Assembly: GCF_038096165.1 (NCBI RefSeq)
Contig: NZ_CP151076.1
Location: forward strand, 1,860,001-1,924,000
Reading direction: 5' to 3'
Length of the DNA stretch: 64,000 bases
From: Pseudomonas sp. G.S.17
GTDB taxonomy: Bacteria > Pseudomonadota > Gammaproteobacteria > Pseudomonadales > Pseudomonadaceae
Both the position numbers and the translations under genes were made by a program. Under the pieces are notes generated by a model, which was given only the letters and a program-made list of their open reading frames with translations, ran no database searches and had not been told where the DNA came from. This document shows positions 1 through 64,000 of the stretch, in pieces; within the stretch, counting starts at the first letter, position 1; the number at the start of each line of letters is the position of its first letter.

Positions 1-723
1 GACGCAGCTGGCCTGCAGATCGCAACTCGCATCAGCAGCCAGATCCGCGGCCAGACTGTAGCAATCAAGAACGCCAACGACGGCATCTCGATGGCTCAGA
101 CCGCTGAAGGCGCTCTGCAAGAGTCCACTAACATTCTGCAACGTATGCGTGAACTGGCTGTACAAGCACGTAACGGCACCAACGGCACGGCTGACCAGAC
201 TGCGACCAACGCAGAATTCGCTCAGATGTCTGACGAATTGACCCGTATCGCTGCAAGCACCAACTTGAACGGCAAGAACCTGCTTGACGGTTCGGCTGGC
301 ACCATGACACTGCAAGTTGGCTCGAACACCGGTACCGCTAACCAGATCGACCTGACTCTGAGCAGCAAGTTCGACGCCGCTTCCATGTCCGTAGACAGCG
401 GTACGCTGGCTCTGACAGGTGCTGACTCCGCAGCAACTGCCTCGGCAATCGACAACGCTATCACCGCAATCGACGCTGCATTGGCAACGATCAACGCCAC
501 TCGTGCAAACCTCGGTGCTTCGCAAAACCGTCTGACCAGCACCATTTCCAACCTGCAAAACGTTAACGAAAACGCCACTGCTGCACTGGGTCGTGTACAA
601 GACACTGACTTCGCCGCAGAAACTGCTAACCTGACCAAGCAGCAAACGCTGCAACAGGCTTCCCAAGCTGTTCTGGCCCAGGCTAACCAGTTGCCTTCCG
701 CTGTACTGAAACTGCTTCAGTAA
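1..723 (+). CDS. fliC: Flagellin FliC (5' end outside window)
   Basis: Flagellin is the filament subunit, exported by the flagellar type III apparatus. The frame is open from the first base, so the gene starts upstream; 240 residues remain, and about 40 N-terminal residues of the D0/D1 domain are probably missing. Both conserved ends are visible: the D1 helix with DAAGLQIATR and NDGISMAQTAEGAL, and the C-terminal heptad region ending QANQLPSAVLKLLQ. The variable central part is short and rich in Ala, Thr and Ser, so the whole protein would be about 280 residues, a small flagellin of the kind found in fluorescent pseudomonads. A hairpin terminator follows. Confidence 0.97.
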   Translation, partial: DAAGLQIATRISSQIRGQTVAIKNANDGISMAQTAEGALQESTNILQRMRELAVQARNGTNGTADQTATNAEFAQMSDELTRIAASTNLNGKNLLDGSAGTMTLQVGSNTGTANQIDLTLSSKFDAASMSVDSGTLALTGADSAATASAIDNAITAIDAALATINATRANLGASQNRLTSTISNLQNVNENATAALGRVQDTDFAAETANLTKQQTLQQASQAVLAQANQLPSAVLKLLQ

Positions 724-741
724 TTTTCGGAATGAGTTTTG

Positions 742-777
742 GCGGAGGAGTGTGCTAGTCGTGCTCTTCCGCTTTTT
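742..777 (+). terminator. Intrinsic terminator after fliC
   Basis: A nine-base-pair stem (GCGGAGGAG with CTCTTCCGC, one G-U pair) is followed by five T. It lies 18 nt after the fliC stop and would end the abundant flagellin mRNA before flaG. Confidence 0.8.
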
Positions 778-797
778 ACGTTGAGGAGGTGTTGGGA

Positions 798-1187
798 ATG
801 GACATGAGCGTGAAGTTGGGCTTGTCTTACCAGGCCATCAAGCCGGCGCCAGCTGTAGCTGAGCAAGCAGTCGTCGCTCCTCAAGCAGTTGCGGTGCCTG
901 CGCCGGCGCCTGCTGCGGATTCGTCCGCAAGTAAAGACTCATCGAAGGAATCCGACGCTCAAAAGTCGGAGAAGCTCAAGACAGCGGTACAAGAGATTGA
1001 AAAGTTCGTGCAGTCGGTAAGACGCAATCTCGAATTCTCCATTGATGAAGCCTCCGGAGAAATCGTGGTCAAAGTGATCGCCAGTGATACGGGAGAAGTC
1101 GTCAGACAGTTACCCTCGGCGGAAGCTTTGAAAATTGCTGACAGCCTTCACAATGCGCACAGCTTGTTGTTTGATGCCAAGGTTTGA
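798..1187 (+). CDS. flaG: FlaG family flagellar protein
   Basis: This 129-residue protein belongs to the FlaG family, small proteins encoded between flagellin and fliD that influence filament length in Pseudomonas and relatives; the biochemical role is not settled. The N-terminal half is a low-complexity Ala/Pro/Val and Ser/Lys linker. The conserved C-terminal domain (about residues 60-129) shows LEFSIDEASGEIVVKVI and TGEVVRQLPSAEAL. The ATG at 798 is preferred because AGGAGG at 784-789 lies eight bases upstream; a GTG at 789 overlaps that ribosome site and is unlikely. It is the first gene of a probable flaG-fliDST unit. Confidence 0.93.
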   Translation: MDMSVKLGLSYQAIKPAPAVAEQAVVAPQAVAVPAPAPAADSSASKDSSKESDAQKSEKLKTAVQEIEKFVQSVRRNLEFSIDEASGEIVVKVIASDTGEVVRQLPSAEALKIADSLHNAHSLLFDAKV

Positions 1188-1262
1188 TGGCATGAATCGT
1201 GTAGGTTGTAGTTCTGCGTTGTGTCGTCGTCAAAAGGCCGACGAAACCTGAAGGAGAAGCAC

Positions 1263-2675
1263 ATGGCAAGCCCAATCAGTACTTCCACGGGCCTCGGCTC
1301 GGGTCTGGCAATCAAGGATATCGTCACTTCCCTGGTTGATTCGGACAAATACGCCAAGCAGACCCAGATCACCAAACAGACCGCGCTGACAACAACCAAG
1401 TTGTCCGGTGTCAGTACACTGAAGTCGGCGCTCGATGCGTTCCAGACCGCGATGACTAATCTCGGCAAAACGGATACGCCAGCGTTCAATGGCTTTGCGG
1501 CAACTTCCTCTCTTACCGCGAACATTACCGCGACCACTACCAACTCGGCGGTGGCAGGTTCGTATGCGATGGAAGTCACCAAACTCGCGACCAGTTCCAG
1601 CGTCGCTTCTGCTTCGTTCGATGCGACTGCAGCTAGTGCTATTCCGAGTGGTACCCTGACTATCACTCAAAATACCACTAACACTGCCTTCGATATCCCG
1701 GCGGGCTCCACCTTGCAGCAGGTTCGCGACCTGATCAACGCCAAGACTTCGACCAGTGGCGTATCGGCGAACATTATTTCTGACGGTGCCGGTTCGCGCC
1801 TGGTGTTTGGCTCTACCAAGACCGGCGCGGGTACGGATATCACCACCAGCAGCACTATCGCCGGCCTGACGATTGGCTCCGGCGATGTACTTGACCCTAA
1901 TTCGGCGACAAGTGCAGGCCGGATTGGTGCTGTGGCGGCTGATGGCGAGATGTTGATCGGTGGTCTGAAGGTCACCAGTTCCACCAACACCTACACCACG
2001 GCGCTGACGGGTGTGTCCATCACGGCGGTTGCGGTTGGCAAGTCCACGGTCACCGTGGCAGGCAACACCGACGGTTTGAAAACATCGTTGCAGACGTTTG
2101 TCGATGCGTACAACAACGTGGTCAAGACCATCAACTCCCTGACCAAGGCCACCGCTGATGCCAACGGCGACCTGACCGTGTCGGCGGCAATGACCGGCGA
2201 CTCCTTGCCGCGCGATCTGCTGGCCGCCTTGCGTGAGCAGCTGATCACGCCTGGCCCTGGCAGCAAGTTGTCGACCCTGGCGCAGTTGGGTATCCAGACT
2301 GCCCAGTCCGGCGGTACGCTTACATTCGATGCCGGCAAGTTCACCAAGGCAATGAACGACAAAAACCTGGGCAGTGAAGTGCAGCAAATGTTCTCCGGCA
2401 CTAACGCGGAAAATGGCTTGCTGGCGCGTATGAAGAAAGCCATCGAGCCGTATAACAAAACCGGCGGTACGCTCGACGAACGCACCAAATCGCTGAACAA
2501 GACCAGTACCGATCTGAAAGCGCAGCAGACTGCTCTCGATATTCGTGTAGCTAACCTGACGTCAACGTTGACGGCCAAGTACAACGCAATGGATTTGCTG
2601 GTCGGGCAGATGAAGTCGACGCTGTCGAGCATCACCTCGTTCTTCGATACTCTGAATGCTCAGGCATCCGGCTGA
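1263..2675 (+). CDS. fliD: Flagellar filament cap protein FliD
   Basis: FliD (HAP2) forms the distal cap under which flagellin monomers fold and, in Pseudomonas, can act as a mucin adhesin. The 470-residue product has the conserved N-terminal FliD_N region beginning MASPISTSTGLGSGLAI and the C-terminal coiled region (about residues 395-460) with QQTALDIRVANLTSTLTAKY. The central part is Thr/Ser/Gly-rich, as usual for the exposed domains. AAGGAGAA at 1251-1258 sets the ATG at 1263 as the start, shorter than the longest open frame. A terminator follows the gene, before fliS. Confidence 0.96.
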   Translation: MASPISTSTGLGSGLAIKDIVTSLVDSDKYAKQTQITKQTALTTTKLSGVSTLKSALDAFQTAMTNLGKTDTPAFNGFAATSSLTANITATTTNSAVAGSYAMEVTKLATSSSVASASFDATAASAIPSGTLTITQNTTNTAFDIPAGSTLQQVRDLINAKTSTSGVSANIISDGAGSRLVFGSTKTGAGTDITTSSTIAGLTIGSGDVLDPNSATSAGRIGAVAADGEMLIGGLKVTSSTNTYTTALTGVSITAVAVGKSTVTVAGNTDGLKTSLQTFVDAYNNVVKTINSLTKATADANGDLTVSAAMTGDSLPRDLLAALREQLITPGPGSKLSTLAQLGIQTAQSGGTLTFDAGKFTKAMNDKNLGSEVQQMFSGTNAENGLLARMKKAIEPYNKTGGTLDERTKSLNKTSTDLKAQQTALDIRVANLTSTLTAKYNAMDLLVGQMKSTLSSITSFFDTLNAQASG

Positions 2676-2695
2676 CATTCACTGAGTCATCCAGC

Positions 2696-2727
2696 CCGGC
2701 TGCGATTAATCGCACGCCGGGTTTTTG
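2696..2727 (+). terminator. Intrinsic terminator after fliD
   Basis: CCCGGC pairs with GCCGGG around a perfect 14-base palindrome (TGCGATTAATCGCA), followed by five T. It is a strong hairpin 20 nt after the fliD stop, so fliS and fliT may be expressed at a lower level than fliD. Confidence 0.8.
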
Positions 2728-2804
2728 GCTTCTGGTCTAAAGTTTTCCGACAGTGCGTCGATACATTGTATATACGAATTCTTCCAGCTTTGACGAGGTT
2801 GATC

Positions 2805-3188
2805 ATGAACCCGATGTTAGCCCTTCGGCAGTACCAGAAAGTGAATGCCCATGCGCAAACGTCCGAGGCCAATCCTCATCGTCTGGTGCAAATGCTGATG
2901 GAAGCCGGGTTGGATCGCATTGCTCAGGCCAAGGGTGCCATCGGCCGCAAGGATATTCCTGCAAAAGGTGTACTGATCGGCAAGGCGATAGAAATCGTCG
3001 GAGGCCTGCGTGAAGGCCTGGATATGGAAAAATCGGCTGATACGCTGACCCGTGTGGACAACCTGTACATCTACATGATGCAGCGCCTGGCTGAAGCCAA
3101 TATAAAAAGCGATCCACTGATCCTCGACGAAGTCAGCAGCTTGCTGGGCACCGTCAAGGAAGGCTGGGACGCAATCGCTGCTCACTAA
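2805..3188 (+). CDS. fliS: Flagellin export chaperone FliS
   Basis: FliS binds the C-terminal helix of flagellin in the cytoplasm and stops early polymerisation before export. The 127-residue product is of family length and shows the conserved N-terminal pattern ALRQYQKVNAHAQTSEANPHRLVQMLMEAGLDRI, typical of FliS (substituting for the usual Y..V...TA.P..L), given here only as a short guide. GAGG at 2795-2798 supports the ATG at 2805. The gene is followed after 20 nt by the fliT-like gene. Confidence 0.94.
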   Translation: MNPMLALRQYQKVNAHAQTSEANPHRLVQMLMEAGLDRIAQAKGAIGRKDIPAKGVLIGKAIEIVGGLREGLDMEKSADTLTRVDNLYIYMMQRLAEANIKSDPLILDEVSSLLGTVKEGWDAIAAH

Positions 3189-3208
3189 GCTGTGCTGAGG
3201 AGACCAAC

Positions 3209-3505
3209 ATGAGTGCTGCACTCAAGCGTATCGAAGAGACCAAGGAAGCACTGGTAGGCGCTTTGGCTGAGCGTGACTGGGATGCAATTGGCAAATTGGA
3301 CCTGGCGTGCCGCGCCTGTGTGGACGACATGATCAGTGAAGCGACGCCGAATGCGCCGGAACTGCGCAGCAATCTGGAAGAGCTGCTGACGGTCTACCGG
3401 CAGCTGATCGACACTGCAACCGACGCGCGTCAGTCAATCGTCGACGAGATGTCGCAGATCCAGCAAGCGAAAAACGCGGCGAAGGTTTACCATCTGTTCG
3501 GTTGA
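3209..3505 (+). CDS. fliT: FliT-like flagellar chaperone
   Basis: The product has 98 residues, is almost wholly helical by composition and sits directly after fliS, where FliT-type chaperones for the cap protein FliD are encoded. Sequence similarity to enteric FliT is not obvious by eye, so the name rests mainly on position and size; Pseudomonas homologues are also annotated as hypothetical or FleP-like. GGAG at 3197-3201 precedes the ATG by eight bases. In enteric bacteria FliT also binds the master regulator FlhDC; there is no sign here whether it touches FleQ, encoded next. Confidence 0.7.
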   Translation: MSAALKRIEETKEALVGALAERDWDAIGKLDLACRACVDDMISEATPNAPELRSNLEELLTVYRQLIDTATDARQSIVDEMSQIQQAKNAAKVYHLFG

Positions 3506-3529
3506 AGCTTGTTGATCGAAAAGAAGTGC

Positions 3530-3543
3530 GCCATAAATTTGAC
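3530..3543 (+). promoter_or_regulatory. Possible FleQ-box-like site upstream of fleQ
   Basis: GCCATAAATTTGAC matches 10 of 14 positions of the published FleQ box (GTCANTAAATTGAC type). It lies about 130 bp before fleQ in the 164-bp fliT-fleQ gap and could give autoregulation. A one-site match of this quality is weak; no convincing -35/-10 pair was found in the gap. Confidence 0.25.
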
Positions 3544-3669
3544 TGTGTACGGTTTTTTGACTTAACTAGTGATGTTTGCCATTTTCTGGCGTCTCAGTAC
3601 TCGTACCGGCTGAGAATTGCCAAGCTTGCCCTATTGGGGCATAGAGTTGACTAGGGAAGTTGCTATTGC

Positions 3670-5145
3670 ATGTGGCGTGAAATCAAGATTCTGCTGATCG
3701 ATGACGATAGCCAGCGCCGCCGTGACCTGGCGGTCATTCTTAATTTTCTTGGCGAAGAAAATTTGGCCTGCTCCAGCCAGGACTGGCAACAGGTTGTCGG
3801 CTCTCTGACCTCTACCCGAGAAGTGCTTTGCGTGCTCGTTGGCAGCGTAAGCGCGCCTGGAAGTCTACAAGGGCTTCTTAAGACAGTGGCTGCATGGGAT
3901 GAGTTCCTTCCTGTCTTGCTGATGGGCGAAAATTCTTCCGTGGACCTCACTGACGATTTGCGTCGGCGCGTGCTTTCCTCCCTGGAAATGCCGCCCAGCT
4001 ACAGCAAATTGCTCGACTCCCTGCACCGTGCCCAGGTCTATCGTGAAATGTACGATCAGGCCCGTGAGCGCGGTCGTCATCGTGAGCCCAATCTGTTTCG
4101 CAGTCTGGTCGGTACCAGCCGTGCGATTCAGCATGTGCGCCAGATGATGCAGCAGGTTGCCGACACGGACGCCAGCGTGTTGATCCTCGGTGAGTCCGGG
4201 ACTGGCAAGGAAGTCGTCGCACGCAACCTGCACTACCACTCCAAGCGTCGCGACGCACCGTTTGTGCCGGTCAACTGTGGCGCGATTCCAGCCGAATTGC
4301 TGGAAAGCGAACTGTTCGGTCACGAGAAGGGCGCCTTCACCGGGGCGATCACCAGTCGTGCCGGGCGTTTCGAGCTGGCCAACGGCGGCACGCTGTTCCT
4401 CGACGAAATCGGCGACATGCCGCTGCCGATGCAGGTCAAGCTGCTACGGGTTCTGCAAGAGCGCACCTTTGAGCGCGTGGGCAGCAACAAGACCCAAAGC
4501 GTCGATGTGCGGATCATTGCCGCAACCCACAAGAATCTTGAGTCGATGATCGAGATCGGTAGCTTCCGTGAAGACCTTTACTACCGTCTGAACGTGTTCC
4601 CGATCGAAATGGCGCCGCTGCGCGAGCGGGTCGAAGACATTCCCTTGCTCATGAACGAGTTGATCTCGCGCATGGAGCACGAAAAACGCGGCTCAATCCG
4701 TTTCAACTCCGCTGCCATCATGTCGCTGTGTCGTCATGGCTGGCCGGGCAACGTGCGTGAATTGGCCAACCTGGTGGAGCGCATGGCGATCATGCATCCC
4801 TATGGCGTGATTGGCGTCGCCGAGTTACCGAAGAAATTCCGCTACGTCGATGACGAAGACGAACAACTTGTCGACAGTCTGCGCAGCGATCTCGAAGAGC
4901 GCGTGGCCATCAACGGTCATACGCCGAACTTCGCGTCCGGCGCGATGTTGCCGCCGGAAGGCCTGGACTTGAAGGACTATCTGGGTGGGCTGGAGCAAGG
5001 CTTGATCCAGCAGGCACTGGACGACGCCAACGGTATTGTCGCGCGCGCAGCCGAGCGTCTGCGGATTCGTCGTACGACCCTCGTCGAGAAAATGCGCAAA
5101 TACGGCATGAGCCGACGTGAAGGCGATGAACAGGCAGATGATTGA
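3670..5145 (+). CDS. fleQ: Flagellar master regulator FleQ
   Basis: FleQ is the sigma-54 enhancer-binding protein at the top of the Pseudomonas flagellar cascade and a cyclic-di-GMP sensor that switches between flagellar and exopolysaccharide genes. The 491 residues hold an N-terminal receiver-like domain (1-120; it looks degenerate, as usual in FleQ), an AAA+ domain (about 140-380) with Walker A GESGTGKE, the sigma-54 contact loop GAFTGA and [10 protein letters not shown] as Walker B, and a Fis-type helix-turn-helix at the end ([20 protein letters not shown]). The LFRS sequence near residue 142 matches the known c-di-GMP contact motif. Four sigma-54 promoters in this window are its likely targets. 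Confidence 0.97.
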
Positions 5146-5172
5146 CGCTTGTTGAATCGCGAAAAAATCAAA

Positions 5173-5198
5173 CCTCTGAATTTTCAGGGGTTTTTTTT
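5173..5198 (+). terminator. Intrinsic terminator after fleQ
   Basis: CCTCTGA pairs with TCAGGGG (one G-U) and is followed by eight T. It isolates fleQ from fleSR, whose own promoter begins in the T tract. Confidence 0.85.
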
Positions 5199-5215
5199 CG
5201 GCACGAGGATTGCTA
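5198..5215 (+). promoter_or_regulatory. Sigma-54 promoter of fleSR
   Basis: CGGCACGAGGATTGCT has GG at 5200-5201 and GC at 5212-5213, exactly ten bases apart, close to the -24/-12 consensus TGGCACGNNNNTTGC. It lies about 55 bp before fleS, in line with the FleQ and sigma-54 control of fleSR known in P. aeruginosa. Confidence 0.8.
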
Positions 5216-5267
5216 AGTCTCTTGGAACATACCGTTTAATGACGGTTCGCCACGCGAGAGATGACTT

Positions 5268-6485
5268 ATGCCCCACGCCGCCAAGATGACCCCTGACCTT
5301 GCCCATGCAGTGCTGCCGTCCCTTGAGCTGGAAAGTCGTCAGGGGCTTGAGCAGGCGTTTTCACTGTTCAATCAGATGTCGGCGCAGCTGACGGATTCCT
5401 ACAGCTTGCTGGAAGCGCGGGTCACCGAGCTCAAGGGCGAACTGGCAGTGGTCAGCGCGCAGCGCATGGAGGAGCTGGCGGAGAAGGAGCGTCTGGCGTA
5501 TCGCTTGCAGAATCTGCTCGACCTGCTGCCTGGCGGGATCATCGTGATCGATGGCATGGGCAGGGTGCGCGAGGCCAATCCGGCGGCCATCGATTTGCTC
5601 GGGCAACCACTGGAGGGCGAGCTGTGGCGGCATGTCATCAGTCGCTGCTTTGCTCCGCGCGAAGACGACGGCCATGAAGTTTCCCTCAAGGATGGCCGTC
5701 GCCTGTCCATCGCCACCCGCTCGCTGGACGCCGAGCCGGGTCAGTTGGTGCTGCTTAACGACCTGACAGAAACCCGCCATCTGCAGGATCAACTGGCGCG
5801 TCACGAGCGCTTGTCGTCGCTGGGCAGGATGGTGGCCTCCCTCGCACACCAGATTCGCACGCCGCTGTCCGCCGCTCTGATCTACGCCAGTCATTTGACC
5901 GAGCAGGAACTGCCGCTGGAAACCCAGCAGCGCTTTGCCGGCCGACTTAAAGAGCGACTGCATGAGCTTGAACATCAAGTGCGGGACATGTTGGTGTTTG
6001 CCCGTGGCGAATTGCCGCTGACTGACCGACTCACGCCGCAGCAGCTCTTCGCTGCATTGCAGGACGCTGCGTTGACGCACACTCAGGATGTGCAGGTGCG
6101 CTGGCAGTGCGACCCTTCGGAGGGTGAGTTGCTGTGCAATCGCGACACGCTGGTGGGCGCGTTACTGAATCTGATCGAAAACGCGGTGCAGGCTTGCGCC
6201 GGTCAGCCGCGCTTGAAAATCCATGCCTACAGTCGAGGCAACACGCTGCGGCTGTGCGTCAGTGACAACGGCAGCGGTATTGACGCTGCCGCTCTGGCGC
6301 ATATCGGCGAACCCTTTTTCACCACCAAGACCACCGGCACCGGCCTTGGCCTGGCGGTGGTGACGGCGGTCACTCGCGCCCATCGCGGCGCTGTTCAGTA
6401 TGCCTCGCGGGTGGGTCGTGGCACTTGCGCGCTGGTCACCTTGCCTTTGATGAGTGCGCCATCCGGCGTCGTGGACAATAACTGA
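5268..6485 (+). CDS. fleS: Flagellar sensor histidine kinase FleS
   Basis: FleS is the cytoplasmic sensor kinase that phosphorylates FleR to switch on late basal-body and hook genes. The 405-residue protein has no membrane segment. It shows an N-terminal coiled region, a PAS domain (about 80-165; GGIIVIDGMGRVREANPAA), the dimerisation H box LAHQIRTPLSAA with the phospho-acceptor His near residue 197, and a HATPase domain with N box NLIENAVQA and G boxes DNGSG and GTGLGLAVV. The gene overlaps fleR by one base (TGATG), indicating coupled translation. Confidence 0.95.
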   Translation: MPHAAKMTPDLAHAVLPSLELESRQGLEQAFSLFNQMSAQLTDSYSLLEARVTELKGELAVVSAQRMEELAEKERLAYRLQNLLDLLPGGIIVIDGMGRVREANPAAIDLLGQPLEGELWRHVISRCFAPREDDGHEVSLKDGRRLSIATRSLDAEPGQLVLLNDLTETRHLQDQLARHERLSSLGRMVASLAHQIRTPLSAALIYASHLTEQELPLETQQRFAGRLKERLHELEHQVRDMLVFARGELPLTDRLTPQQLFAALQDAALTHTQDVQVRWQCDPSEGELLCNRDTLVGALLNLIENAVQACAGQPRLKIHAYSRGNTLRLCVSDNGSGIDAAALAHIGEPFFTTKTTGTGLGLAVVTAVTRAHRGAVQYASRVGRGTCALVTLPLMSAPSGVVDNN

Positions 6486-7900
6486 TGACGATCAAAGTGC
6501 TTTTGGTTGAAGACGACCGTGCGTTGCGTGAAGCGCTGGGGGAAACCCTGGAATTGGCCGGGCATGAGTATCATGCCGTCGGATCGGCTGAAGATGCCCT
6601 GGTCGCCGTCGCGCGTGAGCCGTTCAGTCTGGTGATCAGCGACGTCAATATGCCAGGCATGGATGGTCATCAGTTGCTCGGCCTGCTGCGCGCCCGCCAT
6701 TCGCAATTGCCCGTGCTGCTGATGACCGCGCATGGCGCGGTCGAGCGCGCCGTGGATGCAATGCGCCAGGGTGCGGCGGATTATCTGGTCAAACCTTTCG
6801 AGCCCAAGGCCATGCTGGCGTTGGTCGCCCGCCATGCGTTGGGGCGTCCTGGCCCGGATGACGGCGCTGGGCCGATCGCGGTCGAACCGGCCAGCGCGCA
6901 GCTGTTGAACCTGGCCAGTCGCGTGGCGAAAAGCGATTCCACGGTACTGATATCCGGCGAATCAGGCACTGGCAAGGAAGTGCTTGCGCGTTACATTCAC
7001 CAGCATTCGCCCCGTGCCGACAAGCCCTTCATCGCCATCAACTGCGCGGCGATCCCGGACAACATGCTCGAAGCCACGTTGTTCGGCCATGAGAAGGGCT
7101 CGTTCACCGGTGCCATCGCGGCACAAGCCGGCAAATTCGAACAGGCCGACGGCGGCACTATCCTGCTTGATGAAATTTCCGAAATGCCCATGGGCCTGCA
7201 GGCTAAATTGCTGCGAGTGCTGCAGGAGCGCGAAGTCGAGCGTGTAGGTGCGCGCAAGCCAATCACTCTGGATATTCGCGTGTTGGCAACGACCAACCGT
7301 GATCTGGCCGGGGAAGTTGCAGCCGGTCGGTTCCGTGAAGATCTGTTTTACCGGTTATCGGTATTTCCGCTGGCCTGGCAACCGTTGCGCCAGCGAACCG
7401 CCGATATTCTGCCGCTGGCCGAGCGTTTGCTGGCCAAACACGTCAATAAAATGAAACACGCAGCGGTGCGCTTGTCTGCCCAGGCGCAGGCATGTCTGGT
7501 GGGTTACGCTTGGCCAGGCAATGTCCGCGAACTGGATAACGCGGTGCAACGAGCGCTGATTCTGCAGCAGGGCGGCATCATTGAAGCGGAAGATTTCTGC
7601 CTTGCGGGGCCAGTCTCCTGCGCACCGCTGCCAGCGCTGAACGTCGCCACTGCGCCGGTTTCGCCAGTTATCCAAGGGGCTGCATCGGGCGATGGGCCTG
7701 GTGGCGATGGGGGCAGCGCGTTAGGTGATGATCTGCGTCGGCGCGAGTTTCAGATGATTATTGACACCCTGCGTGCCGAGCGCGGTCGTCGCAAGGAAGC
7801 TGCCGAGCGGTTAGGCATCAGTCCGCGGACGTTGCGCTACAAATTGGCGCAGATGCGCGATGCCGGCATGGATGTCGAAGGTCATTTATTTGCGACGTAA
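6485..7900 (+). CDS. fleR: Flagellar response regulator FleR (sigma-54 activator)
   Basis: FleR is the NtrC-type response regulator paired with FleS. The 471 residues comprise a receiver (1-120; acidic pocket ED at 9-11, phospho-acceptor Asp53 in VISDVNMPG), an AAA+ domain (Walker A GESGTGKE; the contact loop reads GSFTGA, with Ser in place of the common Ala), and a C-terminal Fis-type helix-turn-helix (AAERLGISPRTLRYKLAQM). A Gly-rich linker precedes the DNA-binding part. The gene starts inside the fleS stop. The 250-bp gap downstream carries the fliE promoter. Confidence 0.96.
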   Translation: MTIKVLLVEDDRALREALGETLELAGHEYHAVGSAEDALVAVAREPFSLVISDVNMPGMDGHQLLGLLRARHSQLPVLLMTAHGAVERAVDAMRQGAADYLVKPFEPKAMLALVARHALGRPGPDDGAGPIAVEPASAQLLNLASRVAKSDSTVLISGESGTGKEVLARYIHQHSPRADKPFIAINCAAIPDNMLEATLFGHEKGSFTGAIAAQAGKFEQADGGTILLDEISEMPMGLQAKLLRVLQEREVERVGARKPITLDIRVLATTNRDLAGEVAAGRFREDLFYRLSVFPLAWQPLRQRTADILPLAERLLAKHVNKMKHAAVRLSAQAQACLVGYAWPGNVRELDNAVQRALILQQGGIIEAEDFCLAGPVSCAPLPALNVATAPVSPVIQGAASGDGPGGDGGSALGDDLRRREFQMIIDTLRAERGRRKEAAERLGISPRTLRYKLAQMRDAGMDVEGHLFAT

Positions 7901-8075
7901 CATTCGCGCTACAAAAGTCATTCACTCTGTACGCAGCCCTGCCGCCCAGCGTAGCCGGGGTTTTCAACCTGCTCGTGCGATGGATTAAAGACTGTGACCC
8001 ACGACTTTTCGAGGGGTGACTGCCTGGTCATTATTCTGCATGAAATGCATTGATGGCCATTGGCTGCTATCTAGC

Positions 8076-8092
8076 TGGCACCCTTGTTGCTT
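8076..8092 (+). promoter_or_regulatory. Sigma-54 promoter of fliE operon
   Basis: TGGCACCCTTGTTGCTT has GG at 8077-8078 and GC at 8089-8090 with ten bases between, an almost consensus -24/-12 element. It lies about 60 bp before fliE and should drive fliEFGHIJ. Confidence 0.85.
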
Positions 8093-8152
8093 TGACATCC
8101 ATGACCGCTGAATCAGTGTCAAAAATTTGCGGCCCTCACGAGAGATATTTCC

Positions 8153-8479
8153 ATGAGCCAAGGTGTTGAATTTAATCGCTTGATGTTGGATATGCGCTCC
8201 ATGCAAATGGATGCCATGGCCGCCCCGAAGGCTGCCGCCACGCCGGAAGTCGGCTCCAGCAGCTTTGCCGACATGCTTGGTCAGGCCGTGAACAAGGTTG
8301 CCGACACCCAACAGGCGTCCAACCAATTGGCCAGTGCCTTCGAAATCGGCAAGAGCGGTGTCGACCTCACTGACGTGATGATTTCTTCACAGAAAGCCGC
8401 CGTGTCCTTTCAGGCGCTGACTCAGGTTCGTAACAAACTGGTTCAGGCATATCAAGACATCATGCAGATGCCGGTTTAA
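8153..8479 (+). CDS. fliE: Flagellar hook-basal body junction protein FliE
   Basis: FliE links the MS ring to the proximal rod and is one of the first substrates needed to open the flagellar export gate. The 108-residue product has the family length. Its C-terminal half carries the conserved FGDML-like helix (here [13 protein letters not shown]) and the ending [25 protein letters not shown], which is diagnostic. The ATG at 8153 follows a CGAGAGA ribosome site. It is the first gene of the fliEFGHIJ operon. Confidence 0.96.
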
Positions 8480-8493
8480 GGACATATTGAGTC

Positions 8494-10281
8494 ATGGCAG
8501 AAACTCTCGCCGATAGCGTTCCGGCCAAGGCAGGCGCCCCAGCGGGCAAGTCGCCCGTGTTCGGTCTGGCTTTCCTGGACAATCTTTCCGAGATGCCCAT
8601 GCTGCGTCAGGTCGGCCTTATGGTCGGTCTCGCTGCCAGCGTGGCGATTGGCTTTGCCGTGGTGCTGTGGTCACAGCAGCCCGATTACCGTCCGTTGTAC
8701 GGCAGTCTTGCCGGCCTCGACGCCAAGCAGGTCATGGACACCCTGACGGCCGCCAACATTGCCTATACCGTGGAGCCCAACTCCGGCGCGCTGTTGGTCA
8801 AGGCCGACGACGTGCAACGGGCGCGCATTCAGCTCGCGTCGGCGGGCGTGGTCCAGCAGGACGCCAATGTCGGCTTCGAGATTCTCGACAAGGATCAGGG
8901 CCTGGGGACCAGCCAGTTCATGGAAGCCACGCGCTATCGCCGTGGTCTGGAAGGCGAACTGGCGCGCACGATTTCTGCGCTCAACAACGTCAAGGGTGCC
9001 CGGGTGCATCTGGCGATCCCGAAAAGCTCGGTGTTCGTGCGTGACGACCGCAAGCCCAGCGCTTCGATTCTGGTCGAACTGTACGCCGGTCGTTCGCTTG
9101 AACCGAGCCAGGTGGTGGCGATCATCAATCTGGTGGCAACCAGCGTTCCCGAGCTGAACAAGTCGCAGATCACCGTCGTTGATCAGAAGGGCAATCTGCT
9201 GTCCGATCAGGCCGAAAACTCTGAATTGACCATGGCCGGCAAGCAGTTCGACTACAGCCGTCGCATGGAAGGCATGCTCACCCAACGGGTGCAGAACATT
9301 CTGCAACCGATTCTGGGCAATGATCGCTACAAGGCTGAGGTTTCCGCCAACGTGGACTTCAGCGCGGTGGAGTCCACCGCCGAAAGCTTCAATCCGGATC
9401 AACCGGCCTTGCGCAGCGAACAGTCGGTCAACGAACAACGCTCCACCAGCAGCGGCGCCCAGGGTGTACCGGGCGCGCTGAGCAATCAGCCTCCAGGTCC
9501 GGCAACCGCACCGCAAACCACCGGGGGTGCCGCAGGCGGTGCCGCCGCTGCGATTGCGCCGGGTCAGCCGCTGCTCGATGCCAACGGCCAACAGATCATG
9601 GACCCGGCTACCGGTCAGCCTGCCTTGGCGCCTTATCCGGCCGACAAGCGTGTGCAGTCGACCAAGAACTTCGAACTTGATCGCTCCATCAGCCACACCA
9701 AACAGCAGCAAGGTCGCTTGACCCGGCTGTCGGTTGCGGTGGTTGTCGATGATCAGGTCAAGATCAATGCGGCCAACGGCGAAACCACGCGCAACCCGTG
9801 GAGCGCCGAGGATCTGAATCGGTTTACCCGTCTGGTGCAGAACGCGGTCGGCTTCGACGCCAGCCGTGGCGACACGGTGAGCGTGGTCAACGTGCCGTTT
9901 TCCGCCGAGCGCGGCGAAACGATTCCGGATATCCCGTTCTATTCGCAGCCATGGTTCTGGGACATCGTCAAACAAGCCATGGGCGTGATTTTCATCCTGG
10001 TGCTGGTGTTTGGTGTGTTGCGCCCGGTGCTCAACAACATCACCAACGGCAAGAGCAAGCAGCTGGCCGGTTTCGACGACGATATGGGCGGCATGGGTGG
10101 CATGGGCGGCGGGGACGAATTGTCCAACGACCGTGTCAGCCTCGGCGGCCCGCAGAGCATTCTGTTGCCTAGCCCGACCGAGGGTTATGACGCACAGCTG
10201 AACGCAATCAAGAGTCTGGTGGCCGAAGATCCGGGTCGAGTGGCCCAGGTCGTGAAAGAGTGGATTAACACTGATGAGTGA
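8494..10281 (+). CDS. fliF: Flagellar MS-ring protein FliF
   Basis: FliF builds the inner-membrane MS ring on which rotor and export gate assemble. The 595 residues contain two membrane segments, near residues 38-60 and 490-512, enclosing a large periplasmic part with two YscJ/FliF ring-building domains (for example YRPLYGSLAGLDAKQVMDTL near residue 67). A Gly/Pro/Ala-rich stretch at about 325-375 is the usual variable insert. The C-terminal cytoplasmic tail (VAEDPGRVAQVVKEWI) is the FliG-binding helix. The end overlaps fliG by eight bases. Confidence 0.97.
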   Translation: MAETLADSVPAKAGAPAGKSPVFGLAFLDNLSEMPMLRQVGLMVGLAASVAIGFAVVLWSQQPDYRPLYGSLAGLDAKQVMDTLTAANIAYTVEPNSGALLVKADDVQRARIQLASAGVVQQDANVGFEILDKDQGLGTSQFMEATRYRRGLEGELARTISALNNVKGARVHLAIPKSSVFVRDDRKPSASILVELYAGRSLEPSQVVAIINLVATSVPELNKSQITVVDQKGNLLSDQAENSELTMAGKQFDYSRRMEGMLTQRVQNILQPILGNDRYKAEVSANVDFSAVESTAESFNPDQPALRSEQSVNEQRSTSSGAQGVPGALSNQPPGPATAPQTTGGAAGGAAAAIAPGQPLLDANGQQIMDPATGQPALAPYPADKRVQSTKNFELDRSISHTKQQQGRLTRLSVAVVVDDQVKINAANGETTRNPWSAEDLNRFTRLVQNAVGFDASRGDTVSVVNVPFSAERGETIPDIPFYSQPWFWDIVKQAMGVIFILVLVFGVLRPVLNNITNGKSKQLAGFDDDMGGMGGMGGGDELSNDRVSLGGPQSILLPSPTEGYDAQLNAIKSLVAEDPGRVAQVVKEWINTDE

Positions 10282-11290
10282 TCGAGCCGTCGTAGCCAAG
10301 CTGAGCAAAGTCGAGAAAGCGGCAGTCCTGCTGCTGTCCCTGGGCGAAACCGATGCGGCGCAGGTGCTGCGTCATATGGGCCCCAAGGAAGTCCAGCGGG
10401 TGGGCGTGGCCATGGCGCAGATGCGCAATGTGCATCGCGAGCAGGTCGAAGAAGTCATGACCGAGTTTGTCGAGATCGTCGGCGATCAGACCAGCCTCGG
10501 AGTCGGTTCAGACGGGTATATCCGCAAGATGCTGACTCAGGCGTTGGGCGAGGACAAAGCCAACGGCCTGATCGACCGCATTCTGCTGGGTGGCAATACC
10601 AGTGGCCTGGACAGCCTGAAGTGGATGGAGCCGCGCGCGGTTGCCGACGTGATCCGCTTCGAGCACCCACAGATTCAAGCGATCGTCGTGGCCTACCTCG
10701 ACGCGGATCAGGCGGGCGAAGTCCTCGGGCATTTCGACCACAAGGTGCGGCTGGACATCATTCTGCGCGTGTCTTCGCTGAACACCGTGCAGCCGGCCGC
10801 GCTGAAAGAGTTGAACCAGATTCTGGAGAAGCAGTTCTCCGGCAACGCCAATACTTCACGTACCACGCTGGGCGGCATCAAGCGTGCTGCGGACATCATG
10901 AACTTCCTCGACAGCTCCATGGAAGGCACGCTCATGGATTCGATCCGCGAAGTCGACGAAGACCTCTCGGTGCAGATCGAAGACCTCATGTTCGTCTTCA
11001 ACAACCTGGCGGACGTGGACGACCGTGGCATTCAGGCGCTGCTGCGCGAAGTTTCTTCGGATGTGCTGGTGCTGGCCCTCAAAGGCTCGGACGAGGCGAT
11101 CAAGGAAAAGATTTTCAAGAACATGTCCAAGCGCGCTGCCGAACTGCTGCGCGACGATCTGGAAGCCAAAGGGCCGGTTCGCGTCAGCGACGTGGAAACC
11201 GCACAAAAAGAAATCCTCACCATTGCGCGCCGTATGGCCGAGGCCGGGGAGATTGTGCTCGGCGGCAAAGGTGGCGAGGAAATGATTTAA
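10274..11290 (+). CDS. fliG: Flagellar rotor switch protein FliG
   Basis: FliG is the rotor protein that receives torque from the stators and, with FliM and FliN, forms the C ring. The 338 residues match family length. The N-terminal FliF-binding domain, the middle EHPQ motif (RFEHPQIQAIVVAYLD) and the C-terminal torque helix with charged residues (DDRGIQALLREV) are all visible. Translation is probably coupled to fliF through an eight-base overlap. Confidence 0.97.
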   Translation: MSDRAVVAKLSKVEKAAVLLLSLGETDAAQVLRHMGPKEVQRVGVAMAQMRNVHREQVEEVMTEFVEIVGDQTSLGVGSDGYIRKMLTQALGEDKANGLIDRILLGGNTSGLDSLKWMEPRAVADVIRFEHPQIQAIVVAYLDADQAGEVLGHFDHKVRLDIILRVSSLNTVQPAALKELNQILEKQFSGNANTSRTTLGGIKRAADIMNFLDSSMEGTLMDSIREVDEDLSVQIEDLMFVFNNLADVDDRGIQALLREVSSDVLVLALKGSDEAIKEKIFKNMSKRAAELLRDDLEAKGPVRVSDVETAQKEILTIARRMAEAGEIVLGGKGGEEMI

Positions 11291-11300
11291 GGTCTTTTTA

Positions 11301-12149
11301 ATGTCCAGCTCCAGTAAAGAAACGGCCAGCGAGCTTATTCGCGCCAAAGACGTCGGCGGTTACGACCTCTTTTCCCTGCCAAGTTTCGATCCGCAACAAG
11401 AGCCCGACCCCGAACCTGAGGTCTTGCCGGTCGAAGAAGAGCCGGCTGAGATGGAAGAAGTGCCGCTGGATGAAGTCCAGCCGCTGACCCTTGAAGAACT
11501 GGAAAGCATTCGTCAGGAGGCCTACAACGAAGGCTTCGCTACCGGCGAGAAAGAGGGCTTTCACAGCACGCAACTCAAGGTCCGCCAGGAAGCCGAAGTC
11601 GCCCTCGCGGCCAAGCTTGCCAGTCTTGAACAGTTGATGGCGAACCTGCTCGACCCAATCGCCGATCAGGACACGCAAATCGAAAGGGGCGTGGTTCTGC
11701 TGGTCGAGCATATTGCCCGCAAAGTCATTCAACGTGAACTGACCGCTGACTCCAGACAGATCGGCAATGTATTGCGCGATGCCCTGAAGCTGTTGCCTAT
11801 GGGCGCGCAAAACGTGCGCATCTTCATCAATCCGCAGGACTTCGCCCAGGTCAAGGCGCTGCGCGAGCGCCACGAGGAAACCTGGCGCATCCTGGAAGAT
11901 GACAGCTTGCAAGCGGGTGGTTGCCGGATCGAGACCGAGCACAGCCGGATCGATGCCAGCATCGAGACACGAATTTCCCTGGCAATGGCCAAGATGTACG
12001 ACCAGATGCACGAGCAGGCGCTGCATCCGGCTGCGGCAGATGTGAGCATTGATCTTGAGCAGGCGGCTGCGGCCTCTAAAATCGCCAATCCTGACACCGA
12101 GAGCTCCGACACCGCGAACGCCGACAACGAGAAGCCCGATGCGCCTTGA
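11301..12149 (+). CDS. fliH: Flagellar export ATPase regulator FliH
   Basis: FliH binds the ATPase FliI and tethers it to the C ring and export gate. The 282-residue product has an acidic Pro/Glu-rich N-terminal region (residues 35-70), a region with small-residue repeats ([14 protein letters not shown], the GxxxG-like pattern typical of FliH) and a C-terminal domain shared with V-type ATPase E subunits. The last eleven bases overlap the fliI start. Confidence 0.94.
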
Positions 12150-13497
12150 TCGCACCAGCTTCGGCAAGCGTCTGGAGACTTACGCCGAAGCCATCGACCT
12201 GCCGGCCCAGCCCGTTGTGGAGGGCCGTTTGCTGCGCATGGTCGGCCTGACCCTCGAAGCTGAAGGCTTGCGGGCCGCCATGGGCAGTCGTTGCGTGGTG
12301 ATCAACGATGACAGCCATTCGCCGGTCGAAGTCGAGGCCGAAGTCATGGGCTTTTCCGGCGGCAAAGTATTTCTGATGCCGGTCGGCAGCGTTGCCGGTA
12401 TCGCCCCCGGCGCGCGGGTCGTGCCGTTGGCCGATACCGGTCGCCTGCCGATGGGCATGGCCATGCTCGGGCGCGTGCTCGATGGCGCGGGCCGGGCGCT
12501 GGACGGCAAGGGCGGGATGAAAGCCGAAGACTGGGTGCCGATGGACGGCCCGACCATCAACCCGCTCAAGCGCAACCCGATCAGCCAGCCGCTGGACGTG
12601 GGTATTCGTTGCATCAACGGATTATTGACAGTCGGACGCGGCCAGCGACTTGGCTTGTTCGCCGGTACCGGCGTCGGCAAGAGTGTGTTGCTTGGGATGA
12701 TGACGCGCTTTACCGAGGCGGACATCATTGTCGTCGGCCTGATCGGTGAGCGGGGGCGCGAGGTCAAGGAATTCATCGAGCACAGTCTGGGTGAAGAAGG
12801 TCTCAAGCGTTCCGTCGTCGTGGCTTCACCTGCGGATGATGCGCCGCTGATGCGTTTGCGCGCGGCCATGTATTGCACGCGTATCGCCGAATATTTTCGC
12901 GACAAGGGCAAGAACGTCCTGTTGCTGATGGACTCCCTGACCCGTTTCGCCCAGGCCCAGCGGGAAATTGCCCTGGCGATTGGCGAGCCGCCAGCGACCA
13001 AAGGCTATCCGCCGTCGGTGTTCGCCAAGCTGCCCAAGCTGGTCGAGCGCGCGGGCAATGCCGAAGCGGGTGGCGGGTCGATCACGGCTTTTTATACGGT
13101 GCTCTCGGAAGGCGATGATCAGCAGGACCCGATTGCCGACTCGGCGCGGGGCGTGCTCGACGGGCACATCGTATTGTCGCGACGTCTGGCCGAAGAGGGC
13201 CATTATCCGGCCATCGATATCGAGGCTTCGATCAGCCGGGTCATGCCTTCGGTGGTCAGCCCTGAACACATGGGGCAGGCCCAGCATTTCAAGCAGCTAT
13301 GGTCGCGGTATCAGCAAAGCCGGGATTTGATCAGCGTCGGCGCGTACGTGGCAGGTGGCGATCGGGAAACCGACATGGCCATTGCCCTGCAACCGGTGCT
13401 GGTGCGTTATCTGCGTCAGGGTCTGAACGACAATGAAAGCATGCAGGAAAGCAGTGCGCGGCTGGCGGCAGTCTTCAATCCGGCTGCGGGCGGCTGA
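12139..13497 (+). CDS. fliI: Flagellum-specific export ATPase FliI
   Basis: FliI is the F1-beta-like ATPase that energises release of export substrates from their chaperones. The ATG at 12139 gives a 452-residue protein beginning [15 protein letters not shown], the normal length; the longer open frame upstream is only fliH sequence in another frame. Walker A reads FAGTGVGKS (near residue 172), the Walker B region [11 protein letters not shown], followed by [25 protein letters not shown], all family hallmarks (last motif split by conserved Tyr). It overlaps fliH by eleven bases. Confidence 0.97.
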
Positions 13498-13503
13498 TAA
13501 GTC

Positions 13504-13953
13504 ATGGCCAAGAGTCGCGCCGAGCGTCTGGCGCCCGTGGTGGATATGGCCGAATCAGCCGAGCGCGCAGCGGCGCAACGGTTGGGCCACTTTCAGGGTC
13601 AGGTACGCCTGGCGGAAGGCAAGCTCGATGAGCTGGAAAATTTCCGTCTCAGCTACCAGCAGCAGTGGATCGACAAAGGCGGCACCGGTGTTTCCGGGCA
13701 ATGGTTGATGAACTATCAGCGCTTTCTCAATCAGCTGGAAACCGCAGTCGGTCAACAACGCAAAAGCCTGGAGTGGCATCAGAACAACCTGAATCAGGCG
13801 CGGGGCACCTGGCAGCAGGCGTACGCGCGGGTTGAGGGATTGCGCAAGCTGGTCCAGCGTTATGTGGATGAGGCACGCAAACTTGAAGACAAGCGTGAAC
13901 AAAAACTACTTGATGAATTATCCCAGCGGTTGCCGCGACACGAGCCGTTCTAG
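13504..13953 (+). CDS. fliJ: Flagellar export protein FliJ
   Basis: FliJ is the small coiled-coil stalk protein of the export ATPase ring, comparable to the gamma subunit of F-ATPases, and escorts unladen chaperones. The 149-residue product is almost entirely helical, rich in Gln, Leu, Glu and Arg, with no predicted membrane part. It lies six bases after fliI and ends the export-ATPase part of the operon. A 123-bp gap without an obvious terminator precedes the STAS gene. Confidence 0.93.
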   Translation: MAKSRAERLAPVVDMAESAERAAAQRLGHFQGQVRLAEGKLDELENFRLSYQQQWIDKGGTGVSGQWLMNYQRFLNQLETAVGQQRKSLEWHQNNLNQARGTWQQAYARVEGLRKLVQRYVDEARKLEDKREQKLLDELSQRLPRHEPF

Positions 13954-14076
13954 GCCCGGTTTCTGGCCGCATCGCGTGATGATTCACCCGTCGCGATTCA
14001 AATCCGGTTTGCTGTCGCTGACGGGCGGTGTTACACCTTCGTTACGTTACGAAGACCCCACTGAGGACTTTCCCCT

Positions 14077-14379
14077 ATGTCGGTAACCTCCGAGCTCTCT
14101 CAAGACGAACAGCAACTGACCATCTTCATCACTGGTCGCTTCGATTTCGCTTCTCATCAGGATTTTCGCAACGCCTACGAAAATCGGACCAGCGTGCGCA
14201 ATTTTGTCGTTGACCTGAAGGGCACCAATTACCTGGACAGCTCTGCGTTGGGGATGCTGTTGCTGTTGCGCGACCATGCCGGCGGCGAGCATTCACGGAT
14301 ACAACTGGTGAATTGCAGCTCGGATGTCATCAAGATCCTGACGATCTCCAATTTCTCTAAACTGTTCAAGATAGGCTGA
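14077..14379 (+). CDS. hsbA: STAS anti-sigma factor antagonist, HsbA type
   Basis: This 100-residue protein is one STAS domain. The phosphorylatable loop reads YLDSSALGMLLLLRD, with Ser55-Ser56 where anti-anti-sigma factors are phosphorylated. In P. aeruginosa the homologue HsbA is switched by HsbR and links the HptB phosphorelay to FlgM (swarming) and to the diguanylate cyclase HsbD (biofilm). The next two genes code for an HsbR-like and an HptB-like protein, which makes the assignment firm by context. In P. aeruginosa these genes lie near flgM; here they lie between fliJ and fliK. Confidence 0.85.
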   Translation: MSVTSELSQDEQQLTIFITGRFDFASHQDFRNAYENRTSVRNFVVDLKGTNYLDSSALGMLLLLRDHAGGEHSRIQLVNCSSDVIKILTISNFSKLFKIG

Positions 14380-14383
14380 GCCT

Positions 14384-16090
14384 GTGCAGCCTTCAACGGA
14401 AAGCCTGTGCATCCTGATCGCCGACGACAACACGACGGATCGCTACCTGCTGTCGACCATCATCAGTCGCCAGGGCCACACAGTCCTTTGCGCCAGTAAC
14501 GGTGCCGAGGCCGTCGAGCTTTTCGAATCAGGGCGTCCGCAACTGGTATTGATGGATGCGGTCATGCCGGTCATGGACGGTTTCGAGGCGGCGCGGCGGA
14601 TCAAGAAAATGGCCGGCGAGTCGCTGGTGCCGATTATCTTCCTGACTTCGATGACCGAGGGCGAGGCGCTGGCCCATTGTCTGGATGCCGGTGGCGACGA
14701 TTTCATCGCCAAGCCTTACAACCAGGTGGTGCTGACGGCAAAGATCAACGCCATGAATCGTCTGAGAGTGTTGCAGGAAACCGTCCTGCAGCAGCGAGAC
14801 CTCATTTCCCGTCATCACGAGTACTTGCTTAACGAGCAACGGGTCGCCAAGGAAGTCTTCGATCAGGTCGCCCATTCCGGTTGTCTGGATGCACCCAATA
14901 TTCGCTATCTGCAGTCGCCTTACGCGCTATTCAACGGTGATTTGCTGCTCGCCACCTACACGCCTGCCGGGCACATGCATCTGTTGCTCGGGGATTTCAC
15001 CGGGCACGGGCTGCCGGCGGCGGTGGGCGCGATGCCGTTGGCCGAAGTGTTCTACGGCATGACCGCCAAGGGTTTCGGGCTTGCCGAAACCCTGCGCGAG
15101 ATGAATGCCAAGCTCAAACGCATCCTGCCGGTGGACATGTTTTGCTGCGCGACGCTGCTGTGCATCAACTTTCAGCAACGCCACGTCGAAGTCTGGAACG
15201 GCGGCCTGCCGGACGGTTATTTGCTGCATACCGCAAGCGGTGAGCGCACGCCGCTGGTCTCGCGGCACCTGCCTTTGGGTGTGCTGGACGCCAGTGACTT
15301 CGATGACAAGACCGAGGTCTACCCGGTCGCCACCGGTGACCGGATCTTCCTGCTCTCGGACGGTGTCATCGATACCAACGACAGCGAGGACCGGCTGTTT
15401 GGTGCCCAGCGTCTGCATGAAGTGTTCGACGCCAATCGCCAGCCGCATTTGTTGATTGGCGAGATCCAGCAGGCATTGACCGCGTTCGGCGGGCAGGCGC
15501 GCGATGACGTCAGCATGGTGGAGATCACCACGGTCGATCAGGCGACGCTGGGGCCGCAAACCGTCACGTACTCCGACAGCGGCGCATCGAGCCCGCTGGA
15601 CTGGTCGGCGACGTTCGAATTTCGTGCCTCGACGCTGCGGCGCTTCAATCCGCTGCCTTATCTGCTGCAGCTGCTGCTTGAGGTGCATGGTTTACGCAGC
15701 CAGAGCGGTACGTTGTATAGCGTGCTTTCCGAGCTGTACAACAATGCACTTGAGCACGGTGTTCTGGGTCTGGACTCAAAGCTCAAAAGAGATGCGACGG
15801 GTTTTGCCCGCTATTATCGGGAGCGGGGCGAACGCCTGGTTGAGCTTGAAGAGGGCTTCATTCGCGTGCATTTGCGGGTCGTTCCGGCCGAGCGGGGCGG
15901 GCGGCTTACCCTGCAAGTCGAGGACAGCGGCGCCGGTTTCGACGCCGATACAATTCTGGCGTTGCCCCCGGTGGGTAATGAGTTGTACGGTCGCGGTCTC
16001 GGGCTGGTACGCCAATTGACCGAGCAAGCGTCCTGGTCCCGGGATGGTCGCACTGCCAGCGTGGAGTTTTCCTGGGAGGGAATGGCATAA
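14384..16090 (+). CDS. hsbR: HsbR-type response regulator with PP2C phosphatase and anti-sigma kinase domains
   Basis: The 568-residue protein joins three modules. A receiver domain (about 5-125) has the acidic pair at 14-15 and phospho-acceptor Asp58 in LVLMDAVMPVMDG. A SpoIIE/PP2C phosphatase (about 190-385) shows GDFTGHGLPAA, LLSDGVIDT and ARDDVSMVEI. A C-terminal GHKL domain (about 430-565) has ELYNNALEHG, EDSGAGFD and GRGLGLVRQL. This matches HsbR, which both phosphorylates and dephosphorylates HsbA depending on receiver state. The GTG start at 14384 lies four bases after hsbA. Confidence 0.88.
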   Translation: MQPSTESLCILIADDNTTDRYLLSTIISRQGHTVLCASNGAEAVELFESGRPQLVLMDAVMPVMDGFEAARRIKKMAGESLVPIIFLTSMTEGEALAHCLDAGGDDFIAKPYNQVVLTAKINAMNRLRVLQETVLQQRDLISRHHEYLLNEQRVAKEVFDQVAHSGCLDAPNIRYLQSPYALFNGDLLLATYTPAGHMHLLLGDFTGHGLPAAVGAMPLAEVFYGMTAKGFGLAETLREMNAKLKRILPVDMFCCATLLCINFQQRHVEVWNGGLPDGYLLHTASGERTPLVSRHLPLGVLDASDFDDKTEVYPVATGDRIFLLSDGVIDTNDSEDRLFGAQRLHEVFDANRQPHLLIGEIQQALTAFGGQARDDVSMVEITTVDQATLGPQTVTYSDSGASSPLDWSATFEFRASTLRRFNPLPYLLQLLLEVHGLRSQSGTLYSVLSELYNNALEHGVLGLDSKLKRDATGFARYYRERGERLVELEEGFIRVHLRVVPAERGGRLTLQVEDSGAGFDADTILALPPVGNELYGRGLGLVRQLTEQASWSRDGRTASVEFSWEGMA

Positions 16091-16154
16091 TCGCTGGGCC
16101 TTTCGCCCTTCAACGCGGCAACAGATTCAAGGTTCTTGATCAAGGAGTGAACAA

Positions 16155-16535
16155 GTGTCGGCTATTCATTTGGATTACAGCGTATTGAATACGTTGCAGG
16201 AAATCATGGAGGATGAATATCCAACATTGCTCGACGTATTCCTGGATGACTCGGAACATCGCATCGCGCGGTTGCAGCAGATGCTGCTGGGTTATGCGGG
16301 GGGCAGTGGTGCCTTCGACCTTCAGGAATTGAGCCTGATGGCCCACAGTTTCAAGGGCAGCAGCGGCAACATGGGCGCGCTGCGTCTGGCCGACCTGTGT
16401 CGCGAGCTTGAAGAGCGCAGTCGTCGCGAAGAAGTTTCAGGCCTTGAAGACTTGCTCGCCAGTATCGATCTTGAATATGTGACCGTACGGCGGCTGATCG
16501 ACGTCGAGCGTCAGCTACATGGTGTCCTGCCATAA
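16155..16535 (+). CDS. hptB: Histidine phosphotransfer protein, HptB type
   Basis: A 126-residue single HPt domain. The phospho-acceptor is His64 in LMAHSFKGSSGNMGALRL, the classic HPt signature. HptB in P. aeruginosa collects phosphate from several hybrid kinases and passes it to the HsbR receiver. AAGGAG at 16142-16147 precedes the GTG start by seven bases. It completes an hsbA-hsbR-hptB cassette whose order is collinear with transcription. The same cassette order next to fliK is, to my recollection, also present in P. putida. Confidence 0.87.
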   Translation: MSAIHLDYSVLNTLQEIMEDEYPTLLDVFLDDSEHRIARLQQMLLGYAGGSGAFDLQELSLMAHSFKGSSGNMGALRLADLCRELEERSRREEVSGLEDLLASIDLEYVTVRRLIDVERQLHGVLP

Positions 16536-16602
16536 ACTGGCCCGTATCTTGCTCAGGCATTTGGTAATACGCTCGCAACCAGCGATTCATGCGGAGACCG
16601 AC

Positions 16603-18045
16603 ATGCCCCTTGCCTCTAATCCACTCCTTCAAACCACCCCGATGGCGGCGTCCAAGACCAACGCTGCCAATAGCGTGGCCAAGGCGGCTGACAACGGCAA
16701 GGACGACAGTTCGAGCTTCTCCGACGTCTACGCCAAGCAGGCGCAGGCTAAATCCGCCGCCAACAACGATGTGCCGGTCAAGCCCGCGCGGGACAAGACG
16801 GCCCCCGCCAAGGACAAGGACGTTGCCGCAAAAGACCCGGCAGCCAAAGACGATGCCGCCGTGGATCAGACGGCGGTTGCCGATAGCGGCAATACCTTGC
16901 CTGCCGACGCTGCCGCTGATGCCGGTGACAAAGACGCCAAGGCTGCCGACGATGCAGTCGCCGCCTTGCCGGTGGAAACACCTGTGCCTGAAGTCGCCCT
17001 CGACCCCGCGCTTGATCCTGCGTTGCAGGCCATGGTCCAGCCTGCCGTCGTGCCGGTGAAAGACGCGCCGGTTGCTGATCCGACAACGGTTTCTTCCGCC
17101 ACCACCGCGATGGTGGCGGCATCCGCTACAACACCTTCGGCAGCGGCGGTATCCAGCCCTGATTTGGCGAATGACGCGTCGTTCGATCCCGAGGCGGACC
17201 CATTGGCGGGCTTGCCCGCTCTGCAATTTGCCCTGGAGAACGCCAGCGCCAAGGCCCACGCCGCCGCGCAGCAGAGCAATGCCAGCAACCATCCTGACAA
17301 GGCCGGCAAGTCCAGCGCCAACGATTCCGCCGACTCCGCCCAGAACATCGCCAATAACCTGACGGCCCTGGCCGATCAACTGCCCACTGATGAAGCCAGC
17401 ACGGAAAGCAGCGACAAATCTTTCAGTGGCTTGCTTGATGACGGGCTCAAGGATGTGAAAAGTAGCGGCGGTGATACCCGCATGGATAACTTCGCCGAGC
17501 GTCTGGCGGCAATGAGCCAGGCTGCCCAGGCGCCGCGCGCGGCCCTGACGCCGACTGTTCCGCTGATCAACCAGCCACTTGCCATGCATCAGAGTGGTTG
17601 GAGTGAAGGCGTCGTTGATCGGGTTATGTACCTGTCGAGCCAAAACCTGAAGTCGGCGGAAATCCAACTGGAACCGGCCGAACTTGGACGTCTGGATATC
17701 CGCGTCAACATGGCGACGGATCAACAGACCCAGGTGACTTTCATGAGTGCCCACGTAGGCGTCCGTGAAGCGCTTGAAAACCAGATGTCGCGCCTGCGTG
17801 AGTCGTTCAGTCAACAAGGGTTGGGCCAGGTGGACGTCAGCGTGTCTGACCAGAATCGCGGTTGGCAGCAACAGCAGCAACAGAGTCAGGACCAGGCCAG
17901 CAACAGCCAGCGCAGTTCCGGCACCAGCGGCAGTTCTTCAAGCCTGGACGGTTCGGGTGATGGCGGTCAGGTCGATGCCGGCGTTGCAGTCAGCCAGCCT
18001 GCCACGCGGGTGATCGGCAGCAGTGAGGTCGATTACTACGCTTGA
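16603..18045 (+). CDS. fliK: Flagellar hook-length control protein FliK
   Basis: FliK measures hook length and triggers the FlhB substrate switch to filament export. The 480-residue product has a long low-complexity N-terminal two-thirds (Ala, Asp, Lys, Pro) and the conserved Flg_hook domain at about 335-420: LNLKSAEIQLEPAELGRLDIRV-like, followed by VTFMSAHVGVREALENQMSRLRE. A Gln/Ser/Gly tail ends the protein. The ATG at 16603 with GGAG upstream is chosen over the longer frame that runs into hptB. A second FliK-like protein is encoded at 39681-41339. Confidence 0.93.
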   Translation: MPLASNPLLQTTPMAASKTNAANSVAKAADNGKDDSSSFSDVYAKQAQAKSAANNDVPVKPARDKTAPAKDKDVAAKDPAAKDDAAVDQTAVADSGNTLPADAAADAGDKDAKAADDAVAALPVETPVPEVALDPALDPALQAMVQPAVVPVKDAPVADPTTVSSATTAMVAASATTPSAAAVSSPDLANDASFDPEADPLAGLPALQFALENASAKAHAAAQQSNASNHPDKAGKSSANDSADSAQNIANNLTALADQLPTDEASTESSDKSFSGLLDDGLKDVKSSGGDTRMDNFAERLAAMSQAAQAPRAALTPTVPLINQPLAMHQSGWSEGVVDRVMYLSSQNLKSAEIQLEPAELGRLDIRVNMATDQQTQVTFMSAHVGVREALENQMSRLRESFSQQGLGQVDVSVSDQNRGWQQQQQQSQDQASNSQRSSGTSGSSSSLDGSGDGGQVDAGVAVSQPATRVIGSSEVDYYA

Positions 18046-18072
18046 TTGATGCCGCATATATCTGCTCTGTTA

Positions 18073-18151
18073 GAGCGAGGCTTGCCCGCGAAGGTGTCAA
18101 TTCAGACGAGATTTTTTCGCTGGAATGCCGATTCGCGGGCAAGCCTCGCTC
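18073..18151. repeat. REP palindrome pair (REPIN)
   Basis: GAGCGAGGCTTGCCCGCGAA at 18073-18092 recurs as its inverse complement at 18132-18151, separated by 39 nt. This is a typical P. fluorescens REP doublet, placed between fliK and the fliL promoter. Confidence 0.85.
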
Positions 18152-18200
18152 CAACAAAATCCTCGCTGTTAACCCCCGCACAGCTCTTCCCTCGCAACTC

Positions 18201-18217
18201 TGGCATAACACTTGCTC
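18201..18217 (+). promoter_or_regulatory. Sigma-54 promoter of fliL operon
   Basis: TGGCATAACACTTGCTC has GG at 18202-18203 and GC at 18214-18215 with the required ten-base spacing. It lies about 50 bp before fliL and should drive fliLMNOPQR-flhB independently of fliK. Confidence 0.8.
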
Positions 18218-18267
18218 TCCCTCTGTCACGCATCAACGAACCCCCCGAATAGTGACGGATTATTGGC

Positions 18268-18768
18268 ATGGCGAAGAGCGACGACGTTAAAGACCCCGCC
18301 TCCAAAGGCAAACTCAAGCTCATCATCGTCCTGATAGTGGCTTTGTTGCTCGCTGTCGGCCTGTCGGTTGGCGCGACCTGGTTTTTCATGCACAAGGCTG
18401 ACAGCAAGCCCGATCCAGCGGCTGCGGCTGCGGAGACCGGCGTCAAGCATCCCGCGATCTTCGAAGCCATGACCCCGGCATTCGTGGTCAACTTCAACTC
18501 CAATGGTCGCCAACGCTACATGCAGGTCAGCATCACCATGCTGGCGCGCAATCAGGCCGACCTTGAAGCGTTGAAGGTGCATATGCCGGTTATCCGCAAC
18601 AATCTGGTGATGATGTTTGCCGGTATTCCGTTCGAATCCCTGGCAACTCCGATTGGCCAGGAAATGCTCCGTCAGAAAGCGACGGCCAGCGTTCAGGAAG
18701 TCGCACAGAAAGAGCTCGGCAAAACCGTGATCGAGCAGTTGCTTTTCACTAATTTCGTACTGCAGTAG
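18268..18768 (+). CDS. fliL: Flagellar basal body-associated protein FliL
   Basis: FliL surrounds the stator units and supports torque in swarming. The 166 residues include a short Lys-rich cytoplasmic head, one membrane segment at about 16-38 (LKLIIVLIVALLLAVGLSVG) and a periplasmic stomatin-like domain. First gene after the third sigma-54 promoter. Confidence 0.94.
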   Translation: MAKSDDVKDPASKGKLKLIIVLIVALLLAVGLSVGATWFFMHKADSKPDPAAAAAETGVKHPAIFEAMTPAFVVNFNSNGRQRYMQVSITMLARNQADLEALKVHMPVIRNNLVMMFAGIPFESLATPIGQEMLRQKATASVQEVAQKELGKTVIEQLLFTNFVLQ

Positions 18769-18777
18769 GACCACGAC

Positions 18778-19746
18778 ATGGCCGTGCAAGACCTGCTGTC
18801 CCAGGATGAGATCGATGCGCTGTTGCATGGCGTGGACGATGGTCTGGTTCAGACCGAACAAGTAGCCGAACCGGGTAGCGTCAAAAGCTACGACCTGACC
18901 AGTCAGGACCGGATTGTGCGGGGTCGCATGCCGACCCTGGAAATGATCAACGAACGCTTCGCCCGTTATACCCGGATCAGCATGTTCAACCTGCTGCGCC
19001 GCTCGGCTGATGTGGCGGTCGGCGGCGTACAGGTCATGAAGTTCGGTGAGTACGTGCATTCGCTGTACGTGCCCACCAGCCTCAACCTGGTGAAGATCAA
19101 GCCGCTGCGTGGCACTGCACTGTTTATCCTCGATGCCAAGCTGGTGTTCAAGCTGGTGGATAACTTCTTCGGCGGCGATGGCCGACACGCGAAAATCGAA
19201 GGCCGTGAATTCACGCCGACGGAATTGCGGGTCGTGCGCATGGTGCTGGATCAGGCCTTCATCGACCTGAAAGAAGCCTGGCAGGCGATCATGGAAGTGC
19301 ATTTCGAGTACATCAACTCGGAGGTCAACCCGGCCATGGCCAACATCGTCGGGCCGAGCGAAGCGGTGGTGGTCTCCACGTTCCACATCGAACTCGATGG
19401 CGGCGGCGGCGATCTGCACGTGACCATGCCGTATTCGATGATCGAACCGGTGCGGGAAATGCTCGATGCGGGCTTCCAGTCCGATGTCGACGATCAGGAC
19501 GAACGCTGGGTCAACGCCCTCAAGCAGGACGTCATGGATGTCTCCGTGCCGCTCAGCGCTACGGTTGCCCGTCGTCAATTACTGTTGCGCGACATTCTGC
19601 ACATGCAGCCGGGAGACGTTATTCCCGTCGAGCTGCCGGAATCGCTGGTCATGCGCGCCAATGGCGTGCCGTCCTTCAAGGTCAAGCTGGGTTCGCACAA
19701 GGGCCATCTCGCCCTGCAAGTGATCGAACCAATAGAGCGACGTTGA
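18778..19746 (+). CDS. fliM: Flagellar motor switch protein FliM
   Basis: FliM is the C-ring component that binds CheY-P. The 322-residue product opens with MAVQDLLSQDEIDALLHG, the CheY-binding peptide, followed by the CheC-like middle domain (about 50-230; contains SMFNLLRRSADV) and the C-terminal SpoA domain that packs with FliN. It begins nine bases after fliL. A motif like its N-terminal peptide also occurs in FliN and CheZ of this window. Confidence 0.97.
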   Translation: MAVQDLLSQDEIDALLHGVDDGLVQTEQVAEPGSVKSYDLTSQDRIVRGRMPTLEMINERFARYTRISMFNLLRRSADVAVGGVQVMKFGEYVHSLYVPTSLNLVKIKPLRGTALFILDAKLVFKLVDNFFGGDGRHAKIEGREFTPTELRVVRMVLDQAFIDLKEAWQAIMEVHFEYINSEVNPAMANIVGPSEAVVVSTFHIELDGGGGDLHVTMPYSMIEPVREMLDAGFQSDVDDQDERWVNALKQDVMDVSVPLSATVARRQLLLRDILHMQPGDVIPVELPESLVMRANGVPSFKVKLGSHKGHLALQVIEPIERR

Positions 19747-19806
19747 CCTTTTGTCTGCGTCGAAATTTTGCTGTGTAACTGAAACACTGTTCGCCGAGGA
19801 CAACCG

Positions 19807-20274
19807 ATGGCTGATGATAAAGATATGACCTCTGCTGAAGATCAGGCATTGGCCGATGAATGGGCTGCGGCACTGGGCGAATCCGGTGATGGCGGTCAGG
19901 ACGACATCGACGCACTGTTGGCAGCTGATGCCGGCAATTCGTCGGCTTCCAGCCGTCTGGCCATGGAAGAGTTCGGCAGCGTGCCGCGCAGCAACGGTCA
20001 GGTGAATCTCGATGGCCCGAATCTGGATGTGATCCTCGACATTCCGGTGTCGATCTCCATGGAAGTCGGCAGCACCGACATCAACATCCGTAACCTGCTG
20101 CAACTCAATCAGGGTTCGGTGATCGAGCTGGATCGTCTGGCCGGTGAACCGCTGGACGTGCTGGTCAACGGCACGTTGATCGCCCATGGCGAAGTGGTGG
20201 TGGTCAACGAGAAATTTGGCATCCGCCTGACCGATGTCATCAGCCCCAGCGAACGTATCAAGAAGCTGCGCTGA
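19807..20274 (+). CDS. fliN: Flagellar motor switch protein FliN
   Basis: FliN forms the base of the C ring and docks FliH. The 155-residue protein is longer than enteric FliN because of an acidic N-terminal extension holding GGQDDIDALLAADAG (about residues 35-50), which resembles the FliM CheY-binding peptide. The C-terminal SpoA domain (about 75-155) reads LDVILDIPVSISMEVGSTDI-like, with GEVVVVNEKFGIRLTDV at the end. It follows fliM after 60 nt and its stop abuts fliO. Confidence 0.96.
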   Translation: MADDKDMTSAEDQALADEWAAALGESGDGGQDDIDALLAADAGNSSASSRLAMEEFGSVPRSNGQVNLDGPNLDVILDIPVSISMEVGSTDINIRNLLQLNQGSVIELDRLAGEPLDVLVNGTLIAHGEVVVVNEKFGIRLTDVISPSERIKKLR

Positions 20275-20727
20275 GTGAACATGATCAAGCTTGCCGGAGC
20301 ATTGCTGTTCCTGCCGCTCAGCGCGCTGGCGGCCGAGCCTGCGGTGCAGGCCGCCGGGCCACAGGTGGCCGGTTCGCTGCCGGTCGGGATGGGCGGGCAA
20401 CTGATTCAGTTGCTGTTCGGGCTGTTGTTGGTGATCGGCCTGATCTTCGCGCTGGCCTGGACAATGCGGCGCGTGCAACGCAGTGGGCCAGGTAATGCCC
20501 AGCTCATTGAGTTGCTGGGCTCCCGAGCGCTGGGTCCGCGTGATCGACTGGTACTGGTGCAGGTTGGCAACGAGCAGATATTGCTGGGCGTTACGCCCGG
20601 GCGAATCACCCCATTGCACGTGCTCAAGGAGCCGGTGCAGGTTCCGGTCCGCGAGCAGGCCACTCCTGAATTCGCACGGCGCCTGATGGAAATCATGGGC
20701 AACAAGGATCAGAAGGATAAGAAGTAA
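20275..20727 (+). CDS. fliO: Flagellar export protein FliO
   Basis: FliO helps assemble the FliP ring of the export gate. The 150-residue product has an N-terminal signal-like segment (residues 5-20), a single membrane span at about 42-63 ([20 protein letters not shown]) and a cytoplasmic domain with [19 protein letters not shown], the family core. The start may be the GTG at 20275, which overlaps nothing, or the ATG at 20281; neither has a strong ribosome site, so coupling to fliN is likely. The last base overlaps fliP. Confidence 0.92.
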
Positions 20728-21473
20728 TGCCGCGCATTCTGTTGACGCTTCTGCTGGTGCTGGCGGCGCCTGTGGCGTTCGGTGCCGATCCGTTGTCGAT
20801 CCCTGCGATCACGCTGTCCAACGGCGCCAACGGCCAGCAGGAATATTCGGTCAGCCTGCAAATTCTGCTGATCATGACGGCGCTGAGCTTCATCCCGGCG
20901 TTCGTCATGCTGATGACCAGTTTCACCCGGATCATCATTGTCTTTTCCATTCTGCGTCAGGCCCTGGGCTTGCAGCAGACGCCGTCGAACCAGATTCTCA
21001 CCGGCATGGCGATTTTCCTGACCCTGTTCATCATGGCACCTGTCTTCGACCGGGTGAATCAGGACGCCTTGCAGCCTTATCTGGCTGAAAAGCTTACTGC
21101 CCAGGATGCCGTGGCCAAGGCTCAGGTGCCGATCAAGGACTTCATGCTGGCGCAGACGCGCACCAGCGATCTGGAGCTGTTCATGCGCCTGTCCAAGCGC
21201 ACCGATATCGAGTCCCCCGATCAGGCGCCGCTGACCATCCTGGTGCCGGCGTTTGTGATTTCCGAACTCAAGACCGCCTTCCAGATCGGCTTCATGATTT
21301 TCATTCCCTTCCTGGTCATCGACCTGGTGGTTGCCAGCGTACTGATGGCGATGGGCATGATGATGTTGTCGCCGCTGATCATTTCCCTGCCGTTCAAGAT
21401 CATGTTGTTTGTGCTGGTTGATGGCTGGGCGCTGATCATTGGCACCCTGGCCAGTAGTTTTGGTGGTGTATGA
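20727..21473 (+). CDS. fliP: Flagellar export gate protein FliP
   Basis: FliP forms the core ring of the flagellar protein-conducting channel in the inner membrane. The 248-residue product starts with a cleavable signal peptide (to about residue 20) and has four membrane segments. Motifs include [22 protein letters not shown] and [14 protein letters not shown], characteristic of FliP/SctR. Start ATG overlaps the fliO stop by one base. Confidence 0.97.
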
Positions 21474-21498
21474 CCTCTCTTGAGCAGGAGTGCGCGCG

Positions 21499-21768
21499 AT
21501 GACGCCAGAAGTAGCCGTCGATCTGTTCCGTGAGGCGTTGTGGCTGACCACGGTGCTGGTGGCGATCCTCGTCGTACCCAGTCTGCTTTGCGGCTTGATG
21601 GTCGCCATGTTTCAGGCCGCCACCCAGATCAACGAACAGACCTTGAGCTTTCTGCCGCGTCTGATCGTGATGCTGATTACCCTGATCGTTGCCGGTCCGT
21701 GGTTGCTCAAGGTGTTCATGGAATACATCCTGGCGCTCTACACCAGCATTCCAACCGTGATCGGCTAG
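21499..21768 (+). CDS. fliQ: Flagellar export gate protein FliQ
   Basis: FliQ is an 89-residue two-span component of the export gate helical assembly. Spans lie at about 12-38 and 50-75. AGCAGGAG at 21483-21490 sits eight bases before the ATG at 21499, which is preferred over the GTG at 21490 inside the ribosome site. Sequence MTPEVAVDLFREALWLT is family-typical. Confidence 0.96.
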   Translation: MTPEVAVDLFREALWLTTVLVAILVVPSLLCGLMVAMFQAATQINEQTLSFLPRLIVMLITLIVAGPWLLKVFMEYILALYTSIPTVIG

Positions 21769-21773
21769 CGCTT

Positions 21774-22559
21774 GTGGATCCTGTCCTTGCACTGACCGAC
21801 GGGCAAATAGGCTCTTGGGTCGCCAGCTTCATGCTGCCGATGTTTCGCATCACTTCACTGTTGATGACCATGCCGATTTTCGGTACGACGCTCGTGCCCA
21901 GGCGCATTCGTCTGTATTTCGCGCTGGCCATTACTGTGGTGATCGCCCCCGTGTTGCCGCCCATGCCGCAAGTCAACGCGCTGGACCTCAGCGCGCTGTT
22001 GCTCATCGGCGAACAAATCATCATCGGCGCCGGGCTGGGGTTGTTTCTGCAATTGTTCTTTCAGGCGTTCGTGATCGCCGGACAGATCATCTCGACGCAA
22101 ATGGGCATGGGCTTTGCTTCCATGATCGACCCTACCAACGGCGTCTCCGCCGCAGTGATCGGGCAGTTCTTTACCATGCTGGTTACCCTGCTGTTCCTGG
22201 GCATGAACGGCCATCTGGTAGTCCTGGAAACCCTGGTTGAAAGCTTCACCACGATGCCAGTCGGCAGCGGACTGCTTGTGTCCAACTTCTGGGCGCTGGC
22301 CAACAGCCTCGGCTGGGTGATGGGCGCCGCGCTGACGTTGGTGTTGCCGGCGATCACCGCGCTGCTGGTGGTCAACATTGCCTTTGGCGTGATGACTCGC
22401 GCCGCGCCGCAATTGAACATCTTTTCTATCGGTTTTCCGCTGACGCTGGTGTTGGGCATGGGTATTTTGTGGGTCAGCCTGGGTGACATTCTCAATCAGT
22501 ACCAACCGCTGGTGGCTGATGCGCTGCGAACGTTCCGCGATATGGTGAGGGCGCGCTGA
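21774..22559 (+). CDS. fliR: Flagellar export gate protein FliR
   Basis: FliR contributes one subunit to the FliPQR core of the export gate. The GTG at 21774, five bases after the fliQ stop, gives a 261-residue product starting MDPVLALTDGQIGSWV, matching family length; the longer open frame to the left is fliQ read in another frame. Six hydrophobic segments are visible; GMGFASMIDPTNG is a conserved loop. It overlaps flhB by one base. Confidence 0.93.
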   Translation: MDPVLALTDGQIGSWVASFMLPMFRITSLLMTMPIFGTTLVPRRIRLYFALAITVVIAPVLPPMPQVNALDLSALLLIGEQIIIGAGLGLFLQLFFQAFVIAGQIISTQMGMGFASMIDPTNGVSAAVIGQFFTMLVTLLFLGMNGHLVVLETLVESFTTMPVGSGLLVSNFWALANSLGWVMGAALTLVLPAITALLVVNIAFGVMTRAAPQLNIFSIGFPLTLVLGMGILWVSLGDILNQYQPLVADALRTFRDMVRAR

Positions 22560-23695
22560 TGGCCGAGAACGAGAATGGTCAGGACAAGACAGAAGACCCC
22601 ACGGAAAAAAAGAAGTCGGAGGCCCGAAAAGAGGGGCAGATTGCTCGATCCAAGGAGCTCAACACCCTGGTGATCATGCTGGTCGGTGCCGGCGGGTTGT
22701 TGTCCTTTGGCAGCGATATAGCGCAAATGATGATGGAGCTGATGCGCTCGAACTTCATCATCAGTCGCGAAACGCTCATGGACCAAAGCTACATGGCCAA
22801 GATGCTGCTCAGCTCCGGCAAGCTGGCGTTGGCAGCCATGCTGCCTTTTCTGGTGGCGCTGATGCTCGCCTCCCTCATCGCGCCGATTTCCCTGGGTGGC
22901 TGGCTATTCTCGGCCAAGACCATGGCCCCCAAATTCAGTCGCATGAACCCGATCTCTGGTCTCAAGCGCATGGTGTCGGTCACGGCACTGATCGAGTTGC
23001 TCAAGAGCTTCGGCAAGTTTTTGATTGTCCTGGTCGTCGCCCTGGTGGTCCTGAACAAGGATAAGGCGGACCTGATTTCCATTGCTCACGAACCCTTGGA
23101 AATGGCGATTATTCACAGCTTGCAGGTGGTCGGCTGGAGCACGCTGTGGATGGCCTGCGGTTTGATGATCATTGCCGCCATCGACGTGCCGTTTCAGATC
23201 TGGGAAGCGCACAAGAAGCTGCTGATGACCAAGCAGGAAATTCGCGACGAGCACAAGGATGCTGAAGGGCGGCCAGAGGTCAAGCAGCGCATACGCCAGT
23301 TGCAGCGCGACATGTCCCAGCGGCGCATGATGGAGTCGATCCCCACTGCTGATGTGATCATCACCAACCCGACCCACTTCGCGGTTGCCCTCAAATACGA
23401 TCCGGAGCAGGGCGGCGCGCCGATGCTGGTGGCCAAGGGTACGGATTTCATCGCCTTGAAGATCCGCGAGATCGGCGCCCATCATCAGATTCTGATTCTT
23501 GAATCACCAGGGCTGGCGCGCTCGATCTATTACAGCACCGAGCTGGATCAGGAGATCCCGGCCGGGCTGTATCTGGCGGTGGCTCAGGTGCTGGCGTATG
23601 TCTATCAGATTCGCCAATACCATTCGGGTCGCGGCAAGCGTCCCGATCCGTTGGGGGACATCTCCATCCCGCCGGATTTGCAGCGCGATTCCTGA
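22559..23695 (+). CDS. flhB: Flagellar export switch protein FlhB
   Basis: FlhB switches export from hook to filament substrates after self-cleavage. The 378-residue product has a Lys/Glu-rich head with EDPTEKKKSEARKEGQIARS, four membrane spans (about 30-210) and the cytoplasmic domain with the autocleavage motif NPTH in VIITNPTHFAVALKY (about residue 270). It ends the fliL operon. A 640-bp repeat-filled gap follows before flhA, whereas the two genes are adjacent in function and often in position. Confidence 0.97.
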   Translation: MAENENGQDKTEDPTEKKKSEARKEGQIARSKELNTLVIMLVGAGGLLSFGSDIAQMMMELMRSNFIISRETLMDQSYMAKMLLSSGKLALAAMLPFLVALMLASLIAPISLGGWLFSAKTMAPKFSRMNPISGLKRMVSVTALIELLKSFGKFLIVLVVALVVLNKDKADLISIAHEPLEMAIIHSLQVVGWSTLWMACGLMIIAAIDVPFQIWEAHKKLLMTKQEIRDEHKDAEGRPEVKQRIRQLQRDMSQRRMMESIPTADVIITNPTHFAVALKYDPEQGGAPMLVAKGTDFIALKIREIGAHHQILILESPGLARSIYYSTELDQEIPAGLYLAVAQVLAYVYQIRQYHSGRGKRPDPLGDISIPPDLQRDS

Positions 23696-23720
23696 TTCTC
23701 GCGGGCATTGAGCTCCAGCG

Positions 23721-23822
23721 TGGGAGAGGACTTGTCCTCGAAGGGCCGGCTGGGTCATCCCTATCTGCTGGTAAAGCCTCATCGCCTGCGCCACCGTCTT
23801 CGCGGACAAGTCCGCTCCCACA
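23721..23822. repeat. REP palindrome pair
   Basis: GTGGGAGAGGACTTGTCCTC at 23721-23740 is matched in inverse orientation by TTCGCGGACAAGTCCGCTCC ending at 23822. It is a variant REP doublet (core GACTTGTCC) in the flhB-flhA gap. Confidence 0.75.
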
Positions 23823-23913
23823 GGGATCGCATCTCAGGCTTTTGATTTCCGCTTTTCCGTGCAGAGATTTGGCAGACACCGCCAAACGCGCGTCGGGAGG
23901 CTGAGTGGAGGTG

Positions 23914-24051
23914 TCGTGGTGGGGTGCGCTCGGCATGGATGCCGAGCGAGCGCCGTTGCGCCACCACGGCACCGGAGCGAAGGAACCGCCGCGAAGCGGG
24001 GGCCGGACGTCAGCGCAAAATGGTTTCCCCCCTTTGCCGAAACAAAGGGGG
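23914..24051. repeat. Structured repetitive element with nested hairpins
   Basis: A nested hairpin is formed by CGTGGTGG (23914-23921) with CCACCACG (23961-23968), enclosing GCTCGGCAT (23928-23936) with ATGCCGAGC (23939-23947). A second hairpin pairs CCCCCTTTG (24028-24036) with CAAAGGGGG (24043-24051). The text resembles a repeated element that I recall from many intergenic regions of fluorescent pseudomonads, here somewhat degenerate. No protein is supported. Confidence 0.5.
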
Positions 24052-24157
24052 TCGACCGTCAGGGCGAAACCTGATTCAGCAGCGCCGCAAGTGCTGTTGA
24101 TGCAACTCAATTCAAGGCGCGTCGGCTTCAATAGGCGATTGGCGTGCGCCAAATCGA

Positions 24158-24180
24158 TCGCGGGCAAGCCTCGCTCCAAC
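24158..24180. repeat. Single REP half-element
   Basis: TCGCGGGCAAGCCTCGCTCC matches one arm of the REP doublet at 18132-18151. It has no partner nearby. Together with the two preceding elements it fills most of the 642-bp gap from flhB to flhA; the rest shows nothing recognisable apart from the promoter below. Confidence 0.7.
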
Positions 24181-24261
24181 GAAGTTACGACGGGTTGAGT
24201 CGCAAAGGCCAACACCACGTCCTACAGCTAATTCTCCAAATAATGGCCCTTTGTCCACTGT

Positions 24262-24278
24262 TGGAAAGCTTCTTGCAA
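24262..24278 (+). promoter_or_regulatory. Sigma-54 promoter of flhA
   Basis: TTGGAAAGCTTCTTGCAATA has GG at 24263-24264 and GC at 24275-24276, spacing ten, with a perfect TTGCA -12 half. It lies about 60 bp before the flhA start and gives flhA-flhF-fleN-fliA their own FleQ-type promoter. Confidence 0.78.
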
Positions 24279-24337
24279 TAGGTCAACTCAGGTCGCCTTC
24301 GGCGTCAAAGTTTTGGTTTAGCGCAGGTGAAGAATCG

Positions 24338-26467
24338 GTGGATCGCTCTCAATTAATCAGTAGCGCACGCAGTAATCTTGCGGGTCTCGGTCGGGGCCAG
24401 TTGGGTGTGCCGTTGTTGCTGTTGGTCATGATGGCAATGATGATGTTGCCAATGCCGCCGTTCCTGCTGGACGTCTTTTTCACCTTCAACATCGCGCTGT
24501 CGATTGTGGTCCTGCTGGTCTGCGTCTACGCATTGCGCCCTCTGGATTTTTCGGTATTCCCCACCATTCTGCTGGTGGCGACGTTGCTGCGCCTGGCGCT
24601 CAACGTTGCCTCGACGCGGGTGGTGATGCTTCACGGTCAGGATGGTCACGCCGCAGCCGGCAAGGTGATCCAGGCCTTCGGTGAGGTGGTGATTGGTGGC
24701 AACTACGTAGTCGGTATCGTGGTTTTCGCGATCCTGATGATCATCAACTTCGTGGTAATCACCAAAGGTGCCGGGCGGATTTCCGAGGTGAGCGCGCGTT
24801 TCACCCTGGACGCCATGCCCGGCAAACAGATGGCCATCGATGCCGACTTGAACGCCGGGCTGATCGATCAGCCTGAGGCCAAGCGTCGGCGTCTGGAAGT
24901 TGCCCAGGAAGCCGAGTTCTACGGCTCCATGGACGGTGCCTCGAAATTCGTTCGCGGTGACGCCATCGCCGGTCTGTTGATTCTGTTTATCAACCTCATC
25001 GGCGGCGTTCTGGTCGGCATGCTGCAGCACAACATGACATTCGCCGAAGCGGGCAAAATCTACACGCTGTTGACCATCGGTGACGGTTTGGTGGCGCAAT
25101 TGCCGTCATTGCTGCTGTCCACCGCTGCGGCGATCATGGTGACCCGTGCTTCCGGTTCGGAAGAAATGGGCAAGCTGATCAATCGGCAGATGTTCACCTC
25201 CCACAAGGCGTTGTCGGTTTCTGCCGGGATCATGATCGTCATGGGTCTGGTGCCGGGCATGCCGCACTTTTCCTTCATCAGCCTCGGGCTGGTGGCGGGC
25301 GGTGTCGCCTACTTGCTGTGGAAAAAGCAGAACGTGGTCAAGGTCCAGGCGTTGGAAGAGGTCAAGCGCCAGCAGGAGATGTTGCCATCGCCGACCCGGG
25401 TTCAGGATTCTAAAGAGCTGGGCTGGGATGACGTGACCCCCATCGACATGATCGGCCTGGAAGTGGGCTACCGCCTGATTCCGCTGGTGGATCGCAATCA
25501 GGGTGGTCAGTTGCTTGCGCGGATCAAGGGCGTACGCAAGAAGCTCTCTCAGGAGCTAGGCTTTCTCATGCCCACTGTGCATATCCGTGACAACCTGGAT
25601 CTGGCGCCCAGTGCCTATCGTTTGACGCTCATGGGCGTGACGCTGGCGGAAGCCGAGATTTACCCGGACCGGGAGTTGGCGATCAACCCCGGTCAGGTGT
25701 TCGGCACCCTCAACGGTATTACCGCCAAGGACCCGGCGTTTGGTCTGGAAGCGGTATGGATTGAAATCAGCCAGCGCAGTCAGGCGCAGTCCCTGGGTTA
25801 CACCGTGGTCGATGCCAGTACGGTAGTGGCGACGCACCTCAACCAGATTCTTTATAAACACTCTCATGAGCTGATTGGCCATGAAGAAGTCCAGCAATTG
25901 ATGCAGTTGCTGGCTAAAGGCTCGCCGAAACTGGCTGAAGAGCTGGTTCCCGGGATTCTTTCGCTCTCGGCGTTGCTCAAGGTCCTGCAGTCGCTTCTGG
26001 CCGAACAAGTGCCGGTTCGCGACATTCGCAGCATCGCCGAAGCCATCGCGAACAACGCCATGCGGAGTCAAGATACCGCCGCGTTGGTTGCGGCAGTACG
26101 CGTCGGATTAAGCCGCGCAATCGTGCAAAGCATTGTAGGGATTGAGCCGGAGCTGCCAGTTATCACTCTGGAGCCAAGGTTGGAACAGATATTGCTCAAT
26201 AGTTTGCAGAAGGCAGGTCAGGGTCAGGAAGAAGGCGTTCTGCTTGAGCCAAGCATGGCTGAAAAGCTCCAGCGTTCGTTGATCGACGCGGCGCAGCGGC
26301 AGGAGATGCAGGGTTTGCCGGTCATTCTTTTGGTTGCAGGCCCGGTTCGCGCCATGTTGTCACGCTTTGGACGACTGGCTGTACCGAACATGCATGTGTT
26401 GGCGTATCAGGAAATTCCTGACAATAAGCAAGTCACCATCGTAGCGACTGTCGGGCCTAACGGCTGA
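24338..26467 (+). CDS. flhA: Flagellar export gate protein FlhA
   Basis: FlhA forms the nonameric gate that docks chaperone-substrate complexes and uses the proton gradient. Starting at the GTG at 24338 (AGGTGA seven bases before it), the product has 709 residues, beginning MDRSQLISSARSNLAGL. Eight membrane spans fill residues 25-320; the conserved FHIPEP-type loop includes GKQMAIDADLNAGLIDQPEAKRRR, split by acid residues. The C-terminal half is the cytoplasmic docking domain. The longer open frame upstream covers the promoter and is not used. Confidence 0.95.
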   Translation: MDRSQLISSARSNLAGLGRGQLGVPLLLLVMMAMMMLPMPPFLLDVFFTFNIALSIVVLLVCVYALRPLDFSVFPTILLVATLLRLALNVASTRVVMLHGQDGHAAAGKVIQAFGEVVIGGNYVVGIVVFAILMIINFVVITKGAGRISEVSARFTLDAMPGKQMAIDADLNAGLIDQPEAKRRRLEVAQEAEFYGSMDGASKFVRGDAIAGLLILFINLIGGVLVGMLQHNMTFAEAGKIYTLLTIGDGLVAQLPSLLLSTAAAIMVTRASGSEEMGKLINRQMFTSHKALSVSAGIMIVMGLVPGMPHFSFISLGLVAGGVAYLLWKKQNVVKVQALEEVKRQQEMLPSPTRVQDSKELGWDDVTPIDMIGLEVGYRLIPLVDRNQGGQLLARIKGVRKKLSQELGFLMPTVHIRDNLDLAPSAYRLTLMGVTLAEAEIYPDRELAINPGQVFGTLNGITAKDPAFGLEAVWIEISQRSQAQSLGYTVVDASTVVATHLNQILYKHSHELIGHEEVQQLMQLLAKGSPKLAEELVPGILSLSALLKVLQSLLAEQVPVRDIRSIAEAIANNAMRSQDTAALVAAVRVGLSRAIVQSIVGIEPELPVITLEPRLEQILLNSLQKAGQGQEEGVLLEPSMAEKLQRSLIDAAQRQEMQGLPVILLVAGPVRAMLSRFGRLAVPNMHVLAYQEIPDNKQVTIVATVGPNG

Positions 26468-26478
26468 GGTAGTGAGTC

Positions 26479-27807
26479 ATGCAAGTTAAGCGATTTTTCG
26501 CCGCCGATATGCGTCAAGCCATGAAACTGGTTCGCGATGAGCTGGGCGCAGAAGCGGCCATCATCGGTAATCGGCGGATTGCCGGTGGCGTAGAGCTGAC
26601 TGCTGCGCTGGATTACAAGCTGTCTGCGCTGGCGCCTCGCGTGCCGAACATCGAGCTTGAAGACGAGCTGCGCAAAACCCAGTCGCGGATTGTTACCGCC
26701 CAGGCTGAACTGAACAATCGCGGCGACAGTGACCCGTCAGTCAATCGCCAGCTGTTCTCCGGCTTGCCGCTTAGCGCTGCCGACACGCATATCGAACCGA
26801 CGCTCGAAGAGCCGCCGCGCCCATTCGTTCAAGCTCACGCAACCCCAGCGGAACCCGCCGGCGGCCAGCGCGCTTACGAAAACATGCGTTTCGAATTGAA
26901 TGGTCTGCGTGAACTGCTGGAAGTCCAGCTGGGTTCGCTGGCCTGGAATCAACTGCAAGGCAGCCGTCCGCAACAGGCCAACCTGTGGCGTCGCCTGCAA
27001 CGTATTGGTCTGTCCGGTCCGTTGTCCCGCGACCTGCTGGCAATGGTCGGCGAAATTGAAGAACCTCGTCAGGCCTGGCGCATGCTGTTGGCGCACCTGG
27101 CGCGGATGATTGCCACTCCGGAAATCGAGCCGCTCGAAGAGGGTGGCGTGATTGCCATGGTCGGCCCGGCTGGCATGGGTAAAACCACCACACTCGCCAA
27201 GCTGGCCGCGCGCTATGTGTTGAAGTACGGCGCACAGAACATCGCTCTGGTGAGCATGGACAGCTTTCGCATCGGCGCTCAGGAGCAGCTCAAGACTCTG
27301 GGCCGCATCCTCAACGTGCCGGTGACGCATGTCGATCCGGGCCAGTCGCTGGCTCAGGCACTGGAGCCGCTGTTGCGCAAGCGCGTGGTGTTGATTGACA
27401 CCGCAGGCCTGCAAGCCAGCGATCCGGCCCTGCGCATGCAGCTCGAAAGCCTCGCCGGGCGTGGCATCAAGGCGCGTAATTATCTGGTGTTGGCAACGAC
27501 CAGTCAGAAGCAAGTGCTGACCGCTGCCTACCACAGTTACAAACGTTGTGGCTTGTCCGGGTGCATCCTGACCAAGCTGGACGAAACTGCCAGCCTGGGC
27601 GAAGTACTCAGCCTGGCGATCAGTCATGAGCTACCTGTTGCCTACCTGACTGACGGGCCGCGAATACCTGATGATTTACACCTTCCGCGCCGGCACCAAT
27701 TGGTTACCCGTGCGGTCAATGTGCAGATGCAGGAAGAGCCTAGCGAAGAAGCGATGGCGGATATGTTTGCCGACCTGTACCACAACCCCAGCAAGCGGGT
27801 GGGTTAG
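26479..27807 (+). CDS. flhF: SRP-like GTPase FlhF (polar flagellum placement)
   Basis: FlhF directs the first flagellar components to the cell pole. The 442 residues have a basic N-terminal B domain (MQVKRFFAADMRQAMKLVRDEL pattern), a variable linker (about 80-140), an N domain and the SRP-type G domain (about 220-440) with G1 GPAGMGKTTT, DTAGLQASDP and TKLDETASLGEVLSL. It acts against FleN, encoded next. Eleven bases separate it from flhA. Confidence 0.96.
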   Translation: MQVKRFFAADMRQAMKLVRDELGAEAAIIGNRRIAGGVELTAALDYKLSALAPRVPNIELEDELRKTQSRIVTAQAELNNRGDSDPSVNRQLFSGLPLSAADTHIEPTLEEPPRPFVQAHATPAEPAGGQRAYENMRFELNGLRELLEVQLGSLAWNQLQGSRPQQANLWRRLQRIGLSGPLSRDLLAMVGEIEEPRQAWRMLLAHLARMIATPEIEPLEEGGVIAMVGPAGMGKTTTLAKLAARYVLKYGAQNIALVSMDSFRIGAQEQLKTLGRILNVPVTHVDPGQSLAQALEPLLRKRVVLIDTAGLQASDPALRMQLESLAGRGIKARNYLVLATTSQKQVLTAAYHSYKRCGLSGCILTKLDETASLGEVLSLAISHELPVAYLTDGPRIPDDLHLPRRHQLVTRAVNVQMQEEPSEEAMADMFADLYHNPSKRVG

Positions 27808-27922
27808 GTGAAACGAACTAATGGAATTTACCTGCATCGATGGTCTGCCACGCATTGTTCCTCAGCGAACGTGCAGCCCCCAATGTGGCTTCGGTCTACG
27901 CAAGACAAGGTAATGAAATAAC

Positions 27923-28756
27923 ATGGGCAGCATGCATCCCGTACAGGTGATCGCGGTGACCGGCGGCAAAGGTGGCGTCGGTAAGACTAACGTGTCAGTG
28001 AACCTATCGCTGGCCTTGGCCGAGCTTGGCCGGCGCGTCATGCTGCTGGACGCCGACCTTGGCCTGGCCAATGTCGACGTGTTGCTGGGGCTTACGCCCA
28101 AGCGCACCCTTGCCGATGTGATTGAAGGGCGTTGCGAATTGCGCGACGTACTCCTTCAGGGCCCTGGCGGGATTCGCATCGTGCCAGCCGCTTCCGGCAC
28201 GCAGAGCATGGTGCACCTGACGCCGGCGCAGCATGCCGGTCTGATTCAGGCCTTCAGCGATATTGGCGATAACCTCGACGTACTGGTCATCGATACGGCC
28301 GCCGGCATCGGCGAGTCGGTGGTGAGCTTCGTGCGCGCTGCCCAGGAAGTCTTGCTGGTGGTGTGCGACGAGCCGACCTCGATCACTGACGCCTACGCGC
28401 TGATCAAGCTGCTCAATCGCGACTACGGCATGAATCGCTTCCGGGTCCTGGCCAACATGGCCCAGAGCCCGCAGGAAGGCCGCAACCTGTTTGCCAAGCT
28501 AACCAAAGTGACCGACCGCTTCCTCGATGTTGCCCTGCAATACGTCGGTGCGGTGCCTTACGACGAGTGCGTGCGCAAGGCGGTGCAGAAGCAGCGTGCC
28601 GTTTATGAAGCGTTCCCGCGCTCCAAATGCTCCCTGGCCTTCAAGGCTATTGCGCAGAAAGTCGACACCTGGCCGCTGCCGGCCAATCCGCGCGGTCATC
28701 TTGAGTTTTTCGTGGAGCGACTTGTTCACCAGACATTTGCGGGGCCTGTCCAATGA
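27923..28756 (+). CDS. fleN: Flagellar number regulator FleN (MinD/ParA family ATPase)
   Basis: FleN binds FleQ and restrains its activity so that the cell keeps the proper number of polar flagella. The 277-residue product has a deviant Walker A GGKGGVGKTN, the Asp-rich LLDADLGLANVDVLLG and DTAAGIG motifs of the MinD/FlhG family. A 115-bp gap after flhF shows no clear promoter. It overlaps fliA by four bases (ATGA). Confidence 0.96.
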   Translation: MGSMHPVQVIAVTGGKGGVGKTNVSVNLSLALAELGRRVMLLDADLGLANVDVLLGLTPKRTLADVIEGRCELRDVLLQGPGGIRIVPAASGTQSMVHLTPAQHAGLIQAFSDIGDNLDVLVIDTAAGIGESVVSFVRAAQEVLLVVCDEPTSITDAYALIKLLNRDYGMNRFRVLANMAQSPQEGRNLFAKLTKVTDRFLDVALQYVGAVPYDECVRKAVQKQRAVYEAFPRSKCSLAFKAIAQKVDTWPLPANPRGHLEFFVERLVHQTFAGPVQ

Positions 28757-29493
28757 CAGCCAGCGGCTACCAGATGTACAGCAAGACCTCCAAGAACTCG
28801 CAGTACGAGCTCATCGAGCGCTATGCGCCGCTGGTCAAGCGTATCGCCTATCACTTGCTGGCGCGCTTGCCGGCCAGTGTGCAGGTCGAGGACCTGATCC
28901 AGGCCGGCATGATCGGACTGCTTGAAGTGTCCACCAAGTACGACTGCACCAAAGGCGCGAGTTTCGAGACCTACGCGGGTATCCGGATTCGCGGCGCGAT
29001 GCTCGATGAAGTGCGTAAAGGTGACTGGGCACCGCGTTCGGTTCACCGCAATACGCGCATGGTCAGTGACGCAATTCGCTCAATTGAAGCTAAAACAGGT
29101 CGTGACGCTAAAGATCACGAGGTTGCGGCCGAACTCCAATTGAGTCTCGATGATTATTACGGGATTTTGAACGATACCCTGGGCAGCCGGCTGTTCAGTT
29201 TCGACGACCTTTTGCAGGACGGCGAACATGAAGGGCTGCACGAGGACGGCGCAAGCGGTTCGCTTGAGCCATCGCGGGATCTGGAAGACGAACGTTTCCA
29301 GGCCGCGTTAGCAGATGCGATTGCCAATTTGCCAGAGCGCGAGCGACTGGTGTTGGCGCTGTACTATGACGAGGAGCTGAATCTCAAGGAAATCGGTGAG
29401 GTCCTTGGGGTCAGCGAGTCGCGAGTCAGCCAGTTACACAGCCAGTGCGCAGCTCGTTTGCGAGGGCGTTTGGGAGAGTGGCGAGCGCGTTGA
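28753..29493 (+). CDS. fliA: Flagellar sigma factor FliA (sigma-28)
   Basis: FliA directs RNA polymerase to late flagellar genes such as fliC and is held by FlgM until the hook is complete. The 246-residue product shows region 2 (ERYAPLVKRIAYHLLARLPA, IGLLEVSTKYD, ETYAGIRIRGAMLDEVR) and region 4 (LNLKEIGEVLGVSESRVSQLHSQ). Coupled to fleN by a four-base overlap. It ends the flhA-flhF-fleN-fliA unit. Confidence 0.97.
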   Translation: MTASGYQMYSKTSKNSQYELIERYAPLVKRIAYHLLARLPASVQVEDLIQAGMIGLLEVSTKYDCTKGASFETYAGIRIRGAMLDEVRKGDWAPRSVHRNTRMVSDAIRSIEAKTGRDAKDHEVAAELQLSLDDYYGILNDTLGSRLFSFDDLLQDGEHEGLHEDGASGSLEPSRDLEDERFQAALADAIANLPERERLVLALYYDEELNLKEIGEVLGVSESRVSQLHSQCAARLRGRLGEWRAR

Positions 29494-29694
29494 CAGGTGT
29501 GGCGCATCCGTAGGGTTGCGCTGTACGTGTAAGCCGGCTGTGCAAAGCGTTGTGTGGGGAGATGGACAAGGCGGGAACCGGTCATTGGCATTACTGCAAG
29601 CTGTTGGAAGGAGTTTTACCTTTCTGGCGGCACGCCGAACTGCTGCCCGGTTTCTTGACTGTTGATTTACCAAGCCCGTCGTCGTTTTAGTACA

Positions 29695-29749
29695 GCCGAT
29701 GTGAGCTGTGCCGGTATTGATTGAACAGCGCGTTCAGGTGCTGAACGCG
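29695..29749 (+). promoter_or_regulatory. cheY leader: possible sigma-28 -10 element and a 9-bp hairpin
   Basis: GCCGATGT at 29695-29702 resembles the sigma-28 -10 element GCCGATAA, but no good -35 half is seen at the right distance. Downstream, CGCGTTCAG (29729-29737) pairs perfectly with CTGAACGCG (29741-29749) around GTG, without a T tract, ending 13 nt before the GGAGG of cheY. The hairpin may protect or modulate the cheY message. The other 200 bp of the fliA-cheY gap show nothing recognisable. Confidence 0.35.
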
Positions 29750-29784
29750 TTAAAGACTGCTTGGAGGTCGAATTGGACAAAAAC

Positions 29785-30159
29785 ATGAAAATCCTCATCG
29801 TTGATGACTTCTCAACGATGCGGCGGATCATCAAAAACCTGTTGCGTGATTTAGGATTCACCAACACGGCCGAAGCCGATGACGGGCTCACCGCGCTGCC
29901 AATGTTGCAGAGCGGTGCTTTCGACTTTCTGGTGACTGACTGGAACATGCCTGGCATGTCCGGCATCGACCTGTTGCGTCAGGTGCGCGCCGATGAACGA
30001 CTCAAGCACCTTCCGGTGCTGATGGTCACGGCCGAAGCCAAGCGCGACCAGATCATCGAAGCCGCCCAGGCGGGCGTCAACGGTTATGTCGTGAAGCCAT
30101 TTACGGCCCAAGTGCTGAAAGAAAAGATCGAAAAGATCTTCGAGCGCGTCAATAGCTGA
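29785..30159 (+). CDS. cheY: Chemotaxis response regulator CheY
   Basis: CheY-P binds FliM and reverses the motor. Starting at the ATG at 29785 the product has 124 residues, [20 protein letters not shown], a single receiver with Asp pair at 7-8, phospho-acceptor Asp52 in [11 protein letters not shown], Thr82 in MVTAEA and Lys104 in VVKPFT. The only strong ribosome site, GGAGG at 29763-29767, fits a TTG at 29773 better (four extra residues MDKN); the true start is therefore uncertain between the two. Confidence 0.95.
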
Positions 30160-30178
30160 TGTTTGCCGCGAGGGTGCT

Positions 30179-30967
30179 ATGGAGCATAAAGAGTCATCAC
30201 AGGGCGACTTTGAGTCAACCCTGAAAAAACACGCGCATGAGCTGGTGATGTGCCTTGAAAAAGGCCGTTTCGGCGAAGCCGTGCAATTGATCCATGAGCT
30301 GAACCAGACTCGTGATCGCGGCTTGTATCAGGAAGTCGGCAAACTCACCCGCGAGCTGCACAGCGCAATCGTCAATTTCCAGATTGACCCGAACATGCCT
30401 CAGGCCAAGGAAGTGTCCCAGATCACGGATGCTACCGAGCGTTTGTCGTATGTTGTCAGGCTTACCGAAAATGCGGCCAACCGCACCATGGATCTGGTCG
30501 AGCAAAGCACGCCCCTGATGAATGGCTTGAGTACCGACGCCAAAGCGTTGAGCCAGGATTGGGGACGTTTCATGCGTCGGGAAATCGGCGCTGAAGAGTT
30601 TCGTGAGCTGGCTAAACGCGTCGACGGCTTTTTGACGCGTAGCGAGCGGGAAACCCACGAGGTTGCTGCCCACCTCAATGACATTCTGCTGGCCCAGGAT
30701 TACCAGGACCTTACCGGTCAGGTCATCAAGCGCGTCACGCAATTGGTCACTGAAGTTGAAAGCAATCTGCTCAAGTTGGTGCTCATGGCCAGTCAGGTCG
30801 ATCGCTTTGCAGGCATCGAACATGACGATGAATCCATCCTCGCAGAAAAAGATCCACAAAAAGGTCTCTCTCAGGGTGAAGGTCCGCAGATTCATGCCGA
30901 TAAACGGGAAGACGTTGTGTCCGGACAGGACGATGTAGACGATCTGCTATCGAGCCTTGGCTTCTAG
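30179..30967 (+). CDS. cheZ: CheY-P phosphatase CheZ
   Basis: CheZ removes phosphate from CheY. The 262-residue helical protein has the catalytic region LAQDYQDLTGQVIKRV (Asp and Gln of the active site at about 178-182), and ends with SGQDDVDDLLSSLGF, the CheY-docking C-terminal helix known from enteric CheZ. It begins 19 nt after cheY. Confidence 0.95.
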   Translation: MEHKESSQGDFESTLKKHAHELVMCLEKGRFGEAVQLIHELNQTRDRGLYQEVGKLTRELHSAIVNFQIDPNMPQAKEVSQITDATERLSYVVRLTENAANRTMDLVEQSTPLMNGLSTDAKALSQDWGRFMRREIGAEEFRELAKRVDGFLTRSERETHEVAAHLNDILLAQDYQDLTGQVIKRVTQLVTEVESNLLKLVLMASQVDRFAGIEHDDESILAEKDPQKGLSQGEGPQIHADKREDVVSGQDDVDDLLSSLGF

Positions 30968-31000
30968 GTCTGTTGACGGTTAATTTTAGGGAGCACCCCA

Positions 31001-33271
31001 ATGAGCTTCGGCGCCGATGAAGAAATCCTTCAGGATTTTCTGGTAGAGGCCGGCGAAATTCTGGAGCAATTGTCCGAACAGCTGGTCGAGCTGGAAAGCC
31101 GACCTGATGATGCAGACTTGCTTAATGCAATTTTTCGCGGTTTTCACACTGTAAAAGGCGGCGCCGGCTTCCTCCAGCTCCATGAGCTGGTGGAGTGCTG
31201 CCACATCGCCGAGAACGTCTTCGACATCCTGCGCAAGGGTGAACGTCGCGTCGACTCTGAATTGATGGACGTGGTGCTCGAAGCACTGGATGCGGTCAAC
31301 GGCATGTTCAGCGAAGTTCGCGAGCGTACCGAAGTCACACCCGCCACGCCGGAATTGCTGGCCGCACTGGCGCGTCTGGCCGAGCCTGCATCCGCAGATG
31401 AAGTGGCTGCTGCCCCGGCAGCGGTCGAGGAAGCGCCTGCTCCTGCTTCCGATGAAATCACCGATAACGAATTTGAACTGCTGCTCGACTCGCTGAACGC
31501 CGTCAAGGCTCAAGCCGCCGAATCAGCCAGTGCGCCTGCGGCTGTTGCAGCGCCGGTTGCTGCTCCTGCTTCGGCAGCCGCCAGCGATGAAATCAGCGAC
31601 CAGGAATTTGAATCGCTGCTTGATCAATTGCATGGCAAAGGCCAGTTCGCGGTCGACGCCGTCGCGACGCCAGCTCCTCCTGCGGCTCCGGCTGCCAGCA
31701 CCGGTGCTGCGGCGAGCAATGAAATCACCGACGATGAATTCGAAGCCTTGCTGGATCAGTTGCACGGCAAGGGCTCGTTTGACGCCGCTGCTGCGGTAGC
31801 GCCTGCGCCTGCCGCTGCTGCTGTTGCAGCGCCGGTTGCTGCGGCCGCGTCGACCAGCAACGAAATCTCGGATAACGAATTCGAAGACCTGCTGGATCAG
31901 TTGCACGGCAAAGGCAAGTTCGAGCCTGAAGCCATAGCTGCCGCACCCGTCGCGGCAGTGGTTGCCAAGCCAGCGCCTGCGCCGGTTGCCGCCGCCAAAC
32001 CTGCTCCTGCGGCTGCGCCAGCTCCGGCTCCGGCCAAGGCGGCAGCGCCTGTTCCGGCCAAGGCTCCGGCTGCGGCGAGTCCGGATAAACCGGCTTCCGA
32101 AGCGGAAACCACCGTGCGGGTTGATACCGCGCGCCTGGACGAGATCATGAACATGGTCGGCGAACTGGTGCTGGTGCGTAACCGTCTGGTACGCCTGGGC
32201 CTGAACAGCGGCGATGAAGCCATGTCCAAGGCGGTTTCCAACCTGGATGTGGTCACCGCCGATCTGCAGACTGCGGTGATGAAAACCCGCATGCAGCCGA
32301 TCAAGAAGGTTTTCGGGCGCTTCCCGCGTCTGGTTCGCGACCTGGCCCGCCAGCTCAAGAAAGAGATCAACCTGGAGCTGGTCGGCGAAGAAACCGATCT
32401 GGACAAGAACCTCGTCGAGGCCCTTGCCGATCCGCTGGTCCACTTGGTGCGCAACGCGGTCGACCACGGTATCGAAACCCCGGAAGAGCGCGAAGCTTCG
32501 GGCAAGTCCCGTGGCGGTCGTGTGATTCTTTCGGCGGAACAGGAAGGCGACCATATCCTGCTGTCGATTTCCGATGACGGTAAAGGCATGGACCCCAATG
32601 TCCTGCGCGCCATTGCGGTCAAACGCGGCGTGATGGACAAGGACGCGGCCGATCGCCTGAGCGACAGCGACTGCTACAACCTGATCTTTGCACCGGGTTT
32701 CTCGACCAAGACCGAGATTTCCGATGTGTCGGGTCGTGGCGTGGGCATGGACGTGGTGAAAACCAAGATCGCCCAGCTCAACGGCACCATCAATATCTAC
32801 TCCACCAAGGGCCAGGGCTCGAAGATCGTCATCAAGGTGCCGTTGACCCTGGCGATCATGCCGACGCTGATGGTGATGCTGGGCAATCAAGCCTTTGCTT
32901 TCCCGCTGGTCAACGTCAACGAGATCTTCCACCTGGACCTCTCGACCACCAACGTCGTCGATGGTCAGGAAGTGGTTATCGTGCGCGACAAGGCCCTGCC
33001 ACTGTTCTATCTCAAGCGCTGGCTGATCAGTTCGGCTGCTCACGAAGAGCAGCGCGAAGGTCACGTTGTGATCCTGTCGGTCGGTACCCAGCGCATCGGT
33101 TTTGTCGTCGATCAACTGGTAGGTCAGGAAGAAGTGGTAATCAAGCCGCTGGGCAAGATGTTGCAAGGTACGCCAGGCATGTCGGGCGCCACCATTACCG
33201 GTGACGGTCGCATCGCCTTGATTCTCGATGTACCGAGCATGCTCAAGCGTTACGCCGCCCGGCGTATTTGA
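31001..33271 (+). CDS. cheA: Chemotaxis histidine kinase CheA
   Basis: CheA is the kinase of the main chemosensory array. Of 756 residues, 1-130 form the HPt domain (His49 in FRGFHTVKGGAGFL). Residues 370-750 hold dimerisation, HATPase (LVRNAVDHGIE, DDGKGMD, GRGVGMDVVK) and CheW-like domains. Between them, a 230-residue Ala/Pro linker carries four copies of a motif of type S(D/N)EI(T/S)DxEFExLLDxLHGKG at about residues 150, 195, 239 and 286. This linker may correspond to the localisation domain by which polar CheA binds ParP; parP is six genes downstream. The N-terminal HPt is intact. Confidence 0.96.
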   Translation: MSFGADEEILQDFLVEAGEILEQLSEQLVELESRPDDADLLNAIFRGFHTVKGGAGFLQLHELVECCHIAENVFDILRKGERRVDSELMDVVLEALDAVNGMFSEVRERTEVTPATPELLAALARLAEPASADEVAAAPAAVEEAPAPASDEITDNEFELLLDSLNAVKAQAAESASAPAAVAAPVAAPASAAASDEISDQEFESLLDQLHGKGQFAVDAVATPAPPAAPAASTGAAASNEITDDEFEALLDQLHGKGSFDAAAAVAPAPAAAAVAAPVAAAASTSNEISDNEFEDLLDQLHGKGKFEPEAIAAAPVAAVVAKPAPAPVAAAKPAPAAAPAPAPAKAAAPVPAKAPAAASPDKPASEAETTVRVDTARLDEIMNMVGELVLVRNRLVRLGLNSGDEAMSKAVSNLDVVTADLQTAVMKTRMQPIKKVFGRFPRLVRDLARQLKKEINLELVGEETDLDKNLVEALADPLVHLVRNAVDHGIETPEEREASGKSRGGRVILSAEQEGDHILLSISDDGKGMDPNVLRAIAVKRGVMDKDAADRLSDSDCYNLIFAPGFSTKTEISDVSGRGVGMDVVKTKIAQLNGTINIYSTKGQGSKIVIKVPLTLAIMPTLMVMLGNQAFAFPLVNVNEIFHLDLSTTNVVDGQEVVIVRDKALPLFYLKRWLISSAAHEEQREGHVVILSVGTQRIGFVVDQLVGQEEVVIKPLGKMLQGTPGMSGATITGDGRIALILDVPSMLKRYAARRI

Positions 33272-33322
33272 TTCTGGTGTCGCGGGCGACGTGTGTCGCC
33301 CGCGTAACCTAATGGAGTGTTT

Positions 33323-34471
33323 ATGGCAGTCAAGGTCCTGGTGGTGGATGATTCCGGTTTTTTCCGCCGCCGCGTCACGGAAATTCTTTCTTCGGACCCG
33401 AACATCCAGGTTGTCGGTACGGCAACCAACGGCAAGGAAGCGATCGAACAGGCACTGGCGCTCAAGCCTGATGTGATCACCATGGACTACGAAATGCCGA
33501 TGATGGATGGCATTACTGCCGTGCGTCATATCATGCAGCGCTGTCCGACCCCGGTATTGATGTTCTCCTCGCTGACCCACGAAGGTGCCCGCGTTACGCT
33601 GGATGCACTGGACGCCGGCGCGGTGGATTTCCTGCCCAAGAATTTTGAAGACATCTCGCGCAATCCCGAGAAGGTCAAGCAAATGCTGTGCGAAAAAGTA
33701 CACAGTATTTCCCGCAGCAATCGGCGCCTGGGCAGTTACAGCGCGCCGGCACCAACACCGGCACCGACAGCTTCGGCACCGGCCGCCACCGCCAGCAGGG
33801 CCGGCACGCCTGTCGCAGCACGCAGCACGCTGGCCCCGCGACCATTGGCCTCGTCGGCACCCGCCGCCGCAAGCAGCCACGCGCCATCGTCCCCAGCGCC
33901 AAAGCGCAAAGCCTACAAACTGGTCGCCATCGGCACGTCCACCGGAGGCCCGGTTGCGCTGCAACGGGTCCTGACGCAACTGCCCGCCAACTTCCCGGCG
34001 CCTATCGTGCTGATCCAGCACATGCCCGCAGCGTTCACCAAGGCTTTCGCCGAACGCCTGGACAAGCTGTGCCGTATCAGCGTCAAGGAAGCGGAAGACG
34101 GCGACATCCTGCGTCCGGGCCTGGCCCTGCTGGCGCCGGGTGGCAAGCAGATGATGATCGACGGCCGTGGCGCGGTGAAGATTCTGCCTGGTGACGAACG
34201 CCTCAATTACAAACCCTGCGTGGACATTACCTTCGGTTCCGCCGCCAAGTCCTATGGCGACAAAGTGCTGGCCGTGGTGCTGACCGGCATGGGTGCCGAC
34301 GGTCGTGAAGGTGCGCGCCTGCTCAAGCAAGGCGGCAGTCACATCTGGGCTCAGGACGAAGCGAGCTGCGTGATCTATGGCATGCCCATGGCTATCGTCA
34401 AAGCTGACCTGGCCGATGCGGTGTACAGCCTGGATGATATCGGCAGGCATCTGGTCGAGGCGTGTATCTGA
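33323..34471 (+). CDS. cheB: Protein-glutamate methylesterase CheB
   Basis: CheB demethylates and deamidates chemoreceptors during adaptation. The 382-residue product has a receiver domain (phospho-acceptor Asp in [13 protein letters not shown]), an Ala/Pro/Thr-rich linker (about 140-190) and the esterase domain with the catalytic Ser in GTSTGGP, His in LIQHMP and Asp in [13 protein letters not shown] at 33323 has TGGAG five bases upstream. Its stop overlaps motC by one base. Confidence 0.96.
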
Positions 34472-35211
34472 TGGATATATTGAGTCTGATCGGCCTGACC
34501 CTCGCATTTGTAGCAATCATTGGCGGTAACTTTCTCGAAGGCGGACATCTGGGCGCATTGCTCAATGGTCCGGCGGCGCTGATCGTGCTGGGTGGGACGC
34601 TGGGGGCTTCAATGCTCCAGTCGCCAATGAGCGCCTTTATGCGCGCCATTCAGATTGTCGGCTGGATTCTGTTCCCGCCGCGCATCGATCTGGCAGGCGG
34701 CATCGACCGGGTCGTCAGCTGGAGCCTTACCGCCCGCAAGGAAGGGCTGCTCGGCCTGGAAACGATTGCCGATACCGAACCTGATTCCTATGCCCGCAAA
34801 GGCCTGCAATTGCTGGTCGACGGCGCCGAGCCGCAAGCGATTCGCAGCATTCTGGAAGTGGATTTCATCACCCAGGAAACCCGCGATATCCAGGCGGCCA
34901 AAGTCTTCGAAAGCATGGGCGGCTATGCACCTACGGTCGGCATCATCGGCGCGGTGATGGGCCTGATCCATGTCATGGGCAACCTGGCCGATCCGAGCCA
35001 GCTGGGCAGCGGTATCGCCGTGGCGTTTGTCGCGACCATTTATGGCGTGGCCTCGGCCAACCTGATTTTGTTGCCGATTGCCAACAAGCTCAAGGCGATC
35101 GCCCTGCGCCAGTCACGCTATCGTGAAATGCTGCTGGAAGGCCTGCTGTCCATCGCCGAGGGCGAAAACCCGCGCTCCATCGAACTCAAGCTGCAAGGTT
35201 TCATGGAGTAG
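34471..35211 (+). CDS. motC: Flagellar motor stator protein MotC
   Basis: MotC is the MotA-like proton-channel subunit of the second stator pair of Pseudomonas, important for swarming and motility in viscous media. The 246 residues have four hydrophobic segments (about 2-22, 30-48, 145-170, 180-205) and the cytoplasmic charged loop that touches Fli[20 protein letters not shown] begins at the ATG overlapping the cheB stop; the GTG at 34462 is inside cheB and less likely. Confidence 0.94.
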   Translation: MDILSLIGLTLAFVAIIGGNFLEGGHLGALLNGPAALIVLGGTLGASMLQSPMSAFMRAIQIVGWILFPPRIDLAGGIDRVVSWSLTARKEGLLGLETIADTEPDSYARKGLQLLVDGAEPQAIRSILEVDFITQETRDIQAAKVFESMGGYAPTVGIIGAVMGLIHVMGNLADPSQLGSGIAVAFVATIYGVASANLILLPIANKLKAIALRQSRYREMLLEGLLSIAEGENPRSIELKLQGFME

Positions 35212-35217
35212 CACGTT

Positions 35218-36108
35218 ATGGCTCGCCGCCGTCAGCATGAAGAGCACGAAAATCACGAGCGTTGGCTGGTGTCTTACGCCGACTTCATCACCTTGCTGTT
35301 TGCCTTTTTCGTGGTGATGTACTCGATCTCGTCGCTGAACGAAGGCAAATACAAGATTCTGTCCCAGGCGCTGGTGGGTGTGTTTAGCGAGACTGAACGC
35401 AGCATGAAGCCGATTCCCATCGGCGACCAGCGCCCGGTGACCATCAAACCTGCCGAGCCGCTGGTCAAGGACAGCGACCAGACCGATGCCGGCATTGGCC
35501 AGAACTCCTCGGATCCCCTCAAAGCCATCGCCGATGATGTGCGCGATGCGTTCGGCGACTTGATCAAATCCAATCAGATGACGGTGCGTGGCAACGAACT
35601 GTGGATCGAAGTGGAACTCAATTCGAGCCTGCTGTTTGGCAGCGGCGATGCGATGCCCAGTGACAAGGCGTTCACGATCATTGAAAAGGTTGCGAAGATC
35701 ATCAAGCCGTTCGACAACCCGATTCATGTCGAAGGTTTTACCGACGACCAGCCGATCAACACATCACAATTTCCGAGCAACTGGGAGCTGTCGTCGGCGC
35801 GTTCGGCCAGCGTGGTCAGGATGCTGGCCATGGACGGCATCAATCCGGCGCGCATGGCGTCGGTCGGTTACGGCGAGTTCCAGCCAGTGGCCCCCAATAG
35901 TACGGCCGAAGGGCGAGGGCGCAATCGCCGGGTCGTGCTGGTGATTTCCCGCAACCTGGACGTGCGTCGCAGCCTGACCGCGACGGGCACGGCGGCCAAT
36001 GCGCAACCGGACGCCGCAATGCGTCGTGCTGGCACACAAACTGCAATCACGCCAGTCAAGCCAGCGGTGCGCAGCAATACCGTCAATTCTTCGTCACCCG
36101 CCCCCTAG
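35218..36108 (+). CDS. motD: Flagellar motor stator protein MotD
   Basis: MotD is the MotB-like partner of MotC and anchors the stator to peptidoglycan. The 296-residue product has a basic N-terminus, one membrane span at about 20-40 with the proton-carrying Asp in WLVSYADFITLLFAFF, and an OmpA-like domain (about 140-255) with HVEGFTDDQPIN and LSSARSASVVRML. The last 40 residues are an Ala/Thr/Pro tail. Six bases after motC. Confidence 0.94.
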   Translation: MARRRQHEEHENHERWLVSYADFITLLFAFFVVMYSISSLNEGKYKILSQALVGVFSETERSMKPIPIGDQRPVTIKPAEPLVKDSDQTDAGIGQNSSDPLKAIADDVRDAFGDLIKSNQMTVRGNELWIEVELNSSLLFGSGDAMPSDKAFTIIEKVAKIIKPFDNPIHVEGFTDDQPINTSQFPSNWELSSARSASVVRMLAMDGINPARMASVGYGEFQPVAPNSTAEGRGRNRRVVLVISRNLDVRRSLTATGTAANAQPDAAMRRAGTQTAITPVKPAVRSNTVNSSSPAP

Positions 36109-36152
36109 TCATTCTCGTTATGGCCATTGCCATGGCGGGAGGAAAAAACACA

Positions 36153-36941
36153 ATGAGAGTCTGGGCAGTAGCCAATCAAAAAGGTGGCGTCGGTAAGACC
36201 ACCACTACGATCGCGTTAGCCGGATTGCTGGCTGAGGCGGGCAAGCGCGTGGTCGTTGTCGATCTGGACCCCCATGGCTCGATGACCAGCTATTTCGGGC
36301 ATGACCCGGACTTGCTGGAGCACAGTGTCTACGATCTGTTTCTGAACAAGGGCGCCATCACCGACGGGCTGCCTGGTCAGTTGCTGTTGCCCACCAGTGA
36401 TCAACGCATCTCGCTGCTGCCCTCGAGTACCGCGCTCGCCACACTGGAGCGTCAGTCGCCCGGGCAGAACGGGCTGGGCCTGGTCATCGCCAAGAGCCTC
36501 GCGCAGTTGTGGCAGGATTACGATTACGCACTGATCGACAGCCCGCCGTTGCTCGGCGTCTTGATGGTCAATGCGCTGGCGGCGAGCCAGCAGTTGGTGA
36601 TTCCGGTGCAGACCGAGTTCCTCGCCGTCAAAGGTCTGGAACGCATGGTCAACACCCTGGCGATGATCAACCGCTCACGCAAGACGCCGTTGCCGTACAC
36701 CATTGTGCCGACCTTGTTCGACCGGCGGACCCAGGCCTCGATGGGCACCCTCAAATTACTCCGTGACAGCTTTCCCGAGCATGTCTGGAAGGCCTACGTG
36801 CCGGTCGACACGCGTCTGCGCGATGCCAGCCGGGCCGGCGTCACGCCGTCGCAGTTCGACAACAAGAGCCGCGCGGTGCTGGCCTATCGCGCTTTGCTCA
36901 AGCACCTGTTGTCCGAGCAGCTTCTGGCGCAGGTGGCCTGA
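36153..36941 (+). CDS. parC: ParA-family ATPase for chemosensory array placement (ParC type)
   Basis: The 262-residue product has the ParA deviant Walker A QKGGVGKTTTT and DLDPHGSMTSYFG near the start. In Vibrio and Pseudomonas the ParA-like protein encoded within che operons (ParC) positions the chemosensory array at the pole. The following parP-like gene and cheA support this role rather than plasmid or chromosome partition. ATG 36153 follows GGGAGG by ten bases. Confidence 0.85.
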   Translation: MRVWAVANQKGGVGKTTTTIALAGLLAEAGKRVVVVDLDPHGSMTSYFGHDPDLLEHSVYDLFLNKGAITDGLPGQLLLPTSDQRISLLPSSTALATLERQSPGQNGLGLVIAKSLAQLWQDYDYALIDSPPLLGVLMVNALAASQQLVIPVQTEFLAVKGLERMVNTLAMINRSRKTPLPYTIVPTLFDRRTQASMGTLKLLRDSFPEHVWKAYVPVDTRLRDASRAGVTPSQFDNKSRAVLAYRALLKHLLSEQLLAQVA

Positions 36942-37055
36942 CGTGGACCTTTGCTCATTCTTGCCGCGCAATGTGCAGAAGCATTCAAGTCGTGCGTCAT
37001 TGCGGCCGATAACTCAATCAAGCGGTAATCGCGTCAATCATTGTGTGGCATGCGT

Positions 37056-37928
37056 ATGAATCTCCGGCCTGTACAAATCGCAACACGACCGCAACTGGCG
37101 TTGCAGTCCTATCTGGATGCGTTGCTTCAGGACGCCACTGAAGAGCTGCTTGAGCTGCCTGAACTGTCCAGCATCGATGAGTTCGAGGCCGCGGTGCTTG
37201 AGGAGCAGGCTTATGACGCGCGGATGCTGGCAATCGCCGCGCCGATCGCCATTGCTGTCGCGGCTCCCGCGCCAGTAGCTGTTCCGGTTGCTGTCGCTGC
37301 GCCGGTTGTGGTGCCAGTCGTAGCCCGGGTTGATATCGCTCCGGTGCCAATCGTTGAAGAAATCACTGTGCCGGTGGTGGATTTGGTCGAGCCGGTGGCT
37401 GAGGTGTATTTGCCTTCGGCGCAACGTACGCCAACGCCGCCGCCCACTACTGACGGACGACCTGCCTGGGCGGAAGAACCATTCGAGTGCCTGTTGTTTG
37501 ATGTTGCCGGTTTGACGCTGGCGGTACCGCTGGTGTGTCTGGGATCGATTTATCCGCTGGCCGGGCATGACCTGACGCCGTTGTTCGGTCAGCCGGACTG
37601 GTTCCTCGGAATTCTGCCCAGCCAGGGCGGCAATCTGAAAGTGCTGGATACCGCGCGCTGGATCATGCCGGATCGCTACCGCGACGATTTCCGGCAAGGT
37701 TTGCAGTACGTGATTTCGGTTCAAGGCTATGAGTGGGGTCTGGCGGTGCATCAGGTCAGCCGCTCGCTGCGCCTTGATCCCAGCGAGATCAAATGGCGCG
37801 CTCATCGCGGGCAGCGTCCCTGGTTGGCGGGCACGGTCATTGAACACATGTGCGCCTTACTGGACGTTTCCGAGTTGGCCGAGCTGATTGCCAGTGGCGC
37901 GGTCAAGCAAATGCAAAAAATCAAATAA
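37056..37928 (+). CDS. parP: CheW-like array adaptor, ParP type
   Basis: The C-terminal half (about residues 140-285) is a CheW-like domain (FECLLFDVAGLTLAVPL), preceded by a conserved head (RPQLALQSYLDALLQDATEE) and a long Ala/Val/Pro linker at 60-135. This layout matches ParP, which binds CheA and ParC and stabilises polar arrays. No good ribosome site is visible; starts at TTG 37041, ATG 37050 or ATG 37056 are all possible. A true CheW follows. Confidence 0.8.
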   Translation: MNLRPVQIATRPQLALQSYLDALLQDATEELLELPELSSIDEFEAAVLEEQAYDARMLAIAAPIAIAVAAPAPVAVPVAVAAPVVVPVVARVDIAPVPIVEEITVPVVDLVEPVAEVYLPSAQRTPTPPPTTDGRPAWAEEPFECLLFDVAGLTLAVPLVCLGSIYPLAGHDLTPLFGQPDWFLGILPSQGGNLKVLDTARWIMPDRYRDDFRQGLQYVISVQGYEWGLAVHQVSRSLRLDPSEIKWRAHRGQRPWLAGTVIEHMCALLDVSELAELIASGAVKQMQKIK

Positions 37929-37984
37929 TCATGGGATGACGTTTTGACGTCGCCTGCACAGCACACACGCGAGGGGTTAGGGGT

Positions 37985-38464
37985 ATGAATAAGTCGTCCG
38001 CACAAGGTTCCGAAGATCCTATTCTGCAGTGGGTTACCTTCCGCCTGGATAACGAGTCGTATGGCATCAACGTGATGCAGGTCCAGGAAGTGCTGCGCTA
38101 CACCGAAATCGCTCCGGTGCCGGGTGCGCCGAGCTATGTGCTGGGCATCATCAACCTGCGCGGCAACGTGGTCACAGTCATCGACACCCGCCAGCGTTTT
38201 GGTCTGGAACCGGTCGAAGTCAGTGACAACACGCGTGTCGTGATCATCGAAGCCGACAAGCAAGTGGTCGGGATTCTGGTCGACAGCGTGGCTGAAGTGG
38301 TTTACCTGCGTCAGTCGGAAGTCGAAACTGCGCCAAACGTGGGTAATGACGAGTCCGCCAAGTTCATTCAGGGCGTCTGCAACAAAAACGGCGAACTGTT
38401 GATCCTCGTCGAGCTGGACAAAATGATGTCCGAAGAAGAGTGGTCGGATCTGGAGAACATCTGA
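37985..38464 (+). CDS. cheW: Chemotaxis adaptor CheW
   Basis: CheW couples receptors to CheA. The 159-residue product is a single CheW domain with WVTFRLDNESYGINVMQVQEV near the start, GIINLRGNVVTVIDTRQRFG in the middle and an acidic end. The stop abuts the TTG start of the next gene. Confidence 0.96.
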   Translation: MNKSSAQGSEDPILQWVTFRLDNESYGINVMQVQEVLRYTEIAPVPGAPSYVLGIINLRGNVVTVIDTRQRFGLEPVEVSDNTRVVIIEADKQVVGILVDSVAEVVYLRQSEVETAPNVGNDESAKFIQGVCNKNGELLILVELDKMMSEEEWSDLENI

Positions 38465-38866
38465 TTGATTCTTGAGGTTGCTGTCATCTTTCTGGGCATT
38501 CTCTGGGTCGTGACCCTGGGAATGTTCCTGGCGCATACCAAGCGCCAGCGCCGGCTTGACCTGGCACGCGAAGAAGCCGATACCTTGCGCGACCAGCGCT
38601 ATCGGGATCTGTCCAGGCGTGTGGATAACTTCCAGAACGGCACGGTGAAGATGGGCGAAGCCTTGCACGAGTTGCGGGCGATTGTCGGGCCATTGCCCGA
38701 CAAGCTCACCGCACTTGAGCAGCGTGACCCCTCCAGCTTGTCCTTCGCCCAGGCCGCGCGCCTGGTCGGCATGGGCGCCAGCATCGACGAACTCACCCAG
38801 GCCTGCGGCCTGACCCAGGCCGAAGCCCAGCTGATGACCAAGCTGCACGGTAATAATCACCGCTGA
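38465..38866 (+). CDS. DUF2802 domain membrane protein
   Basis: The 133-residue product starts with one membrane span (EVAVIFLGILWVVTLGMFLA, residues 4-23), followed by a helical cytoplasmic part with a coiled coil and a conserved C-terminal block (FAQAARLVGMGASIDELTQACGLTQAEAQLMTKLH, about 95-130) that reads like a helix-turn-helix. DUF2802 proteins lie at the end of che operons in Pseudomonas; function unknown. The TTG start directly follows the cheW stop, implying coupled translation. Confidence 0.85.
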   Translation: MILEVAVIFLGILWVVTLGMFLAHTKRQRRLDLAREEADTLRDQRYRDLSRRVDNFQNGTVKMGEALHELRAIVGPLPDKLTALEQRDPSSLSFAQAARLVGMGASIDELTQACGLTQAEAQLMTKLHGNNHR

Positions 38867-38898
38867 GTGTTGATCGCTTACATAAGGACGACGCTGAA

Positions 38899-39258
38899 AC
38901 CTGTGGGAGAGGACTTGTCCTCGAAGAGGCCTGTACATCCGACGCTTTTTTGAACCTGAAACTAAGCCTTCGCGGGCAAGCCTCGCTCCCACAAGGACGG
39001 CGGTTAGCCTGTGGGATTGAAGCCGGATCCGTTGGAGCGAGGCTCGCCCGCGAACGCGTCATATCAGCAACGGCACTGACCTGTGGGAGAGGGCTTGTCC
39101 TCGAAGAGGCCTGTACATCCGACTCTTTTTTGAACCTGAAACTAAGCCTTCGCGGGCAAGCCTCGCTCCCACAAGGACGGCGGTTAGCCTGTGGGATTGA
39201 AGCCGGATCCGTTGGAGCGAGGCTCGCCCGCGAACGCGTCATATCAATAACGGCACTG
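38899..39258. repeat. Two tandem 180-bp REP-containing units
   Basis: Positions 38899-39078 and 39079-39258 are near-identical copies with an exact 180-bp period (differences seen at 38912/39092, 38944/39124 and near the unit end). Each unit holds three REP-like segments in alternating orientation: GACTTGTCCTCGAA, TTCGCGGGCAAGCCTCGCTC and GAGCGAGGCTCGCCCGCGAA. The copies look recently duplicated. They lie between the DUF2802 gene and the fhlB stop. The long open frames crossing them are repeat artefacts. Confidence 0.9.
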
Positions 39259-39260
39259 AA

Positions 39261-39354
39261 CTTGTGGGAGCGAGCTTGCTCGCGAAAGCGGTATACGGCT
39301 TCCAGAGATCGGCAGGATCTGCTTATCTCTTCGCGAGCAAGCTCGCTCTCACAG
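39261..39354. repeat. REP palindrome pair
   Basis: GTGGGAGCGAGCTTGCTCGC near 39263 is mirrored by TCGCGAGCAAGCTCGCTCTC ending at 39351. It follows directly on the 180-bp tandem units and ends four bases from the fhlB stop codon, so it may also serve as a 3' hairpin for that leftward gene. Confidence 0.85.
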
Positions 39355-39357
39355 TCT

Positions 39358-39681
39358 TCACCACTTCGGCGTGATATCCCGCTCCACCGGCGGTGCATTC
39401 GGATCCTGACCTTCAGGGAATTTGCCTTTCAAATGCCAGGCAAAGGCGATGATCTCGGCAATCGTGCGGTACAGCGGTTCGGGAATACTGTCGCCCAGCT
39501 CCATGCGTGCCAGCAGTTTGACCAGCTCGGCATTTTCATAGATCGGCACTTCATATTCCCGCGCAATCGCCAGGATCGCCTCGGCGAGCTGGTCGTCGCC
39601 CTTGGCGCTCAACGTCGGGGTGTGCTGCCCGTCGTAGCTCAGGGCGATGGCCTGGCGTGGGGCATGTTCCAATTGGCTCAT
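39358..39681 (-). CDS. fhlB: FlhB C-terminal domain paralogue (FhlB type)
   Basis: A 107-residue protein resembling only the cytoplasmic domain of FlhB after its cleavage site: AIALSYDGQHTPTLSAKGDDQLAEAI and ENAELVKLLARMELGDSIPEPLYRTIAEIIAFAWHL (conserved blocks shown as landmarks). There is no NPTH motif and no membrane span. Such FhlB/FlhX proteins can replace the C-terminal FlhB fragment in some species. The start ATG at 39681 overlaps the stop of the upstream FliK-like gene by one base (ATGA), so both are made from one message. Confidence 0.82.
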   Translation of the reverse strand: MSQLEHAPRQAIALSYDGQHTPTLSAKGDDQLAEAILAIAREYEVPIYENAELVKLLARMELGDSIPEPLYRTIAEIIAFAWHLKGKFPEGQDPNAPPVERDITPKW

Positions 39682-41339
39682 CAGGCGTTCTCGTCTATCC
39701 AGCGGCGTTCGAGGGTGGTACGCGCACCTTGCGGCGGGGTGCCCTGGCGGCATTCCAGGCTGCCGACGGTGAGGCCGCACGCCACCAGCCGCTCGCGAAG
39801 ATGGCCAAGTTCGCGGCTGATCAACGCAGCGCTGTCAGCACGTTCGGCCCACAGCTGGCTCGACAGGTTGCCGCGAATCAGTTGCGCTTGTACTTGCAAC
39901 GGTCCCAATGGGGCCAGATCGAACGCCAGATCAATCTTCCAGAGTTTTTCCCTGGGCTCGCCGACCTCGTTTTCGTCCTTGTCCTTATCCGTGGATTTGT
40001 CTTTTTCAGGTGTGTCTTCGCGCTGCACTTTGACCTGCAGCGGCACGATGTCGTGAGCGTTACGCATGGGGATTTCCAGCTGCCATGTGGTCAGCTGACC
40101 GCCATCGGCCGTGGTGCGCGTCTGCTCCAGCCCGCCCAGTTGGTGGCTTTGCAGGCGCGAGACGGCTGCTGCTGCCAGCTTGAGCAGTATCTCCAGGTCG
40201 TCTTCCTTGCCGCCACCTTTCACTGAGCGTGACGGCAGCGGGAAATGGATCGGCAGCGCCGGTGCGGCCACCAGGCCCATGGTGCCCAGAACACTGCGCA
40301 GGGCGCCGGGCATGGAGCGAGTCAGCATGTTCGACGCGGCGGCGGCGTCATAGCCCGGCCCGCCAGGTAGACCGGGCAGAATCTGTTGAATTACCCGCAT
40401 CAGGTTGGCTTTCAGGTCTGGCCCGGCCATCGGGTTCAGACCGGTCAGCAATTTGGCCTCCATGAACAATCCGCTGGCACTGATCGCCTGTGCGACGCTC
40501 TTGGGATTGGTCATCTGCTCGATGTCCGGCAAATCCGCCAACAATTGATTGATGCTTGCCTGCAAAGGCGCGGAAATCGCCGGGCTCGACGCTGGCAGGT
40601 TGCGCAGGGCATTGATCAGCACGTCAAGCGAGCCTTGGCGGTTCTGCTGGGTGGTGAGCTGCTGGCTCAAGGCCAATTGATCGAGACGGCTGGGCAGCGG
40701 CACGAAGCTCAACGCCTGGCTGCCCTGCACCTGGGCGCTAAGCAAGGTTCCGGTGGTCAGCGGCCGCGGGCTTTCGATGGTCAGGGTCGTGCCGGCCAGC
40801 GCAGTGTTGAGCAGCAGCACCATGGAGCGATACAGCGCCGGTTGGGTGAGTTGCGCTGGCAGTTGCGCGCCGGGCTGGACATTGGATTTGGTGGCAGCCT
40901 CGCCACTCATTTGACTCAACGCGTCGTTGATCACCTGAGTGGTCAAGACTCGGCCTTGCAGCAAGGTGCCCACCGGCAACTGTTTGATGTCGATGCTGGT
41001 TTGCGCGTTATTCAGCGCGGTATTGATCTGCTGCAAGGTCAACGTCAGGGTATTGGAGGATGCTTGCGCCACCGACAGGCTGGTGCCTGGCGTGAAGGGC
41101 AGGGCGCTTTCGACCTGAACGCTGATCTTGCCGCCATTGCTCGTGGCCAGGCTGAGCAGCAACTGAAAACTCTGATTCAGCTGTTTGAGTGTCACCACTT
41201 CGGCATCGACGGCTTCACCCGGCGGCAGGAGATTTTCCATCGGTTGCAGCAAGGTCAGGACCTGCGCGGGAGAAAGGCCGGCGCGGACCAGGGCAGCGGC
41301 CGCAGTCGTCGGTTGGAGGCTGGTGATATCACCTGTCAT
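39681..41339 (-). CDS. FliK-like hook-length control domain protein
   Basis: The 552-residue product starts MTGDITSLQPTTAAAALVRAG and ends with a Flg_hook-like domain (about 410-530): WQLEIPMRNAHDIVPLQVKV, KLWKIDLAFDLAPLGPLQVQ and AALISRELGHLRERLVACGL. The rest is Leu/Ala/Gln-rich without known domains. It is a second FliK homologue besides the one at 16603 and is translationally coupled to the FhlB-like gene, which suggests that the two work together on the export switch. The start used has a longer in-frame ATG upstream at 41381 but the downstream one fits the family better. Confidence 0.8.
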   Translation of the reverse strand: MTGDITSLQPTTAAAALVRAGLSPAQVLTLLQPMENLLPPGEAVDAEVVTLKQLNQSFQLLLSLATSNGGKISVQVESALPFTPGTSLSVAQASSNTLTLTLQQINTALNNAQTSIDIKQLPVGTLLQGRVLTTQVINDALSQMSGEAATKSNVQPGAQLPAQLTQPALYRSMVLLLNTALAGTTLTIESPRPLTTGTLLSAQVQGSQALSFVPLPSRLDQLALSQQLTTQQNRQGSLDVLINALRNLPASSPAISAPLQASINQLLADLPDIEQMTNPKSVAQAISASGLFMEAKLLTGLNPMAGPDLKANLMRVIQQILPGLPGGPGYDAAAASNMLTRSMPGALRSVLGTMGLVAAPALPIHFPLPSRSVKGGGKEDDLEILLKLAAAAVSRLQSHQLGGLEQTRTTADGGQLTTWQLEIPMRNAHDIVPLQVKVQREDTPEKDKSTDKDKDENEVGEPREKLWKIDLAFDLAPLGPLQVQAQLIRGNLSSQLWAERADSAALISRELGHLRERLVACGLTVGSLECRQGTPPQGARTTLERRWIDENA

Positions 41340-41387
41340 GGATCGTGACCTTGTTGAAATTGCCCTCTTGTACCGGGACATGCCATG

Positions 41388-41413
41388 TATAATGCGGCCC
41401 GGTCGCGACCGGG
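41388..41413 (+). promoter_or_regulatory. Possible ccm promoter with adjoining palindrome
   Basis: TATAAT at 41388-41393 is followed after four bases by the perfect 16-bp palindrome CCCGGTCGCGACCGGG (41398-41413). The -35 half is poor. The palindrome would cover the transcription start and may be an operator or an RNA hairpin. It lies between the divergent fliK-like gene and ccmA. Confidence 0.4.
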
Positions 41414-41537
41414 TCGGATATGCAATGAATTCGTATCAATATAGCGGCCGTTTCCACGCCGACTTGAACAGCCATTTCTTCGGCCTGCGCCCTGTCTGGC
41501 GTGTCTTGAGGCGACAACCCAGCGCCTGGAATCATCA

Positions 41538-42179
41538 ATGACTCGTGCTACCCCTGTTTTGCAGGCACATGACCTGGCCTGCGAGCGTGACTGGCGGATG
41601 CTTTTCGAGCACCTGGACCTGTCCCTGCAAGCCGGTGACATGCTGCAGATCAGCGGCCCGAACGGCAGCGGCAAAACCAGTCTGCTGCGGTTGTTGTCGG
41701 GGCTGATGCAGCCGACCTTCGGCGAAATCCTGGTCAATGGTCAACCGTTGGCCGCGCAGCGTACTGAACTGGCGCGCAATCTGTTGTGGATCGGTCATGC
41801 CGCCGGGATCAAGGATTTGCTGACCCCGGTGGAAAATCTCGCCTGGCTCTGCGCCCTGCATTGTCCTGCGGAGTCCGCCGATATCTGGCAAGCGCTGGAA
41901 GCTGTCGGTCTGCGCGGTTTCGAAGATGTGCCTTGCCACACCCTGTCGGCCGGGCAGCAGCGCCGGGTCGCGCTGGCCCGACTGTATCTGGACAGTCCAC
42001 CAATCTGGATCCTCGACGAACCCTTTACCGCGCTGGACAAACAAGGGGTCGCGCAGCTGGAGAATCATCTGGCGCAACATTGCGAGCGGGGCGGGATGAT
42101 TGTCCTCACCACGCACCACACCCTGACGCGCATGCCGGCAGGTTATCGGGATATTGATCTGGGGCAGTGGTCCGTATGA
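41538..42179 (+). CDS. ccmA: Haem exporter ATP-binding protein CcmA
   Basis: CcmA is the ATPase of the CcmABCDE complex that releases haem-loaded CcmE. The 213-residue ABC subunit has Walker [13 protein letters not shown], the signature [14 protein letters not shown] and Walker [13 protein letters not shown]. It opens the ccm operon and overlaps ccmB by four bases. Confidence 0.96.
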
Positions 42180-42847
42180 GTCATGTGTTTACCCTGCTGG
42201 TCGCGCGCGAAGCACGGCTGTTGTTCCGTCGCCCGGCTGAGCTGGCCAACCCTTTGGTGTTCTTCGCCATCGTCATCGCGCTGTTCCCGCTGGCGGTCGG
42301 ACCGGAGACTCAATTGTTGCAAACCTTGTCGCCGGGGTTAGTCTGGGTAGCGGCCCTATTGTCCGTGCTGCTCTCGCTGGACGGCCTGTTTCGCAGTGAT
42401 TTCGAGGACGGTTCCCTTGAGCAGTGGGTCCTTTCGTCGCACCCCTTGGCCCTTCTGGTCCTGGCCAAGGTGCTGGCACACTGGGCTTTCTCCGGGCTGG
42501 CACTGGTATTGTTGGCGCCGTTACTCGCGTTGATGCTGGGTTTACCCAGCCAGTGCCTGCCGGTGCTGTTGTTTTCGTTGTTGCTGGGCACGCCGGTACT
42601 GAGCTTGCTGGGAGCAGTAGGCGCGGCGTTGACGGTGGGACTCAAGCGCGGCGGCCTGTTGCTGGCGCTGCTGATTCTACCCTTGTACATCCCGGTATTG
42701 ATTCTGGGCAGCGGTGCGTTGCAGGCAGCCCTGCAAGGCATGCCGGCCACCGGTTACCTGCTCTGGCTTGGCAGCCTGACCGCCCTTGCGGTAACCCTGA
42801 CACCTTTTGCAATAGCGGCTGGCCTGAAAATCAGCGTCGGCGAATAA
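42176..42847 (+). CDS. ccmB: Haem exporter membrane protein CcmB
   Basis: CcmB is the six-span membrane partner of CcmA. The 223-residue product ([20 protein letters not shown]) is of family length and hydrophobic throughout. The ATG at 42176 overlaps the ccmA stop (ATGA). Confidence 0.95.
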
Positions 42848-42904
42848 TTGAGGTTCTGACAGGCCGACACCGGACCTGTCAGTAAAAACCCGAGCTACAC
42901 CGTG

Positions 42905-43732
42905 ATGAAAGGCGGCTTGATGAAAGGCAGCGTGACGAAAAACAGCGCTAAAAGCGGCGTGAGTTGGGCCTGGTTCCATAAGCTCGGCTCACCGAAATGG
43001 TTCTACGGCATCAGCGGACGCCTGTTGCCCTGGCTGAGCATCGCAGCGGTACTTTTCATAAGTATCGGCGTGGTCTGGGGCCTGGCATTCGCGCCACCGG
43101 ATTATCAGCAAGGCAACAGCTTTCGCATCATCTATATCCATGTGCCGGCGGCCATGCTCGCCCAGTCCTGCTACATCATGCTGGCGGTCTGCGGCGTGGT
43201 CGGTCTGGTGTGGAAAATGAAGATCGCCGACGTAGCCCTGCAATGTGCAGCTCCTATCGGTGCGTGGATGACTGCGTTGGCGTTGGACACCGGCGCCATC
43301 TGGGGCAAACCGACCTGGGGTTCGTGGTGGGTCTGGGATGCACGCCTTACGTCCATGTTGATCCTGCTTTTCCTGTACTTCGGTCTTATTGCCCTGGGCA
43401 ACGCGATCAGTAATCGTGACAGCGCCGCCAAGGCCTGTGCGGTGCTGGCAATTGTCGGGGTGATCAACATCCCGATCATCAAGTATTCGGTGGAATGGTG
43501 GAACACCCTGCATCAGGGCGTCACGTTCAGCCTCACCGAAAAACCGGCGATGCCTGCCGAAATGTGGCTGCCGTTGCTGTTCACGGTGCTGGGTTTCTAC
43601 TGTTTCTTTGGTGCGGTCCTGCTGATGCGCATGCGTCTTGAAATTCTCAAGCGCGAGGCGCGTGCCAGCTGGGTCAAGGCCGAGGTGCTCAAATCCCTGG
43701 GTCATCCACCAGCAAAGGGAGGCGCACAATGA
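42905..43732 (+). CDS. ccmC: Haem handling protein CcmC
   Basis: CcmC presents haem to CcmE. The 275-residue product has six membrane spans and the tryptophan-rich WWD motif in [19 protein letters not shown] (about residue 140), with His ligands flanking. Possible starts are GTG 42902, ATG 42905 or the ATG at 42920; a repeated TGATGAAAGGC makes the choice uncertain. It overlaps ccmD. Confidence 0.95.
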
Positions 43733-43905
43733 ATTTTGCTTCATTCGGTGAATTCCTGGCCATGGGTCACCATGGTCAGTACGTCTGGTCCGCCTATGGC
43801 ATTTGCCTTTGGGTGCTGGCCATGAACGTGGGACTGCCTCTGCTGGCCCGTCGGCGTTATCTGCAACAAGAGGCGCGTCGTCTGCGCCGGGAGAGCCAGA
43901 AGTGA
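43729..43905 (+). CDS. ccmD: Haem exporter accessory protein CcmD
   Basis: A 58-residue single-span protein, [20 protein letters not shown], typical of CcmD: membrane segment at about 18-38 and a basic C-terminal tail ([17 protein letters not shown]). CcmD is needed to release holo-CcmE from CcmABC. It starts inside the ccmC stop (ATGA) and its stop overlaps the GTG of ccmE. Confidence 0.93.
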
Positions 43906-44369
43906 ATCCGCTACGTAGAAAGCGTCTGTTGATCATCGTCGCGATACTGGCCGGGGTCGGTATTGCCGTCACCCTGGCCTTGAGTGCCCTGAAGGAAAAC
44001 ATCAACCTGTTTTATACCCCAAGCCAGATCGCCAACGGCGAAGCGCCGCATGACACGCGTATTCGTGCCGGTGGCATGGTGGAAAAAGGTTCGCTGCAAC
44101 GCTCCGGTGATTCGCTGGACGTCAGGTTCATCGTCACCGATTTCAATAAATCGGTGACCATCACTTATCGCGGCATCCTGCCGGACCTGTTCCGCGAAGG
44201 GCAGGGCATTGTCGCGTTGGGCAAGCTCAATGCCGATGGCGTAGTGGTCGCCGACGAAGTGCTGGCCAAGCACGACGAAAAATACATGCCGCCTGAAGTC
44301 ACCAAGGCGCTCAAAGAGAGCGGTCAGGCTGCACCGGCGTCGCCTTCTTCACCTTCCAAGCAGGGTTGA
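43902..44369 (+). CDS. ccmE: Haem chaperone CcmE
   Basis: CcmE binds haem covalently in the periplasm and passes it to CcmF. The GTG at 43902, overlapping the ccmD stop, gives 155 residues, [18 protein letters not shown], with an N-terminal anchor (8-30), the OB-fold domain and the haem-binding His in [18 protein letters not shown] (about residue 125), followed by Tyr. The C-terminal tail is Ser/Pro-rich. Confidence 0.95.
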
Positions 44370-44372
44370 ACC

Positions 44373-46346
44373 ATGATTCCTGAACTCGGCCATCTGGCCA
44401 TGATTCTGGCGCTGTGCTTCGCCGTCGTGCAGGCCTTCGTGCCGCTGATGGGCGCATGGCGCGGCGACCGCATGTGGATGGGTTTGGCGCAGCCAGCAGC
44501 GTGGGGGCAGTTCACGTTTCTGGTCTTTGCTTTCGGTTGCCTGACTTATGCATTCATGACTGACGATTTTTCCGTGGCCTACGTCGCGGAAAACTCCAAC
44601 AGCGCCTTGCCCTGGTACTTCAAGTTCAGCGCCGTATGGGGCGCCCACGAAGGCTCGCTGCTGCTCTGGGCGTTGATTCTCGGTGCGTGGACCTTCGCTG
44701 TATCGATCTTCTCCCGCCAGTTACCTCAAGTGATGCTCGCCCGAGTGCTGGCGGTGATGGGCATGATCAGCGTCGGCTTCATGCTGTTCCTGATCCTGAC
44801 CTCCAACCCGTTTTCGCGCATCCTGCCGCAAATTCCGGCCAATGGTCGCGATCTCAATCCGTTGTTGCAGGACATTGGCCTGATCGTGCATCCGCCGATG
44901 CTCTACATGGGCTATGTCGGGTTTTCGGTGGCCTTCGCCTTCGCCATCGCGGCACTGCTCGGCGGGCGTCTCGATGCGGCCTGGGCGCGCTGGTCGCGGC
45001 CATGGACCATCGTCGCCTGGGCCTTTCTCGGCATAGGCATCACCTTGGGCTCCTGGTGGGCCTATTACGAACTTGGCTGGGGCGGCTGGTGGTTCTGGGA
45101 CCCGGTGGAAAACGCTTCGTTCATGCCCTGGCTGGTCGGCACGGCGCTGATCCATTCGCTGGCAGTCACGGAAAAACGCGGCGTGTTCAAGAGCTGGACC
45201 GTGCTGCTGGCCATCGCGGCGTTTTCCCTGAGCCTGCTGGGAACATTCCTGGTGCGCTCCGGGGTCTTGACCTCGGTTCACGCGTTCGCCTCCGACCCGG
45301 CGCGCGGCGTATTCATTCTGATTTTCCTGCTGTTCGTCGTGGGCGGATCGTTGACCTTGTTCGCTTTCCGCGCTCCGGTGGTGAAAAGCCATGTGGGCTT
45401 TGGCCTGTGGTCGCGGGAAACCCTGCTGCTGGGCAATAACCTGGTGTTGGTGGTGGCCGCTTCGATGATCCTGCTTGGCACCCTGTATCCGCTGGTGCTT
45501 GACGCCCTGAGCGGCGCGAAAATGTCCGTTGGCCCGCCTTACTTCAACGCGCTGTTCGTACCCCTTATGGGCCTGCTGATGGCAGTAATGGCGGTCGGCG
45601 TGCTGGTGCGCTGGAAAGACACGCCGGTCAAATGGCTGCTGAGCATGCTGGCCCCGGTTCTGATCGGCAGCGCCGTGCTGGCGGTGATCGCCGGTTTCGC
45701 CATGGACGATTTCCACTGGGCAGTGCTGGCGACCTTCATGCTCGCCGCGTGGGTATTGCTGGCGGGCGTTCGTGACTTGCTGGACAAGACTCGCCACAAA
45801 GGCTTGATCAAAGGCGCGCGCGGCATGACCCGCAGCTATTGGGGCATGCAGGTTGCGCACATCGGGATCGCCGTGTGCGCCCTGGGCGTGGTGCTTTCCA
45901 GCCAGAACAGCGCCGAGCGCGACCTGCGTCTGGCGCCCGGTGAATCCATGGAGCTGGGCGGCTACATGTTCGTGTTCGACGGCGCCAAACATTATCAGGG
46001 CCCGAACTTCACCTCGGATCGCGCCACCATTCGCGTCCTGGAAAACGGCAAGCAAGTGACCATCCTGCACCCGGAAAAACGCCTGTACACCGTGCAGCAA
46101 TCGATGATGACCGAAGCCGGTATCGACGCCGGTTTCACTCGCGATCTGTACGTGGCACTCGGCGAACCGCTGGGCGACGGCGCCTGGGCGGTACGGGTTC
46201 ACGTCAAGCCGTTCGTGCGCTGGATCTGGTTCGGCGGTTTGATCACTGCGTTGGGAGGCGTTCTGGCAGCGATGGACAAGCGTTACAGGGTCAAGGTGAA
46301 AAGCAAAGTACGTGACGCCCTGGGCATTGCGGAGGCGGCAGTATGA
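44373..46346 (+). CDS. ccmF: Cytochrome c haem lyase subunit CcmF
   Basis: CcmF with CcmH(I) attaches haem to apocytochrome c. The 657-residue protein has about 15 membrane spans and the WWD domain reading GWGGWWFWDPVENASFMPW near residue 240. Length and motifs are those of the family. It overlaps ccmG by four bases. Confidence 0.97.
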   Translation: MIPELGHLAMILALCFAVVQAFVPLMGAWRGDRMWMGLAQPAAWGQFTFLVFAFGCLTYAFMTDDFSVAYVAENSNSALPWYFKFSAVWGAHEGSLLLWALILGAWTFAVSIFSRQLPQVMLARVLAVMGMISVGFMLFLILTSNPFSRILPQIPANGRDLNPLLQDIGLIVHPPMLYMGYVGFSVAFAFAIAALLGGRLDAAWARWSRPWTIVAWAFLGIGITLGSWWAYYELGWGGWWFWDPVENASFMPWLVGTALIHSLAVTEKRGVFKSWTVLLAIAAFSLSLLGTFLVRSGVLTSVHAFASDPARGVFILIFLLFVVGGSLTLFAFRAPVVKSHVGFGLWSRETLLLGNNLVLVVAASMILLGTLYPLVLDALSGAKMSVGPPYFNALFVPLMGLLMAVMAVGVLVRWKDTPVKWLLSMLAPVLIGSAVLAVIAGFAMDDFHWAVLATFMLAAWVLLAGVRDLLDKTRHKGLIKGARGMTRSYWGMQVAHIGIAVCALGVVLSSQNSAERDLRLAPGESMELGGYMFVFDGAKHYQGPNFTSDRATIRVLENGKQVTILHPEKRLYTVQQSMMTEAGIDAGFTRDLYVALGEPLGDGAWAVRVHVKPFVRWIWFGGLITALGGVLAAMDKRYRVKVKSKVRDALGIAEAAV

Positions 46347-46879
46347 AACGTTGGATCCTGTTGTTGCCGCTGGCGATTTTCCTCGCTGTCGCGGTGTTTC
46401 TCTATCGCGGTCTGTACCTGGACCCGGCGGAGCTGCCGTCGGCCTTGATCAACAAACCATTCCCCGAGTTTTCCCTGCCCCAGGTGCAAGGCGACAAGGT
46501 GCTGACCCGCGGAGACGTGCTGGGCAAACCGGCGCTGGTCAACGTCTGGGGTACCTGGTGCGTGGCTTGCCGGGTCGAGCACCCGGTGCTCAACAAACTG
46601 GCTCAGCAAGGCGTGGTGATCTACGGCATCAACTACAAGGATGTGAACGCCGACGCCCTGAAATGGCTGCAGGACTTTCATGACCCTTATCAGCTGAACA
46701 TCCGCGACGAGCAGGGCAGCCTGGGCCTGAATCTGGGTGTCTACGGCGCGCCGGAAACTTTCCTGATCGACAGCAAAGGCATCATTCGTCACAAGTACGT
46801 CGGTGTGATCGACGAAACCGTGTGGCGCGAGCAACTGGCCGGGTTGTATCAGGGATTGGTTGATGAGGCTCGCCAATGA
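46343..46879 (+). CDS. ccmG: Thiol:disulfide interchange protein CcmG/DsbE
   Basis: CcmG keeps apocytochrome c cysteines reduced. The 178-residue product has an N-terminal anchor (5-22), a thioredoxin fold and the active site WGTWCVACRVEHP (CxxC near residue 73), plus GAPETFLID. Its stop overlaps the ATG at 46876. Confidence 0.95.
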   Translation: MKRWILLLPLAIFLAVAVFLYRGLYLDPAELPSALINKPFPEFSLPQVQGDKVLTRGDVLGKPALVNVWGTWCVACRVEHPVLNKLAQQGVVIYGINYKDVNADALKWLQDFHDPYQLNIRDEQGSLGLNLGVYGAPETFLIDSKGIIRHKYVGVIDETVWREQLAGLYQGLVDEARQ

Positions 46880-47793
46880 AGCACCTGTATTTACGGACTT
46901 CTGTGGGAGCCGAGCTTGCTCGCGAATGCGACGTCACTGACGCCCAAGAGGGTAAGGATGCGCCGGCCTCTTCGCGAGCAAGCTCGCTCCCAGGGGTTGT
47001 GCAAGTTTCTGTGGGAGCCGAGCTTGCTCGCGAATGCGACGTTACTGACGCCCAAGAGGGTAAGGATGCGCCGGCCTTTTCGCGAGCAAGCTCACTCCCA
47101 CGGGTTGTACAAGTTTCGGTGGGAGCCGAGCTTGCTCGCGAATGCGACGTTACCGACGCCAAAGAGGGTAAGGATGCACCGGCCTCTTCGCGAGCAGGCT
47201 CGCTCCCACGGGTTGTGCAAGTTTCTGTGGGAGCCGAGCTTGCTCGCGAATGCGACGTTACCGACGCCAAAGAGGGTAAGGATGCACCGGCCTCTTCGCG
47301 AGCAAGCTCGCTCCCACGGGTGATTCGGCGCAGCGTCGCTGCGGTCCTGCTCGCTTTGAGCTGCGCGAGCGTGGCCCATGCCGCCATCGATGCTTACGAG
47401 TTTCGCGATGACGCCGAGCGCGCGCGTTACGCCGAGCTGACCAAAGAGCTGCGTTGCCCCAAGTGCCAGAATCAGGACATCGCCGATTCCAACGCCCCGA
47501 TTGCCGCCGACCTGCGCAAGGAAATCTTCCGCATGCTCGGCGAAGGGCAGAGCAATCAGCAGATCATTGATTTCATGGTCGATCGCTACGGCGATTTCGT
47601 GCGCTACAAGCCTGCCCTCAGCTCGCGGACCTGGATTCTCTGGTTCGGCCCGGCCGGTCTGCTGATCGGCGGCCTGTTGGTGATTGGCGTGATCGTCGTA
47701 CGTCGCCGTGGCCAGGGTCGCAACGAGAGCGAAGCCCTTTCCGACGAGGAGCGTCAGCGCCTCGCCCACCTGCTGGATAAAAACCGCGAATGA
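46876..47793 (+). CDS. ccmH: Cytochrome c maturation protein CcmH with in-frame REP array
   Basis: CcmH reduces apocytochrome c for haem ligation. The functional part (about residues 150-305) has a signal-like segment ([17 protein letters not shown]), the redox site LRCPKCQNQ and a C-terminal membrane span ([21 protein letters not shown]). Upstream of it, residues 9-152 are four tandem 36-residue repeats translated from 108-bp REP units. The ATG at 46876 overlaps the ccmG stop and has GAGG eight bases upstream, so translation should enter the repeats. A GTG at 47320 after the repeats would give a normal 157-residue CcmH. Which start is used cannot be told from sequence. Confidence 0.85.
46901..47332. 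repeat. Four tandem 108-bp REP-derived units inside ccmH
   Basis: Units begin at 46901, 47009, 47117 and 47225. Each has GTGGGAGCCGAGCTTGCTCG, a spacer of about 50 nt and the inverse arm TCGCGAGCAAGCTCGCTCCC. The period of 108 bp is 36 codons, so the frame stays open whatever the copy number. Units 1-2 and units 3-4 are more alike (for example CGCCCAAGAG against CGCCAAAGAG), suggesting stepwise duplication. Confidence 0.95.
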
Positions 47794-48995
47794 TTGATTT
47801 CTGGCTAGCTGCTGGCCTGTTGTTGCTGGTGGCCCTGAGTTTCCTGCTGATCCCCGTCCTGCGTGGCCGTCGTGCGCAAAGTGAAGAAGACCGCACCGCG
47901 CTCAATGTCGCCCTGTATCAGGAGCGTGTGGCCGAACTGCAAGGTCAGCAAGCGGAGGGCGTGTTGTCATCGGTGCAGATGGACAACGGTCGCGCCGAAG
48001 CTGCCCGAGAGTTGCTGGCTGACACCGAAGGCGTCGAGCCGCTGCGCACCTCGCGCCTGGGCAAGCCCCTGCCATTGCTGGCGGCGGTGTTGGTCCCGGT
48101 GCTGGGCCTGGCGTTGTATCTGCATTTTGGCGCCAGTGACAAGGTCGAACTGACGCGTGAATTCGCCCAGCCACCGGGTTCCATTCAGGAGATGACCAGC
48201 CGCCTGGAGCGCGCAGTGAAGGCCCAGCCGGATTCGGCCGAAGGGATTTACTTTCTGGCGCGTACCTACATGGCTCAGGATCGTCCGGCAGACGCTGCGG
48301 CGATGTTCGAACGTGCGGCGGCCCTGGCCGGTCGGCCGCCGGAACTGCTCGGGCAATGGGCGCAGGCGTTGTACTTTGCCGGTGGCAAGAAATTCACCGC
48401 GCAAGTCCAGGCGCTGACCGACGAGGCCCTCAAGGTCGATCCGAAAGAAGTCACCAGCCTCGGCCTGTTGGGCATCGCCGCTTTCGAGACCGAGCGTTAT
48501 CAACAAGCCGTGGATTACTGGAAGCGTCTGCTGGCGGTCCTGCCGCCGCAGGATCCGTCCCGCTCGGCCCTGGAAGGCGGTATCGCCCGGGCCAGTGAGA
48601 AGCTGACGGCCAGCGGCGGCGTTGTCCAGGCGCCTGTGGTTGCAGCGAGCCAGACGGCACGCATCAAAGTGCGGGTTGATCTGGCGCCGGAACTGAAAGC
48701 CAAGGTGGCGCCCGGCGATAGCGTGTTCATCTTCGCCCGGGCGATCAAAGGCCCACCGGCACCGCTGGCGGTCAAGCGCGTAACCGTCGCGGACTTGCCT
48801 GCAGAAGTCGAACTGGCAGACGCCGACGCGATGATGCCGCAACTGAAACTGTCCAACTTCCCTGAAGTCCAACTGGTGGCGCGGGTATCCCGTGCAGGCC
48901 AGCCGACCACCGGCGAGTGGATCGGCCGCAGCAAGCCGCTGGCCAGCAGCGTTACGGCGTTGCAGACGCTCACCATCGACAGTCCAGATCAGTAG
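47790..48995 (+). CDS. ccmI: Cytochrome c biogenesis chaperone CcmI
   Basis: CcmI binds apocytochrome c and hands it to CcmFH. The 401-residue product has two N-terminal membrane spans (about 4-24 and 92-112), a cytoplasmic loop between them and a periplasmic TPR region (about 140-270; [26 protein letters not shown]). The C-terminal part is beta-rich. It overlaps ccmH by four bases and ends the ccm operon. Confidence 0.92.
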
Positions 48996-49006
48996 AGAAT
49001 CCGCTT

Positions 49007-49402
49007 ATGTACCGCGCAGCACGCATCACCTTGTTGGGTATGGTCCTTGGCCTGAGTGCCTGTGCGGTCCAGCCCACCGGTCCACGCAGTCAGGAGCCGA
49101 TCCAGAGTCTGCCCGGCAAGCCATCGGCGCCGAGCAAGCCAAGCGCTCCGCAAACGCCCAAGGCGCCGTCGGCAGGCCCGAAGACCTCGGCCAATTTCGC
49201 GCCACCACCGGGTGGCAACAGTCACTGGGATGCAAAGCTCGGCGTCCACGTACTCGATGATCAACCGAACACCTTCTATCGCCAGCGCACTTACTATCGC
49301 TGGAACAGCGGCTGGAGCTGGTCAACTACGCCCAACGGCCCTTGGCAGGAAACCGATTCCAGCGGTGTGCCAGCGGGTTTGAGTCGTCAGTTCGGGAATT
49401 GA
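49007..49402 (+). CDS. Predicted lipoprotein of unknown function
   Basis: The 131-residue product has a signal peptide ending in the lipobox LSAC (Cys near residue 18), a Pro/Ser/Lys linker (about 20-60) and a small C-terminal domain rich in Trp and Tyr (FYRQRTYYRWNSGWSWS). It lies eleven bases after ccmI and could be cotranscribed. Conserved in Pseudomonas next to ccmI as far as I recall; function not known. Confidence 0.75.
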   Translation: MYRAARITLLGMVLGLSACAVQPTGPRSQEPIQSLPGKPSAPSKPSAPQTPKAPSAGPKTSANFAPPPGGNSHWDAKLGVHVLDDQPNTFYRQRTYYRWNSGWSWSTTPNGPWQETDSSGVPAGLSRQFGN

Positions 49403-49418
49403 GTGGGTAAGGTATATA

Positions 49419-49456
49419 CCAACAAAAGCGGGGGCTAAGGGCGTCGCTTTTGTTGG
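49419..49456. terminator. 12-bp perfect stem after the lipoprotein gene
   Basis: CCAACAAAAGCG (49419-49430) pairs perfectly with CGCTTTTGTTGG (49445-49456), loop 14 nt. No T tract follows, so it is either a factor-assisted terminator or a protective 3' hairpin at the end of the ccm transcript. The rest of the 192-bp gap is AT-rich without recognisable signals. Confidence 0.5.
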
Positions 49457-49594
49457 GGCAGGATTAAAAATTACCTACACAGTATTCAGCCATTTCCTAC
49501 TTTTTTTCTATATACATAACACCGCAGATGTAGAAAAATTCCTTCTGATTTATCACCGCCTTGATGTGTTGCGATGGTTAGAAAGGAATAAGCA

Positions 49595-50167
49595 ATGAAA
49601 TATCTGATAGGCGCTGTTCTCGCTTTGTGTTGCTCCGCAAGTTCATTTGCCAGTGTTTGTGAGTATTCCTCACCCGAAGCCACATCTTTATCCTATCAAT
49701 CGGGAGCTTATCTCCCTGTCTATTTTTCCAGCTATCAGCTCGATCTTCCGGGAGCACCGGTCGCTTTTTTAAGTGGCGAGGGCTTTATTGCGGCTTATCC
49801 TAATAACGGCTACATCGGGGTGCAGCATCTGAATCCCGCCCAGATGGCTGATTCTCTACCCAGGCTGGCTAAAGATCTAACCAGTGTTGCTGATTTCTAT
49901 CGTTTGATTTACGGCATGTCTGCGGCTGGAGACGCTGGTATTAACCCCCAGGAGTTGAGCTTGCAGCGTAGCCTGGTGAAGCTTGACTGCAAGTCTGATG
50001 TAGTCTTCTTTCAGCGAGATGATATTCAGATCATATTTCACGGTGCGGTAGACAGCGCCGGTTTTCATAAGATAGTTCTTATGGATGGCGATAACGTCGA
50101 ACTCATTACTGTGCGCGGGAGTCGGGCGGTCGCATTGCAGATACTCGGTAGTATCAAACGTAGGTAG
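49595..50167 (+). CDS. Secreted or periplasmic protein of unknown function
   Basis: The 190-residue product starts with a clear signal peptide (MKYLIGAVLALCCSASSFAS) and then an unfamiliar soluble sequence with two further cysteines (in SVCEYSS and KLDCKSD) that could form a disulfide. Codon use and base composition are AT-richer than the flanking genes, suggesting recent acquisition. The next, damaged gene begins three bases after its stop, so the two probably form one unit. No family recognised. Confidence 0.65.
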   Translation: MKYLIGAVLALCCSASSFASVCEYSSPEATSLSYQSGAYLPVYFSSYQLDLPGAPVAFLSGEGFIAAYPNNGYIGVQHLNPAQMADSLPRLAKDLTSVADFYRLIYGMSAAGDAGINPQELSLQRSLVKLDCKSDVVFFQRDDIQIIFHGAVDSAGFHKIVLMDGDNVELITVRGSRAVALQILGSIKRR

Positions 50168-50170
50168 TAG

Positions 50171-50497
50171 ATGGCAGAGATGGATCATAGAGATAAAGAG
50201 GTATTACGAGAGGTCTTGGTAAAGTGGTATGGGCCGCAAGCGAATACTTGGGATATGAACGATGGTGTGTTGCGTGTGGTATTGAAGATGGTCGGCGAGA
50301 TACAAAGCTGCACTGCCGCCATGCATCTGGTTCCAACACCCATGACATTCGGAAATTAATACTCCCAGCTAGCTCAGGGATATCTAAAGAAAATATTGGG
50401 TATCTTGCGAGATAACTCACAGGTTTATTTGAATTGTGCAAGGGCTACGATCCTGGGCTACAAAACTGAAGTTGCGCTGGCTGCAATGGGTTTGTAA
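50171..50497 (+). pseudogene. Small unknown gene interrupted by one in-frame stop
   Basis: The frame opening with MAEMDHRDKEVLREVLVKWY runs 62 codons to TAA at 50357-50359, then continues in the same frame without interruption for 45 more codons (YSQLAQGYLKKILGILRDN ... ALAAMGL) to a TAA at 50495. The downstream part looks like real protein, with amphipathic helices, so the gene was probably about 108 codons and has one nonsense change. It follows the secreted-protein gene by three bases. Function unknown. Confidence 0.55.
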
Positions 50498-50525
50498 TTC
50501 CAGCGTCTATGTACCGGTCATACCC

Positions 50526-50663
50526 GCCTCGCGAATAGATTCGCTTCTACACGGGTCAACTACGGACAACTCCCCGTGGGAGGAAACTGACTCCACCTTG
50601 TTAGCGAGATGATATTCCTGCGTCCGTAAGGACAATGTCTCGCCAACAAGTTGGCTCCTACAG
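50526..50663. repeat. Degenerate REP-like fragments
   Basis: CCTCGCGAATAGATTCGCTT at 50526-50545 and TCGCCAACAAGTTGGCTCCT at 50639-50658 resemble halves of two REP families; the second is the same family as the hairpin at 51585-51617. They are not perfect palindromes and fill the gap before the leftward gene. Confidence 0.45.
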
Positions 50664-50687
50664 AATGGTCAGTACTGCCGGAAGGTC

Positions 50688-51455
50688 TCAGGCCTTCGCA
50701 GTTTCAGCCGCTTTCTGTGCTTCCTGCGCTTGGCGTGCGGCGTCGCGGGAGGCCAGGATGGCTGCATGCGTTTCCTTCGTCGCGAGTTCACCTTTGCTCC
50801 ATAGCTGGTGCGAAAACCAACCCGCCATGGCCTCTGGATTCAGGGTAGTGGTTTTGGGGATGAACAACGCCGCCAGATCAATGGTGCTGGCGAAGTTGTT
50901 TTCGTCCAGCTGGTAATCGCCCAGATAAGAGCCGCCCCAATTTCCGTCGGCCGCCACCAGGTCTATGGACACATCTCGGTAGGTATCGGCAGCGCCTTTC
51001 AGCGAGCTGGAGGCATTCAACAGCTTATCCAGTTGATCCATATCGGTAATGCTGAGCTCGCCGGCAGGGTTGAGTGCCTTGAGTTTGCCGTCGGCTTCGA
51101 TAGTAAAGCCGAATTTCTTCTCGGCGAGGTCCGGGAAAGTGGACTCAAGAGCGGATTTGAACTCCTCGAACGCGGACTTCAAACCATAAAAAGCACCTTG
51201 GTGCAGCTTGGCTATCGCTGGGAAATCGGCAGACGGAGGGCGACCATAGCTATTTACGGCCACCATAGGCTGAGTCGACGTTGTCTGACTTGGTTCCTGG
51301 GCTGCTTCACTGGGATGATAAATCGCCGCCGGTGTTGCGTTGCTGAACGCCGATTTCTGATCTTCGCTGATGGGTTGCGCGGTCAGGGTCTGGCTGGATT
51401 GGGTAAGTCGCATTGTCGATGCCAGGGTCGAGCCGGCAGTCAAAGAGATATCCAT
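50688..51455 (-). CDS. Conserved protein of unknown function
   Basis: The 255-residue product begins MDISLTAGSTLASTMRLTQS, lacks a signal peptide and has a Ser/Thr/Pro-rich first third, then a folded-looking middle (EFKSALESTFPDLAEKKFGF, DLVAADGNWGGSYLGDY) and an Ala/Gln/Lys-rich helical end. No domain recognised. The N-terminal style resembles small structural or secreted-substrate proteins, but there is no further support. Its 170-bp upstream gap carries only a REP hairpin. Confidence 0.7.
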   Translation of the reverse strand: MDISLTAGSTLASTMRLTQSSQTLTAQPISEDQKSAFSNATPAAIYHPSEAAQEPSQTTSTQPMVAVNSYGRPPSADFPAIAKLHQGAFYGLKSAFEEFKSALESTFPDLAEKKFGFTIEADGKLKALNPAGELSITDMDQLDKLLNASSSLKGAADTYRDVSIDLVAADGNWGGSYLGDYQLDENNFASTIDLAALFIPKTTTLNPEAMAGWFSHQLWSKGELATKETHAAILASRDAARQAQEAQKAAETAKA

Positions 51456-51584
51456 GTCGTCACTCCATGTGCGTTTGGTGTAGGAAGTTTATCGACGACT
51501 CGTAGGAAATCTTTAGAGTGCTTGGTCAGGCATGAGCGGGAGAGAATGGGAAAGTTGTAACTCGATATGTAAGAATTAGTGGCG

Positions 51585-51617
51585 TGTAGGAGCCAACTTG
51601 CTGGCGAGGCTCCTACA
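51585..51617. terminator. Strong REP-like hairpin after sbp
   Basis: TGTAGGAGCC (51585-51594) pairs with GGCTCCTACA (51608-51617), ten base pairs with a 13-nt loop, beginning eleven bases after the leftward sbp stop. No T tract; likely a REP element acting as a 3' stabiliser or terminator. Confidence 0.6.
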
Positions 51618-51628
51618 GCACGATTCAG

Positions 51629-52627
51629 TTACTTCGCCGGATAAATCTGATCAAAAACCCCGCCATCGTTGAAGTGAGTCTTCTGCACAGTGCGCCAGTC
51701 GCCGAAGGTTTTCTCCACCGACAGGAAGTCGACTTTCGGGAACCGATCGGTGTATTTGGCCAGCACCGCCGGGTCGCGCGGACGCAGGTAGTTGGCGGCA
51801 GCGATTTCCTGGCCTTCAGGCGACCACAGGTACTTCAGGTATTCCTCGGCAGCGGCACGGGTGCCTTTCTTGTCGACGACTTTGTCGACCACGCTCACTG
51901 GCGGCTCGGCTTCTGCAGAGACGCTTGGGTAAATCACTTCGAACTGGTCGCGACCAAATTCCCGGGCGATCATTTCCGCTTCGTTTTCAAAGGTGATCAG
52001 CACGTCGCCGATCTGATTGGTCATGAAGGTCGTGGTCGCGGCACGGCCGCCGGTATCGAGCACCGGCACATGGCTGAACAGTTGGCCGACGAATTTCTTC
52101 GCCGCTGCTTCATCGCCGCCATTTTTCAGGGTGTAACCCCAGGCCGACAGGTAGGTGTAGCGGCCATTACCCGAGGTTTTCGGGTTGGGCACGATCACTT
52201 CAACGTCGCTTTTAATCAGGTCAGGCCAGTCTTTCAGGGCCTTTGGATTGCCCTTGCGCACGATGAACACGGTCGCGGAGGTGAACGGCGCGCTGTTGTT
52301 CGGCAGGCGGGTCACCCAGTTGTCCGGCACCAGCTTGCCATTGTCGGCCAGGGCATTGATGTCGGTGGCCATGTTCATGGTGATCACGTCGGCGGGCAGG
52401 CCGTCGATCACCGAGCGCGCTTGCTTGCTCGAACCACCGAACGACATCTGCACGGCGATATCTTCCTGATGATCGGCTTTCCAGTGCTTCTGGAACGCGG
52501 CGTTGTAATCCTTGTAGAAGTCACGCATCACGTCATACGACACGTTCAACAGCGTCGGTGCGGCCTGAGCGGCGCTGCTTAGAGCCAGGCCTGCTGCCAG
52601 TAACGAGGCGGCGAAAAGTTTGTTCAC
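51629..52627 (-). CDS. sbp: Periplasmic sulfate-binding protein
   Basis: The receptor of an ABC sulfate importer. From the GTG at 52627 (AAAGGA eight bases upstream) the product has 332 residues with signal peptide NKLFAASLLAAGLALSSAAQA and mature start APTLLNVSYDVMRDFYKDYN, the family signature; FGGSSKQARSVIDGLPADV and PNPKTSGNGRYTYLSAWG are also typical. The longer frame reads through the ribosome site. No cysT/W/A genes are next to it in the window. Confidence 0.93.
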   Translation of the reverse strand: MNKLFAASLLAAGLALSSAAQAAPTLLNVSYDVMRDFYKDYNAAFQKHWKADHQEDIAVQMSFGGSSKQARSVIDGLPADVITMNMATDINALADNGKLVPDNWVTRLPNNSAPFTSATVFIVRKGNPKALKDWPDLIKSDVEVIVPNPKTSGNGRYTYLSAWGYTLKNGGDEAAAKKFVGQLFSHVPVLDTGGRAATTTFMTNQIGDVLITFENEAEMIAREFGRDQFEVIYPSVSAEAEPPVSVVDKVVDKKGTRAAAEEYLKYLWSPEGQEIAAANYLRPRDPAVLAKYTDRFPKVDFLSVEKTFGDWRTVQKTHFNDGGVFDQIYPAK

Positions 52628-52731
52628 TGCATATTCCTTTTGTAGATGATGTTTCTTATAAAGTTGATGGCTCATTGCTCGCGACTATAACTGGACAGCC
52701 TTAGGCCTTTATAGATTAAAAAATTATCGGG

Positions 52732-53565
52732 TTATGCCTTTTCGCCGACACGCGGAAACAGCTGATTACCGCAACGCGAGCAAAAAGCCGCCCCGTGCTC
52801 ATGGGTGTTCTTGGCGCATACCGGGCAATCGTGCTGCAACTGTTCGCCGCGCATGGCATTGGCCAGTTCTGCCGTGAAAATTCCGGTGGGTACGGCAATG
52901 ATCGAATAACCGGTAATCATCACCAGCGAAGACAGGATCTGTCCCAGAGGCGTCTTGGGTACGATGTCGCCGAAGCCGACGGTGGTCAGGGTCACGATGG
53001 CCCAATAAATCCCGGTTGGAATACTGGTGAAGCCATGCTCCGGTCCTTCGATCACATACATCAGGGTGCCGAAGACAATGACCAGCGTCGAAACGCTGGC
53101 GAGAAACACGATGATTTTCTGTTTGCTCCCGCGCAGCGCCGCCAGCAGATAGTTGGCCTGCTTCAGATAGGGACTGAGCTTGAGTACCCGGAAAATACGC
53201 AGCATCCGCACGATCCGGACGATCAACAGGTATTGCGCATCGCTGTAATAAATCGCGAGGATTCCGGGCACGATGGCCAGCAGGTCGACCAGCCCATAGA
53301 AGCTGAATGCGTACTGCAACGGTCGTGGCGAGCTGTACAGGCGCAGGATGTACTCGGCGAGAAATACCGCCGTGAAGCCCCACTCGATATACGCCAGCAG
53401 ATCCGCATAGTTGGCGTGTATCGCCGGAATACTGTCGAGGATCACCACGATCAGGCTGCACAGGATCACCGCCAGCAGTGTCTGGTCGAAGCGTCGACCC
53501 GCCGGAGTATCAGTATGGAAAATGATGATGCGTAGTTGTTCGCGCCGGCTGATGTTGCTGTCCAT
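52732..53565 (-). CDS. Voltage-gated potassium channel with C-terminal zinc ribbon
   Basis: A 277-residue ion-transport protein. Six membrane spans are visible; S4 carries regularly spaced Arg (IVRIVRMLRIFRVLK), and the pore loop holds the selectivity filter TVGFGD after ATVTLT-like sequence. After S6 the tail contains CPVCAKN and CSRCGNQ, a four-Cys zinc-ribbon pattern. It is a KvAP-like bacterial channel; the zinc ribbon is the unusual part. No partner gene suggests its function. Confidence 0.88.
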   Translation of the reverse strand: MDSNISRREQLRIIIFHTDTPAGRRFDQTLLAVILCSLIVVILDSIPAIHANYADLLAYIEWGFTAVFLAEYILRLYSSPRPLQYAFSFYGLVDLLAIVPGILAIYYSDAQYLLIVRIVRMLRIFRVLKLSPYLKQANYLLAALRGSKQKIIVFLASVSTLVIVFGTLMYVIEGPEHGFTSIPTGIYWAIVTLTTVGFGDIVPKTPLGQILSSLVMITGYSIIAVPTGIFTAELANAMRGEQLQHDCPVCAKNTHEHGAAFCSRCGNQLFPRVGEKA

Positions 53566-53724
53566 GGTGTCTTCCGAATCAAAAGTCGCGTGAGCCTATG
53601 AGTAATGCGTCAGGCAACGCAAGCTTAGTCGGCTCTGTAAGGCAGCTTCGTTCGACGGATGTTTCGGTGACACCGCAGGAAGTATTGGAAAGGCCGGGAA
53701 GTGACGATCCCGGCCTTGAACATT

Positions 53725-55356
53725 TCAGACGCGGAATTGCTTGAGCAGACTGTTGAGTTGCTCGCTCAAATTGCGCAGATGCAGACTGGCGCCACTCGAT
53801 TGCTCAGCGGCGATGGCGGTGGTTTGCGACAGTTGCGCGGCCTGGGTGACGTTCTGATTGATGTCCTCGACGACGTGGGATTGTTGCAGGGTCGCGCTGG
53901 CAATCGATGCGTTCAGGCTGTTGAGGTTACGCAGCGCCTGGCTGATGGAAGTCAGGCTCTGGCCGGCCTGATTGGCCTGCTCGATGGTCAGCTGGGACGA
54001 ACGGCTGCTGTCGGCGATGACTTTGACCGCTGCGTTGGAGTGGGTTTGCAGGCGTTCGATCATCGCCTGGATTTCAGCGGTGGATTTCTGCGTGCGTTGC
54101 GCCAACAAGCGCACTTCATCGGCAACCACGGCAAAACCCCTGCCCTGTTCACCGGCCCGGGCCGCTTCGATGGCGGCGTTGAGAGCCAGCAGGTTGGTCT
54201 GCTCGGCAATCGAGCTGATCACCTCCAGGACGCTGCCGATCTGCGTGCTTTCTGCCGCCAGGGTGCGGATCACTTCCACGGCCTGATTGATCGTGCCGGA
54301 CAGATGATCGATCTGGCGCAAGCTGCTGTCGATATTGACCTGGCCCTGATGGGCCTGAGCTTCGGCATCGCGCATTTCATTGGCCGCATGCTCGGCGTTC
54401 TTCGCCACGTCCTGCACGCCGTAGGTGACTTCATTGACGGCGGTGGCCACCAGCTCCATTTGTTGCGATTGCTGCTGGCTGCGGGCTTGGGCCTGTTCGG
54501 CGTTATGCCCCAGGTCAGTGGAAGCCTGTTCCAGGCCATTGGCGGAGGTTTGCAGCTGGCTCACAACGCCGCGCAGCTTGGCGGTGAAAGCGTTGAAATG
54601 CCGCGCCAGTTGGGTGATTTCGTCGTTGCCGTGGGTTTGCAACGTGCGCGTCAGGTCGCTTTCGCCACTGGCGATGTCGGCCATCGCCTGCACCGCTTCG
54701 CGCAATGGCCGGACGATGCTGCGGCCGATCAGGATGACCAGCAATGCCATGACCAGCACGATCGCCAGGCTGAACAACACGGCGCGCCAGACTTGTTGCT
54801 GGAACTCGGCCGAGACGTCGTCAACGTAGACCCCGGAACCCAGAATCCAGCCCCATGGCGCGAAGAGTTGCACATAGGAAATCTTCTGCACCGGCTCGCT
54901 GGCGCCCGGTTTTGGCCAACGGTACTGGATCATCCCGGCGCCTTTGGACTTGGCCACCGCAACCATTTCATTGAAGAGCGCGAAGCCGTCCGGGTCTTTG
55001 ATTGCTGACAAGTCCTGACCGACCAGCTTGACGCTGACCGGATGCATGATCATTACCGGGCGCAGGTCGTTGATCCAGAAATAGTCGTTCTGGTTATAGC
55101 GCAGGCTGCGAATGGCGTTGAGCGCCTGTTCCTGAGCCAGGTCCTTGGAGAGCGTTCCGGCCGTTTCCAGGCCGTGGTAGTACTCGAGAATGCCGCTGGC
55201 GGTTTGCACCACATGCATGGTTTTCTGGGCTTTGGCGTCGTACAGATCGTTATGAACCTGTCTGAGCATCGCGGCCGTCAGCGTGCACAGCATCAATACG
55301 GACACTATGAGAATCAGCCAAAGACGGCGGCTGATCGATAAGTTGCGCATAGTCAT
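53725..55356 (-). CDS. Methyl-accepting chemotaxis protein with single Cache-type sensor
   Basis: The 543-residue receptor has membrane spans at about 10-32 and 190-212 around a periplasmic Cache_2-like domain ([30 protein letters not shown] and GSGVYVDDV), which in related receptors binds small organic acids. A HAMP domain and the signalling domain follow, with the hairpin tip [20 protein letters not shown]. It ends without a CheR-docking pentapeptide (ending LLKQFRV). Ligand unknown. The 180 bp upstream show no clear sigma-28 or other promoter. Confidence 0.93.
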
Positions 55357-55536
55357 GACTATTACTCCGTATTTTTTATTGTTTTCGCAGTCTGCGCCTA
55401 AACCAAGCGAGTGCGTCGAGGGCTAATCCAGACAGGCATAGCGAGAGCATCCACTCCGATTGTCCTCTACATGCTGTCGGCCCACGACCGCCAAACGTGA
55501 GAGACGGTTCACAAATTTTTGTAGGGTAAATCCACG

Positions 55537-55603
55537 TATAGCCAAAGGCTTACACGAAGTCGGGAAGTTCGCTCTATTGCTGGCCACAGCAGGGGCATAA
55601 CAT
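55537..55603 (+). promoter_or_regulatory. GacA-box-like dyad and -10 element of the RsmX-type RNA
   Basis: TATAGCCAAAGGCTTACA (55537-55554) has an exact CTTACA half and an imperfect opposite half of the GacA upstream element (TGTAAG-N6-CTTACA). A -10-like TAACAT lies at 55598-55603. The distance from the dyad centre to the predicted start at about 55610 is 65 bp, as in known rsm promoters. The interval 55357-55536 shows nothing recognisable. Confidence 0.5.
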
Positions 55604-55609
55604 TGGATC

Positions 55610-55728
55610 CAACAACCGCAGCCAAGGAAGCGCTACGGGGTCAGGGATGATCGACCATTGCCAGGACGGCTACTGACAGGATGTTGGAATGGTCATGCAA
55701 AAAACCCGCTTCGGCGGGTTTTTTGTTG
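55610..55728 (+). ncRNA. rsmX: Probable Rsm regulatory RNA (RsmX type)
   Basis: A short transcript of about 115-119 nt is bounded by the promoter above and a strong terminator. It holds five GGA motifs, several exposed in small hairpins: GGTCA-GGGA-TGATC (55639-55652), GCC-AGGAC-GGC (55660-55670) and ACA-GGA-TGT (55676-55684); the last two sit inside a larger stem of GACCATT (55653-55659) with AATGGTC (55688-55694). Such RNAs titrate RsmA/RsmE (CsrA family) under GacS/GacA. The 5' end is inferred. It could instead be another GGA-rich RNA; the architecture argues for RsmX. Confidence 0.65.
55699..55724 (+). terminator. Intrinsic terminator of the RsmX-type RNA
   Basis: ACCCGC-TTCG-GCGGGT stem with a stable TTCG loop, preceded by six A and followed by six T. 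It could act in both directions. Confidence 0.9.
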
Positions 55729-55753
55729 TTCGGGATTTAGTCGCAAAGAATCA

Positions 55754-55860
55754 CTTGTGGGAGCGACCGGGGTGGCGATCCACCTTGCTCGCGAAGCTTC
55801 GTCACATTCGACATAGTCTGGTCTGAAGCTACGCCTTCGCAAGCAAGCTTGCTCCCACAA
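55754..55860. repeat. REP palindrome pair
   Basis: CTTGTGGGAGCGACCGGGGT at 55754 and its partner AAGCAAGCTTGCTCCCACAA ending at 55860 form a REP doublet between the RNA gene and the stop of the leftward TetR gene. Confidence 0.8.
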
Positions 55861-55864
55861 CTAG

Positions 55865-56470
55865 TCAGTCCGGCTCACAACCCTTGAGCACCAGCCGAAT
55901 GATGGTCTGCGCGGCGGCCTCATAATCCGCGTCGTCGAGCCTGGTCTTGCCGGTGACCGTGGAGATCTGCCAGTCGAAATCCGCGTAGGTCTGAGTCGCG
56001 GCCCAGATGGTGAACATCAGGTGATGGGGATCGATCCCGGCGATCTGCCCACTGTCGATCCAGGCCTGGATGCATTCGATGTTGTGCCGCGCCTGGCCGT
56101 TGAGCTGTTCGACCTGCTCCGGCGTCAGGTGCGGCGCGCCGTGCATGATCTCGCTGGCGAAGACTTTCGAGGCAAACGGCAGCTCGCGGGAAATGCGGAT
56201 CTTGGAGCGGATGTAGGCGCTGAGCACTTGCGCCGGTACACCCTCACGATTGAAGGGCGTCGAGGCACGCAGGATGGGCTCGATGATGCTTTCGAGCACC
56301 TCGCGATAGAGGTTTTCCTTGGACTTGAAGTAGTAATAGACGTTGGGTTTGGGCAGACCGGCCTTGGCGGCGATGTCGCTGGTCTTGGTGGCCGCAAATC
56401 CCCGGTCGGCGAACTCTTCACTGGCTGCACGCAGGATCAGCTCTTTATTGCGCTCGCGAATACTGCTCAT
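55865..56470 (-). CDS. TetR-family regulator with RutR-like C-terminal domain
   Basis: The 201-residue product has an N-terminal TetR helix-turn-helix (ASEEFADRGFAATKTSDIAA, GLPKPNVYYYFKSKENLY) and a C-terminal part with PHHLMFTIWAATQTYADFDWQI and QTIIRLVLKGCEPD, which resembles the ligand domain of RutR, the uracil/thymine-responsive regulator of pyrimidine and purine catabolism. The nucleobase-related genes ompK, a permease and puuD lie 4-8 kb to the right. The regulator is divergent from the DUF808 gene. The ligand is inferred only. Confidence 0.85.
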   Translation of the reverse strand: MSSIRERNKELILRAASEEFADRGFAATKTSDIAAKAGLPKPNVYYYFKSKENLYREVLESIIEPILRASTPFNREGVPAQVLSAYIRSKIRISRELPFASKVFASEIMHGAPHLTPEQVEQLNGQARHNIECIQAWIDSGQIAGIDPHHLMFTIWAATQTYADFDWQISTVTGKTRLDDADYEAAAQTIIRLVLKGCEPD

Positions 56471-56614
56471 AAACCAGAGGTTTCCTTGCCCGTTCAGCGG
56501 AGGCGCATGGTAGCACCGCCCTCACGCGAGCCTCAAGATCGCGGCATTTGCCGACACGGCTATGGTTCAATAGCGCCAGTTTGATTTTCATTGATTGTGT
56601 TAAGGATATTGCCT

Positions 56615-57523
56615 GTGGCTGCTGGAAGCTTGCTGACCCTTCTGGATGACATTGCAACGCTGCTTGACGATGTCTCGCTCGCTGCAAAAAAAACCGCCGG
56701 AGTGCTGGGCGACGATCTCGCGCTCAATGCGCAGCAAGTCACTGGCGTCAGCGCTGACCGTGAACTGCCGGTGGTTTGGGCCGTGGCCAAGGGGTCGCTG
56801 CTCAACAAGGCGATTCTGGTACCAGCCGCGTTGCTGATCAGTGCTTTCGCGCCGTGGGGGATCTTGCCGCTGCTGATGATCGGCGGTGCGTTCCTGTGCT
56901 TCGAGGGTTTTGAAAAGCTCGCGCACAAATGGCTGCACCCCGAAACCGAAGCAGAGCGCCAGCAACGCACGCAGGCCACTGCCGACCAGAATGTCGACAT
57001 GGTGGCTTTCGAGAAAGACCGCATCAAGGGCGCGATTCGCACTGACTTCATCCTGTCCGCTGAAATCATCGTGCTCGCCTTGGGCGTGGTTTCCACCCGG
57101 CCGTTCATGGACCAGGTTGGCGTGCTGGTGATCGTGGCGGTGCTGATCACCGTCGGCGTTTATGGTCTGGTAGCTGGCATCGTCAAGCTTGACGATCTGG
57201 GGCTGTATCTGAAGAAGGGCGCCAATTCAGCCTTGCAAGCAGTCGGCGGCGCATTGCTCTGGCTGGCACCGGTGCTGATGAAAGTGCTGTCCATCGTCGG
57301 TACAGCTGCCATGTTCATGGTCGGCGGCGGTATCCTCACCCACGGCCTGCCGTTCGCTCATCACTGGAGCGAAAACCTGACCCAGCGTGCTGCTGAGTCG
57401 GTGGGTGGTTTTTCAATGGTTGTCCCGACGGTCATCGACGCTGTCGCCGGGCTGGTAGCGGGCGCACTGTTGGTGTTGCTGGTGACGGTTGCCGGTAGAA
57501 TCTGGAAACGTATCAGGGCATGA
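56615..57523 (+). CDS. DUF808 family inner-membrane protein (YedI-like)
   Basis: The 302-residue product starts at the GTG at 56615 (AAGGA nine bases upstream), [20 protein letters not shown], the family N-terminus. Several membrane spans lie between residues 60 and 300; cytoplasmic loop around 110-140 is charged ([17 protein letters not shown]). DUF808/YedI proteins have no known function. The small gene at 57542 follows after 18 bases. Confidence 0.9.
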
Positions 57524-57541
57524 ATGGCGAGGTTCGACTCA

Positions 57542-57757
57542 ATGAATAGCCCTTTGTTTTCCAGCGTGGTCGCCTATGCACAACAGTGCGAGCGCCAGCT
57601 GGTAGAGATTCTTCATCTGCGACCGAGTCTTGAGCGCAAACAGGTCACCAGCTGGGTCGACGAACAAAGCCATGCCCGCACCGACCGTGACCCGCTGGAG
57701 CTGCTGCGCTCGATCAATTCGAATATTCGGGCAGGTAAGCCGTTGCCGTGGGAGTAG
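57542..57757 (+). CDS. Small protein of unknown function
   Basis: The 71-residue product, MNSPLFSSVVAYAQQCERQL, is soluble and charged, ending AGKPLPWE. GAGG at 57530-57533 lies eight bases before the ATG at 57542; an ATG at 57524 inside the preceding gap would add six residues but has no ribosome site. Probably cotranscribed with the DUF808 gene. Confidence 0.65.
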   Translation: MNSPLFSSVVAYAQQCERQLVEILHLRPSLERKQVTSWVDEQSHARTDRDPLELLRSINSNIRAGKPLPWE

Positions 57758-57790
57758 CCACGGGATTCGTAATTTGCCCAGGCACCACCT

Positions 57791-58564
57791 TCAGCTATCC
57801 CCGAGAGAAGCCAGTTGCGGCTGGTTTTCTCTTGGCTTCTTCTGGCTGTTGTAGACCGTCGCCAGCACCACCAACGCGACCAGCACCGCCAACAACACCA
57901 GCGACGAGCCGACCGTGCCAAAATCCAGGCCGCCCTTGTCAAACGGCTTGGTCAGGAAGTCGCCCAATGTCGCACCGAAAGGCCGGGTCAGGACGAACGC
58001 CACCCAAAACAGCAGCACCGTCGAAATCCGGGTGAAGAACTTGAGCGCGACGACGACTGCAATGGCACCGCCGATCAACAACGCCCCACCGGCGAAACCC
58101 AGGCCTGAATCGTCTGCCAGGAAGTCGCCCAATGCGGTGCCCAGCGTGTTCGAGAACAGGATCGCGAACCAATAGAACAGCTCACCCTTGAGGGTGGTAA
58201 TACGGTCCACTGACAGGGATTTTTCACTGAAATGCCAGGCGGCGAATATCGCCAGCAGGATCGCGATCAATATGGCCGAGCCGGTGGCGTAGCCAAGGCC
58301 GAGCGTGCGATCCATGAAGTCCGACATGGTGGTGCCAGCCGTGCTGGTAGAAAGAATCACGATCCAGTAAAGCGCCGGGTGGTAACGCCGGGATGCCAGT
58401 TGCGTAAAAAGTGTGGCAACGAAGACGCTGATTAATATCAGCGAACTCATCGCATAGCCCACATCCAGGGTCATGGACAGCAAATCACTGGCTGTCTCGC
58501 CTAATGTGGTTGCACAGATTTTCATAATCCAGAACGCGAGCGTGATCTGCGGTAGTTTATTCAT
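57791..58564 (-). CDS. COG4705-type membrane protein with four internal repeats
   Basis: The 257-residue protein has about eight membrane spans in four repeated units. Each unit carries a related signature: TLGETASDLL (residue 20), AGTTMSDFMDRTLGLGYATG (near 75), LGTALGDFLADDSGLGFAGG (near 140) and FGATLGDFLTKPFDKGGLDF (near 205). The repeated TxxD/G-DF pattern inside spans suggests a four-fold ion or metal site. Bacterial COG4705 proteins are uncharacterised. It converges with the small gene at 57542. Confidence 0.8.
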   Translation of the reverse strand: MNKLPQITLAFWIMKICATTLGETASDLLSMTLDVGYAMSSLILISVFVATLFTQLASRRYHPALYWIVILSTSTAGTTMSDFMDRTLGLGYATGSAILIAILLAIFAAWHFSEKSLSVDRITTLKGELFYWFAILFSNTLGTALGDFLADDSGLGFAGGALLIGGAIAVVVALKFFTRISTVLLFWVAFVLTRPFGATLGDFLTKPFDKGGLDFGTVGSSLVLLAVLVALVVLATVYNSQKKPRENQPQLASLGDS

Positions 58565-58711
58565 GTTTGAAACTCAAAGGTGGGTCAGCGATGTCGTTGT
58601 TGTTCGGTCGATACGCGAGGGTCGGACATTGCGTCCGACCCTGAATGAATCATGCCAAGTCAAAAGTAAAAAATGAGTCAGCTGGGCATGAAAAATTTAT
58701 CCATGCGGCTA

Positions 58712-59548
58712 TTAGTTGTCTGCGACTAACTCGGCCTGCGCCGCTGGAACTGGCGGACCAGTGTTGTTACGCAGCGGTAATTCCAGGACGCGTCGGCCAT
58801 AAAATGCCAGCGCGGTAAAGAATGCCGAGAACCAGACCAGAATACCGGCCCAGAACGTGTGCGACATAAAGTGCCAGCCTTGTAGTACGCGGGTGGTCCC
58901 ATAAACCATGCCGAGCAATAGCGTCCAGTAAAGCAGCGCTTTGGCATGCCGCCAGCGATAACGACGAGCGACGAAGTACAAGGCGAGCATGGTAAAACCA
59001 CCGGAGGCATGGCCGCCGGGCCAGCAGCGACCTTTACCGGCTTCACGCAGCAGGCTGAAATTTTCGAACCACTCTTTCTTTTCCATGGTGCCGCCATACA
59101 GCGTTGTTTCGATAGGGCAGTAGATGCTGGTATGGCTTTTGAAGTAGTGGATAACACCGGTGGTTATCGCGAAGGAGAAGACCAGGAATAGAAAGTCACG
59201 ACGGTGCCGCGTGCAGAACCTCAACAGCCTTGCGACGTGTGTTCTCTCCAGAAAGGCAATCATCCGCACATGTTTTTCAGCGTTGAATCGGGGCCACAGA
59301 AAAGACAGCACAGCACCAATAATCGCAGCTTCACCGGTCCAGTTTGGAATGATCCGTGCCCAGCGGTGGGTAATGTCCTCGAACAGTTTGTTATGTTCCA
59401 GCCAGAACGTGTGGCTGTCGGCGTTATACAGAAGATTGCTGATTGCCACGTCCAGTTGCGTCAAGTCGAACACAACAAATATCGAAAGTGCCAGGAACAG
59501 CGGCAGGCCAATATTGATTAGATAAAACTGATGTTTTGGATTATTCAC
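58712..59548 (-). CDS. PAP2-family membrane phosphatase
   Basis: The 278-residue product starts at GTG 59548 (NNPKHQFYLINIG). It has six hydrophobic segments and the PAP2 motifs in reduced form: KSHTSIYCP, PGGHASGG (catalytic His region) and TTRVLQGWHFMSHT. Such enzymes dephosphorylate lipid phosphates such as undecaprenyl pyrophosphate, phosphatidylglycerophosphate or lipid A. Thirty-four bases separate it from the stop of the histidine-phosphatase gene, so the two form a unit. Confidence 0.85.
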   Translation of the reverse strand: MNNPKHQFYLINIGLPLFLALSIFVVFDLTQLDVAISNLLYNADSHTFWLEHNKLFEDITHRWARIIPNWTGEAAIIGAVLSFLWPRFNAEKHVRMIAFLERTHVARLLRFCTRHRRDFLFLVFSFAITTGVIHYFKSHTSIYCPIETTLYGGTMEKKEWFENFSLLREAGKGRCWPGGHASGGFTMLALYFVARRYRWRHAKALLYWTLLLGMVYGTTRVLQGWHFMSHTFWAGILVWFSAFFTALAFYGRRVLELPLRNNTGPPVPAAQAELVADN

Positions 59549-59582
59549 GCGGCATGTCCCGGCTCGAGAGTATTCATGATGG

Positions 59583-60278
59583 TTACGGGCGTTTGGCAAG
59601 TACGGACTTCCAGTCCGGCGCGTCGAGAAAACCCAGGACGTGCGCGGTATGGTCGTCGGGATCCACGGCGACGAACAGCGAGCTGCCGTAATCAAGCATT
59701 GAGCGCGACGACACTTGCAGAGAACGTTCCAGCTGGTCGATGCATTCGCTGTGAGTGACCAGGATCAGATTGCGATGATCGGCTTTGTGGCGCAGCACAT
59801 CCTCCAGCATGGTGCGCCGACAGTTGATCAGCCAGTCTTCACCCGCACTTGCCTGATTGAAGGCGAAGGTCGAGGTCTGCCGGGTTCGGGCCAGCGGACT
59901 GCTGAAGATATCGGCATTGGCCAGGCCCAGCGTGCGGAAGGAATTGCCCAGTTCAACGGCTGTGCTCCGACCCTTGCGGGTAATGCCGTCGGCCACATCA
60001 AGGCAGGGATTGGTGGAGTGATCACAGCGCTCGGCATGCCGAACCAGAACCACCAGTTCGCCTTTGGCCCAACGCGCATACACATCGGCATTGCGCATAT
60101 TGCGGCCCTGAGCCAGGTCCACCGGCGCCGCCGCGCGCAGGAACCACAGGCCGATCAATACCGCCAGGATGAAAAAAGACAGCATCACCACCAGCTTCTG
60201 ATACCGGGCCGGAACGCCGGCGCCCGGTTTATTGCTCGCTCGGCCATGAGCGACGATTCGGCTGAACAGTGATTCCAT
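59583..60278 (-). CDS. Membrane-anchored histidine phosphatase (Ais/PmrG-like)
   Basis: The 231-residue product has one N-terminal membrane span (about 28-48) and a histidine phosphatase domain with the phospho-acceptor motif VLVRHAERC (His near 80), FSSPLARTRQTS and the second His in LVTHSECIDQ. It resembles Ais/PmrG lipopolysaccharide core heptose phosphatases. With the PAP2 gene downstream it suggests a two-enzyme envelope phosphate-removal unit. Confidence 0.85.
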   Translation of the reverse strand: MESLFSRIVAHGRASNKPGAGVPARYQKLVVMLSFFILAVLIGLWFLRAAAPVDLAQGRNMRNADVYARWAKGELVVLVRHAERCDHSTNPCLDVADGITRKGRSTAVELGNSFRTLGLANADIFSSPLARTRQTSTFAFNQASAGEDWLINCRRTMLEDVLRHKADHRNLILVTHSECIDQLERSLQVSSRSMLDYGSSLFVAVDPDDHTAHVLGFLDAPDWKSVLAKRP

Positions 60279-60434
60279 GATGAGGCGCTATCTACCGTCT
60301 GGGTCGGTTAATCAAAATCGACAGCGTCGTAATTCACAGGTGTGCTGAAGACCGTAACGTTGCCGACTCTCAAGGATTGAGTGACTGCATGCTGCGGATC
60401 TTAGGGAGGCGGGAGTCAATGATGGGTCAAAGGG

Positions 60435-60455
60435 ATGTGAAAAAAAAATTCACAT
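60435..60455. promoter_or_regulatory. Perfect inverted repeat upstream of the phosphatase pair
   Basis: ATGTGAA (60435-60441), seven A, then TTCACAT (60449-60455): a 7-7-7 dyad about 160 bp before the histidine-phosphatase start. On the minus strand it contains TTTTTCAC, partly like ColR-type envelope-stress sites. A transcription-factor operator is likely; which one is not known. Confidence 0.45.
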
Positions 60456-60510
60456 GTCTCTGGAATCCGCAAACATGACGAGGGCGCTGATGGCCCTCGC
60501 CGGGGTTCGA

Positions 60511-61296
60511 TCAGAAGAACACTTTCACCAACAAGCTCGCCGTATTCTGATTGGTATCGAAGTACTTGGTGTCTTCGATGCCGTATTTGTCAGACCAATA
60601 GTCGTACTCGATACCGACATACAGCTGGCGATCCGGCAGGTTCAACGCTTTGCCCAGGTCGTATTTGATCTGCGGGTTGAAGTGCACGTTGGATTTGTAT
60701 TCGCCATTGTGATCGGACTTGTTATCCACGACCCAGTCCATGAAACCGTCGATCAGGATGTCTGATTTGCCCACTGGAATGGTGTAGGACCACACCGGAG
60801 TAACCTGCCAGGCGCCGTAACCCTGGCGATGGCCGTCGGTGTAGCGCTTGTAGAAGTTCAGCTGGAAGTAGTCGAAACCGGGGATCTTCAGGTCGAAGCC
60901 CGGACCGATCAGGTACGACTCGTTGTCGCCTTCGCCAAACTCATAAGTGGCGGCGAGCAATACGTCGGAGATTGGCCCGAACTCGAATTTCTGACCAAAG
61001 ATCTTGCCCATGGACAAGCGTGGGGAGATCTCGCCGTAATAAGTGTTATCGCCCGAATTGGCGTCGCCTTTGCCGTTATAAAAGATCTTGTCAATGAACA
61101 GGAAGTTGTCGCCGTATTTCCAGCCGTCAGCATGTTCGAAGGTGAAGGTCTGTTGATTTGACGGGTTGACTGCGAAGTCGCGACCGTTCAGATACGTCAG
61201 GCTGTTGCTCTGCCATTGTAGAAGGTCGCCGGCCATGGTCTGTCCGGCGGCCAACAAACTGCCGGCAAATACCAGGCTGGAAATAGTACGGTTCAT
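60511..61296 (-). CDS. ompK: Tsx-like outer-membrane nucleoside channel OmpK
   Basis: The 261-residue product has a signal peptide (to about residue 22, ending GQTMA) and an aromatic, beta-rich mature part ending in Phe (VKVFF), typical of outer-membrane barrels. DLLQWQSNSLTYLNG and FEHADGWKYGDNFLFID are Tsx/OmpK family landmarks. Tsx channels carry nucleosides and other substrates. The gene has its own sigma-54-type promoter and tandem dyads upstream, and lies next to a nucleobase permease remnant and puuD. Confidence 0.9.
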   Translation of the reverse strand: MNRTISSLVFAGSLLAAGQTMAGDLLQWQSNSLTYLNGRDFAVNPSNQQTFTFEHADGWKYGDNFLFIDKIFYNGKGDANSGDNTYYGEISPRLSMGKIFGQKFEFGPISDVLLAATYEFGEGDNESYLIGPGFDLKIPGFDYFQLNFYKRYTDGHRQGYGAWQVTPVWSYTIPVGKSDILIDGFMDWVVDNKSDHNGEYKSNVHFNPQIKYDLGKALNLPDRQLYVGIEYDYWSDKYGIEDTKYFDTNQNTASLLVKVFF

Positions 61297-61402
61297 GCGG
61301 TGCTCCCCTGTTGATAGGTATGTTTTTGGCGCTCTGTTTTGACGCCTTTTAGTGCCGGTTAAAACATGTCGGTTTGGTCAGCTTTGATGCGCCTTGGATA
61401 CA

Positions 61403-61420
61403 TAGCAAGAGCTAGGCCAA
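61403..61420 (-). promoter_or_regulatory. Sigma-54 promoter of ompK
   Basis: On the minus strand TTGGCCTAGCTCTTGCTATG has GG (plus 61417-61418) and GC (plus 61405-61406) separated by ten bases, with TTGCT at -12. The predicted start is about 97 nt before the ompK ATG. Sigma-54 control would fit nitrogen-source uptake. Confidence 0.6.
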
Positions 61421-61500
61421 TGCCATAAAAAAAGCGCAAAAGTGCAATCGAAAGCGCTCTGGGCTGTCGATTCAAGGCGTTTTTCCCGAAACTCATGCAG

Positions 61501-61537
61501 TTGACCGCTCGGTCAGCTAGCTGTCCGGTTGGTCAGG
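61501..61537. promoter_or_regulatory. Two dyads 20 bp apart upstream of ompK
   Basis: TGACCG-CT-CGGTCA (61502-61515) is a perfect dyad and TGTCC-GGTT-GGTCA (61522-61535) a close copy; centres are exactly 20 bp apart and lie 90-110 bp upstream of the -24 element, the usual place for enhancer-binding protein sites. A weaker third copy, TGTCGGTTTGGTCA, lies at 61367-61380 just downstream of the start. The first site also resembles the RutR operator TTGACCA-NN-TGGTCAA. The rest of the 376-bp gap shows nothing else recognisable. Confidence 0.5.
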
Positions 61538-61672
61538 ATCCAAAGATGTGCGGTTTTGGCGCGGCGGCGGAGAATACTGGCTCTCGCCATCAGGCTCAAG
61601 TGCGCTGCGACGGGGCACGGGTGACGATACTGGGGCACGTCTGCCCGCAGATCGTCCGCGCCGCGCGTTCGT

Positions 61673-62470
61673 TCAACGTGGATGTAGGGCGTCGCTCGAT
61701 GCTTGCCGATCCACACCACCGAGAATGTTGAACAGCAGGTTCAACAGCACCGCGCTGAGGGTCGCCATGGCGATGCCGCTGTGGGTGATCGGCCCCATCC
61801 ATTGCGGCAGATGAGCGAAGAATTCCGGACGCACCACCGGAATCAGGCCCATGCCGATCAGCACTGAAATATTCACCCAGAAGCCGCGCATGAAACGGTT
61901 GATGAGCAGGATGGTGAGCAGCACCAATGCCGCGACCAGCAGATAAATCGGATTGCCGAAACTGGGCGCCTTGCTGCCGCCGCCGGCCCAGTTCACTGCG
62001 ACGGGGAACAATGAAAGGCCAATCGAGGTGATTACCGTGCCGGTCACCAGCGGCGGGAAGAAACGCACGATCTTCGACATGAACGGCGCGATCAACAGGC
62101 CAAAGAAACCGGCCGCAATGGTCGCACCGAAAATGCCCGGCATGCCGATCCCCGGCGTTCCGGCCATCACCACCATGCTGCCGACTGCGGCGAAACTGGC
62201 GCCCATCATCACTGGCATGCGAATCCCCAACGGGCCGATGCCCAGGGATTGCACGACCGTGGCAATGCCAGCGACCAGCAGGTCGGCGTTGATCAGAAAG
62301 GCGATTTCTTCCCGGGACAAGCCGGCGGCCTGACCGATGATCAGCGGCACGGCGATGGCGCCGCCGTACATCAAGAGAACGTGTTGCAGGCCCACCAGGA
62401 ACAATTGCAGCAGTGGCAGGGGCTGTCTTGGCGGCGCGGCGGGGATGCGCGCGTGAGTGGACTCGGACAT
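61673..62470 (-). CDS. NCS2 uracil/xanthine permease with internal deletion
   Basis: NCS2 permeases import uracil, xanthine or urate and have about 450 residues. Here only 265 remain. Residues 1-205 are the normal N-terminal half (LFLVGLQHVLLMYGGAIAVP, GIRMPVMMGASFAA). At the sequence IGMGL near residue 209 the protein jumps to the normal C-terminal end (IPVVRPEFFAHLPQWMGPITHSG ... LLFNILGG). About 180 residues with the substrate and NCS2 signature motifs are missing, in frame. The product is almost surely inactive as a carrier. Confidence 0.8.
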   Translation of the reverse strand: MSESTHARIPAAPPRQPLPLLQLFLVGLQHVLLMYGGAIAVPLIIGQAAGLSREEIAFLINADLLVAGIATVVQSLGIGPLGIRMPVMMGASFAAVGSMVVMAGTPGIGMPGIFGATIAAGFFGLLIAPFMSKIVRFFPPLVTGTVITSIGLSLFPVAVNWAGGGSKAPSFGNPIYLLVAALVLLTILLINRFMRGFWVNISVLIGMGLIPVVRPEFFAHLPQWMGPITHSGIAMATLSAVLLNLLFNILGGVDRQASSDALHPR

Positions 62471-62560
62471 GCAACACCTCGGATTTTGTTTTTATTTTTA
62501 TGGGCAGCGGGGCTGACCGGTACAACGTTTGGATCACGACATCGGGTAAACCGTTGACGA

Positions 62561-62651
62561 CTGTAGGAGCGAATTTATTCGCGAAGAGGCCGGTACATGC
62601 ACCGACTGGCGTCAGGCATGACAGTGCATTCGCGAGCAAGCTCGCTCCCAC
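62561..62651. repeat. REP palindrome pair
   Basis: CTGTAGGAGCGAATTTATTC at 62561 and TTCGCGAGCAAGCTCGCTCC near 62650 form an imperfect REP doublet between puuD and the permease gene. Confidence 0.7.
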
Positions 62652-62665
62652 CGAGGGGCGTTACC

Positions 62666-63955
62666 TCAATTAGTCTGCGCCCCTTTATCAATCCATTGCC
62701 CCAGCAACTCACGTTCCTGTTGGGTCATCTGGGTGATGTTGCCCAGCGGCATGATTTGCGAAACCACGGCCTGGGCCTGGATACGCGGCGCCAGTTGCTG
62801 GATCTGCTGCGGCGTGTCGAACATGATTCCGGCCGGTGCGGTACTGAACAGCGGGCTGGTGGGCTTGGCCGAATGACACACCGCGCAGCGTTCCTGAATC
62901 ACGCTGTGCACCTTGTCGAAATCGACACCGGGGCTGGCCTTGGCAACCTCAACCGGCGCGGGCGCAGGTTCGGGCCGGGGTTCGTCATGGCGATAACCGC
63001 CAATGGCCGTACCCGGCAGCGGCTGATAGTCGATCTTCGCTGCTTCCGGTGCTCTTGGCATTTGCGCAGGACCGGTCACGTAGGCCAGACACAACATGCC
63101 GAGGGCTGCGACGGGCAACGTCCAGGCGTATTTATGGCTGTTGTGACGGGTGTTGAAGTAGTGCCGAACCAGCACCGCCAAAACCGCGATCCCGGCCAGG
63201 ATCAACCAGTTGTACTGGCTGCCGTAAGTGCTCGGGAAGTGGTTGCTGATCATGATGAACAGCACCGGCAAGGTGAAATAGTTGTTGTGCCGCGAACGCA
63301 ACAGGCCCTTGGCGGGCAGCGATGGGTCCGGCGTGCGGTTCTCGGCGATGGCCGCTACTAGCGCACGCTGGGCGGGCATGATGATGCGGAATACGTTGCC
63401 GACCATGATCGTGCCGATGATCGCGCCGACATGCAGATAAGCGCCGCGCCCGCTGAATACTTTGCTGAAACCGTAGGCCGCAGCGATCAACAGCACGAAC
63501 AGGATAAAGCCGAGCAGGGCAGGGCGTTTGCCCAACGCCGAGTCGCAGAGAAAGCTGTACACGAACCAGCCGACGAACAACGAACCGAGACCCAGTGCCA
63601 CGCCTTCAAGGCCGGACAGGCTGCTGCCCGGAGCCAGCAGATACAGGGTCGGATTGGCGTAAAACACTACGCACAGCAGCGCGACGCCGGACATCCAGGT
63701 GAAATACGCTTCCCATTTGAACCAGTGCAGGTTGTCGGGCATGGTCGGCGGGGCGAGCTTGTACTTTTCCAGGTGATAGATGCCGCCACCATGAATGGCC
63801 CACAAATCCCCGGACAGACCGTCACGCGGGTTGACCCGGTTGAGGTTGTTTTCCAGCCAGACGAAATAGAAGGACGCGCCGATCCAGGCGATCCCGACAA
63901 TCATGTGAATCCAGCGCACGCTTAGATTCAGCCATTCCATCAAATGTGCTTCCAC
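62666..63955 (-). CDS. puuD: Membrane urate oxidase PuuD with cytochrome c domain
   Basis: PuuD converts urate to 5-hydroxyisourate, passing electrons to the respiratory chain. The 429-residue product has an N-terminal membrane part with about eight spans (MEWLNLSVRWIHMIVGIAWIG start; GNVFRIIMPAQ) and a C-terminal c-type haem domain with the motif CAVCH (about residue 355), reached through an Ala/Pro linker. The cytochrome would be matured by the Ccm system of this window. Only 45 bp upstream are in the window, so its promoter is not assessable. Confidence 0.88.
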   Translation of the reverse strand: MEAHLMEWLNLSVRWIHMIVGIAWIGASFYFVWLENNLNRVNPRDGLSGDLWAIHGGGIYHLEKYKLAPPTMPDNLHWFKWEAYFTWMSGVALLCVVFYANPTLYLLAPGSSLSGLEGVALGLGSLFVGWFVYSFLCDSALGKRPALLGFILFVLLIAAAYGFSKVFSGRGAYLHVGAIIGTIMVGNVFRIIMPAQRALVAAIAENRTPDPSLPAKGLLRSRHNNYFTLPVLFIMISNHFPSTYGSQYNWLILAGIAVLAVLVRHYFNTRHNSHKYAWTLPVAALGMLCLAYVTGPAQMPRAPEAAKIDYQPLPGTAIGGYRHDEPRPEPAPAPVEVAKASPGVDFDKVHSVIQERCAVCHSAKPTSPLFSTAPAGIMFDTPQQIQQLAPRIQAQAVVSQIMPLGNITQMTQQERELLGQWIDKGAQTN

Positions 63956-64000
63956 GGTTTTTACCTTTTGCCTGTCGTCACTACGGACGTTCAGACCCTT

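Follow-up and report, generated by a model that had tools for sequence, protein, structure and literature searches.

Four tandem REPINs lie in frame between the start codon and the signal segment of ccmH in the window (the 64,000-nucleotide stretch of Pseudomonas sp. G.S.17 DNA that was analyzed). The locus raises the question of whether a repeat class named for its extragenic location is here read as protein and, if so, what the resulting head means for CcmH. We consider it likely that the in-frame REPIN head is a translated and tolerated cytoplasmic pre-sequence ahead of the signal, not a functional domain. Confidence in this reading comes from a comparison of distinct ccmG-ccmH junctions, all of which (172/172) share an ATGA overlap, a constant frame, and an open path into CcmH.

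The ccmH reading frame begins with the ATG at 46876, which shares bases with the ccmG stop codon (46877-46879), and remains open to a stop ending at 47793 (305 amino acids). The original prediction placed REP units in frame after the ccmH ATG and ahead of the signal segment, and it is borne out by four REPINs in a frame open for 305 codons. Identity of the gene is established by its CcmH domain (PF03918, residues 158 to 300 of the 305-residue product; E value, 9e-55), its LRCPKCQ motif, and its ccm neighbors (ccmE, ccmF, ccmG, and a ccmI/cycH-type gene). The CcmH domain of the product is also matched by two solved structures of such domains, 2hl7 and 2kw0. In a search over 57 genomes, the G.S.17 genome gave one CcmH match; thus, no second ccmH copy was seen that might provide cover for the extended gene.

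Features of the ccmG-ccmH region and of a second in-frame REPIN array (positions are those of the window unless a contig is given)
Feature	Coordinates	Strand	Basis or remarks
ccmF	44373..46346	+	ORF, Pfam; 5' of ccmG in one gene cluster
ccmG, thioredoxin-like (Redoxin and AhpC/TSA families)	46343..46879	+	ORF, Pfam PF08534 and PF00578
ccmH with REPIN-encoded head, 305 codons	46876..47793	+	ORF; start overlaps ccmG stop as ATGA
REPIN 1	46903..46993	+	Left REP with extra C, inner spacer, inverted right REP; then 17-bp inter-unit spacer 46994-47010
REPIN 2	47011..47101	+	Then inter-unit spacer 47102-47118
REPIN 3	47119..47209	+	Then inter-unit spacer 47210-47226
REPIN 4	47227..47317	+	No inter-unit spacer; signal segment directly after
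Internal signal segment (putative), codons 149-169	47320..47382	+	Hydropathy windows at residues 149-171, predicted helix 146-166, start-codon and Shine-Dalgarno scan
Mature CcmH domain, 136 codons, LRCPKCQ redox motif	47383..47790	+	Pfam; 2hl7 and 2kw0; cleavage point inferred
Next ccm gene, ccmI/cycH type (TPR, Ig_CycH)	47790..48995	+	ORF, Pfam; start overlaps ccmH stop
NRPS array frame, 4757 codons	G000:C1:4575626-4589896 (locus L327:2127-16397)	-	Units directly before YLIYTSGSTGKPKG motif

The array was recovered by Tandem Repeats Finder (TRF) as a tandem repeat at 46899-47321 with a period of 108, 3.9 copies, 95% match, and 0% indels. Each 108-bp unit comprises a 91-bp REPIN of two inverted REPs and a 17-bp spacer; three units are complete, the fourth lacks the spacer, and the first REPIN follows the ccmG stop by 23 bp. 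REPs are described as having a GT(A/G)G 5' end and a palindromic core (PMC3686654), a form shown by GTGGGAGCCGAGCTTGCTCGCGA and, in unit 4, by GTGGGAGCGAGCTTGCTCGCGA of the right, inverted arm. All four units pair a left and an inverted right arm at short distance, each pair spanning 91 bp. REPINs are also characterized by an extragenic location, whereas this array sits inside the ccmH frame; by its sequence features, the element is a REPIN.

High genomic copy number, a further property of REPINs, is evident from the 18-bp REP core, which with up to one mismatch has 177 + 187 matches in the genome, compared with none for a backwards-read control pattern; the arm with the extra C has 38 exact matches. 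When up to three mismatches are allowed, the core matches the window at 15 places (8 of them in the ccmH array) against 0.61 expected, and chance can therefore be set aside as the origin of the array. A PF01797 search of the genome did not identify a mobilizer of this REP class, because the sole Y1_Tnp (RAYT-like) match (G000:C1:604111-604434, locus L296) is flanked by REPs of other classes (GTAGGAGCGGCTTCAGCCGCGA and GTGGGAGCGAATTTATTCGCGAA). A second tandem REP-type array lies in the window at 38898-39353 (period, 180; 2.1 to 2.5 copies). Another dispersed repeat adjoins REPs elsewhere in the genome (loci L160 and L213) and is related to the CcmH heads of three collection proteins (P0005, P0048, and P0062).

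The ccmG-ccmH junction was compared across 250 Pseudomonadaceae loci, drawn from those genomes whose matches were extracted as loci; these gave 172 distinct junctions. The underlying genome searches covered 57, 398, 398 (family level), and 398 genomes, the last largely repeating the first 398; the scan of named genomes contributed the best 80 of at least 545 confirmed stretches. In every junction (172/172), the ccmH ATG overlaps the ccmG stop as ATGA, the distance from that ATG keeps CcmH in frame, and the path from the ATG to RCPKC is free of stop codons. An ordinary short leader is present in 157, with 125 to 137 bp between the ccmG stop and RCPKC, and none of these 157 has a REP match. REP inserts occur in 14 of the 172 and have nine different lengths; the fraction is not a prevalence, because the loci were partly chosen (nearest relatives, and regions taken mainly from matches with unusual open-frame lengths). 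The REP-bearing junctions are those of the window (four units), the sister species G022 (three units), G724, G173, LP_7_YM, SLFW, and G089, two alleles of length 320 (G407 and G691), and five alleles of length 191 that each carry a single REP arm. Two REP types are represented among the inserts: GAGCTTGCTC, and, in SLFW and LP_7_YM, GAATTCATTC. In Pseudomonas sp. RIT409/G216 (L105/L216), the ccmH leader is 36 bp longer than usual and in frame, with no recognized REP.

A REP match is absent from 158 of the 172 junctions, including that of CFII64, the nearest named relative found, whose site is empty. The repeats are thus not ancestral in all relatives. An assembly error is also unlikely as the cause of the insert itself, because the G022 genome carries it with one unit fewer and the frame unchanged.

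A search of the protein collection with CcmH gave 411 matches, of which 120 were listed. Among those listed, 78 have a recognizable cleavage site and 27 of the 78 carry REP-derived head motifs, P0014 of P. abietaniphila being one; the motif pattern missed P0002, and these collection proteins do not constitute an unbiased frame test. Querying the collection with the head alone retrieved five proteins at an E value of ≤0.01, only one of which (P0001) has a CcmH domain.

The history of the insert was examined on a tree built from ccmG and ccmH after the insert had been removed (51 loci, 48 of them different; G724 lies outside the tree). Inserts fall in two separately supported (starred) groups. 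One unites the window and G022 (support, 97/80) and has as its sister Pseudomonas sp. CFII64 (100/99), with its empty site. The second has 14 members (99/97), P. graminis WP_8 included, of which 12 were labeled as inserted; RIT409, which lacks a REP, is among these 12. At least two changes of insert state are forced by the starred branches and the fewest that fit the tree are four, counts that do not tell gain from loss. The two insert clades may not be fully independent, whether through transfer or through an old insertion with losses. This possibility arises from P0002, a protein of another lineage: its head consists of a single REPIN, and the ends of that head are similar to those of the head in the window.

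Whether the array is translated turns on two alternatives set out in the original prediction: a 305-residue product, or a restart at GTG 47320. Had translation restarted there or at a nearby codon, the array would be a structured intercistronic leader and CcmH would be of normal length. GTG 47320 is codon 149, as originally stated; it immediately precedes the signal segment and also occurs in G022. Of the ATG, GTG, and TTG codons up to 32 residues from the cleavage site, it alone lies ahead of the hydrophobic core. Precedent also lends a restart some weight, as PMC3733652 judges most REPs at ORF 5' ends in P. putida to be noncoding and proposes that translation starts downstream of most such REPs, in two other species as well as in P. 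putida. P0001, moreover, begins at a valine within its REP-encoded stretch, and the head lacks codon-level constraint (see below). Against these points, the scan for Shine-Dalgarno-like sequences gave no match upstream of GTG 47320, and strong RNA structure is predicted just upstream of it. A scan for ATG, GTG, and TTG over the in-frame positions from 32 to 9 residues ahead of the cleavage site found no such codon in G205/P. petrae or in P. graminis WP_8; because these two species lack nearby start codons of these kinds, the REP is probably translated in them.

The frames of the inserts weigh most heavily in this comparison. Frame and openness would be irrelevant to a restart, yet none of the 14 REP inserts breaks the frame or introduces a stop, and the same is true of all nine distinct insert lengths (9/9). 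Frame alone, for nine lengths taken as one event each, has a probability of (1/3)^9, or about 5e-5, a rough value that leaves shared ancestry out. Among 447-bp segments around 30 of the 364 REP-core matches in the genome (the first 30 listed), 2.8% were open in a given frame; because these segments include REP flanks, a bare REPIN would be closed less often than this value suggests. The long translated head is thus favored, since a restart would leave the insert length free to fall in any frame, and we regard a restart as unlikely. The unit length and constant 108-bp spacing were rejected as coding evidence. A unit that is a multiple of three says little when taken alone, because three of six other tandem REP arrays inspected in the genome share this property (99, 102, and 135 bp, against 101, 103/104, and 104 bp).

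If the head is translated, its sequence offers few signs of a function. In the AlphaFold model, almost all of residues 5 to 142 have a pLDDT of <50, a helix spans residues 146 to 166, and the CcmH domain is mostly >65; a folded repeat domain in the head was accordingly rejected. A weak Pfam match to SASP_gamma was also discarded, as it falls below the cutoff and spans REP-encoded residues. Purifying selection on the head is unsupported: 8 of 20 variable columns are at third codon positions (P = 0.64; 91-bp REPIN, seven units from the window and G022), and synonymous and nonsynonymous codon differences between units are mixed, from 4 versus 2 (w1-w2) to 4 versus 11 (g1-g3). Features around the signal are conserved: in each of the 14 REP-bearing forms, one or more arginines precede the hydrophobic stretch and the A-H/Q-A-A-I-D cleavage context is retained. 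The residues before the cleavage site range from 42 to 169, and head sequences differ between related species. We infer from these sequences that the head would be a long cytoplasmic n-region before a normally cut signal, with mature CcmH unchanged. Tolerance of differing heads of 42 to 169 residues would follow from such an arrangement.

Two further explanations assign the array a purpose. Its RNA hairpins might tune the ccmG:ccmH transcript or its stability, translation being incidental. The predicted fold of the array RNA is very strong (-273.9 kcal/mol; z = -11.6 versus 100 shuffles), and a role in mRNA is a common proposal for REPs (PMC3733652); tandem inverted repeats fold well whatever their role, however, and the existence of one-arm alleles (the five 191-type junctions) and of 158 junctions (of 172) that do without a REP match makes this explanation very improbable. 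No structured RNA family of Rfam matched at the gathering threshold in positions 46000-48500, and a known family at the array was therefore rejected. Alternatively, the repeat-encoded head could be a functional domain of variable length or a contingency-type tuner. Copy numbers do differ between the sister species (4 versus 3 in ccmH and 6 versus 1 in a nonribosomal peptide synthetase [NRPS] gene), and head length varies widely. A head with no predicted fold, no codon-level constraint between units, and a sequence that differs between related species is nonetheless hard to reconcile with a function, and its length has no on/off consequence; we consider such a role extremely unlikely. The earlier proposal of a contingency locus is supported in one part, in that the array has changed by whole units without a frameshift (4 versus 3 in G022), and is not supported in the other, as no on/off switching is apparent.

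The DNA itself shows the insert, its absence from the site in a relative, its recurrence across species, and its constant frame and openness, and a sequence of events leading to a translated, tolerated pre-sequence can be proposed. REPs between genes of the same direction are located near the 3' end of the preceding ORF (PMC3733652), and a REPIN may have been copied to such a position, just 3' of the ccmG stop. Because the ccmH ATG overlaps that stop, the position after the stop lies inside ccmH. Only frame-keeping, stop-free inserts would leave CcmH made, and only such inserts would persist. Recombination or slippage between repeats may later have shifted the unit number in whole 108-bp steps. 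Ribosomes starting at 46876, coupled to ccmG, would make a 305-residue precursor, of which the disordered head of ∼148 residues would stay in the cytoplasm while the hydrophobic segment (residues 149 to 169) targets CcmH to the membrane. Cleavage by signal peptidase at the conserved AHA-AID site would then release ordinary mature CcmH.

The ccmH gene is not the sole gene of its kind, because an in-frame REPIN array also occurs in an NRPS adenylation domain of the same genome. There, six in-frame units are present, each containing a REPIN and measuring exactly 195 bp (65 codons); in the sister G022, the NRPS frame (4428 codons) includes a single unit, and the related NRPS proteins P0125 to P0127 have an empty site. 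Two tandem REPIN-encoded units (SELARDG...SRASSLP) also occur at a different place in an NRPS fragment of P. brassicacearum (P0230).

More tentatively, ATGA junctions could act as doorways through which repeats that insert after a stop codon land in the next gene, those in frame being kept and amplified as tandem coding arrays. In this Pseudomonas lineage, REPINs would then be a recurrent source of new coding sequence (CcmH heads and adenylation-domain loops of NRPSs), and array length a heritable, fast-changing protein trait. We rate this broader proposal as possible, though rather doubtful. REPs are named "extragenic"; the frame statistics provide a testable case for repeated conversion of REPINs to protein, at a predictable spot that is set by gene overlap in a cytochrome c maturation gene. 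The natural series of alleles (no insert, a single arm, and three and four units) bears on how long a cytoplasmic head signals can carry, on repeat amplification under frame selection, and on start placement by gene callers.

Among known systems, the closest are the REPINs or REP doublets of Pseudomonas (Bertels and Rainey 2011, PMC3116915), which share the inverted REP pair, the palindromic core, the high copy number, and the occurrence in tandem clusters. Known REPINs are described as lying mainly outside genes: SBW25 has 1,067 occurrences of its three commonest 16-mers, and gene overlap is limited to 14 16-mers (PMC3116915). In contrast, the present array is a tandem one in frame inside a conserved gene. 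Intragenic REPs have been described (PMC3733652, 2013), in which REPs or REP dimers within ORFs add residues, with N-terminal cases in P. putida and same-site REP insertions in Xanthomonas recB. The largest encoded regions given there are 43 to 82 amino acids, compared with ∼138 codons in ccmH and, in the NRPS, six units of 65 amino acids that each combine REPIN-encoded and native residues. Whereas the N-terminal cases of P. putida are described there as mostly noncoding, the frames of the 172 junctions argue for coding. The section of PMC3733652 on intragenic REPs does not name ccmH, which its supplement may list, and a full-text search gave no report of REPs in CcmH or NRPS adenylation domains among the matches listed.

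Rickettsia palindromic elements (RPEs) offer a further likeness, drawn by description only, as palindromic repeats that lie in frame within likely functional genes; proteins with an N-terminal RPE-1 are reported to be expressed in vivo (PMC3733652). The RPEs belong to an unrelated host, whereas the repeats studied here are Pseudomonas REPs, tandemly amplified and situated at an overlapping stop/start junction. REPINs, intragenic REPs, and in-frame RPEs are thus known; judged by the matches listed, the apparently new elements are the recurrent CcmH site at an overlapping junction and the REPINs within NRPS adenylation domains.
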